Below are positions 1 to 29,506 of a stretch of 29,506 nucleotides of DNA, in pieces. A model generated the notes under the pieces. That model saw only the letters and a list, made by a program, of their open reading frames with translations, searched no databases and was not told the DNA's origin. A program made the translations under genes and the position numbers. This stretch comes from a virus. How positions within the stretch are numbered: position 1 is the first letter of the stretch; the number at the start of each line of letters is the position of its first letter. The stretch is from the IMG/VR virus record IMGVR_UViG_3300034119_000552, positions 1 through 29,506 of that record. The stretch is one strand, 5' to 3'.

Positions 1-1006
1 TGCCCTCCTTGGGAATCCATTCGTGCTTGATGACGTGAACCTTGTCGTTGAATAGCGGGAAGCGGTTGTTGATCGAGCGGGTCGGGACGCCATACGCACG
101 GCAGAGGATCTTCTCCCGCGTCTCGTTGCGTAGCTCCTGCTGCATGCGTTCCCATCCAGCCCACGGATTATTCTTAGTTTGAAAGTAAATGATCGGCCGC
201 CCCTTGCGTCCTGTCTGGACGATGGGCACCTTCTCGTAGCCGACGATGACCTTCTCGCCCTTGTTGTCCTCAAACTTGGGCAACAACTCCGCATCGCACT
301 CCTCCACGTTGCGGGCGCCGGTGAGGTAGTCTTTTACCGTGGGCGAGTAGCCTTCGATGGGGGTGAATGTGACGATCAGCACGCCGTTCCTGTCGAGCAG
401 ACGGAAGCGCAATGTCTCCAAGAAATCCAGCGGCACCAACTCGTCGCACCATGCTATGTCAATCTCGCCGCCTTCGATGGTGCTGATGTCTTGCGCGTAG
501 TTGCGGAAGATGCACTGGCTGCCATTGGGGGCGACAAACTTGTTTTCGGTAAAGCCACCTTTGACCGAGTAGGTGATGTTCGTGACCGTGCCCTTGCGCG
601 CCTGCCGCCAGTCGGCCGGCAGATATTTGAAGACGCGGGGTTGTTGCATTTCAATGCTGTTGGGGGCGGTGGTCTGGAAGCACCACGCAACAGATTGCTT
701 TTTGTGATACAATCTGTGGATCACCTCGCGTGCGGCCCACTCCGTTTTGCCCGATCTGTTGCCGCCCATGACAAGAATCTCGCGGTTGTCCTCCAAGAGA
801 TGGCTGGCCTTGGCCCAGATCGGCGGGCGGTAGCCGTAGCGGTAAGGATCTACCTTCTCCTTGAGGATTAGTTCTTCCCGCTTGAGCAGCAGATCCCAGC
901 CCTTCTCTGGCCCGATGGCCAAGAGCACGTCCTTGGGCGGCAGCTTCATCACCGGATGAGCAGTCGGTGTGAAGCGGGAGCGGGGAGTGGATTTCTTGTC
1001 GCTCAT
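1..1006 (-). CDS. terL: Terminase large subunit, 3' end cut by the window edge
   Basis: This is the ATPase of the DNA-packaging motor, which docks on the portal, translocates DNA into the prohead and cuts concatemers. The first 335 residues are present and the frame is still open at base 1, so the nuclease domain is mostly missing. A Walker A motif GGNRSGKT lies at residues 81-88. A Walker B motif EIDIAWCDE lies at 181-189, with E189 as the likely catalytic glutamate. A coupling-type motif LIVTFTP lies at 210-216. The start ATG follows directly on the stop of a 44-codon ORF. It is the last visible gene of the minus-strand operon and should lead into portal and capsid genes outside the window. 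The assignment is secure from the motifs and context. Confidence 0.95.
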   Translation of the reverse strand, partial: MSDKKSTPRSRFTPTAHPVMKLPPKDVLLAIGPEKGWDLLLKREELILKEKVDPYRYGYRPPIWAKASHLLEDNREILVMGGNRSGKTEWAAREVIHRLYHKKQSVAWCFQTTAPNSIEMQQPRVFKYLPADWRQARKGTVTNITYSVKGGFTENKFVAPNGSQCIFRNYAQDISTIEGGEIDIAWCDELVPLDFLETLRFRLLDRNGVLIVTFTPIEGYSPTVKDYLTGARNVEECDAELLPKFEDNKGEKVIVGYEKVPIVQTGRKGRPIIYFQTKNNPWAGWERMQQELRNETREKILCRAYGVPTRSINNRFPLFNDKVHVIKHEWIPKEG

Positions 1007-1141
1007 CTAAAAAATGGCGGGGCAGGCAAATTCCCCAAAGTGCCTGCGGCCCGCCGCGCGTAGGGCTTCCAAACGATCTGCGCAAACCTCTGGACGAGAG
1101 CGGCAAGCGCTCCGGCCCTTTGTTGTTGATCGTCTTTTCAT
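1007..1141 (-). CDS. Small basic hypothetical protein (44 aa)
   Basis: This 44-codon ORF exactly fills the space between the upstream nuclease-like gene and the terminase. Its TAG stop touches the terminase ATG with no gap. The product is rich in arginine (N-terminal MKRRSTTKGR) and has three cysteines. I do not recognise the family. The AAAGG before its ATG is too close to be an ideal ribosome-binding site. The support is the tight fit with its neighbours, as in the rest of this operon; chance remains possible for such a short frame. Confidence 0.45.
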   Translation of the reverse strand: MKRRSTTKGRSACRSRPEVCADRLEALRAAGRRHFGEFACPAIF

Positions 1142-1157
1142 CCTTTGCGCAAAGTCA

Positions 1158-1613
1158 TTAGCGTTTCAGCAATTCGCTGACGGGCCGCAGCTTGTCGTGC
1201 GGCACGAAATAGCACGGAGGCGGTGACGCGCATTTCCACTCGTCGCGTTTGGCGTCCTCGGCATTGATCCACCCATGGACAACGTAGTCGGGCGATTTGC
1301 CGCTGACCGAAATCACGATGCCCGAGTCATCGGGGCGGACCTTGAGGTTCGGGCGCTGCGACCAGCGCACTTCGTAGTTCGTCCCAGTAATGTCGGGCGT
1401 GTGAAACGTGTTCACGCCGAAACCCCAATAAAGCCCGAGTAACTTGGCCACGGCGCATTCGGCGTGTGCGGCCTCAATGTGGAAGCCCCACAATTCTCCC
1501 GGCGTCTTCTCGGGGAAGCGTGGCGCACGCTTGCGGAAGGATGCTTCGGCGTTGCGGCGAGAGCCTATGTATGTCGAGACAAGGACTTCGTTTTGGTTGA
1601 GGGAGACGTTCAT
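1158..1613 (-). CDS. Conserved phage hypothetical, possible PD-(D/E)XK-like fold
   Basis: This 151-residue protein resembles a widespread phage hypothetical family whose hallmark is a central acidic/hydrophobic core followed by YxVHGWI and YFVPxxxLRP blocks. Here these are VVHGWINAEDAKR at 111-123 and YFVPHDKLRP at 135-144. E52 in the helix HAECAVAKLL, D74 in TPD and E81-V-R83 are spaced like a degenerate PD-(D/E)XK nuclease core, but the usual lysine is replaced. A nuclease role is therefore an inference. It sits between the microprotein cluster and the terminase. The start ATG has an upstream purine-poor leader, so expression may depend on transcription rather than on a strong Shine-Dalgarno. 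Confidence 0.8.
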   Translation of the reverse strand: MNVSLNQNEVLVSTYIGSRRNAEASFRKRAPRFPEKTPGELWGFHIEAAHAECAVAKLLGLYWGFGVNTFHTPDITGTNYEVRWSQRPNLKVRPDDSGIVISVSGKSPDYVVHGWINAEDAKRDEWKCASPPPCYFVPHDKLRPVSELLKR

Positions 1614-1632
1614 GTGTGCGGTTGTGTGCTGG

Positions 1633-1905
1633 TTAGGCGTCAGAAGCGTCGGGGTCTTTAATCAAGAAGCATGGCGTGCTGTCGCCGACCCACGCGCCCA
1701 TCTGGTTGAACTCAAAATACTCCTCGGCTTCTTCCCACGTCATGCCGTCGCGCATGAGTGCGGCTATAACTTTTTCGCGGTCATAGCAGACTATCGGCGC
1801 CATGGTGCATCGCTCGACGATACCAACAATGCAATCATCGAACCCGTCCATGACGGTGAGGTCGTATTCCCACTCGTCTGCTAATTGGTCAATCCACTCT
1901 CTCAT
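1633..1905 (-). CDS. Conserved phage hypothetical (90 aa, acidic)
   Basis: This 90-residue acidic protein matches a family I recall from many aquatic phages. Its core reads IVGIVERC, then YDREKVIAAL, then MTWEEAEEYFEFN and GAWVGDSTP. No catalytic motif is evident, and the function is unknown in the family as I know it. Its ATG overlaps the stop of the upstream 68-aa gene as ATGA, so translation is likely coupled. The gene lies among small accessory genes upstream of the terminase. The confidence is in the gene being real, not in any activity. Confidence 0.85.
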   Translation of the reverse strand: MREWIDQLADEWEYDLTVMDGFDDCIVGIVERCTMAPIVCYDREKVIAALMRDGMTWEEAEEYFEFNQMGAWVGDSTPCFLIKDPDASDA

Positions 1906-2108
1906 GCACCCTCCTCAATATCCAAAGTCGGATTCGGCGCACTGACGATCTGGTCGATGCGCACGGTGAGCCATTCGCCGTTGTCCTCGCGGATGACGGT
2001 GACGTAATCGTTCTCGCCGCCGCCGTTCTTGCAATAGATGAGGGTGCGGCAGGGGGCGTCCTTGCCTTTGACGTAGACGCGCTCGCGGTCAGGGAAGAAG
2101 GCGATCAT
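1902..2108 (-). CDS. Hypothetical protein (68 aa)
   Basis: This 68-residue protein has a beta-rich pattern: hydrophobic/charged alternation with NGGGENDYVTV and EWLTVRIDQI. It could be a small SH3- or OB-like barrel, but no specific family is recognised. Both ends overlap neighbours by four bases (ATGA), the signature of this operon, which supports the frame and the start. The short acidic tail EEGA is the only other notable feature. Confidence 0.75.
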   Translation of the reverse strand: MIAFFPDRERVYVKGKDAPCRTLIYCKNGGGENDYVTVIREDNGEWLTVRIDQIVSAPNPTLDIEEGA

Positions 2109-2419
2109 ACAAAAGGGATTTGCCGGGAACGGTGAGCGCTCACCTTTTCAGCGCACGGGTTTCCAAAGTTGCGGAGACTGGCAAAAAAGGCAGAACTGTT
2201 GTTCCACACACGGCACCACGCCTCCTCCCGACTTCGACGCGAGGCCAACCGGATAATCCGGCCCATACCGCGCGCCCATGCGATGTTGTTACGCTGCCCG
2301 ACAAAAATATGGGCAGCAGGCTTCGCTTTTGTTGCGCTTACGAAGCTGGCGGTTATGTGACTAGCGGGGCGAATGCCTCCTGCCGGCGCAATACCTTTGA
2401 CTGCTGCTTGAAAATTCAT
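2105..2419 (-). CDS. Hypothetical basic protein (104 aa)
   Basis: A longer reading of this frame begins at 2449. I choose the ATG at 2419 because it forms an ATGA overlap with the stop of the upstream 50-aa gene, and its own stop overlaps the next start in the same way. The product is basic and rich in arginine and alanine, with GMGRIIRLASRR near the middle and a helical aromatic stretch NSSAFFASLRNFGNP. No family is recognised. The frame competes with an antisense ORF, but only the minus frame fits the unbroken overlap chain. Confidence 0.6.
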   Translation of the reverse strand: MNFQAAVKGIAPAGGIRPASHITASFVSATKAKPAAHIFVGQRNNIAWARGMGRIIRLASRRSREEAWCRVWNNSSAFFASLRNFGNPCAEKVSAHRSRQIPFV

Positions 2420-2568
2420 TTGCCCTTGCGCTTCCTCATTTCCTCGCACAAGGCGTCGGCCTTGCGCTTGGCGGCTTTGGCGACCATGCTGGCGCGCAAT
2501 GATTTGAGGCGCACGATCTCTTGGTCTATCGCCTCAATCTCCGGTGTCATAATTCGATACTTCTCCAT
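2416..2568 (-). CDS. Microprotein, helical and highly charged (50 aa)
   Basis: The predicted 50-residue product begins MEKYRIMTPEIEAIDQEIVR and ends in a lysine/arginine cluster EEMRKRKGK. It should form one long amphipathic helix or coiled coil. No family is recognised. It ends in an ATGA overlap with the following gene and starts six bases after the preceding membrane-protein gene. The charged pattern, fit and spacing make it a likely real gene despite its size. Confidence 0.65.
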   Translation of the reverse strand: MEKYRIMTPEIEAIDQEIVRLKSLRASMVAKAAKRKADALCEEMRKRKGK

Positions 2569-2574
2569 AAAACG

Positions 2575-2730
2575 TCAGGGGCGAACGGTGACTTGCCACA
2601 ATCCGACTTGGGCAATGGCGTAACCGAACCAGATAAGGCCATGCCAATAGCGGTGCTGGATCAGCCCGAGGTCGATGGCGACGGCGAAGTAGATCAATCC
2701 GACAAGCGCTATGAGAATGGCGCTGGTCAT
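2575..2730 (-). CDS. Small membrane protein with two predicted transmembrane segments (51 aa)
   Basis: The product has two hydrophobic segments. The first is residues 3-22 (SAILIALVGLIYFAVAIDL) and the second is about 29-45 (WHGLIWFGYAIAQVGL). They are separated by a short polar turn QHRY, giving a hairpin in the inner membrane. Similar two-helix proteins are common in podovirus accessory clusters and have no known function. A holin role cannot be excluded, but no endolysin is nearby, so I do not assign it. The ATG overlaps the stop of the upstream 44-aa gene (ATGA). Confidence 0.75.
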   Translation of the reverse strand: MTSAILIALVGLIYFAVAIDLGLIQHRYWHGLIWFGYAIAQVGLWQVTVRP

Positions 2731-2861
2731 TTCGCCTTGAAGCCTCCGCGCTTGGCCTTCATGTCGGAGTAGACTTTCGGGCTGACGGTTGACTTGCTCT
2801 TGGGCCGGCTGGTGCCAGCGGCCTTGCGGGCGTTGATGTTGGCGTAGAGTCCTTTTTTCAT
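2727..2861 (-). CDS. Microprotein of the KKGLYANINARK type (44 aa)
   Basis: This 44-residue, strongly basic protein opens with MKKGLYANINARKAAGTSRP and continues KSKSTVSPKVYSDMKAKRGGF. I recall very similar short proteins in many aquatic phages, often beside the next gene upstream, as here. No function is known. The basic, glycine/serine-rich composition would suit nucleic-acid or virion binding, which is only an inference. Its ATG shares one base with the stop of the upstream gene (TAATG), and its stop overlaps the next ATG. Confidence 0.8.
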   Translation of the reverse strand: MKKGLYANINARKAAGTSRPKSKSTVSPKVYSDMKAKRGGFKAK

Positions 2862-3118
2862 TAGCAACTCCATGCCTTGCGGCTCCAGTAGTTGGCCGAG
2901 AGTTTGTCGCCCGTGCCTTTGATGCCGCCGCTGCGGGCGCAGTAGCTGGCCTTGCGCGCCGGCTGATCTTTCTTGATCGACATGTTGGGGTCGCCGAAGC
3001 GGACCAACTTGGTCTGTTCTCCTGACTTGGCCAGCACGGCAAACTTCTTGGGGCCGTCCGGCGTGCGTTTGGGTTTGTTGTAGCCGGAGAATGTTTCTCC
3101 TCGGTATTTGATGCTCAT
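2861..3118 (-). CDS. Conserved phage protein of the SIKYRGETFSGYNKPKRTP family (85 aa)
   Basis: The N-terminus SIKYRGETFSGYNKPKRTPD is highly characteristic of a small protein widespread in aquatic phages, annotated only as a domain of unknown function. The rest is basic: KKFAVLAKSGEQTKLVRFGDP, then KKDQPARKASYCARSGG and KLSANYWSRKAWSC. The cysteine at the CARSGG turn and the final cysteine are notable. It may belong to the packaging or head stage, judging from its usual company with terminase genes, but this is inference. It overlaps both neighbours (ATGA upstream, TAATG downstream). Confidence 0.88.
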   Translation of the reverse strand: MSIKYRGETFSGYNKPKRTPDGPKKFAVLAKSGEQTKLVRFGDPNMSIKKDQPARKASYCARSGGIKGTGDKLSANYWSRKAWSC

Positions 3119-3474
3119 GGTTTTTTATTCAGTTTTGCGCGGATGCGCGGGTCATAGTGTCCAATAAGATAGGCGCCGGTCTCCTCGTCGCCTGACTCGA
3201 TGTGTCGGGTGAATCCGTGGATGGCGTGCCAGAGTTCGTGCGGCAGCGAGGACTGGTCTTCGGGGTATGACTCAATCCAGATCAAAGCCCAGCCGCCGTG
3301 ACTCATGCACCATCCAGCCGCAGTGTCATCGGGGGCGTTCGCCGGGTCATCGGCGTCCATATCTATCACCTTGGCGCAGCGGCGCAGCGCGACCTTCTGC
3401 GGGTAGTTCGCATAGACCTCTATGCTGGTCCCGTAGAGAGGTTCGCTGACGATGGCGCGGCGGGGCTTTTTCAT
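3115..3474 (-). CDS. Putative zincin-like metallopeptidase
   Basis: The 119-residue protein has a HExxH zinc-binding motif: H79-E80-L-W-H83 in LPHELWHAIHG. A glutamate in DEETGAYLIGH (E97-E98) lies about 14 residues later and could be the third zinc ligand of a minimal gluzincin. The preceding strand WALIWIES fits the edge strand of a zincin fold. The target is unknown; a host protein or a phage structural protein are both possible. Its ATG follows closely on the 52-aa membrane protein, and its stop overlaps the next ATG. The motif is clear, while activity is inference. Confidence 0.75.
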   Translation of the reverse strand: MKKPRRAIVSEPLYGTSIEVYANYPQKVALRRCAKVIDMDADDPANAPDDTAAGWCMSHGGWALIWIESYPEDQSSLPHELWHAIHGFTRHIESGDEETGAYLIGHYDPRIRAKLNKKP

Positions 3475-3480
3475 GCGGTG

Positions 3481-3639
3481 TTACTGAGTGAAGAAATCCC
3501 AAGTGACCTTCATCACTGTTCCGCACACAAGCAACGAGCCGACAAAGAACGTAACGGAGATTGCAAAAAACCCAGTTACAACAAGCGACCCAAGCGCGCA
3601 CATCGCCCATTCTTCGACTTTGCTCATGTGGTTTCTCAT
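3481..3639 (-). CDS. Small membrane protein (52 aa)
   Basis: The product has one long, or two short, transmembrane segments at about residues 13-44 (ALGSLVVTGFFAISVTFFVG and LLVCGTV), with a short polar N-terminus and the aromatic tail WDFFTQ. The chosen ATG at 3639 forms an ATGA overlap with the stop of the upstream nuclease and lies 4 nt after GGAGG. A second in-frame ATG at 3627 would have a poor spacing. No family is recognised. It could be a membrane-acting accessory protein such as an exclusion factor. Confidence 0.72.
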   Translation of the reverse strand: MRNHMSKVEEWAMCALGSLVVTGFFAISVTFFVGSLLVCGTVMKVTWDFFTQ

Positions 3640-4466
3640 GCCGCCTCCTTGAGTGTGCTGAACGCCGGCTGCCTCGGGTCGTAGCCTTTGACGTGGCGCC
3701 ACAAGATGCAGGCGGCTTTGAATGCTTCCCAATGCGGGACAAGGCTGTCGTGCTTGTAGGGTTCGACGCGGCCGACTTCCGTGGTGCTGATGTAGACGTT
3801 GTAGCCGTGGATGGTGTGCAGTTCGTCTTCGCCCCACTTGGCCACGGCATAGGCGGCGAGCTGCATGCCCTGCGTGTCGTATGGGCCGACCTTCTGCTTG
3901 GGCTTGGTCTTGCGCGTCTTGTAGTCGATGACCATGCGGGTGCCATTGGCGTCACGCGCCAGCACGTCGCAGCGGCCGGCGTAGCCGTATTCCAGATTGA
4001 CGAGCGTTGTCTCGATCTCGTCGTAGGTGATTTTGTTCTTTTGCTTCCAGTCCATGACGGGAGCCACATAGGCCCACATGTCATCGGGAACCGCGCTCGG
4101 GCCTTCCATGAGTAGCTTCTCCAAGGCGTCATGCACTTTGCTGCCGAGATCGGCGGCGGCTGCCACCGGGGCCTTGCTGGCGCCAATGACTCGCTCGCAG
4201 AAATACTCAATAGTCTCGTCGCCCTTGGGCGGGGTGTTGAAAGCGGCGATGGCAACTTGCGTGGCCTTCCAGTTGAGGAGGGCGGGCTTGTCGAGGATGC
4301 CGGTGTAGCCGGTGACGGATGGGAGAAGCAGGAGCTTCTTGGCGTCAGCCAGCGTGGTGTCTTTGAGTCCGCTGCCGTCTTTCTTGGGAAGCTGGTGGCA
4401 GGGGGTGCCGTCTGGCTTATACCAGTGGCCGCCGTCTACGGATTTAGATTCAGATAAAATTGCCAT
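3636..4466 (-). CDS. RecB/Cas4-family PD-(D/E)XK exonuclease
   Basis: This 276-residue protein carries the full RecB-type nuclease signature. GSKVHDALE has H112, GRCDVLA has D167, VIDYKT has D181 and K183, and GMQLAAYA has Q202 and Y206. These place it with phage exonucleases that resect double-stranded ends for recombination or degrade DNA. An SSB-like gene lies immediately upstream, which fits a recombination/replication module, although no annealase is recognisable. There is no strong Shine-Dalgarno before its ATG. No cysteine cluster for an iron-sulfur centre is visible, so it is closer to plain RecB-like exonucleases than to canonical Cas4. Confidence 0.88.
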   Translation of the reverse strand: MAILSESKSVDGGHWYKPDGTPCHQLPKKDGSGLKDTTLADAKKLLLLPSVTGYTGILDKPALLNWKATQVAIAAFNTPPKGDETIEYFCERVIGASKAPVAAAADLGSKVHDALEKLLMEGPSAVPDDMWAYVAPVMDWKQKNKITYDEIETTLVNLEYGYAGRCDVLARDANGTRMVIDYKTRKTKPKQKVGPYDTQGMQLAAYAVAKWGEDELHTIHGYNVYISTTEVGRVEPYKHDSLVPHWEAFKAACILWRHVKGYDPRQPAFSTLKEAA

Positions 4467-4519
4467 AACTTTGTGATGTGATGCGGGGGCCGGTGTTGCA
4501 GCCGACCCCCGCTATCCAC

Positions 4520-4711
4520 CTAGGCCGCCATGCGGTTGCGGCTGCGTTGCCAAACCCACGCACCCTCAATGGAGTGCGCAATTCGTGTTTCCTTGTTCGC
4601 TCGTTGGGCGTCGGCGACGGCGTTGACCATCATCCACTCCTCAGATGCGAGATAGGGACCTGCCAAGCAAACGAATCCTTGGCACGACAGTTCTTGGTTT
4701 TTGCCGGCCAT
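4520..4711 (-). CDS. Hypothetical protein (63 aa)
   Basis: The ATG at 4711 is preferred over an in-frame TTG at 4717 because it leaves a 2-nt gap after the SSB-like stop and a GGAG about 14 nt upstream. The product begins MAGKNQELSCQGFVCLAGPY and includes a helix with two methionines and alanines (EEWMMVNAVADAQRANK) and a basic tail. No family is recognised. It lies between two DNA-metabolism genes, so a helper role is possible but unproven. Confidence 0.6.
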   Translation of the reverse strand: MAGKNQELSCQGFVCLAGPYLASEEWMMVNAVADAQRANKETRIAHSIEGAWVWQRSRNRMAA

Positions 4712-4713
4712 AA

Positions 4714-5211
4714 TCAAAACGGAATCTCCGGGCCGCTGTTGTCGTTATTGAACTCGTCCGCGCTCGGGACTTTGCCTTTCAACTCGTCCATGACCTCGGA
4801 GATCGTGCCGATGTTGATGTAGGTCTTGTCGCCGCGCTGATCCTCGACGAGCGTAAGCTGTGCGCTCTTGCCCTTGAGGGTGGCAGTGTCGAAGCCGTCC
4901 TTGGGCGACTCGCCAAGCCAGCTTGTGATGAATTGGCGCAGGGCCGCTTTCTCATGCAGACTGATCGTGAATGCCCGTGTGGCAATCTTGCGGAGAGAGC
5001 CGTCTTTGCACTTCACGCCAAAGATGAAGCGCTCGCGGTTCTTGAGTTCATAGTCCTCGTCGTTGGTGGAGCCATAGGTGGCGCCATACTTGAGGACGCG
5101 GTCGTTGTAGGAATCCACTACGTCGAGACAGACGGCGAGGTGGATGCCTTTGGGTGGCGGCTCGCCAAGGTTGGCGGTCGCTGATTTTTTAGGTGCTGTT
5201 AGTGTAGCCAT
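4714..5211 (-). CDS. Single-stranded DNA-binding-like protein (OB-fold candidate)
   Basis: This 165-residue protein resembles phage replication-module proteins with two conserved blocks, SLHEKAALRQFITSWLG (84-100) and KSAQLTLVEDQRGDKTYINI (115-134). The beta-rich middle fits an OB fold, and the C-terminal tip GPEIPF after an acidic stretch is like the SSB tail that recruits repair and replication partners. It lies between the Hjc-like nuclease and the RecB-like nuclease, downstream of the helicase. I infer ssDNA binding; the exact family is not proven. It is preceded by a 35-nt leader almost free of G and lacking a Shine-Dalgarno. Confidence 0.72.
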   Translation of the reverse strand: MATLTAPKKSATANLGEPPPKGIHLAVCLDVVDSYNDRVLKYGATYGSTNDEDYELKNRERFIFGVKCKDGSLRKIATRAFTISLHEKAALRQFITSWLGESPKDGFDTATLKGKSAQLTLVEDQRGDKTYINIGTISEVMDELKGKVPSADEFNNDNSGPEIPF

Positions 5212-5246
5212 TGTGTTTTGTGTGTTTGTTTGTGTGTTGTTGTGTT
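5212..5246 (-). promoter_or_regulatory. A/C-rich untranslated leader of the SSB-like gene
   Basis: Read on the minus strand, the 35 bases before the ATG contain almost only A and C (repeated ACACAA/AAACA units) and no GGAG-like sequence. Such a leader would be unstructured. The same A/C-rich style occurs at 11477-11502 before a plus-strand gene, so it looks like a phage-wide feature of translation initiation. Confidence 0.5.
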
Positions 5247-5576
5247 TTACTGGTCTAGGAAAGAAGAGTTGCGGATGAGCAAGAGGTCATCCTCGGCATC
5301 ACGGATCGCCACCCACCGGCAGTCGTTGCGCCGGTGGTAGACCGTGGGGATCTGCTTCTCGCCGGCATCGCGGCGCGCTTGATCGAGCCAGTCGTAGAGG
5401 TTGCCCTTCTCGCAGCGCTTCACCTCTATGTGAAAGCGGTGAAGGCTTTCGCAGATCACATCGGGGCTTTCATTTCCGCCGCTAAATTGCTGCCCACGGC
5501 GGGCGACAAACCCGCGAGCAGTGAGGAACTTGGCAAATTCCAGTTCTCCGCGTTTTCCTTTGGCTCGGCTATTCAT
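5247..5576 (-). CDS. Hjc-like PD-(D/E)XK endonuclease (putative Holliday-junction resolvase)
   Basis: I start this gene at the ATG at 5576 (109 residues), because the longer frame would run deep into the helicase gene while this start overlaps it by eight bases. The N-terminus NSRAKGKRGELEFAKFLTAR is typical of archaeal-type Holliday-junction resolvases and related phage nucleases. E11, D39 in ESPDV, and E51-V-K53 form the expected catalytic set. It could resolve branched DNA before packaging. A general restriction-like nuclease is the alternative. It is co-transcribed with the helicase upstream and the SSB-like gene downstream. Confidence 0.82.
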   Translation of the reverse strand: MNSRAKGKRGELEFAKFLTARGFVARRGQQFSGGNESPDVICESLHRFHIEVKRCEKGNLYDWLDQARRDAGEKQIPTVYHRRNDCRWVAIRDAEDDLLLIRNSSFLDQ

Positions 5577-6972
5577 TGAGGACGGCGTTAATGGTGTGAA
5601 GGTCGGGTTGGTTGCCGTAAGGCTGCGGGGCCTCATCGGTCATGCGGCTGATGTTGGCGTGGTCAAAGCGGGTGCAGCTCGGCGACCAAACCATGGGGAA
5701 GCTGCGGGTCTGCCCTTCCCGGTGCTTGGCGACGATCATTTCGGCATCTTGGTTGTCCGTGGAGTCGGCCCCGCTGCCGGCCTCGTAGTAGCCCTCACGA
5801 TGCAGAAGGACGATAATGTCGGCGTCCTGCTCCAAAGATCCCGAGTCCTTCAAGTCACTCATCTTGGGGCGTGTGTCCGTGCGCTCATCGGCCTTGCGCC
5901 CTACTTGGGCTGCGGCAATAACCGGCACACCCAGCTCCAGCGCCATCGCTTTAAGGCCCCGGCTGACGGCGCTGACCCGCTCGTAGCTGGTGTTGTAGCC
6001 CTTGGCTTCCAGAAGCTGCGCGTAATCGACAAAGATGGCCTTGATGCCGTGACGGCGGATGTCCCGGCGCGCACGGCCACGGATGTCCATGATGCTGGCG
6101 CCCCGCGCTTCGTCGATGTAGAGGGGCTGATCCCCGAGTTTGAAGAAGTGGTTGCCGAGGCTCTTGGCCTCGACTTGGCTGATGGCGCCAAGACGCACGC
6201 GGGCGCTGTTGGCCCTCGCTCTGGCCATGACGATGCGGTTGGCGATGCTTTTCTTGGGCATCTCTAGGGAGAACAGCAGCACAGGGGTTCCGGCTGCGGC
6301 CATGCGGTCGCACATATTGATGAGAAGCGCACTCTTGCCCATGCCGGGGCGACCGCCGACCACCACCAACTGGCCCTCACGCAAGCCGCCCGTCAGCACG
6401 TCAAGATCGCGGAAGCCCGTGGCCAACCCGCGCGGCTTACCCTTGTTGGCAATCGCCGCCTCGATCTCCGCTGCGGCCTCGTCCACGACGGTGCCGACAT
6501 GCACGCTGCCCTGACTCGGGCCGTCCAAGCTGATGGACAAAATTCTCTCGCCGGCTTCGGCCACCACTTCGCTGACGTTCTGCGCAATGTCGCGGCCAGC
6601 AGCGGCCATACGCACACCGGCCTCAACCATGCGGCGGCGGGCGACATGCTCGCGCAGGATACCAACGTAGTAGGAAAGATCGCGTGGACCCGCCATGCCG
6701 TATATCTCGGTGAGCGCACCAGCGCCGCCGACACCGTCCAATTTTTCAATGGAAGAAAGATGCTGCGTGACCGAGATAAGGTCGGGTTGTCCGCCCTCGG
6801 CACGGATGGCCTTGATCGCCGAAAGAATCGTGACGTGCGCCGGGGTGAAGAAATGCTCTGCCGTCAATTCGTTCCACTCGTCGATCAATTCGCCGTAGCA
6901 AATCAGACCGCCAAGAACGCATTGCTCGGCTGCCGTATCGTGGGGCATGGCTTGTTGCTTTTTCATGGTCAT
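5569..6972 (-). CDS. dnaB: DnaB-like replicative helicase
   Basis: This 467-residue protein has the two-domain layout of DnaB. The N-terminal domain (about 8-115) contains AAEQCVLGGLI. The RecA-like C-terminal ATPase has Walker A GGRPGMGKS at 206-214, Walker B IFVDYAQLL at 313-321, and the conserved block SDLKDSGSLEQDADIIVLLHR at 372-392. AKHREGQT near the end is the usual arginine-finger region. It unwinds the phage replication fork. Its ATG overlaps the stop of a 34-aa membrane peptide (ATGA), and a good promoter candidate lies about 110 bases upstream. No phage polymerase is visible, so host polymerase is probably used. Confidence 0.96.
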   Translation of the reverse strand: MTMKKQQAMPHDTAAEQCVLGGLICYGELIDEWNELTAEHFFTPAHVTILSAIKAIRAEGGQPDLISVTQHLSSIEKLDGVGGAGALTEIYGMAGPRDLSYYVGILREHVARRRMVEAGVRMAAAGRDIAQNVSEVVAEAGERILSISLDGPSQGSVHVGTVVDEAAAEIEAAIANKGKPRGLATGFRDLDVLTGGLREGQLVVVGGRPGMGKSALLINMCDRMAAAGTPVLLFSLEMPKKSIANRIVMARARANSARVRLGAISQVEAKSLGNHFFKLGDQPLYIDEARGASIMDIRGRARRDIRRHGIKAIFVDYAQLLEAKGYNTSYERVSAVSRGLKAMALELGVPVIAAAQVGRKADERTDTRPKMSDLKDSGSLEQDADIIVLLHREGYYEAGSGADSTDNQDAEMIVAKHREGQTRSFPMVWSPSCTRFDHANISRMTDEAPQPYGNQPDLHTINAVLNE

Positions 6973-7073
6973 GAGCAGCGAGGTCCGTTGTCGTCGTCAT
7001 CTGCCGCGATAAGGCCGACCAAAACAAGCGCGCCCATAAGCAGCAAAAACAAGGTGAGTTCGGTGGGATTCAT
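6969..7073 (-). CDS. Single-pass membrane microprotein (34 aa)
   Basis: The ORF encodes MNPTELTLFLLLMGALVLVG followed by LIAADDDDNGPRCS, that is, one transmembrane helix at about residues 6-24 and an acidic DDDD tail. The ATGA overlap with the helicase start and the promoter candidate just upstream make it the first gene of the helicase transcript. No family is recognised. Confidence 0.6.
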   Translation of the reverse strand: MNPTELTLFLLLMGALVLVGLIAADDDDNGPRCS

Positions 7074-7080
7074 AACAACT

Positions 7081-7121
7081 ATGTGCGTTTGTATTGAAAT
7101 GTGTGCTATGTGTCAACAGTC
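7081..7121 (-). promoter_or_regulatory. Candidate promoter for the helicase unit
   Basis: On the minus strand a perfect TTGACA (7116-7111) is followed after exactly 17 bases by TACAAA (7093-7088), giving an expected start near 7081, eight bases before the ATG of the 34-aa gene. The TTGACA also overlaps the TGA stop of the preceding gene. The block GACTGTTGACA is identical to that at 10642-10632, which is the other promoter candidate of this strand. Confidence 0.65.
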
Positions 7122-7358
7122 TTTTTTCGGGGAATTTTTGCCGAACAAAAAGTCGTGGTTTTTCCACGCGCCATGAAGCATCCGGCGCTTGCGTAGCCAG
7201 CGGTCACACGCTTCGCCAACCTCGCGCCAGATCGCCTCGTCCACCTCGATCTCCGCGTGGTCCCACTGGAACGAGATAACTTCGGAGTTCTTGCGGCCGG
7301 CGGACTTGTCGAACATGGCCGCAACGCCACGCCACGTTGGACGTTCTCCCGGTTTCAT
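7113..7358 (-). CDS. Hypothetical protein (81 aa)
   Basis: The ATG at 7358 is chosen because it makes an ATGA overlap with the upstream zinc-ribbon gene; an in-frame ATG three codons earlier (7367) is the alternative. The product begins MKPGERPTWRGVAAMFDKSA and contains an acidic-helix stretch EIEVDEAIWREVGEACDRWLRKR, followed by a basic C-terminus ending SPKKDC. No family is recognised. It is the last gene before the internal promoter, and a small hairpin plus T-run lies inside its 3' end. Confidence 0.65.
   Translation of the reverse strand: MKPGERPTWRGVAAMFDKSAGRKNSEVISFQWDHAEIEVDEAIWREVGEACDRWLRKRRMLHGAWKNHDFLFGKNSPKKDC
7147..7168 (-). terminator. Weak intrinsic-terminator-like hairpin inside the 3' end of a gene
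   Basis: On the minus strand CGTGG (7168-7164), a five-A loop and CCACG (7158-7154) form a 5-bp stem followed closely by five T residues (7151-7147). It lies about 30 bases before the TTGACA of the helicase promoter, so it could mark a transcript boundary or an attenuator. The stem is short, so strong termination is doubtful. Confidence 0.3.
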
Positions 7359-7603
7359 AGCGGCCATTGGCGCATGTGGCCAAAGTCACGGGGTTCAGCC
7401 ACCGATGCGGACTCTCCGCAAACATCGCAGGTGCCTTGGTGGTAGGTGCTGACATGGTCTTCCTTGGGGAATCGGCCATAGGCAAAGCCGCAGGGGCGGC
7501 AAATCCAGTCAGGGTAGGGGGGCGCCTTGCGGAATATGGTGTCGTAGTTGTCCCGGTAGGTCTGGCCGTCTACCGGCCTCGGGGCGTCTCCTTTGCCGGC
7601 CAT
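7355..7603 (-). CDS. Zinc-ribbon-like small protein (82 aa)
   Basis: I start this gene at the ATG at 7603, which shares a base with the stop of the upstream gene (TAATG). The N-terminus MAGKGDAPRPVDGQTYRDNY is a recurring opening of small phage proteins (KGD.PRPV...YR.NYD.IF). Two cysteine pairs, CRPC at 35-38 and CDVC at 59-62, are spaced as a zinc ribbon of about 28 residues, with H50 and H55 between them. A nucleic-acid or protein contact role is likely, but the partner is unknown. Confidence 0.75.
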   Translation of the reverse strand: MAGKGDAPRPVDGQTYRDNYDTIFRKAPPYPDWICRPCGFAYGRFPKEDHVSTYHQGTCDVCGESASVAEPRDFGHMRQWPL

Positions 7604-7824
7604 TACCAGTTGTCCTCCTCTTTGAGCAGTTCCAGCCGCTTCTGGGCCGTGGCGGGGTCTTTGGCGTAGCAGTCTGCCAGACACGACTTGAGGGCGTTGA
7701 TCTGGCGGTGAAGCTTTAGGTTCTGTTCGTCGAGGCGCAGGGCCTCGGCTTTGTGCCAGTTGCTTTCGGCTTGGTGGCCGAAGGTGATGCGTCCGGGTGT
7801 GTAGATGGGGTCAGGGTTGTTCAT
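7603..7824 (-). CDS. Hypothetical coiled-coil protein (73 aa)
   Basis: The product begins MNNPDPIYTPGRITFGHQAE and then forms a long predicted coiled coil over about residues 25-70 with leucines at heptad-like spacing (EALRLDEQNLKLHRQINALK) and a charged tail. No specific family is recognised. Its ATG overlaps the upstream nuclease stop by four bases (ATGA). A small adaptor role for neighbouring proteins is plausible but not shown. Confidence 0.72.
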   Translation of the reverse strand: MNNPDPIYTPGRITFGHQAESNWHKAEALRLDEQNLKLHRQINALKSCLADCYAKDPATAQKRLELLKEEDNW

Positions 7825-8222
7825 GGGGTTGTTAGTTGTTCTAGGAGTTGCCAGTTTCCCGGCTGCCTGTGGCGCTTCGGGCTATACCGAATGCGCTTTC
7901 GCTCGCGGATCTCGTCAAAACGCCAAAGGACAAACTCCTCCGCGTCCGGCAGCCATGCGGCGATTACGTCGAAGTCTCCCGTGGCGTAGGCGACCTTGCT
8001 GCTCCTGCCGCGACCGCTAGTGAACACATAGGACTGATGGTGCTCGTCCCACGTCGCCATCTTGACCTGCACGCTGATCGGGCGACCGGGGGGCTTGAAG
8101 ATGCAAACGTCTGCCGTCTGGGCGTGGCCGATAGGCATGTAGACTTCCCAACCGCGAAAGCCCGCCTGCGCGCAAAACAACATCTCGGCGTAGGCGCCCT
8201 TCTGGCAGTTGGTCATGGTCAT
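7821..8222 (-). CDS. PD-(D/E)XK endonuclease-like protein (PDDEXK_5 type)
   Basis: This 133-residue protein matches the compact endonuclease-like family related to Holliday-junction resolvases. KGAYAEMLFCAQAGFRGWEV at 8-27 carries E13, GHAQTADVCIF carries D38, and ISVQVKMA carries Q52 and K54 in the (E/Q)xK position. YATGDFDVIAAWLPD at 79-93 is the usual following strand. It sits next to the replication-initiator-like gene and probably acts on phage or host DNA. The glutamine replacing the acidic residue occurs in some members; cleavage activity is not proven. Its ATG overlaps the upstream stop (ATGA). Confidence 0.82.
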   Translation of the reverse strand: MTMTNCQKGAYAEMLFCAQAGFRGWEVYMPIGHAQTADVCIFKPPGRPISVQVKMATWDEHHQSYVFTSGRGRSSKVAYATGDFDVIAAWLPDAEEFVLWRFDEIRERKRIRYSPKRHRQPGNWQLLEQLTTP

Positions 8223-8947
8223 ACCGCCAGCTCCTGCATGAGTTCGGAGAAGTCATCCCGCACGATCTTCACGATCTTCGGGGCAGGGGGCGCCATGCGC
8301 TGCTGCTTCGCGTCTTTATCCAGCCAGACCTTCAGCCGCTGGCGGGTGGGCGTCTCGCCCTTGTCGGCGCACCACTTGAGCAAATGCTCAAACTTTGCGC
8401 GGACGTTGACCCCGGCGTATTGGGGGAGAGTGGCGAGATGGTCTAGCCAGTCATCGTCGGACATGCCCTTTCCGAGAATGCTTTCTCGCGGCGGCACTTT
8501 TGTCTTTCCGTTAGTTCCGTTTAGGTTGCTAGGGATTTGGTTTGAGAATGGTATTGCATTTGTCTTTCTTTCTTTAGAAGAAGAAGGATAGATATTGTTT
8601 AGTATTGTTGAGTGCTCAAATTGAGCACATGATGTGCTCAGATTGAGCACATGCTCAGATTGAGCACATGCCACTTTTGGGAGAAGCCAATCACTCGCAG
8701 GCTTGCGGGGATCAGCGGTTCCAAAGCCCCCCGGCTCAAGCTGCTTAACCTCGCCGGCCTCCTCCAACTCCCTTAAAGACCGCGTCACCGTCGCCACACT
8801 GAGCCGCGTCTTCTTGGCCAGCCCGCGATAGGAGCCGAAACAGACCCCCTTCTCGTTGGCCCAGTCCGCCAAGGCCAGAAGCACTAGCCTTGCCGACCCT
8901 GTCGATTGGCTCTCCTCCCACACCCAGTTGGTTGCTTTAGCGCTCAT
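8219..8947 (-). CDS. Replication-initiator-like winged-helix protein
   Basis: This 242-residue protein has an N-terminal winged helix-turn-helix at about 17-75 (SARLVLLALADWANEKG, then YRGLAKKTRLSVATVTRSLR). This is the pattern of phage replication-initiation proteins of the lambda O/HTH_36 type. A low-complexity linker encoded by repeated DNA follows (about 92-112), then a helical C-terminal domain. It lies in the same operon as the DnaB-like helicase. The repeats inside its coding sequence look like its own binding sites, as in lambda O, which strengthens the assignment. A general transcription-factor role is the alternative. Confidence 0.72.
   Translation of the reverse strand: MSAKATNWVWEESQSTGSARLVLLALADWANEKGVCFGSYRGLAKKTRLSVATVTRSLRELEEAGEVKQLEPGGFGTADPRKPASDWLLPKVACAQSEHVLNLSTSCAQFEHSTILNNIYPSSSKERKTNAIPFSNQIPSNLNGTNGKTKVPPRESILGKGMSDDDWLDHLATLPQYAGVNVRAKFEHLLKWCADKGETPTRQRLKVWLDKDAKQQRMAPPAPKIVKIVRDDFSELMQELAV
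8521..8668. other. Candidate replication origin inside the initiator-like gene
   Basis: Three copies of a near-palindrome, arms (G/A)TGCTCA and TGAGCAC with a 3-bp centre, lie at 8613-8629, 8635-8651 and 8652-8668. Bases 8521-8612 beside them are clearly richer in A and T than the surrounding DNA and contain several polypurine/polypyrimidine runs. Binding sites next to an AT-rich unwinding region within an initiator gene is the lambda-type origin layout. This is inferred from layout, not shown. Confidence 0.6.
8613..8668. repeat. Three iteron-like inverted repeats
   Basis: Copies 1 and 2 read GTGCTCAAATTGAGCAC and GTGCTCAGATTGAGCAC; copy 3 differs in the first base (ATGCTCAGATTGAGCAC). The first-to-second distance is 22 bp and the second-to-third 17 bp. 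The repeats translate as recurring CAQ(S/F)EH in the linker of the protein, so selection at the DNA level is more likely than at the protein level. Confidence 0.85.
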
Positions 8948-9167
8948 AAGATAAATTCTGCTGATAAGTTTGCGTCAGTTCGTCCCAGATAAACCCCTCT
9001 GGCGCCGTCAGTTGGCGGTAGCCGGCGACCAGTGAACGCCAGCCCTCCATGGGCGCGTTGAACTCCCATGCCTTGGGCGCATTCCACGGAGACGTGTGCT
9101 GCCAGCTTTTGGCCGCACAACCGGCGTAAAGAGCACAAAGCACGATACTTGCTGCAATTTTGGCCAT
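8937..9167 (-). CDS. Small putative lipoprotein or secreted protein (76 aa)
   Basis: I start at the ATG at 9167, one base after the upstream stop, because the longer frame adds an unlikely N-terminus before a clear signal. Residues 1-17 (MAKIAASIVLCALYAGC) form a signal peptide ending in a lipobox-like LYAGC with C17. The mature part is rich in tryptophan and aromatic residues (SWQHTSPWNAPKAWEF). It overlaps the initiator gene by 11 bases. A lipoprotein inside a replication operon is unusual; superinfection exclusion is one possibility. Confidence 0.68.
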   Translation of the reverse strand: MAKIAASIVLCALYAGCAAKSWQHTSPWNAPKAWEFNAPMEGWRSLVAGYRQLTAPEGFIWDELTQTYQQNLSYER

Positions 9168-9168
9168 G

Positions 9169-9597
9169 TCAGCGAGGGTCAAATGGTTCGGGCTTGTAGC
9201 CAAAGACCGGATACGGGCCGTCCATCCGGCCACTGAAGATCAGAGTAATCGGCTTACGGGGGCGCCACTTGCGGCGGTCCTTCACCAGCACCCTGCCCTC
9301 CATGCCGTCAACGTCCACGATCATTAGATTCGGGTTCTGGCTTGGGCCGCGCATCGCCTCCTTGGGAGACACATGCCCATAGTAGATTTCGTTCTGCACA
9401 AACCCACCAACCCGTGGCACCTTGTCCAACTTGGGTGCGGTCGTGTGCTCAGTCACTACATTCGATGCCTCAGAGGGGCCTTCCTGCTCGATTGCGGGGG
9501 CTTCTGGGGGCTGTTCGTTAGTAGATTCTGATACAGGCTTGGCGGGTTCTAGCTTTCGGCTCAGTCGTTTTAGGCGGGATAGGAGGTCTTGGCTCAT
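9169..9597 (-). CDS. Hypothetical protein with disordered N-terminal half (142 aa)
   Basis: Residues 1-60 are low-complexity and rich in P, E, S and T after a short basic coil (LLSRLKRLSRKLEP). The C-terminal half has a beta-rich globular pattern: NPNLMIVDVDGMEGRVLVKD, then WRPRKPITLIFSG and GPYPVFGYKPEPFDPR. No family is recognised. It precedes the lipoprotein-like gene with a 1-nt gap. The leader before its ATG is C/A-rich and has no Shine-Dalgarno. Confidence 0.75.
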   Translation of the reverse strand: MSQDLLSRLKRLSRKLEPAKPVSESTNEQPPEAPAIEQEGPSEASNVVTEHTTAPKLDKVPRVGGFVQNEIYYGHVSPKEAMRGPSQNPNLMIVDVDGMEGRVLVKDRRKWRPRKPITLIFSGRMDGPYPVFGYKPEPFDPR

Positions 9598-9626
9598 GGG
9601 TTAGTGGTGGTTGGGCGGGTTGGGGG
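9598..9626. promoter_or_regulatory. G-run/C-run intergenic leader
   Basis: The plus strand carries four G-runs (9598-9600, 9613-9615, 9617-9619, 9622-9626), close to a G-quadruplex pattern but with a long first loop. The minus strand, which is the transcript sense here, is an A/C-rich leader directly before the ATG of the 142-aa gene. A structural effect on the template strand is possible but unproven. Confidence 0.3.
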
Positions 9627-10394
9627 TTAGCTTTTAGTGAAAAATTTTTCGTCGTCGGTTGAATCGGGGTATGATGGTCTAGAAGAACGGCGAACCCCCT
9701 CCACCCCTCCATCGGTAGGGGGTGGCGGCGGTAAAAACCGACCCTCTACCGGCTCAAAAACTGGCACACCGGCAGCATCTACAGAGACGGAACAATCAGA
9801 AACAAGCGGTTGTTCACCGCTTGCACCCTGTAGGGTGGGCGATTGTGTGCGCTTGTGTTCTTTTGGGGCGCGCGTCTGGCCGGTGATACCCATTGCCGGG
9901 GCCGACTCCACAATGACACCCTCAACAACTTCGCCCCACTCATCCGCACTAGGCGCGGACACTATCTCGACGCGGCTAGTTGCACCACCGGCAAGCAACT
10001 CTGATTTCTCGGTCGCTATCGCTGCCAAGACTGACAGCGCTTGATCCTTCATCTCCGGCAGCCGGTCAACAAGCTCGGCGGTTCCAAGGGCCGCAAGCGT
10101 CTTCCAGTTCTTCGCGGTAACGTCTCGGGCCGCTTCAAGTAGTTCGGGGCGGTTGCGCACTAGGGCCGTGATCGTGTGATAACTAACTCCGAGTTCCTTG
10201 GCAATCCGAGTGACCGGCACACCGGCAAGGTGCAAGGCGGCGATCTTCTGGGCGGTATCCTCTGGGACATTCATCCCGGTAAAGCCTGCGTTGGTGCGCA
10301 CGGGGGCGTGGGAATTGGCGGCCGGTTGCGCGTCCGCCTTGGCCGCTTGCACCTTGGCAACCTTGCGCGGCCGTCCTGTGGCGGTCTTTGGCAT
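9627..10394 (-). CDS. Helix-turn-helix DNA-binding protein with disordered C-terminus
   Basis: I start at the ATG at 10394, which shares a base with the upstream stop (TAATG). The 255-residue product has a basic N-terminus (MPKTATGRPRKVAKVQAAKA). A HTH follows at about 50-80 (KIAALHLAGVPVTRIAKELG, then YHTITALVRN), then a helical region ending KSELLAGGATSRVEI, and a long proline-rich disordered tail with PPPPPT. Proteins of this layout in phages are annotated either as HTH regulators or as small terminase subunits. The position far from terL and beside an excisionase-like gene favours a regulator. Confidence 0.72.
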   Translation of the reverse strand: MPKTATGRPRKVAKVQAAKADAQPAANSHAPVRTNAGFTGMNVPEDTAQKIAALHLAGVPVTRIAKELGVSYHTITALVRNRPELLEAARDVTAKNWKTLAALGTAELVDRLPEMKDQALSVLAAIATEKSELLAGGATSRVEIVSAPSADEWGEVVEGVIVESAPAMGITGQTRAPKEHKRTQSPTLQGASGEQPLVSDCSVSVDAAGVPVFEPVEGRFLPPPPPTDGGVEGVRRSSRPSYPDSTDDEKFFTKS

Positions 10395-10597
10395 TAGGCG
10401 GCTTGGCGATTGTTCGCGCCGGGGACGGGTTGCAAGTTGGCATTGTGGAACCGCGCAAGTTCCGCCGTCGAAACGTAGGTGGTGCGCAACGTAGGCCGAG
10501 AGACGCGAATCTTGCCAGCGTTCACCCATCGAACAAACGTAGTCCGGCCGATGCCGAGACGTTCGCAAACTTCTTTCGGGCGTAGGTATTCAATCAC
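10394..10597 (-). CDS. Excisionase/MerR-type helix-turn-helix protein
   Basis: The 67-residue form starting at GTG 10597 is preferred because the promoter candidate predicts a transcript start near 10601, downstream of the ATG at 10624. It would then be nearly leaderless. The sequence IEYLRPKEVCERLGIGRTTF, then VRWVNAGKIRVSRPTLRTTY and VSTAELARFH, is a compact winged HTH of the AlpA/Xis type. It could be the excisionase partner of the integrase or the regulator of the divergent promoters. It is unusual for an excisionase to be 5.6 kb from, and on the opposite strand to, the integrase gene. Confidence 0.78.
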   Translation of the reverse strand: MIEYLRPKEVCERLGIGRTTFVRWVNAGKIRVSRPTLRTTYVSTAELARFHNANLQPVPGANNRQAA

Positions 10598-10600
10598 GAG

Positions 10601-10642
10601 GCCGCACGTTGTAACACAACACATGGCAAGCTGTCAACAGTC
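10601..10642 (-). promoter_or_regulatory. Candidate main early promoter of the minus-strand operon
   Basis: On the minus strand TTGACA (10637-10632) is followed after 18 bases by TACAAC (10613-10608). The imperfect palindrome CTGTTGACAG covers the -35 box. The block GACTGTTGACA is the same as in the helicase promoter. The predicted start lies only about four bases from the GTG of the first gene, suggesting a leaderless or very short leader transcript. Confidence 0.6.
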
Positions 10643-10722
10643 AATCTTGGGCAATATGGGCACAAGACCCACCGCGAAATAATTTGCCCCGTGTGCTGGT
10701 GTGTGTTCTCGTTTCGGGTGTT
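10643..10722. promoter_or_regulatory. Divergent control region between the two early operons
   Basis: These bases separate the minus-strand operon from the first plus-strand gene. I see AT-rich stretches (CAATATGG, AAATAATTTG) that could hold the plus-strand promoter, and a GT-rich leader before the ATG at 10723, but no convincing pair of boxes. An operator is likely here because the palindrome over the minus-strand -35 adjoins it. Confidence 0.4.
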
Positions 10723-11049
10723 ATGAAGAAACCACCGCCAAGGGTGCGCACCCGTGACGCTTTCACCGTCACCGTGAACACCCGCACAACAAAAGAAACA
10801 CAACGCAAGGCACAAGCCGCCGCCCGTGATCTTGGGGTTGTCCCTGCCGATATTTACCGCTGGGCGTTCGGTTGGTGGCTTGAATGTTACGAGGCAGCCG
10901 GGGGGCGAAAGCTCTCCGACCTTGAAGAACGCGCCGCCTTGGAGAGTATAAAAGGAGTATCAACCCGGCTCCATGAGACGGCCGCCGCTCACTATACGGC
11001 ACACGCACCCACCGCGACCCTCAGCAAATCCCGCCGGGGCGCGGCTTAA
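10723..11049 (+). CDS. Putative small DNA-binding regulator (108 aa)
   Basis: I start at the ATG at 10723, which begins a basic N-terminus MKKPPPRVRTRDAFTVTVNT. A strand-helix pattern follows: TVTVNTRTTKETQRKAQAAA, then DLGVVPADIYRWAFGWWLEC. This resembles a ribbon-helix-helix or similar minimal DNA-binding fold, but no firm family match is claimed. It is the first gene of the plus-strand operon and faces an HTH gene, as a phage control gene would. It has only a weak GGGTG as ribosome-binding site. Confidence 0.65.
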   Translation: MKKPPPRVRTRDAFTVTVNTRTTKETQRKAQAAARDLGVVPADIYRWAFGWWLECYEAAGGRKLSDLEERAALESIKGVSTRLHETAAAHYTAHAPTATLSKSRRGAA

Positions 11050-11178
11050 TGTTGCCGAAAAACGATTCAAACGGGCGTATTATTTTCGTAAAATTTACAG
11101 AGTAAAACGAAAAAGATTGAACCACGTTGATCTTTTTTCTTTGACAGCAAGCACACACAAGCACACACTGCACACGTT
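11050..11178 (+). promoter_or_regulatory. Intergenic region with a TTGACA box, CA-rich leader and a shared 12-bp repeat
   Basis: The region is AT-rich in its centre. It holds TTTACAGAGTAA (11094-11105), exactly repeated at 15969-15980, and extends to AGAGTAAAAC (11100-11109), also found inverted near the attachment site. A perfect TTGACA lies at 11141-11146, followed by CA repeats and no good -10, so the promoter call is tentative. The downstream gene has no Shine-Dalgarno. Confidence 0.45.
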
Positions 11179-11391
11179 ATGAGACACACACCGACAAAAG
11201 GGCGCGGGGATTCTGCCGCGCGCACAATCGACCTTACCCCTAGCTGGCAAGCGGCCGCGCGCGTTTGCATAATGGTGTTGCGCAATCCTCACGCAAGCGC
11301 AGAGGCGACCAATTACGCCGAGCGCGAAATCATGCGGCTGGCAAAGCATGTCGATGATATGCAGTCCAAAAACAAAGCGAAGACCGCCTAA
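11179..11391 (+). CDS. Conserved hypothetical protein (70 aa)
   Basis: The product begins MRHTPTKGRGDSAARTIDLT and has a helical core DLTPSWQAAARVCIMVLRNP, then EATNYAEREIMRLAKHVDDM. The pattern DLTPxWxAAxxxxxxVLxNP followed by an A-rich helix recurs in small phage and bacterial hypothetical proteins I recall; no function is known. The leader is CA-rich and lacks a GGAG, unlike most later genes of this operon. Confidence 0.75.
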   Translation: MRHTPTKGRGDSAARTIDLTPSWQAAARVCIMVLRNPHASAEATNYAEREIMRLAKHVDDMQSKNKAKTA

Positions 11392-11392
11392 C

Positions 11393-11476
11393 ATGAACCA
11401 CCTTCTCACCCTCACCGGCGAGATCCTCGCCATCCTTCTCATCTTTGCCTTGGGCGCGTTGCTCTTGGCACTGTAA
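11393..11476 (+). CDS. Very small membrane peptide (27 aa)
   Basis: The frame starts one base after the upstream stop and encodes one hydrophobic helix of about 20 residues (LTGEILAILLIFALGALLLA) with a polar start. Its size makes the call uncertain, but the position and strong hydrophobicity resemble the other membrane microproteins of this phage (6969-7073 and 2575-2730). Confidence 0.42.
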   Translation: MNHLLTLTGEILAILLIFALGALLLAL

Positions 11477-11502
11477 GCACACAAACACAAACAAACACAC
11501 AC

Positions 11503-11518
11503 AAGGAGACACACAATG
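11503..11518 (+). promoter_or_regulatory. Representative of a recurring ribosome-binding cassette
   Basis: AAGGAGACACACAATG here is one of seven near-identical start leaders. The others end at the ATGs at 11724, 12173, 13343, 13671, 14058 and 15036. The constant part is GGAG(A/G)CACACA with a spacing of about 6-9 bases from GGAG to ATG. A longer CA-rich run precedes this copy. Confidence 0.8.
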
Positions 11519-11704
11519 AAGCTACAAGAAGCAATCGAAACGGCCGCGCGCGCATTTGCGCAGCGTGGAGAATATCAACCGTCACATTGTGACGTGCGTT
11601 GCACCATCAATGACCTGATCGACGGGAACACCAGCTATCACCAAGACCGCGCCTTTCACAAGGTCCGCGCGATCCTCGCCGGTGCGGAAATCTGCAACCA
11701 ATAA
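11516..11704 (+). CDS. Hypothetical protein (62 aa)
   Basis: This short protein begins MKLQEAIETAARAFAQRGEY and includes CDVRCTINDLIDGNTSYHQD and a C-terminal helix. Two cysteines four residues apart could bind metal, but no family is recognised. It has the recurring AAGGAGACACACA leader immediately before its ATG. The codon use and GC-rich third positions fit the surrounding genes. Confidence 0.72.
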   Translation: MKLQEAIETAARAFAQRGEYQPSHCDVRCTINDLIDGNTSYHQDRAFHKVRAILAGAEICNQ

Positions 11705-11723
11705 CCCCAAAGGAGACACACAA

Positions 11724-12158
11724 ATGAGAATGACCAAAAGACAACGCGAGGCCCGATTCTTTGAGATGATGGGCGAGGTAGGATTCACTGCGGGCGAAAC
11801 GTGCGCACTGCTAAAGGCTGAACGCACCTTGCACCGTTGGGCGGAAATGGAATGCGGCACGGGTGATGACCGCATGAGTATTAGCGTCGAGCGCGACGAG
11901 CAGACCGGCAAACCGTTTCGCCGGGTGCAATACATGGCGGGCGGCAAATGGCAGGACCGCAAAACTCCGTGCCGAGACATGGAAAGCGCAGCACTGCGCA
12001 GGATCGGCGGCATCTTCGGCGGCAAGCCGGGACTGTCCTTCTATCATCAAGGCGACCCGCGCGGGTGCGCGTTGTATGTCCTGCGGGCCGGTGATGTTCC
12101 GGCGGGGGAAGACGTGAACGCATACTATTCGCGCGGCATCCCGGTTTGCGTGGACTAA
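11724..12158 (+). CDS. Conserved hypothetical of the YYHQGDPRGCALYVL family (144 aa)
   Basis: I start at the ATG at 11724, which follows the recurring AAAGGAGACACACA leader; earlier in-frame starts lie inside the previous gene. The core EFx-type helix is followed by LHRWAEMECG, then IGGIFGGKPGLSFYHQGDPR and GCALYVLRAGDVPAGEDVNA, YYSRGI. I recall this as a very common family in phages and phage-like elements of bacteria with no known role. The GDPRGCALY block suggests a ligand-binding or structural core. Confidence 0.85.
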   Translation: MRMTKRQREARFFEMMGEVGFTAGETCALLKAERTLHRWAEMECGTGDDRMSISVERDEQTGKPFRRVQYMAGGKWQDRKTPCRDMESAALRRIGGIFGGKPGLSFYHQGDPRGCALYVLRAGDVPAGEDVNAYYSRGIPVCVD

Positions 12159-12172
12159 CGGAGGCACACACA

Positions 12173-12478
12173 ATGAACCAACACACACAACACACTCCCG
12201 GCCCTTGGATCGTCAACGATCTCGGGCAGATCACCGACCGCAGCGGGCGCATTATTGTTGTCACGGTAAATGCTCACAACATCCCGAATCCGGCTTACCC
12301 AAAGGGCAGCTTCCATTACCTCGTCGATGATGATGGAGGCGAAGCAAACGCGCGCCTAATCGCGTCCGCTCCTGCTTTGCTGGCCGCCCTTGAAACGATA
12401 GCGGCCGGGAACACCGATCCCGAGTGCATGGTAGAGATTGCGCGCGAAGCAATCGCACAAATGGAGGGAGCACAATGA
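12173..12478 (+). CDS. GPW-family hypothetical protein, paralogue 1 (101 aa)
   Basis: The protein begins NQHTQHTPGPWIVND and ends with EANARLIASAPALLAALETI. This HTPGPW...NARLIAxAPxLLxAL pattern is a widespread family in phage accessory regions. Two further members lie downstream in this operon (13343-13645 and 13671-14036). The function is unknown. The start ATG follows GGAGGCACACACA, and the stop overlaps the next gene by ATGA. A distinctive aromatic/proline N-terminus and an alanine-rich C-terminal helix are the conserved parts. Confidence 0.85.
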   Translation: MNQHTQHTPGPWIVNDLGQITDRSGRIIVVTVNAHNIPNPAYPKGSFHYLVDDDGGEANARLIASAPALLAALETIAAGNTDPECMVEIAREAIAQMEGAQ

Positions 12479-12720
12479 CAACCGCACCCAAACTACCCCG
12501 CAAACAGCAACGCGAAAACGCGGCGAGGCGCAAACAGGCGCGCAAAGCGCTGGACGCATACGCCGGGATGATCGGCGCGGTGATAGGTCTTGAGGATGAC
12601 GAAACACTGCTCTGCGACATGCTCGCGGATTGCATGCACCTTATGGGGCGCGAATCCGTAGAGGGCCGCGTCTATTGGGCTGCCGAACACTACGAAGCGG
12701 AAAGGAGGGGAGAGCAATGA
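12475..12720 (+). CDS. Hypothetical helical protein (81 aa)
   Basis: The start ATG at 12475 forms an ATGA overlap with the previous stop. The product is basic at the N-terminus (PKLPRKQQRENAARRKQARK) and ends in an acidic helical domain LLCDMLADCMHLMGRESVEG, then VYWAAEHYEAERRGEQ. The LLxDxLADxMH...A..HYEAE pattern is one I recall from small phage proteins of unknown function. Two cysteines are close (CDMLADC). Confidence 0.75.
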   Translation: MTTAPKLPRKQQRENAARRKQARKALDAYAGMIGAVIGLEDDETLLCDMLADCMHLMGRESVEGRVYWAAEHYEAERRGEQ

Positions 12721-12899
12721 CAACCCACGAAATCCTTCAAACGGCCGCAGACTTCAACGCCCGAGCGGATTACGATATATCGGCCGCGCTGGAGCTATCC
12801 GCCGCAGTCATCCGGCGCGCGCACATTGTCCAAGTGGCGAGGACAGAGGCCAAAGACCCGCAGTTAATGCTGCCAATGGAAGGGGAACCGCTGCCATGA
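12717..12899 (+). CDS. Hypothetical protein (60 aa)
   Basis: This ORF is chosen from its ATG at 12717, which overlaps the previous stop (ATGA), rather than the longer frame from 12630. It encodes MTTHEILQTAADFNARADYD followed by ISAALELSAAVIRRAHIVQV, ending PMEGEPLP. It is helical and slightly acidic. No family is recognised. Both ends join neighbours by four-base overlaps. Confidence 0.65.
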   Translation: MTTHEILQTAADFNARADYDISAALELSAAVIRRAHIVQVARTEAKDPQLMLPMEGEPLP

Positions 12900-13099
12900 G
12901 CACAACAACCTTCTGGCAGCATCAAGCCGAGGCGCACCTTGTCGCGCACGGAGCACAACGGCGCGCGGCATTGGGGCGCAGGATTTGCGCGGCAGCATTA
13001 CGCGAGGCAAGGAGGGGCGGCCGGGAGCACTACCGGCAACTGCGTTTTGCTTTGCTCTATATCTGCGGCCGATTCCCGGCAAAGGAGGCCAACCAATGA
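12896..13099 (+). CDS. Hypothetical basic helical protein (67 aa)
   Basis: The product begins MSTTTFWQHQAEAHLVAHGA and is dominated by Arg and Ala (QRRAALGRRICAAALREARR), with an aromatic tail ALLYICGRFP. The frame is favoured over three overlapping frames because its ATG and stop both form ATGA overlaps with adjoining genes. No family is recognised. Confidence 0.55.
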   Translation: MSTTTFWQHQAEAHLVAHGAQRRAALGRRICAAALREARRGGREHYRQLRFALLYICGRFPAKEANQ

Positions 13100-13242
13100 C
13101 CACCGGAGACCACTACCACGAAAGGCCCATGGTCAACTGGTGCGCCTTCTGGCAAGTGATGGCCGCCAAACGCACCGAAACCGGCCCGCCATGGTGGGAA
13201 GTGATGGCCGCGAGGATCAGACAATGGCTAACGCGCGCATGA
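13096..13242 (+). CDS. Small protein containing two VMAA repeats (48 aa)
   Basis: The ATG at 13096 overlaps the previous stop and follows GGAGGCC. The product contains two short units, FWQVMAAKRTE and WWEVMAARIRQ, each encoded by the 11-bp sequence GTGATGGCCGC. The repeat may therefore be a DNA element that happens to be translated here. No family is recognised, and the protein could be a by-product of repeat expansion. Confidence 0.5.
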   Translation: MTTGDHYHERPMVNWCAFWQVMAAKRTETGPPWWEVMAARIRQWLTRA

Positions 13243-13346
13243 GTTCCGACACTGGTTCCGGCAATACCGGGGCCAGCACGGAGAGCATAACGCAATCCCG
13301 GCCAGTGATGGCCGCCAAACACATACAAAGGAGACACACACAATGA
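13239..13346 (+). CDS. Doubtful small ORF between two genes (35 aa)
   Basis: The ORF begins with an ATGA overlap and ends with another (the TGA overlaps the next ATG at 13343). The product is low-complexity (SSDTGSGNTGASTE), and its last residues are encoded by the recurring ribosome-binding cassette of the next gene, so it may be untranslated spacer. It contains a third VMAA-coding copy of GTGATGGCCGC. Confidence 0.3.
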   Translation: MSSDTGSGNTGASTESITQSRPVMAAKHIQRRHTQ

Positions 13347-13645
13347 CACTAGAACAAACGATTGGGCCTTGGCATTCGTCCAAGGCAGGAAACGACACGC
13401 AAGGGCTTATCTATGGGGACGATGGCAAGAATGTCGCCGTTTCCTATGAGGCAAAAGACGCACCGCTTATCGCTGCCGCACCCGATCTCTATTGGGCCGC
13501 GCGCTGCGCACTGGCAGACCTAGAGGGCATCATGCCCGAGTTTGAACCAAGCGGAGACCGCGAACATCCGGCATGGCAGACCATCAAGGAATTGCGTTCA
13601 GTAATCGCCAAAGTAACCCCGGATGAGGTGGTGGTGGTCGCTTAA
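13343..13645 (+). CDS. GPW-family hypothetical protein, paralogue 2 (100 aa)
   Basis: This protein shares GPWHSSK near its N-terminus and APLIAAAPDLYWAARCALAD with the family seen at 12173-12478. The internal part (DTQGLIYGDDGKNVAVSYEA) is a beta-rich stretch. The C-terminus is a long helix plus VTPDEVVVVA. The start follows AAAGGAGACACACACA. It is the middle of three paralogues, suggesting duplication within the operon. The function is unknown. Confidence 0.82.
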   Translation: MTLEQTIGPWHSSKAGNDTQGLIYGDDGKNVAVSYEAKDAPLIAAAPDLYWAARCALADLEGIMPEFEPSGDREHPAWQTIKELRSVIAKVTPDEVVVVA

Positions 13646-13670
13646 CCTAAACAAACAACAGGAGACACAC

Positions 13671-14036
13671 ATGACAACGAAAGACAATGAAACGCCGGCA
13701 CGCGTTGCCGGACCTTGGAAATACCACCTTGGACGCGGAGCCAACCCACGGTTTCACGTTCAGACCATGGGTGGCTATCAAATCGCCAGCACGCCGGAAT
13801 TGTCCAAGCATGCACAGGCAAAAGAAGAAAACGCATCCCGAGAGGCAAACGCGCGACTGATAGCCGCCGCGCCGGAAATGCTCGACGCACTGCGTCTGGC
13901 TCTGACTTGTCTCGATGCCGCTGCTGATGGACGGCTTGAAGATGTGAAAGACGAGATCGGCGGCACGGCCAACATCGTTGACGAGGCTATCACCCGTGCG
14001 ACTCAATCATGCGGCGAGCCAGTGATGGCCGCTTGA
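13671..14036 (+). CDS. GPW-family hypothetical protein, paralogue 3 (121 aa)
   Basis: I start at the ATG at 13671, after CAGGAGACACAC, because the longer frame overlaps paralogue 2. It contains RVAGPWKYHLG near the N-terminus and EANARLIAAAPEMLDALRLA in the C-terminal half, as in the other two paralogues. The last residues (EPVMAA) are encoded by the GTGATGGCCGC repeat just before the stop. It is the largest of the three. The function is unknown. Confidence 0.82.
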   Translation: MTTKDNETPARVAGPWKYHLGRGANPRFHVQTMGGYQIASTPELSKHAQAKEENASREANARLIAAAPEMLDALRLALTCLDAAADGRLEDVKDEIGGTANIVDEAITRATQSCGEPVMAA

Positions 14037-14057
14037 AGCACGGAAAGGAGACACACA

Positions 14058-14327
14058 ATGAGCATCATTCAACAACTCTCGCAAATGGAGACGAGAGCAA
14101 ACAAATACAACCACCAGAGGACCGTGCGAATTTACACGGACAAAACAAAACCGCGCCCGCACGAACCCCATTTTGAGATTCGCGTCGATTGGGACACTCC
14201 CGACAGGGAACATGCGGTTGCCTTCCTCAAGTTCCTCGCCGAGCACGGCATCCATGCAGTGCTTCACCGGCAGAGCATGGACGGCAACATCTACAGCCAC
14301 GACCTTCTCAAAAAGGAGGCAGCATGA
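14058..14327 (+). CDS. Hypothetical protein (89 aa)
   Basis: The product begins MSIIQQLSQMETRANKYNHQ and has a ferredoxin-like strand-helix-strand pattern (HFEIRVDWDTPDREHAVAFL, then FLAEHGIHAVLHRQ). No specific family is recognised. It has the full AAAGGAGACACACA leader and ends with an ATGA overlap into the next gene, whose start also has a GGAGG. Confidence 0.72.
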   Translation: MSIIQQLSQMETRANKYNHQRTVRIYTDKTKPRPHEPHFEIRVDWDTPDREHAVAFLKFLAEHGIHAVLHRQSMDGNIYSHDLLKKEAA

Positions 14328-14935
14328 AACAAACGACAATCCGCGTCCGTCTTGAGGAAGACATTGCCGGAATGTGCGCTTGGCCAGCACCGGCCAAGAT
14401 CACGCGCAACCGCATCGAATACGCACCGTCCAAGTGGGACCGGCGCGCGTGGCGGGTGATGGCCGGCGAGGCTGCCGAATGGGGCAAGCCTATTGAGGCC
14501 CGCCCGAAAGAGGGAGGATGTCCTTCAGCCGAGTGGATGCACGAAGTGTCCGAGCGTTTGGTGCGCGTCTGCAAAAAGCGCAAATTCAAGACGAAGGTGC
14601 GCGTTGCCAAGACGTTTCCGAACGGTGATGCCGAGGAGGTTGCGGTCACGGTCTATTGGGACCGGCCCGTCACGCCACCGAGCGCGGATACTCCCGGCCG
14701 GTGGAAGCTAGTCGAGCACCGCAAGGGCAAGCGGCGCAAGCTAGGGGAGGTCGAGGCTACGCTGGAATGCTGCGGCGACGAACTGTATTGCCATCTGCCG
14801 GACGGCGATGTTCCGCCGGGATATGACGTATTCCCTGACTACGGCAGTGTGTTGGTGCTGCCCGAGTCGCAAGCAACGGAGGATCTGTGGTGGGAGTTCA
14901 CCTTCCGCCCCGGCAAAAGACGCAACGCCGCTTGA
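14324..14935 (+). CDS. Hypothetical protein (203 aa), largest of the plus-strand operon
   Basis: I start at the ATG at 14324, which gives an ATGA overlap and has AAGGAGGCAGC before it. The protein begins MKQTTIRVRLEEDIAGMCAW, is basic in the middle (VRVCKKRKFKTKVRVAKTFP), and is beta-rich at its C-terminus (DLWWEFTFRPGKRRN). A motif GDVPPGYDVFPDYGS in the C-terminal third recalls the GDVPAGEDV stretch of the 144-aa protein. That likeness is short and may be chance. The function is unknown. Confidence 0.72.
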   Translation: MKQTTIRVRLEEDIAGMCAWPAPAKITRNRIEYAPSKWDRRAWRVMAGEAAEWGKPIEARPKEGGCPSAEWMHEVSERLVRVCKKRKFKTKVRVAKTFPNGDAEEVAVTVYWDRPVTPPSADTPGRWKLVEHRKGKRRKLGEVEATLECCGDELYCHLPDGDVPPGYDVFPDYGSVLVLPESQATEDLWWEFTFRPGKRRNAA

Positions 14936-15035
14936 CGCCCGACACCGGCCTTTGTCCAATGGGCAGAGGCCGGAACGGACGGCAAACATGCCAACCCGGT
15001 GATGGCCGCACCATCAATAGAAACGAAGGAGACAC

Positions 15036-15449
15036 ATGAAAAAGACAGCAAAACCTAAAGCCAAGAAACAGCAACCGGAACAACCGTGGTGCGGAGAACT
15101 AGACCCGCTCGGTTACGTCAGGGAATACGCTCCTACGCTCATAGAGCAACGGGCGAGCCTGTTGCCGTTTGAGGGCGCCATTGACAGCGAACAGGCGGGA
15201 CCGATCCCGACAGCCAAGGACTACGACCCAAACGAAGAACCACACTTCACGGTCGAAGTCAAAGACCCGACAGACAGTAAGTGCTCATACTTCTTCAAAG
15301 TGACGAAGCATGGAGTGACCTACGACTTCGGCCAGTGGCCGGGAGACGGCACGCTGGATATATGGGACGCCGATATGCCCTACAGCATGGAAGCATTGTG
15401 GGAGTTTATGCGTCAGGCCCCACGGCCGGCGCATGTGTTCATCAAGTGA
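15036..15449 (+). CDS. Hypothetical protein (137 aa)
   Basis: The N-terminal 20 residues are basic (MKKTAKPKAKKQQPEQPWC), and the remainder is acidic and aromatic (FTVEVKDPTDSKCSYFFKVT, then DMPYSMEALWEFMRQAPRP). No family is recognised. The start follows GAAGGAGACAC. The stop TGA lies inside the motif GTGATGGCCGCC and overlaps the next gene's ATG as TGATG. Confidence 0.7.
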   Translation: MKKTAKPKAKKQQPEQPWCGELDPLGYVREYAPTLIEQRASLLPFEGAIDSEQAGPIPTAKDYDPNEEPHFTVEVKDPTDSKCSYFFKVTKHGVTYDFGQWPGDGTLDIWDADMPYSMEALWEFMRQAPRPAHVFIK

Positions 15450-15832
15450 TGGCCGCCATGACTGCAAAACACTACCTAGCCGAGCGCGGGATCAACGCCA
15501 AGGCCGCCCGATTTGCGGGCGCCTTCATCGCCGTGCGCGAGGAACCGGAGTCAACTGAGCTTGTCCACAAGGATGGCAAGAAAGTTGTGTTCACCAAGTG
15601 GCAGCCGCCCAAGGGCGCCAAAATGTGGACGCTCTGGACGACCGGCGGACTTGGAACCGAGCCATACACGGACGTTTGGACAGTCGCCCGTGGATGGGGA
15701 TTCGCGTTCTCATGCTGCGAATGGCCAAGCCTTGCAGAGCATTGGACCGGAGGCTTCAAGACCGAGGCCGCTGCTCTCAAGGAGGCCGCGCGGATCGTTA
15801 AGAAAGAGTCAGACGAACAGAACGCCGCGTAA
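15449..15832 (+). CDS. Hypothetical protein (127 aa), last gene of the plus-strand operon
   Basis: Two starts are possible. One is ATG 15449, overlapping the previous stop; the other is ATG 15458 three codons later. The product MTAKHYLAERGINAKAARFA continues with an aromatic middle KMWTLWTTGGLGTEPYTDVW, a CC-containing segment and a lysine-rich helical end. No family is recognised. It is followed by the non-coding attachment region. Confidence 0.68.
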   Translation: MAAMTAKHYLAERGINAKAARFAGAFIAVREEPESTELVHKDGKKVVFTKWQPPKGAKMWTLWTTGGLGTEPYTDVWTVARGWGFAFSCCEWPSLAEHWTGGFKTEAAALKEAARIVKKESDEQNAA

Positions 15833-15968
15833 ATACTACTTCGCCGCTCACCGCACCGGGGCCGGGGCCAACCGCTCTTGTCCCGGTGACGGGGTAGTGA
15901 TGGCCGCCCGATCCACCGAAAGCACACACCTTGACACCAAGCGTAACACGACCGCACACAAGCGCATT
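15833..15968 (+). other. Non-coding spacer before the attachment region
   Basis: No gene is supported here. The stretch holds the repeat copy at 15897 and a TTGACA at 15931-15936, and is rich in CAC motifs (GCACACACC, GCACACAAGCG). The TTGACA has no good -10 box and might instead be part of an integrase or regulator binding site (it contains TGACACC). Confidence 0.5.
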
Positions 15969-15980
15969 TTTACAGAGTAA
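15969..15980 (+). repeat. TTTACAGAGTAA, second copy
   Basis: This 12-bp sequence is identical to bases 11094-11105. Together the copies bracket the plus-strand small-gene operon from just after its first gene to its end. The 10-bp AGAGTAAAAC of the first copy is also found inverted at about 16057-16066, on the other side of the tRNA fragment. Confidence 0.6.
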
Positions 15981-15986
15981 TTCTGT

Positions 15987-16009
15987 GGGCCATGGAAAAC
16001 GCACGGCCC
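15987..16009. terminator. Hairpin beside the tRNA fragment, possible weak terminator
   Basis: GGGCC (15987-15991) and GGCCC (16005-16009) can pair, with two further pairs after one mismatch and a loop around GAAAACG. Only three T residues follow on the plus strand, so termination would be weak. It could instead be part of the integrase binding region, since it abuts the tRNA-derived sequence. Confidence 0.35.
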
Positions 16010-16010
16010 T

Positions 16011-16048
16011 TTAGAAATCCGCTGCTCTATCCCCTGAGCTACGGGCGC
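16011..16048 (-). other. attP: attP core: 5' half of tRNA-Arg(UCU)
   Basis: Read on the minus strand these 38 bases form the first half of a tRNA. They comprise a 7-base acceptor strand GCGCCCG, TA, a D-arm GCTC-AGGGGATA-GAGC, an A, the anticodon-stem strand GCGGA and the loop TTTCTAA with anticodon TCT. The similarity stops at the end of the loop, because the next bases do not pair with GCGGA. The integrase gene follows within 130 bases. Attachment sites that end in the anticodon loop are well known for tyrosine integrases. A phage-borne 5' half is less common than a 3' half. Confidence 0.82.
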
Positions 16049-16071
16049 GGTTAAGGTTTTACTCTATAATC

Positions 16072-16147
16072 TGACCCAAAAGAATCCAGTTTGACCCACC
16101 TTGTGCCAACATCCCGTGACACAGATACGAGCACAGTCTTGACACAG
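16072..16147 (+). repeat. Four TGACMCA repeats, candidate integrase arm sites
   Basis: TGACCCA occurs at 16072 and 16092, and TGACACAG at 16117 and 16140. All are in the same orientation, spaced 20, 25 and 23 bp apart, which is roughly two helical turns. They lie between the tRNA-derived core and the integrase gene, where arm-type sites of a tyrosine integrase are expected. Confidence 0.55.
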
Positions 16148-16176
16148 TCGCGCAATGAAGTGACCTTGGAGTTGTT

Positions 16177-17352
16177 ATGAACATTGAAACTTTTCGCATA
16201 GAAGTTCCCAAGTATGGGTTGAGGGGCGCGGTATATCAACGCTTGGGGCGCCTTTGGCTGCGCTTCACGCATGAGAAGAAGATCCGCCGCGTATCCCTAA
16301 AGACCAATGATCCCAAGGTCGCCAAGGCCAAGGCCATATCTTATCTAAACATTCTCGGCCAAGAGGGAGCCGCGCGACTGACCGAGCTGACCCACGGCCG
16401 CGACGAATCTCCGAGCATCGGCAAGGTCGTCGAGCATTACCGCTTGCGGAGCGACTGCCCGAGCAAGGAGGAGAACATTCGTTGCCTGTTGCGGGTCATC
16501 GCCCGAGCCAAGGGCATCGCACCCTTCCGAGAGCATCCCATGATTAAGGGGCGGGCCATTGCCATGACGGACGCCGAAGTCGCCAAGGTGATGGCCGTCC
16601 GCTCCACCGAATTGAACGATAAGCTGGTGCGACAATACCTGACCAACTGCGGAACCAGCGCCTACACGGCCGGCAGCACACTCGCCAGCGCCAAGAGTGT
16701 GTTCGCAGACAGCAACGACTGGATCGACTTCAAGCTGCCGGACATCGCCTCCTTCCGCGCCGCCAGCAAACAGGCCAAGCAGAAATACAACCCGACCAGC
16801 TTCCAACACATCCCCAAGGACAAGCTGGATGCCATGGAGCGCGACAGCCGGGGCATGGCAGAGATCCGCCGCGCCTTTATCTGCTGTCGCTACATGGGCA
16901 TGACGCCCAAGGAAGTCAGTTATGCCCGCAAGTCGTGGATCGAGGATCGCCCCGAAGGCAAGACCATGTGCATCCGCGAGCGCCCCGATGAGGAGTTCAC
17001 CCTAAAGACAGGGGGATGCCGCGAGCGCGACATTACCTTGGCGTCATGGATGGCCGACTATCTGCTGGCTGCCGAAGACTACATGATCCCGCTCGGCACA
17101 GAGTTCCTTCGCTACAACTTCATGCTTCGCAATTTCAACACTTGGCTGCGGCAATACATCCCGAACCGCAAGGGAGCCGCCTACGAGCTACGCAAGCAAG
17201 CCGGCAGCGATTGGCTGGAGGCGACGGGGTCACTCGTCCAAGTGCAATATCTTTTGGGGCACTCGTCCTATGTAACAACGCAACGCTGGTATGCCACATG
17301 GCAGCGCGCCGTAGTCGTGCCAGAAAAATTCCAACAAGAACCAACAATATGA
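16177..17352 (+). CDS. int: Tyrosine recombinase (integrase), atypical catalytic set
   Basis: This 391-residue protein has an N-terminal DNA-binding part, a SAM-like core region at about 80-185 and a C-terminal catalytic domain. The recognisable residues are K277 in FTLKTGG, R339 in YELRKQAGSDWL, H362 in YLLGHSSYVTT and the nucleophile Y372 in RWYATW. Two usual residues are missing. The first arginine would be in GMTPKE (241-246), where T243 takes its place, and the first histidine of HxLR is Y336. It should insert the phage at tRNA-Arg. The ATG lies only 35 bases past the last arm repeat. Its stop overlaps the lipoprotein ATG. Confidence 0.9.
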   Translation: MNIETFRIEVPKYGLRGAVYQRLGRLWLRFTHEKKIRRVSLKTNDPKVAKAKAISYLNILGQEGAARLTELTHGRDESPSIGKVVEHYRLRSDCPSKEENIRCLLRVIARAKGIAPFREHPMIKGRAIAMTDAEVAKVMAVRSTELNDKLVRQYLTNCGTSAYTAGSTLASAKSVFADSNDWIDFKLPDIASFRAASKQAKQKYNPTSFQHIPKDKLDAMERDSRGMAEIRRAFICCRYMGMTPKEVSYARKSWIEDRPEGKTMCIRERPDEEFTLKTGGCRERDITLASWMADYLLAAEDYMIPLGTEFLRYNFMLRNFNTWLRQYIPNRKGAAYELRKQAGSDWLEATGSLVQVQYLLGHSSYVTTQRWYATWQRAVVVPEKFQQEPTI

Positions 17353-17756
17353 AACTCCTAACCCTAACACTCGCCGCCGCCATGGTGATGGCCGCCACGG
17401 GCTGCGAAACGAAACAGGCAAAGGCCGCAAGGATGGACGCCCAAGGAATGGTCCGCACGCAAGACGGCAAGTGGGTCCCGAAGGGCACACGCTTCTTCGG
17501 GTCCGGTCATCCTTGGGTTATGGAGAACGGCAGTCCCGCGCCCGCAGTGTTTGACCCGACCGTCTTCAATCAAGCCATGGCGCAGAACATGGGCGGCGGG
17601 GCACCGGCGCCGGTCATCGTCACGGGACCGGGATCACCACCGATCACCACGGCAAGCCAAGTTGGCGGCACAACGGTTATCTCCACCATCGGCAGCCGCG
17701 CACCGATTGGCGCGCCTGTTTACAGTCCGCCGGCATACGGCTACTATGGCTACTGA
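17349..17756 (+). CDS. Small putative lipoprotein encoded with the integrase
   Basis: The ATG at 17349 overlaps the integrase stop as ATGA. Residues 1-19 form a lipoprotein signal (MKLLTLTLAAAMVMAATGC) with C19 as the acyl site. Its lipobox is only approximate. The mature part is basic, then rich in Gly, Pro and Ala and low in complexity (PAPVIVTGPGSPPIT), ending in YGYYGY. No family is recognised. Being co-transcribed with the integrase in a lysogen, it may alter the host envelope, for example as a superinfection-exclusion protein. Confidence 0.78.
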   Translation: MKLLTLTLAAAMVMAATGCETKQAKAARMDAQGMVRTQDGKWVPKGTRFFGSGHPWVMENGSPAPAVFDPTVFNQAMAQNMGGGAPAPVIVTGPGSPPITTASQVGGTTVISTIGSRAPIGAPVYSPPAYGYYGY

Positions 17757-17791
17757 CTTTGTCCAAAGTGTGTCTCCTAACCACTAGGACG

Positions 17792-17848
17792 AGTCCCGCG
17801 AGTGCGGGGCTGGGCCGCTCTGGGAAACCGGGGCGGCCCTAATTTTTT
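17792..17848. terminator. Strong convergent terminator
   Basis: The main hairpin spans 17812-17839: a 12-bp stem beginning GGGCCGC and closing with GCGGCCC around a GAAA tetraloop, all pairs being Watson-Crick or G-T. TAATTTTTT follows. A second hairpin lies just before it (17792-17811; AGTCCCGC, loop GAGT, GCGGGGCT). The position between the lipoprotein gene and the converging late operon fits a terminator for the plus strand; it may also slow transcription from the minus strand. Confidence 0.9.
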
Positions 17849-20800
17849 AGCGCGGGGGCATTGATTGCCCGAGGGGAGAGTTGACTAGGTTGTTGCGCAT
17901 GGAGCGCTGGCGGCGGGTCAGGCGGCGGATGTCGTGGCCGAACAGGGCAGACTTCACGGCGGCGTCCACGTCCTCAATGTCTTGGGCGAAGATCCGCACC
18001 TTCTCGGTGTCGGGCAGGCGAGCGTAGCGCGGGCTGGCCATGCGCCAATTCATCATGCTGGCCGTGTAGTTGCCCAAGTAATACTGGTAAGCGCTGATCT
18101 GCTCGTTCGTCAGGTCGATGTTCTGTCCGTTGATGGAGGCGCGGTTCTTTACCTGCTTGGGGAACTGGCTGGTCTCGCCGGTGGAATCCATGAGCCGCGC
18201 CGCTTCTTCCAAGACGGGGTTGGCTTTGACCCGAGAGGTCAGCGCCGGATTGAACAGCACATTGAACCAGTGCCATCCAACATACTGATACCGCTCCTGT
18301 GCCTGCCCCATGACATCAAGGCGGGGAGGGAACTGATCGGCAACGCCGGGGGTGTTGGCCGCGATCTGGTTGAACGCGCGCTGCACCGTGACCGGAACGG
18401 CCGAGGACTGGTTGGTTCCGCGCGTCTCTCTCAGCGTGTTATCGTAAAGGAGTTGGTTGGCTTGGCGGACAAGCTGCGGGACAAACATGGAAGGAATACC
18501 GGCGACCGTTCTGGCCACGGCGCCGATCACGCTCTCCGGTCGGCGGGTGTCGAGCTGGTCGATAAAGCTGGAAAGACCAGACAGCAGCGGAAGATCCAGC
18601 AGTGACTTGGCACCAGCCGCAAGACTGATGGCCGGCATGGCTGCCTTGGCCGCGAGTCCTTTCTTGATTCCGTTGCGGTCGTTCTGCTCAACCATCTTGG
18701 CCAACTCGGCCCCGGCGGCAAACGTGATGGCGAGCGGTTGCGCCCAGTCGTAGGATAGGATCACATCGCCCTCGTCCGTTTTTTGCGGTGTGCCCCACGC
18801 CATGGTCGTAAGCAGCCGCTTGAGGGCAGTCACGTTGATCCGGTATTGTCCCATGCCCAGTGACCGGCGCATTGCCTCAACATCATCATCGTCCTCCTGA
18901 CTGGCCGTGATGACACCCATGGCATACAGGTAATACCCCGCCGCATAGATTCCCGTTCCTCCGAGGGCTTTGGTAAATGCCTCGCCGAACTCCCTTGTGT
19001 CCAGTGGCTTGCCTGCCCTTTGGTTGCTGGCCTTCCAAAGAATGCCGTTCATGCCTTGGTGCAGGTTAATGATTAGCCCGAGGGGGGACCAACTGATGGC
19101 CGCGCGAGCGATGGCGCCGGGAACCTGAGTGAATGCCATGAGCGCCGTGCCGAATCCGAATTGCTCGGTTGGCTTGACGCCGGGGATGAAGTAACTCAGC
19201 AGCTTCGTGCTCATCCTGTTGAGCGATGAGCGCCACTTGGCGGCCTCCCTGCTGATCGTGTTAGCGTTTTGGTAGATGGCCCCGGCGGCATCGGCAATCG
19301 CACCCTCGATGTCCTCTGGCGTGTGTCGCCCCGTCCACTCGCCCATTTGCTTGGCTCGCGCCTCGCGGTTGGCCAGCGATGACTCCAGTGCAGACTTCCA
19401 GAATGCGCGGTCAGGGCCGCCGAGGGCGATGGAGAGCGATGTCTCCAACATCCCCATGAACTTGCTGCTAAAGATGCGGCGCCCGACCTCCTTGGCATCG
19501 GCCACTTCAAACTTGTTTTGCGTGGTGAGCTTGGATAGCAGGCGCAAATGGTCGATGCCGGCCGCAAGGTTCTCGCTGAATGGGGCCTGCGGGTTCTGCT
19601 TGGCGTTCCACTCAAAGCCCTTCTTTACATCGTAATACGGGGTGAGCAGATGCTTGAGTCGGCCCGACTTCACGCGGTCTCCGGTCTTGCCGTTGCTAAA
19701 GATGCCGGCCCGACCCGTGGCCACGTTGATGGCCGTGTCCTTACCGGCATTGGCCACGAACTGGATCACGTTGCCGCCGATGTTTCTGATCCAAGTCTTG
19801 GGCGAGAACAGCATCATTATGTAGCTGAACGCACGCACCTTCACCCAGAAGTCCACCGGCACAAGGCTATGGATCTCCTCAAAGATGCGACCGGCAATGA
19901 CGAGCTGCATGTCTTGGTCGCCCTTGGCCTCTTTAAGCTGTGTGGTTAGGCCCTTCAGTCGCGCCCCAAGTTCCGGCGTCATGGTCGGCAACTTGGCGAT
20001 AAGCGAAAGCTGCGCAATAAAGTCATCGTCCGGCATGCCTTCGCCGTTCAGCTTCTCAACCAGCTTGCTCCAAGACCTAATGAGCTTCTGCTCCTTCGGC
20101 TTGCGCTGCGTGGCGATGGACTTACGCGCCTCATCCATCACCTTGTAGAATTTGCTGGTGATGGCCGTTGCCAAGGCGCCGGCCTCGCTTTCGCTGATGC
20201 CGTTCTCGGTCAGTAGTTGTGTGATCTGCTTGGTCGCCTCTGCCTTGGTGGCCTTGCTGGTCAGGACAGAGCGGATGCCGACATTGGTGCGCTGCTTCTG
20301 CGTCTTGTCCTTAATGCGGCGCTTCAGCTTCTCTTGGATCTTCTCGCCGCCTTGGGTGCCGTTGATGATGGTGTCTTCAGCGACTGTCTTGCGGGTCGCC
20401 TTCACTTCAGTCTCGGCGGACACAACGCTATCCTGCGCCGCGCGGATCTGGCCCTGCCTTTCCTCGGGCAACGTGTCGATGTATTGCTCGATGACTTGAT
20501 TTGCGTAGAAGACGATGCCCTCCGGTGTCAGTCGGGCCAGCATGGCGAGCACGCTGATGGTCTGGCCGATGCTTGTGGCGCGGTTGGACATGATGCGAAC
20601 AACGCGCGCCTGCCGCTGATGCTCTCCCATCGCTCCAAGTCTGGCCGCCAGCTCTAGGCCGATTCCAAAGTCAACAGGTGTGGGCGTCAGGCTGTCGGCA
20701 GCCAGATCAAGTATCCGCTGCTCGGCGGCATCAATCCCATTCTGGTTGATCCATTCCTTGGCCTGATCTGCCGTTCCTTCCAGCGTGATCGGAACATACT

Positions 20801-23036
20801 CACTGCCAAGCTCGGCCTTCGCCTCTTCCGTGATGGCATCAGACTTCTTCGCCTTCTCCTCAAACTGCCTCGGCTTGGCCTTCGGCCGCACATTGCCAAC
20901 CGCCCCGGTCGTGTCGCTGTAAGGGCTGTCCTTGTAGGCTTGGACAATGCGATCAAAGACCTGCTTCAAGAACGAAGCGATGCCTTCCCCGAACTCCTTG
21001 ACCATCTGGCCGGCCCACTTGCCGAAGCTCATGCCTGCGCGGTAGATCGTCTTGCCGTATTCAAACAAGTCTTCGACGATGGAGAGATCAATCGCGCCCG
21101 ATTGGGCGGTCATGTTTTTGATGCGGCGGCGGGAGCGTTTGGCGGGGGTGTCGGGCGTTGCGGCCGGCGATTGCGCCTGCGGCCCGTTGGCCTCCATTAC
21201 ATAGTCCTTGGCCGCCTCAACAGCGTTAGAAAAAGTTAAGCCTCGCGCAACAACAGCGTTGCCCTTGCCGCGCACAGACCAAACCGAAGCCTTTCTCTCT
21301 GGAGATTTCCCTGTCGTAAAATCAATGCGGGCCTCAACGGTCGCGCGGAGCTTGTCTGTGTCTGATAGGCGATTCCACTTCTCGGGTGCGGTCACGCTTG
21401 GCGACTCAACAACAACGCGAGACTCGCCATCCGTCCCGTTGGGGCGCTTGCGCCTGCTGATGGACGGCTTGCCAACGACAATTTCATCTCGGGTAAAGAC
21501 ATTGTCGATTGCCGCCGGCGCCGGTTGCGCTGCGGGTTGGGCTTTCCCAAACACATGAAACTCCGCAGCCTGCTCGCCGCCCAAGTCGGTGCCTGACTCA
21601 TAGCGGATGCCCTCAAAGCCGCGCGCCTGCAAGACGGTCTTGGCTTCGGCATCAAACTCTGGGGCGAACGGTTCGCTTTTCAGCTCAAGCTCGTCCTTCA
21701 GCGTGGGCTTGTCGGTGGCAGTGTAAAGGTTTTGCGGCAACGTGTCCGGCGTGGCCTCGTCAATGGTGCCTTCGGTTCCTGTCTGCGCGGCGTAGTTCTC
21801 GGCAACCTCGCGGCTCTCGGACCAGAACTGGTCACCGCTTGAATAGTCAACGTCGGGCGATACGCCACGGAATATCTTTGGTGTCGCCACCGGCGGCTCC
21901 GTCACAATCGTCTCCCCCGGCATCTCGACAACCTCAAAGTCATCGGGGTTGATGGCGGGTTCGGCGGCAGGGGCTGCTTCCTCCACGGGCGCGGCGGCCG
22001 TGGTCGCATCGCCAAAAGTTTCTTGCACATCGACCGCATCGGCGGCGGGTGGGGGAGTAAATTGTTGGACTTGGATGGGCGGCAGGTTGCGGTCATCCAT
22101 CGGCTGGGCCGCCATACCTTCGGCCGCTCCGACAGGGGCGCCGGCCATGAATCCAGACAGGCCCTCCATCGTGGCCGATGATGCCACTCCACGCATAGTC
22201 GGGACGGCATAGCCCTCACGCTGCAAGGCAATGTTGGGAGCCATGGCTTCCTGTCCGCCTTGCAATGCTTCGGGAATGCCTTCGGACACGCCAGTCTTGA
22301 CCGCGCCGGCCACCACGCCACCCGTCACGCGGCCGCCGGACTTGCTGATGGCATTGCCAAGGATCTTCTCGGCGCCGAACAAAGCGTCCGCCGCGCCAAG
22401 GCCGGCCGCGAGCAAGAGCTGGTCGATGTTCTGCCCGCCGTAGCTCTGGGCCTCCAGCGCCACACGGTCGGCTTCTTCCTCACTCTTGCCGGACTGCAAT
22501 AGGAAATTCTTGGTGTCTTGGTAGATGCTGTCCTTGACGATACCCGTGTTCATTCCGGCGCCAGCGCCAGCTTGCACCGCCTGCACGCCTTTGGCGCCAA
22601 GACCGAGCGCCCTCCCGGCAACGCCCGTCGCCACAATGGGAGCCATGGTGCCGAGCGATTGCGCGGCAGTATCCAGAGGGGCAACGGCGAAGGCCCGCGC
22701 GCCGGCCTTGACCTGCTCCCACACGCCCTTGTCCTGCGCCTCCTGCATGATGCGCGCGACTTCTTGCTGGTCGGCTTGGGCTTCGGGCGAAAGGGATTGG
22801 CGGTAGAACTCTTGGTAGCTGGCCAACTCCTGCGACACAGGGTTGTTCGCCCCGAACAGATCGGTCATGCCCTTTAGGCCGGTGATGACGCCACCCGCCG
22901 CGCTGACGGGAAGGTCGGCCGCCTGACGCCAAAAGCCGCTGCCCTCGGCTGGCTGGATTTCAATATCGTCCAGCGTCAACCCCGCCAAGGGATCTAGCTC
23001 AATATCCCCCAGCGTGATGTCATCAAGTGTTGCCAT
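17847..23036 (-). CDS. Giant virion-associated polyvalent protein with ADP-ribosyltransferase-like segment
   Basis: This 1729-residue protein is the last gene of the late operon. The N-terminal 300 residues are rich in Gly and Ala with membrane-like helices (AGAGAGMNTG, LLLAAGLGAADALFG). A segment at 387-497 resembles the ART of polyvalent phage proteins: KIFRGVSP (R390), FWSES at 404-408, NLYTATDKP, ARGFEGIRYE and AAEFHVFG (E492). A helical region at 652-702 and a long middle and C-terminal part follow, with hydrophobic stretches. Such proteins are packaged and ejected into the host with the DNA. An internal virion protein is the most likely role, and the ART activity is inferred. Confidence 0.75.
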   Translation of the reverse strand: MATLDDITLGDIELDPLAGLTLDDIEIQPAEGSGFWRQAADLPVSAAGGVITGLKGMTDLFGANNPVSQELASYQEFYRQSLSPEAQADQQEVARIMQEAQDKGVWEQVKAGARAFAVAPLDTAAQSLGTMAPIVATGVAGRALGLGAKGVQAVQAGAGAGMNTGIVKDSIYQDTKNFLLQSGKSEEEADRVALEAQSYGGQNIDQLLLAAGLGAADALFGAEKILGNAISKSGGRVTGGVVAGAVKTGVSEGIPEALQGGQEAMAPNIALQREGYAVPTMRGVASSATMEGLSGFMAGAPVGAAEGMAAQPMDDRNLPPIQVQQFTPPPAADAVDVQETFGDATTAAAPVEEAAPAAEPAINPDDFEVVEMPGETIVTEPPVATPKIFRGVSPDVDYSSGDQFWSESREVAENYAAQTGTEGTIDEATPDTLPQNLYTATDKPTLKDELELKSEPFAPEFDAEAKTVLQARGFEGIRYESGTDLGGEQAAEFHVFGKAQPAAQPAPAAIDNVFTRDEIVVGKPSISRRKRPNGTDGESRVVVESPSVTAPEKWNRLSDTDKLRATVEARIDFTTGKSPERKASVWSVRGKGNAVVARGLTFSNAVEAAKDYVMEANGPQAQSPAATPDTPAKRSRRRIKNMTAQSGAIDLSIVEDLFEYGKTIYRAGMSFGKWAGQMVKEFGEGIASFLKQVFDRIVQAYKDSPYSDTTGAVGNVRPKAKPRQFEEKAKKSDAITEEAKAELGSEYVPITLEGTADQAKEWINQNGIDAAEQRILDLAADSLTPTPVDFGIGLELAARLGAMGEHQRQARVVRIMSNRATSIGQTISVLAMLARLTPEGIVFYANQVIEQYIDTLPEERQGQIRAAQDSVVSAETEVKATRKTVAEDTIINGTQGGEKIQEKLKRRIKDKTQKQRTNVGIRSVLTSKATKAEATKQITQLLTENGISESEAGALATAITSKFYKVMDEARKSIATQRKPKEQKLIRSWSKLVEKLNGEGMPDDDFIAQLSLIAKLPTMTPELGARLKGLTTQLKEAKGDQDMQLVIAGRIFEEIHSLVPVDFWVKVRAFSYIMMLFSPKTWIRNIGGNVIQFVANAGKDTAINVATGRAGIFSNGKTGDRVKSGRLKHLLTPYYDVKKGFEWNAKQNPQAPFSENLAAGIDHLRLLSKLTTQNKFEVADAKEVGRRIFSSKFMGMLETSLSIALGGPDRAFWKSALESSLANREARAKQMGEWTGRHTPEDIEGAIADAAGAIYQNANTISREAAKWRSSLNRMSTKLLSYFIPGVKPTEQFGFGTALMAFTQVPGAIARAAISWSPLGLIINLHQGMNGILWKASNQRAGKPLDTREFGEAFTKALGGTGIYAAGYYLYAMGVITASQEDDDDVEAMRRSLGMGQYRINVTALKRLLTTMAWGTPQKTDEGDVILSYDWAQPLAITFAAGAELAKMVEQNDRNGIKKGLAAKAAMPAISLAAGAKSLLDLPLLSGLSSFIDQLDTRRPESVIGAVARTVAGIPSMFVPQLVRQANQLLYDNTLRETRGTNQSSAVPVTVQRAFNQIAANTPGVADQFPPRLDVMGQAQERYQYVGWHWFNVLFNPALTSRVKANPVLEEAARLMDSTGETSQFPKQVKNRASINGQNIDLTNEQISAYQYYLGNYTASMMNWRMASPRYARLPDTEKVRIFAQDIEDVDAAVKSALFGHDIRRLTRRQRSMRNNLVNSPLGQSMPPR

Positions 23037-23569
23037 TAAGGAGTGATTACAAGAACCCCGCCAAGTTTAGGGACGCGGTGCGTGCCAACGGGCATGTTAG
23101 TTCCAAAGCGTTGCGAAGCCTCTGCCTGAGTCATGGTGTATGACGGAGTCGGAGCGGGTTGCGGGGTGGGTGCCGCAGTCGGCGCATTGGTCGTCGCCAT
23201 TCCGCCACCGGCGAGCGGGGCGGGGGCACCGGCTTCGGCCGCGTAAGGGTCTGCCGCATAGCCTCGCAACGGCTCACCCCTCACCACTTGCCCCTGCGCA
23301 TTGGTAGTCATGGGAGCAATGGCAACCGCATTGGTCCCGTCATAGCGGGCATACATGCCTTGTTGCGTGTTCAGAATCTCGGGGTCAAAGCGGTTGTCTA
23401 TGCTTTTCTTGATGTAGTATTCGTAAGCCTTTTTATCGGCCTCAAATTCTTCTGGAGACGGCTTGTATCCCGGCTGGCGCCCAAGGAACATGCGCCCAAA
23501 GGTTCGCAAGTCCATGGCTCCAGCAGGAGCTGAAGGCGCGTTGGTTGGTGCGTTTGTTGGCTGAGACAT
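23036..23569 (-). CDS. Virion-associated hypothetical protein, Pro/Ala-rich (177 aa)
   Basis: I start at the ATG at 23569 (MSQPTNAPTNAPSAP); the earlier in-frame ATG would put an implausible basic tail into the preceding gene. The centre holds a helical stretch PSPEEFEADKKAYEYYIKKS, and the C-terminal part is Pro/Thr-rich (TAAPTPQPAPTPSYT) before TQAEASQRFGTNMPVGTHRV. No family is recognised. Its stop shares a base with the next ATG (TAATG). It is probably a structural linker or internal protein. Confidence 0.72.
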   Translation of the reverse strand: MSQPTNAPTNAPSAPAGAMDLRTFGRMFLGRQPGYKPSPEEFEADKKAYEYYIKKSIDNRFDPEILNTQQGMYARYDGTNAVAIAPMTTNAQGQVVRGEPLRGYAADPYAAEAGAPAPLAGGGMATTNAPTAAPTPQPAPTPSYTMTQAEASQRFGTNMPVGTHRVPKLGGVLVITP

Positions 23570-23574
23570 AATCG

Positions 23575-23994
23575 TTAGTAGGTAAACCCATCGGGCTGGC
23601 CACCGGCCGCGCCGCCCCACGTCTTCTTGTATTTATCCCACGCTTGGGCCTGCGCGGCGGCAGACTGTCCGGCGTTGTAAGACTGGAACATCGGCGATGC
23701 TATCGCTTGAAAGATGAACGGCCGAACATTGTCATCAAGCTGGATGTAGTTTTTGAGAAATCCCTCGGGTAAAGCGCCAGCATCGGACATTGCTCCGACA
23801 GCGCTGTCCATCCCGGCAAGCATGTCCTTCTTGTCCTTGTATTGGCCATACATCCCGCCGAGGGAAGCCAAGGCCCCGCCGATATTGTTGCCAAGCTGGT
23901 TATACATATTGGCCTGCGTGTTGGCTGATGCGATCTGGCCGGCGGCGGTGATCTCGCCGCTGCGATCAGCGACTTGCGGTGAATAGCTAAACAT
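23575..23994 (-). CDS. Virion-associated hypothetical protein, Gly/Ala/Gln-rich (139 aa)
   Basis: The product begins MFSYSPQVADRSGEITAAGQ and resembles small internal-virion or tail proteins in its Ala/Gly/Gln-rich helices (ASANTQANMYNQLGNNIGGA, then ASLGGMYGQYKDKKDMLAGM). No exact family is recognised. It has a good AGAAGGAGAACAAA leader. A similar composition is found in the 320-residue protein encoded just upstream, so they may act together in the tail or ejection complex. Confidence 0.75.
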   Translation of the reverse strand: MFSYSPQVADRSGEITAAGQIASANTQANMYNQLGNNIGGALASLGGMYGQYKDKKDMLAGMDSAVGAMSDAGALPEGFLKNYIQLDDNVRPFIFQAIASPMFQSYNAGQSAAAQAQAWDKYKKTWGGAAGGQPDGFTY

Positions 23995-24021
23995 AGTTTT
24001 GTTCTCCTTCTCTTTTGGTGG

Positions 24022-24900
24022 TTAAGCCGCCACGCGGCCGTCGATGATTCTTGCGATGGGGCGACCGGCCACATCTTCTGACTTGTGCGCAAAGCCCAAC
24101 TCGGGCATCGCGTGATCCTCGTAAGGCAGGTGCGCTGAGATGTTGTTCACCTGCGCCTGATGCTTGGGGCACCAGACCGTGGCCGGCGCCTTGCGACTCA
24201 TGCACGCTGTGCAAATGTGGCCGTAGTCTGCATTGCGCGACTTGTCAGCGAGGTGATGCCAGCGGCCATCGCTGTCCTTGCCGTAGCGAGTCTCGTCATT
24301 CGGCACGCCCTCGCGCTCCAAGTATTCCCATACATCCGCATCGGTCCAGTCCCGCATTGGGAAAAGCTGCGTTGGAGCGTCCGGTGTCCGCCGCACGTCC
24401 ATGGCCAGCGGCACCTGCCCCTTGATCGGGTCAACGTCCGCCGACTTCTGCCCATGGAAACATGCGTCCCACGGCCAAGCAAACGAGCCGAGAGGGCGCG
24501 ACAGGGCCTCCATACCACAACGCCATGGCTTACCCTCCACCGGCGCCTGTGTGCCCACGGCCACGATCAGCGCCGTGTGTTGGCCCCATTGCTGGTATTT
24601 TAGAAAGTCCACCTGATGGCTGCCATCCGGCGCCGTGCCATCGGTCAATGCAATGCGCCCCGGCGCGTAGTCGTAGACATCCAAGTCCCATGCGCGGGTC
24701 AGCACATCGGCCAACTCGTAGCGGTCGCGGAACCACGGTTCGCGGTATTGCACGCATGGCAGCTTCACCCCGACCTTGTGGACGAGCAGGTGCAGCATTG
24801 CCGTTGAGTCCTTGCCACCGCTCCAAAGCACGCAGGGATTGCGGAACTCGGAGATCCAGCGTTCCGCCTTGCGGCAAGTGTCTGTGATTAGTCGCTCCAT
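24022..24900 (-). CDS. PAPS-reductase/CysD-family adenine nucleotide alpha-hydrolase
   Basis: This 292-residue protein has the PP-loop motif SGGKDS at 27-32. It also has the block FPMRDWTDADVWEYLEREGV at 180-199 typical of PAPS reductases and sulfate adenylyltransferase small subunits, and a C-terminal cysteine group CTAC (230-233) with C244. The family activates nucleotides for reductive sulfur chemistry, and phage members include enzymes related to DNA phosphorothioation or tRNA thiolation. The substrate is not deducible here. Its place inside the tail operon is unusual. It overlaps the preceding gene by one base (TAATG). Confidence 0.88.
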   Translation of the reverse strand: MERLITDTCRKAERWISEFRNPCVLWSGGKDSTAMLHLLVHKVGVKLPCVQYREPWFRDRYELADVLTRAWDLDVYDYAPGRIALTDGTAPDGSHQVDFLKYQQWGQHTALIVAVGTQAPVEGKPWRCGMEALSRPLGSFAWPWDACFHGQKSADVDPIKGQVPLAMDVRRTPDAPTQLFPMRDWTDADVWEYLEREGVPNDETRYGKDSDGRWHHLADKSRNADYGHICTACMSRKAPATVWCPKHQAQVNNISAHLPYEDHAMPELGFAHKSEDVAGRPIARIIDGRVAA

Positions 24901-25862
24901 TAGATAGCGAGGCCCGCACCCATGAGCAGGCCGCCACCAATCCCGCCGGCCATCCCCATCATGCCCTGCTGGCCAAGCGCGCCAGACTGCATCCTCGCCG
25001 CCTGAAGGGCGGACTGATTGTTCATGTAGGAGTTGTAATTGCTTGCCGCCATATTCGCGTTGAAACTGGCAACGTTTCCAGCCATCTGGTTTGCGCCATC
25101 AAATGCGCGGCCAACCTGCTGCATCTGGTTGCCCTGAGTCATGCCGCTGTAATTGAGGCCGGGTCCGAGCGCTCGGGCATACGGATCAGCTCCGAGAAGA
25201 TTTCCAGCACCGGCGAAATACATATTCGCCAGATTCATCCGGCGGCCGGTGACGTTGTTGATGAACTGATCGTTCGCCGCAGCAGCGAATCCTTGGCGCT
25301 CACGCTCGCGGGCAGAGGCGGCGGCATCGCGGTTAAGGATCTCAGCGGCAGAGCTACCAAGACTTGTGCCAAGACCGCGAGCTGAGAACGCAGCGCGGGC
25401 CGACTGCTGTGCTGCACGCTCCTGCTCTGCCGACAGCGACCGGCCAAGGGCCAGCTCACGTTCACCTTGGTCATAGAGCGACTGCTCGATGCTTGTCGGA
25501 CTTGCTGCGTCCGGCGACATGTCGGCGATGGCCAAGCCTTGGCGGATGCGAGCGAGGGCGTCGATGGTCTGGCGATTCGGCTCGGACATTCCGACCTGCA
25601 CGCGCTCAAAGGTTCCGTCCTTCTTCTGGCGGACCTCATAGACCGGCTGCGGCTTGTCGCCGAGGCGACCGGAGATGGCGTCAACTGTTCCGAGCGACAG
25701 GGATTCCAGCGCCGGATAGTTTTCGATCATCGAAGCATACTGCTGCTTGATCTGTTCCTTCGCTGCGGCCGACGAAGCGGCCATGATTGCGTTAAAGTCT
25801 AACGGTGCAGCCTGTGGCGGCGCCGACGATTTCTTAGATTTTCCTCCTCCACCTCCACCCAT
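24900..25862 (-). CDS. Putative internal-virion or tail protein (320 aa)
   Basis: The N-terminus is MGGGGGGKSKKSSAPPQAAP. A long helical region rich in Ala, Gln and Arg follows (AAQQSARAAFSARGLGTSLG, then ASARERERQGFAAAANDQFI). The C-terminus is glycine/methionine-rich with a hydrophobic repeat (GQQGMMGMAGGIGGGLLMGA). This composition is seen in podovirus internal or ejection proteins. No exact family match is claimed. The ATG has a GGAGG nearby (AGGAGGATAAAAC). It lies between the tail proteins and the PAPS-like enzyme. Confidence 0.75.
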   Translation of the reverse strand: MGGGGGGKSKKSSAPPQAAPLDFNAIMAASSAAAKEQIKQQYASMIENYPALESLSLGTVDAISGRLGDKPQPVYEVRQKKDGTFERVQVGMSEPNRQTIDALARIRQGLAIADMSPDAASPTSIEQSLYDQGERELALGRSLSAEQERAAQQSARAAFSARGLGTSLGSSAAEILNRDAAASARERERQGFAAAANDQFINNVTGRRMNLANMYFAGAGNLLGADPYARALGPGLNYSGMTQGNQMQQVGRAFDGANQMAGNVASFNANMAASNYNSYMNNQSALQAARMQSGALGQQGMMGMAGGIGGGLLMGAGLAI

Positions 25863-25866
25863 AGTT

Positions 25867-26217
25867 TTATCCTCCTACTTTCTTGCTAAGTTTCGCCCAA
25901 TCGTGGGCCTTTGTTTCAAAACTGTTGTGTCGGCACCATAACGCCCATCTCTGAGGGCGGCTCGCCACACGCATGAAGTGCCAAACAGGGTTTGCGCAAC
26001 CAACAGCAGCAGCCAGCTCAACGAACCAAGCATTTGGTTCACCTTCATTGCGCATCTCCTTTTGCTCCGCATCCCAATGCACCTCCCGAGCCAACAAGAA
26101 AATTTTGTCGGTTGAGTAGACAAGTCCGTTCGTAAGATGCCATCCGAGTGTTTCCTCGAAGGTCTCTTCCGTGACGTGCTCGTCGTGCCATTGTTTTGCG
26201 CGTTGCCATGGGGTCAT
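25867..26217 (-). CDS. Hypothetical protein (116 aa) in the tail operon
   Basis: The protein begins MTPWQRAKQWHDEHVTEETF. It has many tryptophans and charged residues, with EVHWDAEQKEMRNEGEPNAW in the middle and WALWCRHNSFETKAHDWAKL near the end. No family is recognised. It overlaps the fibre-like gene upstream by four bases (ATGA), so the two are likely co-translated. A chaperone or tail accessory role would suit the position but is not shown. Confidence 0.72.
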   Translation of the reverse strand: MTPWQRAKQWHDEHVTEETFEETLGWHLTNGLVYSTDKIFLLAREVHWDAEQKEMRNEGEPNAWFVELAAAVGCANPVWHFMRVASRPQRWALWCRHNSFETKAHDWAKLSKKVGG

Positions 26218-26960
26218 CGGAAAACAGCGACAGAGACTTCTCCAAGATCCACCTTTGCTCCGTTCAGACTGTTTCCAGACAAAATGCTGAGTGTTGTTGT
26301 TGTTTTGTCCGAAGCACCCGTTGACGTTGCTCCCTTGACTGAAACAATGCGGTCCACAAGACTTGTCGTGCTGCCGTTGGTTATACCCATGACCGCGTAG
26401 TTGGCGTCTGGAAGCGCCGTTGTAAAAGTTATCGTAAAGTCTCCAGTGCCGTTCCGAAGGACGCTAGTGACGTTGCCGCTGGCGCGAATCAATCGGTTGG
26501 TGTTGCTTGTCGATGTCGTGTTGGTGGTGTCCTTAGTTCCATCAAAGCTGACCCACGCTCGGCAGCCGAAAATCGGCGCTGATCCGGCAGACAAATCGCT
26601 GCCGCTTCCGTCCTTGGCTACGCCGTTGAGCTTTGCTGCCGTTACCGTTGGCGCAATGGACGAATAGGGGACTTTCCGCAACGCACTGGCCGAAGCATCA
26701 TGCACCAGAAATTCGTCAGTATCAGCCAGCGGGTCTGCGATAGTTGTCTGCGACGTGATGGCGCTGGCTGCCAGTTTGCCGCCACCAGCCGCTCCGGTTA
26801 CTGCTCCGGTGGCGAGCTTGGATGCCGTGACTTCGCCATCGTCAATGGTCACGGAGACGCTAGGAGTCTGAGACGAGTTGAGTTTTTCGGGAGTGACGGT
26901 CTCGCCGGAAATCCATCCGGTCGGATTGTTGTAGCCCTTGGTGACTGTTACTGTTGCCAT
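26214..26960 (-). CDS. Tail-fibre-like protein (248 aa)
   Basis: The N-terminal part (MATVTVTKGYNNPTGWISGE, then VTPEKLNSSQTPSVSV) is the type of head that joins a fibre to the tail. The C-terminal half contains CRAWVSFDGTKDTTNTTSTS and the block SVLRNGTGDFTITFTTALPD, ANYAVMG, which I recall from many phage receptor-binding fibres. It probably forms a trimer at the tail tip and helps choose the host. Ser/Thr-rich stretches are typical. It is one of two fibre-like genes here. Confidence 0.85.
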   Translation of the reverse strand: MATVTVTKGYNNPTGWISGETVTPEKLNSSQTPSVSVTIDDGEVTASKLATGAVTGAAGGGKLAASAITSQTTIADPLADTDEFLVHDASASALRKVPYSSIAPTVTAAKLNGVAKDGSGSDLSAGSAPIFGCRAWVSFDGTKDTTNTTSTSNTNRLIRASGNVTSVLRNGTGDFTITFTTALPDANYAVMGITNGSTTSLVDRIVSVKGATSTGASDKTTTTLSILSGNSLNGAKVDLGEVSVAVFR

Positions 26961-26966
26961 AATTGA

Positions 26967-28967
26967 TTAAGCTGCGTTGCGGGTTTCGGTGTCTGGTAAG
27001 CTCTTTGGCGATGCCTCAATGGACGCGGATCTGATTTCTGGGCGTCCGTTGGCGGTCTCGTAGATGACCTCTGCGGCGTGCGCTTTGTAGCGGATCGGCC
27101 ACTTCATGTTGTAGTCCTCGCTGGAGCCGTTGCTGTTGGTCAGCGTTCCGATAGCGCTTTCTGTGTCTGGGTTGATTGTTCCAATCTTGGTCGTCACGCT
27201 GGCACCGGAAGGAATAACGACATCGGCGACAGTGCGCAGGAATCGCTTGCTGTGCATGCTGCCGAAGTTGTAGCGGCGGGTTTTGATTTTTCCTGCGACC
27301 GACTGGAGTTGGGTGACATTCTGGTCAACCGGATCGTCGCCGCCTTCCAGCTCATCGAGCAGCATCAACTTTCCAGCCACGTTGCTGATGACAACTCGAC
27401 GGCGGTTGGCGATGTCGCAGACGATGAAGGTGTTTACGCCGAAGCCGTAGATGTCCTTGGACTCCCACTGCTCGTTAAGTTGGTTGTAGATGAAGACGCC
27501 GTTGTTGCTGTCGGTCGCATTGGCCAGCGGGACGGCCAAGTAGTAGCGATTGTCAAAGTAGAAGCCGACAGAGTCACCGGCCAGCGATGCGTTGAGATCG
27601 CTGATCTGGTCGTTAATGGCATCCGAGAGCGGCTTGGTGTCTCCACGCAGCTTGAGGTCGAGGCGGCTGTCGAGGCGGTAGACGCCGTTGTCCGATAGAA
27701 AGTAGATGTATTGTCCTGCCGTGGCGATGGACCGGCGGGCACGGCAGCCGATCTCATCGGTGAGCAGCGTCAGCGAGCTGATGCCGGTCTCGGTCGTGAA
27801 GTCCGATCCGTCCGGCGTAGGATACTGCGCGATGTTGGCGATCCAGATGGACTTGCGGCAGAAGACAAGCGCTGTGCCGTCAACCCATGGATGCACTGCG
27901 ACAACAAAGTCATTGCCGCCAACGCCGACTCGGAAGCTCTGCCAGTAGATGTCGAACACATCGGGATCAAGGATGTCGCTGATTAGGACGTTCTGCTTGC
28001 CGTCAGGAACGATGAGGCGGTTATTGATGTAGTTGGCCCATGCTGTTGAGCGCAGGCGGCGGTAGCTTATGCCGACATCGGGAATGCCCGAGGTAGTGCG
28101 GACAAAGTTGGTTGAAGGACTGAGGCTCCAATAGAGAGGCGGCTTGACGCGGCGGACGGCGATGTTGGCCGAGGCATCTGTCGCCGTGCCGCTCGGCACT
28201 GTAATCGTGAAGCTGTTGGTCGATGCCGTGGCGACTTGATATTCGTGGCCGTCAAAGGCGGCACTAGCCGACCCTTCGATGCGCACGCGCATTCCAGCCG
28301 TGTAGCCATGCGCGTCCACGTTGACCGTTGCCGTGGTTGAGGAAACCACAATTCCTGACGCATTGGTGTATTTGGTTTCCCATCCCTGCTGCGTGGAGTC
28401 GGCCTCTCGCAAGATATAAAGTCGGTCAAAGGCTTGCAGCATGCTGACCTTGTCGGTCGGCTCAATCGTCTCATCCACCGAGGTCGGATAGGTGATCTCG
28501 GCAGGCAGTGATCCGGCAACAATCTCCTCGCCGGTCTCGGTCTCAAAGTTGTCGGTTGCGCTGGCTGCCAGCAAATCGCCCCAAGCTGCGGACGAGAAGT
28601 TGGTCCCTTCCGGCAGGAACGTATAGGCGCGGTCAGGTCCGGCGAGCACGATAACTTCCATGCTGCTGTTCTGGTCAGGCGAGCGGACAACGGCCGCCGA
28701 GAAAATGCCGCCGCTGTAAATGGACTGAACAACCGGCTCATTTGGCGATGGGTTAAGAACAAAGGGCACTGTCAATGGAGTGGTGCCCGGAGCGATATCG
28801 TCAGCCAGTCTCTTGGCTCCCTTGCGAGTCACCGCCACTCCGCGATCCAGCCGCATGTTCTCCGAGAGTTGGAGCATGCCATCGGGCAACGTCACAGGAT
28901 TCAACCGGCTGGCGTAGCCGATAAACCCTTGATCGCCGTCGCGCAAAACTGGTGACTCAAGTGCCAT
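26967..28967 (-). CDS. Large beta-rich tail protein (beta-propeller or nozzle-like, 666 aa)
   Basis: The protein has repeated beta-blade-like units with YxLxE/D patterns, for example GCRARRSIATAGQYIYFLSD and NGVYRLDSRLDL, and SVGFYFDNRYYLAVPLANAT. Such units are known from tail nozzle or stabilisation proteins of podoviruses. An inserted domain at about 200-270 (HGYTAGMRVRIEGSASAAFD, then SFTITVPSGTAT) resembles a small Ig-like phage module. The N-terminus (MALESPVLRDGDQGFIGYAS) is typical of such proteins. Its place between two fibre-like genes supports a role in the tail. No catalytic motif is seen. Confidence 0.72.
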   Translation of the reverse strand: MALESPVLRDGDQGFIGYASRLNPVTLPDGMLQLSENMRLDRGVAVTRKGAKRLADDIAPGTTPLTVPFVLNPSPNEPVVQSIYSGGIFSAAVVRSPDQNSSMEVIVLAGPDRAYTFLPEGTNFSSAAWGDLLAASATDNFETETGEEIVAGSLPAEITYPTSVDETIEPTDKVSMLQAFDRLYILREADSTQQGWETKYTNASGIVVSSTTATVNVDAHGYTAGMRVRIEGSASAAFDGHEYQVATASTNSFTITVPSGTATDASANIAVRRVKPPLYWSLSPSTNFVRTTSGIPDVGISYRRLRSTAWANYINNRLIVPDGKQNVLISDILDPDVFDIYWQSFRVGVGGNDFVVAVHPWVDGTALVFCRKSIWIANIAQYPTPDGSDFTTETGISSLTLLTDEIGCRARRSIATAGQYIYFLSDNGVYRLDSRLDLKLRGDTKPLSDAINDQISDLNASLAGDSVGFYFDNRYYLAVPLANATDSNNGVFIYNQLNEQWESKDIYGFGVNTFIVCDIANRRRVVISNVAGKLMLLDELEGGDDPVDQNVTQLQSVAGKIKTRRYNFGSMHSKRFLRTVADVVIPSGASVTTKIGTINPDTESAIGTLTNSNGSSEDYNMKWPIRYKAHAAEVIYETANGRPEIRSASIEASPKSLPDTETRNAA

Positions 28968-28972
28968 TAAAA

Positions 28973-29506
28973 TTAAGCAACAACAGATTTGATTACGGCA
29001 AAGCCGATTACGATGGCCTCGCTAAGACTTCCGGCAGTGATGTTGCGCACGTTGATGCTGGCCGATCCTGCGGCTGCCTGCGCGTTGAGCGCGTAGGCTC
29101 CCGCCGTGCCGCCAGAGACGTGGTTGAGCACCAAGAGGTCGTTGGCGGCGATGGCACTGTTGGTCAATGTGAACGTCACAGTGGTGTTTGCGCTAAGAGC
29201 GGCATTGTGCATCGTGATGCGGCCGGTGACCGTGTTCAGCGTCACGCTGGTCGATTTGCTGGTAAGCTGCGTCTCCGCGCCGCCTGCTCCGGTTGCGTAT
29301 CCAATGCCTGCCGTGGCCGAGCTGCTGGTGATGGCGCCTGTGCTTGGCACCGAGGTGAAGCTGGTTGCCGTGACAGCACCACAGCTCACGGCTCCGCATG
29401 TCAGCGCGCCGCTCGTCAGATCCAAAGGCGTGTTGCCTGCGCCGGATGCAATGAGACCGACCTCCTGCAAGCTGTCGAGCAGGTCGGCGGTGAGGGCGGG
29501 CTGATC
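28973..29506 (-). CDS. Tail-fibre C-terminal region, 5' end cut by the window edge
   Basis: The frame is open to base 29506, so the TTG at 29470 is not a convincing start; residues DQPALTADLLDSLQEVGLIA precede and include it. The C-terminal part has the repeating GAxSxGAVTATSF pattern of phage fibre shafts. A terminal block follows (GYATGAGGAETQLTSKSTSV, then TNSAIAANDLLVLNHVSGGT and LSEAIVIGFAVIK) that I recall from many tail fibres. It is the most upstream visible tail gene. The missing N-terminus would attach it to the tail. Confidence 0.85.
   Translation of the reverse strand, partial: DQPALTADLLDSLQEVGLIASGAGNTPLDLTSGALTCGAVSCGAVTATSFTSVPSTGAITSSSATAGIGYATGAGGAETQLTSKSTSVTLNTVTGRITMHNAALSANTTVTFTLTNSAIAANDLLVLNHVSGGTAGAYALNAQAAAGSASINVRNITAGSLSEAIVIGFAVIKSVVA

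Follow-up and report, generated by a model that had tools for sequence, protein, structure and literature searches.

The locus raises the question of whether a set of near-palindromic repeats inside a gene for a winged-helix protein is a replication origin, arranged as the lambda origin is within gene O, and whether the protein's recognition helix and the repeats vary together among related phages. The window, by which we mean the whole stretch of DNA analyzed, is an IMG/VR virus record of 29,506 bp that lacks end repeats and may be a fragment. The argument draws on the following features:

8219-8947, minus strand: O-like replication initiator gene, 242 aa (predicted from Pfam and PHROG matches)
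8669-8947, minus strand: winged-helix DNA-binding head, residues 1-93 (AlphaFold2 model and structural matches)
8759-8797, minus strand: recognition helix, residues 51-63 (V51 A52 T53 V54 T55 R56 S57 ...; AlphaFold2 model)
8652-8668: putative iteron 1, core dyad 8652-8666 (exact TGCTCANNNTGAGCA match; position shared with L002, L012, and L013)
8632-8652: putative iteron 2, 21-bp palindrome ATGTGCTCAATCTGAGCACAT on the coding strand, core 8635-8649 (motif and palindrome search)
8612-8628: putative iteron 3, 17-bp palindrome GTGCTCAATTTGAGCAC on the coding strand, core 8613-8627 (motif and palindrome search)
8524-8610: AT-rich tract, 3′ of the iterons in the coding direction (AT content)
8470-8668, minus strand: disordered linker, residues ∼94-160 (low pLDDT in the model)
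8222-8470, minus strand: C-terminal helical tail domain (modeled helices 164-241)
5569-6972, minus strand: phage DnaB-type replicative helicase, 467 aa (PF03796, E=4.8e-79; phrog_19, E=6.2e-101)

The 242-aa protein matched PF13730 (HTH_36) above the family cut-off (E=5.6e-11) and many replication initiation and O-like families in PHROG, including phrog_1032 and phrog_391 (best E=7.6e-18). By these matches, the product is classed as an O-like winged-helix initiator. In an AlphaFold2 model built from a 30-sequence alignment, the winged helix at residues 1-93 was confident (block mean pLDDT of 82-91 over residues 1-70) and the tail helices at 164-241 were of moderate confidence; pLDDT was below 50 at residues 95-120 and 122-156 of the linker, the part encoded by the iterons and the AT-rich tract. 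The tail, whose identity tracks that of the phage DnaB across loci, is probably a helicase-contact domain. Structural matches of the head spanned residues 2-95, the best of them aligning 67 residues within 17-92 (Z 8.9, rmsd 1.8), and they included CAP-type and MarR/Fur-type regulators; for this modeled head, they establish a common winged-helix fold and not a function. Foldseek with the initiator model returned nothing at E≤0.001, and its list, with the initiator/Rep entries 4pt7 and 5kbj amid many regulators, had no discriminating power. A sequence search of the PDB with the initiator gave no match.

The initiator gene lies ∼1.2 kb upstream of the DnaB gene in transcription order and on the same strand, in agreement with the first-pass annotation, which had placed an initiator-like gene upstream of a helicase gene. 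No lambda P-like loader was recognized near the initiator gene among the ORFs searched (not every small ORF), and direct recruitment of DnaB is therefore assumed in what follows. Immediately 3′ of the initiator gene is a 133-aa PD-(D/E)XK nuclease-like ORF (PF11645; 7821-8222, minus strand). Farther along the window, an integrase-like gene (16177-17352, plus strand; phrog_1, E=1.2e-12) suggests a temperate phage, a 1729-aa ORF (17847-23036, minus strand) weakly matches tail fibre or host specificity proteins, and a phosphoadenosine phosphosulfate reductase-like gene (24022-24900, minus strand; phrog_424, E=1.1e-11) sits among tail genes.

Within the initiator gene, three dyads of the form TGCTCAnnnTGAGCA occupy 8613-8627, 8635-8649, and 8652-8666 (codons 94-112), and the 29.5-kb window holds no further exact copy. 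The repeats span 8611-8669 overall, equivalent to gene nucleotides 280-336, and ATGTGCTCAATCTGAGCACAT and GTGCTCAATTTGAGCAC are the longest palindromes of the set. With spacings of 17 and 22 bp, the copies fall in two reading frames and so cannot encode a protein repeat. We compared the gene with 2000 synonymous-codon shuffles that retained the protein and its codon usage. The gene has five dyads where the shuffles averaged 0.34 (p=0.001), and 35 repeated 8-mer pairs where they averaged 1.31 with a maximum of 14 (p=0.0005). The 8-mer measure was significant in 22 of 22 representatives (p≤0.002), among them lambda O as positive control, whose in-gene repeats likewise exceeded all 2000 codon shuffles; the dyad count was weak for the asymmetric-repeat types (L026 and L028), both significant by repeated 8-mers. 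The earlier claim of three near-palindromes inside a winged-helix gene thus holds beyond codon shuffles. The range then given, 8521-8668, has to be divided: the repeats are confined to 8611-8669, and 8521-8610 is the AT-rich tract instead.

A fourth iteron candidate, the inverted site TTGAGCAAATGCTCAA at 8376-8391, was not counted because it is part of the shared tail and is also present with other head types (L003, L007, and L009). A short palindrome at 8473-8488, CGAGAAAGC(A/G)TTCTCG, also lies in the shared tail and is found in every head type having that tail; it may be due to chance or be another element.

The window's most AT-rich 100 nt fall within ∼8511-8640 (67% AT vs. ∼41% window-wide), with 74% AT over 50 nt at gene nucleotides 341-390. 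This maximum is 3′ of the iterons in the coding direction, which bears out the AT-rich tract reported earlier next to the repeats, and the tract at 8524-8610 is a probable unwinding element. In each of the 13 representatives, AT content within the gene peaked at the repeats or just 3′ of them. GC skew was rejected as an origin marker; it tracks gene orientation, is thus confounded, and gave no independent sign. The DnaA-box-like pattern TTWTNCACA is absent from the window, and scans of 8200-9700 found no terminator and no promoter-like site, the latter with a sigma-70 model that may not fit the host.

Scans of the viral collection, with the full-length protein or individual heads as query, yielded 91 further IMG/VR genes (92 with the window). 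The evidence is wholly comparative, and its sequences are in many cases close kin. All 91 relatives carry a repeat array at the matching place, ∼codons 85-130, with differing repeat sequences, and in nearly all loci the motifs are restricted to the initiator gene. The types are as follows:

Type A (window, L002, L012, L013): TGCTCAnnnTGAGCA
Type B (L003-L007): GTGTTC-n5-GAACAC with GTGGTC variants
Types C/I/J (L008, L026-L029): GTGTCA-based
Type D (L009-L011): GGACAAATTGTCC
Type E (L031 and others): GGTGCA-n5-TGCACC
Type F (L041 and others): GGTCTCAnnnTGAGACC
Type G (L030, L070): GTGTCA/GGTCCA
Type H (L092 and others): GGTCTAA-based
Type K (L104): GCCGCA-based

L104 is a more distant O-like gene outside the main group, with its repeats at codons ∼87-126 and no DnaB relative in the 11.5 kb examined. 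Searches at the DNA level among cultured phages, and among bacterial genome contigs, found no relatives. Four phage records from the annotated collection whose O-like heads are distant (those of Pseudomonas JBD68, Acinetobacter Ab105-2phi, and Vibrio H20, and MT835840) likewise had in-gene repeats that exceeded the shuffle maximum, each with its own repeat sequence.

We asked at which level the repeats are constrained. Between the window and L012 (type A), 31 of 80 conserved codons in the head differ synonymously, as against 1 of 19 in the repeats. The corresponding fractions of synonymous differences in head and repeats are 0.230 and 0 in type B, 0.345 and 0.024 in type E, 0.366 and 0.050 in type F, 0.103 and 0.018 in type G, and 0.160 and 0.029 in type H. 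This substitution pattern indicates, in all six types tested, that selection in the repeats acts on the DNA rather than on the protein.

In Mantel tests, repeat similarity followed the similarity of recognition helix and wing (r=0.705, or 0.65 when controlling for the N-terminal scaffold). With the helix controlled for, neither the scaffold (-0.35) nor the tail (-0.06) correlated positively with repeat similarity. We assigned each of the 92 genes to a helix motif and, separately, to its most frequent half-site, and 14 helix motifs mapped onto eight half-sites with no exceptions, the gene counts being non-independent events that fall into 16 scaffold clusters at 90% scaffold identity. The resulting table is descriptive, since the half-site classes were picked after viewing the sequences:

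RATVAR[CS]: half-site GTCTCA, 35 genes
RATVANS: half-site GTCTAA, 11 genes
RRTVADC: half-site GGTGCA, 17 genes
[RK]ST[VI]AR[SC]: half-site GTGTCA, 16 genes
[VL]ATVTR[SA]: half-site TGCTCA, 4 genes
VSTVRRA: half-site GTGTTC, 5 genes
PRN[IV]SRC: half-site GGACAA, 3 genes
K-type helix: half-site GCCGCA, 1 gene

Four scaffold clusters share A52/R56 and the core CTCA, and eight share S52/R56 and the core GTCA, or TTCA/GTCA in type B. Residues 52 and 56 pair with core bases as follows:

A52, R56: CTCA
S52, R56: GTCA (in type B, TTCA or GTCA)
A52, N56: CTAA
R52, D56: TGCA

In Escherichia coli CAP, the base-contacting residues include R180, E181, and R185. When its helix is aligned to that of the window protein, E181 and R185 presumably correspond to residues 52 and 56, which we take as a lead only.

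Comparisons of close relatives located the units of exchange. The pair L085 and L088 match at 97-100% over nucleotides 1-153, differ at 20-48% of bases from about nucleotide 154 to 378, and return to 90-100% identity from about nucleotide 388, except in one short linker stretch. In the differing block of ∼225 bp, both the recognition helix and the repeats are of another type; the block begins at codon 51, where the modeled helix starts, and ends just past the last repeat. L039 and L030 show a like pattern over nucleotides 121-390, and 66 gene pairs combine tails at least 90% identical with helix-plus-repeat segments below 80%. Between the window group and types B, C, and D, DNA identity rises from 0.1-0.8 in head and repeats to ∼0.8-1.0 over most of the tail, the shift falling in or just past the AT-rich tract. 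Linkage alone could account for the coinheritance of helix and repeats; however, exchange boundaries at the recognition helix and past the last repeat argue that the two function together. Tail identity, for its part, tracks phage DnaB identity across loci. Phages with the same initiator tail as the window have DnaB proteins 80-97% identical to that of the window, whereas L012 and L013, with the window-type head and repeats on a different tail, have a DnaB only 53% identical to it, from which we conclude that the head travels with the repeats and the tail with the helicase.

What, then, are the dyads? They might be bound by the encoded protein mainly as an autoregulatory operator, with the origin elsewhere: winged-helix heads are frequent in regulators, and CAP and MarR/Fur types are among the structural matches. 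Yet the sites are ∼280 bp inside the gene, away from a promoter position, and the sigma-70 scan of 8200-9700, which may not fit the host, found no promoter-like site; moreover, in every type the repeats are followed by an AT-rich tract, and the protein family is that of replication initiation proteins in PHROG. We consider the operator improbable. A partition or incompatibility site, suggested by Foldseek hits to TubR-type winged-helix proteins, which bind centromeres, is more improbable still, given an integrase gene in the window, no ParA/TubZ-like gene in the part of the window examined, and such an array in the initiator genes of all types. It is hardly credible that the repeats arose by chance or simply reflect a repetitive protein linker: although the predicted disorder of the encoded linker would leave its sequence free to vary, the iteron copies fall in more than one reading frame, synonymous sites vary freely outside the repeats but are conserved inside them, and the codon shuffles gave p=0.0005.

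Very probably, therefore, the dyads are the iterons of a lambda/P22-type in-gene origin, bound by the product of their own gene and starting theta replication. The lambda ori-in-O layout recognized at first pass gains support from protein family, position, orientation, synonymous constraint, and helix-repeat covariation, from which we infer the origin function. By analogy, dimers of the encoded protein would bind the three dyads; the bound initiator would destabilize the adjoining AT-rich tract, opening the DNA; the C-terminal tail would recruit DnaB, the helicase that the phage itself encodes, to the melted region; and theta replication would begin at the iterons, as with lambda O and P22 gp18/gp12. 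Binding, dimerization, melting, helicase loading, and replication start at the dyads are all drawn from that analogy.

We further propose, tentatively and with somewhat less than even confidence, that the in-gene origins of this phage family are exchangeable specificity cassettes of ∼225-270 bp, extending approximately from the first recognition-helix residue through the last iteron, and that a short code relates residues 52 and 56 to bases. If so, by swapping cassettes frequently, co-infecting phages or satellites would be able to evade cross-recognition or origin-directed attack. In the open-licence literature searched, we found no description of an in-gene cassette starting at the recognition helix or of such a residue-to-base correspondence. 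In-gene origins are known from lambda, P22, and phage L, which are few and widely separated examples; the relatives assembled here offer roughly ten related specificities, in some cases on near-identical backgrounds, and their exchanges single out the recognition helix plus repeats. These natural proteins make the acquisition of new origin specificity by phage initiators directly testable. Frame-independent repeats 3′ of an HTH_36 head in an O-like gene could also serve as a finder of phage origins in metagenomes.

The lambda origin, bound by O dimers (PMC7466680), shares with the window the order of in-gene repeats followed by AT-rich DNA. It has four iterons (annotated at O-gene nucleotides 349-433, spacings 20, 24, and 23), whereas the window has three, of other sequences and spaced 17 and 22 bp; and the P-type loader next to O takes the host DnaB, whereas the window phage has its own DnaB and no P-type loader was seen. 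The closest described arrangement is that of P22 and phage L, where gene 18 of each phage contains its own distinct repeats and a DnaB-type helicase accompanies it (PMC8022706). Genes 18/12 share with the window an O-like protein, in-gene repeats of its own, and a phage DnaB, but the repeats differ, and in the window, several genes separate initiator and helicase. Being of the lambda/P22 in-gene kind, the locus is not a new system; what is new, as read from the sequences, is a broad natural series of apparent origin-specificity swaps with a readable residue-to-base rule. In the PLE satellites of Vibrio cholerae, the iterons vary together with the DNA-binding domain of RepA_N and the C-terminal domain remains constant, cognate pairing has been proven experimentally by swaps, and origin-directed attack by a phage nuclease has been proposed as the selecting force (PMC8263062). 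The window group resembles PLE in arrangement, with a covarying DNA-binding domain and a shared C-terminal domain. PLE iterons, however, are intergenic, whereas those of the window group lie inside the gene, so that a single exchange moves helix and repeats together.

Follow-up and report, generated by a model that had tools for sequence, protein, structure and literature searches.

The window, by which we mean the whole stretch of 29,506 nucleotides analysed here, includes a leftward and a rightward operon. The leftward operon encodes an Xis-like HTH protein, an O-like initiator, a DnaB helicase, a RusA-like resolvase and a PD-(D/E)XK exonuclease; the rightward operon (10684-17756) holds small uncharacterised genes, the attP region, a tyrosine integrase gene and the gene of a small predicted lipoprotein (Table 1). 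A repeated motif occurs in the distal 4.3 kb of the latter and nowhere else. Its core, the 11-mer GTGATGGCCGC, is found in eight exact copies, all on the plus strand, between 13156 and 17395; there are none on the other strand and none elsewhere in the 29.5-kb record. The chance expectation is 0.04, and eight copies were reached in no shuffle. An earlier sequence-only reading had reported these eight oriented copies, and the count of the 11-mer and its reverse complement over the whole record bears it out.

Table 1. Genes, attP region and motif copies of the window, in order of position
Feature	Position	Strand	Remarks
PD-(D/E)XK exonuclease, candidate recombination function	3636..4466	-	phrog_298 E 1e-24; PF12705
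RusA-like Holliday junction resolvase, candidate recombination function	5247..5636	-	phrog_244 E 1.7e-17
Xis-like HTH_17 protein, candidate reader	10394..10624	-	in motif phages, not found in motif-free group
Small ribbon-helix-helix (RHH)-like protein (by eye), candidate reader	10723..11049	+	no library match
Motif copy 1	13156..13181	+	in gene 13096-13242, VMAA frame; exact 11-mer, AA at +22/23
Motif copy 2	13201..13226	+	in gene 13096-13242, VMAA frame
Motif copy 3	13305..13330	+	untranslated gap, ahead of ribosome-binding site of gene 13343
Decayed copy	13631..13656	+	GTGGTGGTCGC...AA; end of gene 13343-13645; 13.5 bits
Motif copy 4	14022..14047	+	codes C-terminal VMAA-stop of gene 13671-14036
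Motif copy 5 (GTGATGGCCGG)	14456..14481	+	in gene 14324-14935; AA at +22/23 kept; score 25.6
Motif copy 6	14999..15024	+	untranslated gap, 3' of a hairpin
Motif copy 7	15446..15471	+	overlaps stop TGA (gene 15036-15449) and ATG of next gene
Motif copy 8	15897..15922	+	untranslated gap, about 117 bp 5' of tRNA-like attP piece
attP region	15931..16155	+	tRNA half near 16010-16050; TTGACACC-type repeats, differing from motif
Tyrosine integrase gene	16177..17352	+	phrog_1 E 1.2e-12
Motif copy 9 (GTGATGGCCGT)	16588..16613	+	in integrase gene (VMAVRSTE)
Small predicted lipoprotein gene	17349..17756	+	lipobox AATGC; conserved across motif phages
Motif copy 10	17385..17410	+	leader/body joint of predicted lipoprotein (VMAATGCE); four-gamete combinations

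The 11 bp had been taken as the unit. The full unit is longer, about 25 bp, and bipartite: R-GTGATGGCCGC-N5-CCA-N3-AA(A). The second half stands at a fixed distance, with AA at +22/+23 invariant in the window and usually followed by another A; CA at +17/+18 is common among the aligned window copies. Two further copies (5 and 9), which deviate from the 11-mer at its final position, are counted as members because they retain the AA and their matrix scores are on a par with those of the others. With the scoring matrix built from all ten (the eight exact copies and these two), the intact copies score 25-36 bits in a scan of the whole record. Next comes the decayed copy at 13631, after which the sequence is like that downstream of intact copies in the relatives L117 and L119; apart from these, no site in the record scores above 9.2 bits. 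One-mismatch matches at 11863, 18352, 19093, 20158 and 24262 do not have the second half and appear to be fortuitous.

The sequence-only reading had also placed copies at gene ends or in short gaps. This holds for five of the ten (copies 3, 4, 6, 7 and 8); the other five lie within coding sequence, among them copy 9 in the integrase gene and copy 10 in the lipoprotein leader. As it had noted, the reading frames differ. VMAA is encoded at four sites, TGATG spans a stop and a start at 15446, and three copies are untranslated (3, 6 and 8). That the repeat arose by chance, or is a VMAA repeat of the encoded peptides, is scarcely credible: VMA(A/V/G) is indeed encoded by six of the ten copies, but copies that are untranslated or read in the stop frame have the same DNA sequence, the number of copies far exceeds the expectation given above, and the motif is conserved in about 20 phages.

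Those phages came to light in a pattern scan of IMG/VR, which yielded about 20 related contigs. The bipartite pattern occurs 133 times in 20 records (19 whole records and the window), on a single strand in each, and always in one block of 4-5 kb with the integrase and lipoprotein genes at its end. A phage of the group carries up to about a dozen copies, all pointing the same way, and the motif persists in relatives. An independent search based on the integrase gave a concordant picture. Eighteen of 18 phages with a 57-96% identical integrase have at least two copies of the 10-mer formed by the first ten bases, and in most of them this is the commonest 10-mer at the locus; in 19 phages with a 34-41% identical integrase there was no sense-strand 10-mer and no comparable repeat. 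No array was present at any of roughly 150 further viral loci or of 118 bacterial ones that had one match, and pattern matches in genome contigs were single copies only. Relatives of the integrase were not found in genome contigs or GenBank phages, and blastn against phages gave no match. Since the phages with a close integrase are all positive, and the distant ones and other loci are without arrays, the element is, as far as seen, restricted to one group of uncultured temperate phages.

Within this group the motif changes much more slowly than its surroundings. At orthologous sites, whose positions in other phages were located through the flanks alone, substitutions amount to 1.6% for the 11-mer and 0.0% for the AA, as against 13.9% for the spacer and 15.6% for the flanks, so that the core is about 10-fold slower to change than the flanks; most of the phages compared were found by means of an exact form of the motif, and the conservation is somewhat inflated accordingly. 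The set collected by integrase takes away part of this bias. At the sites in the integrase gene the corresponding figures are 0.0%, 0.0%, 12.5% and 18.5%. A codon test in this gene is weak by itself, since 15 out of 92 four- to six-fold codons do not vary in any case. Among 49 downstream sequence families, equally weighted, AA stands at +22/+23 in 46 (about 95%), with positions 11-21 loosely constrained. In the lipoprotein gene one codon has been lost in some phages (ATGCE vs AGCAQ), yet the distance to the AA is unchanged. Where the motif decays, it does so mostly at positions 0, 3 and 8. These data are best read as purifying selection that maintains the motif and acts on the nucleic acid; the claim that DNA rather than peptide is conserved has held.

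Two explanations have been given for mosaic phage genomes, illegitimate recombination and short boundary sequences. The latter were proposed for lambdoid phages, and one case is described in cluster I mycobacteriophages; at most mosaic joints in other phages, however, they cannot be identified (PMC3029335). For the present motif the sequence-only reading had offered a recombination-boundary element as an alternative, and this now has direct support. Over 5846 bp, as far as the final base of an 11-mer, the sister phages L106 and L118 are 100% identical; beyond that base a gene block is replaced (787 bp vs 149 bp), and identity resumes, at 99.98% over 5385 bp, at the hairpin before the next motif. 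One cassette (C) is common to L106 and L111 at 96%, motif to motif, despite diverged integrases, and is found with six different upstream and four different downstream neighbours. In the lipoprotein gene two leaders and two bodies, joined at the motif, occur in all four combinations (the window, L115, L119 and L120). More broadly, the ends of similarity between genomes coincide with a shared motif: of 392 right ends of shared segments, 277 fall at 0..+45 from it, as against 37 for shifted sites; of 390 left ends, 53 fall at -3..+5, as against 8; and flank discordance amounts to 78% across the motif vs roughly 5-20% some 200-300 bp off, the pairs in these counts being not independent as the phages are related.

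The exchange has two further properties. Among 122 pairs there are 0 conflicts in cassette order, and each cassette family is represented at most once per array, so that genes are replaced in place rather than freely shuffled. In addition, the 5' half of the operon, which has no motif, is no less mosaic (9.1 vs 6.6 ends of segments per aligned kb), and many of the ends there are at Shine-Dalgarno sequences; this, together with the hairpin end of the cleanest exchange, makes the motif one of several short linkers for exchange.

One perspective on the seams supposes a dedicated exchange site: an oriented, bipartite sequence at which a recombinase or nuclease of the phage (possibly the neighbouring integrase) would add, remove or replace single-gene cassettes as in an integron, directing in-place swaps of genes or gene halves within one clade. 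As in integron arrays, a tyrosine recombinase gene adjoins one-gene cassettes in the same orientation; the seams lie exactly at the motif, even within genes; and cassette C is shared between phages with distant integrases. We nevertheless consider such a site rather unlikely. Unlike those of integrons, the cassettes keep their order and are not duplicated, exchange does not always end at the site (in L106/L118 the right end falls at a hairpin instead of a motif), and the sites do not share an attC-like fold, a strong hairpin being present in only 9 of 41 upstream-sequence families. The mosaicism of the motif-free half speaks against it as well, and so do the arm repeats of attP, which differ in sequence from the motif.

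A second perspective dispenses with any reader and makes the motif a plain boundary sequence, short homology that has spread through repeated recombination at gene joints. The joints do fall at the motif, the phage encodes an exonuclease and a RusA resolvase, and other linkers (ribosome-binding sites and hairpins) act alike. Boundary sequences are the nearest match among known systems for the exchange aspect, in that an identical short sequence stands where unrelated genes were exchanged. They differ in that here a single motif with a selected second half marks most joints of an operon, and sites within genes, in about 20 phages. Contiguous copying would homogenise the spacer, but the spacer changes freely between the core and the invariant AA; recombinational copying therefore hardly explains the second half, and selection on the nucleic acid is favoured. 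Orthologous copies, too, resist change. Exchange alone does not account for the conservation of the motif, and a boundary sequence of this plain kind is unlikely. Here one selected, strand-specific sequence marks the majority of the joints in an operon across about 20 phages, and the sister pair gives a natural before and after; the role of short homology at boundaries, and what a multi-copy element of an operon is, thereby become directly testable.

What the selection acts on might in principle be translation. The start-associated sequences (SAS) of cluster K mycobacteriophages form a 13-bp asymmetric repeat in one orientation, present at non-structural genes only and restricted to one cluster; they lie 3-7 bp before starts, overlap the ribosome-binding site and are of unknown function (PMC3203893). 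The motif resembles them in being an asymmetric, clade-restricted repeat of one orientation that is limited to non-structural genes. If it worked in like manner, the embedded TGATG or ATGGCC would couple stop and start at gene joints. A TGATG overlap is seen at 15446 and in several relatives, and ATG GCC GCC is usable as the start of the gene in several cassettes. We think this quite improbable, however: unlike in SAS, the next start lies anywhere from 0 to about 38 bp away and some copies (15897 for one) have none after them, half of the copies are within genes, and the AA at +22/23 is without a translational reason.

Action on RNA is possible in view of the fixed orientation. The motif could then be a signal for mRNA processing or antitermination, read as RNA with upstream hairpins as its partners. 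Several intergenic copies do stand directly 3' of strong hairpins, but most copies have no such hairpin (the 9 families of 41 mentioned above have one below -28 kcal/mol), there is no common fold, and no Rfam family matches the motif. A common RNA fold was accordingly rejected, and a signal of this kind is, in our estimate, improbable.

The remaining comparison is with the stoperators of cluster A mycobacteriophages such as L5 and Bxb1, whose sites are scattered over the genome and also act as operator at the early promoter (PMC6550527, PMC3029335). The sequence-only reading had likened the copies to L5-type stoperators, and layout and orientation sustain the likeness: both are short, asymmetric, clade-specific sites in many copies, oriented with transcription and often at gene joints. 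Other parts of the comparison fail. The motif is longer, bipartite and unrelated in sequence; it lies in one operon only, with half of the copies within genes. It is absent from the replication and structural operons, including the leftward replication operon that a prophage must silence. There is no copy in the divergent promoter region (10.6-11.5 kb), where the matrix finds at most 6 bits on both strands from 10.4 to 11.5 kb (intact copies, 25-36), and no cognate repressor was recognised in the window.

The most economical account is, in our view, a factor-binding operon element with incidental homology for exchange. The motif would be a bipartite cis element, specific to one strand and arranged much like stoperators, and would serve at the same time as a boundary sequence for recombination; we prefer this reading tentatively, as plausible though short of probable. 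A sequence-specific factor, coded by phage or host, would bind each copy on DNA or nascent RNA and control the passage of transcription through the successive cassettes of the rightward accessory and integrase operon, in a manner akin to oriented stoperators or other elongation-control sites. As a by-product, the identical sequence at most cassette joints would supply short homology; the seams show that genes and parts of genes have indeed been replaced in place at the motif, an exchange perhaps performed by the phage's own exonuclease and resolvase. The binding factor and its transcriptional role are an inference on our part. Against it count the presumed promoter (10.6-10.7 kb), which has no copy nearby, the replication operon, which has none at all, the location of half of the window copies within genes, and the variable reading heads of the candidate readers. 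Should a repressor or an elongation factor prove to read the motif, it would represent an unrelated system with the stoperator layout.

As to the reader, the Xis-like and RHH-like proteins accompany the motif, and neither turned up in motif-free phages; yet their reading heads vary while the motif is constant, and both were set aside. A host factor, or the integrase itself, is possible.

Several familiar classes of site were also considered. Judged by eye, the motif does not match the consensus of sigma-54 or ECF promoters, and a genome-wide host signal such as Chi was rejected, the motif being limited to one block and one strand. Nor does the motif appear to be an arm-type site of the integrase: attP has its own TTGACACC-type repeats flanking the core, and copies of the motif reach up to 2.9 kb upstream of that core.

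Two related metagenomic phages, L106 (G004) and L118 (G016), are virtually identical across 11 kb except for replacement of a single cassette (the stretch between motif copies); they form a natural before/after pair showing mosaic exchange. One end of this recent exchange is itself a hairpin. Several intergenic motif copies have a strong hairpin of this sort immediately 5′, lacking a clear U-tract.

The candidate attP is kept in relatives, together with its flanking repeats; the partial tRNA within it looks like a tRNA-Arg gene. Integration at this site would part the motif array from the integrase gene.

One small gene of the window specifies a 48-aa tryptophan-rich protein, internally duplicated (WQVMAAK..E..PWWEVMAAR), that almost every motif phage with coverage carries; the first of the gene's motif copies is the most frequently decayed one. 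An -AA C-terminus is common among the small proteins; it may stem from a seam of GCCGC plus stop, or be a C-terminal degron resembling that of ssrA. Three phrog_1273 genes (unknown function), paralogous to one another, lie within a single operon.

Features of the window and, where stated, of L106
Feature	Position	Detail
Hairpins	13253-13277; 14945-14973; 15850-15890	
Hairpin, L106	6636-6665	
attP candidate	15931-16155	tRNA-Arg-like 5′ half, minus strand; TTGACACC-type repeats on flanks
Tryptophan-rich protein gene	13096-13242	
Proteins ending -AA	10394-15832	xis (Xis-like) RQAA; 11049 RGAA; 14036 VMAA; 14327 KEAA; 14935 RNAA; 15832 QNAA
phrog_1273 paralogues	12173-12478; 13343-13645; 13671-14036
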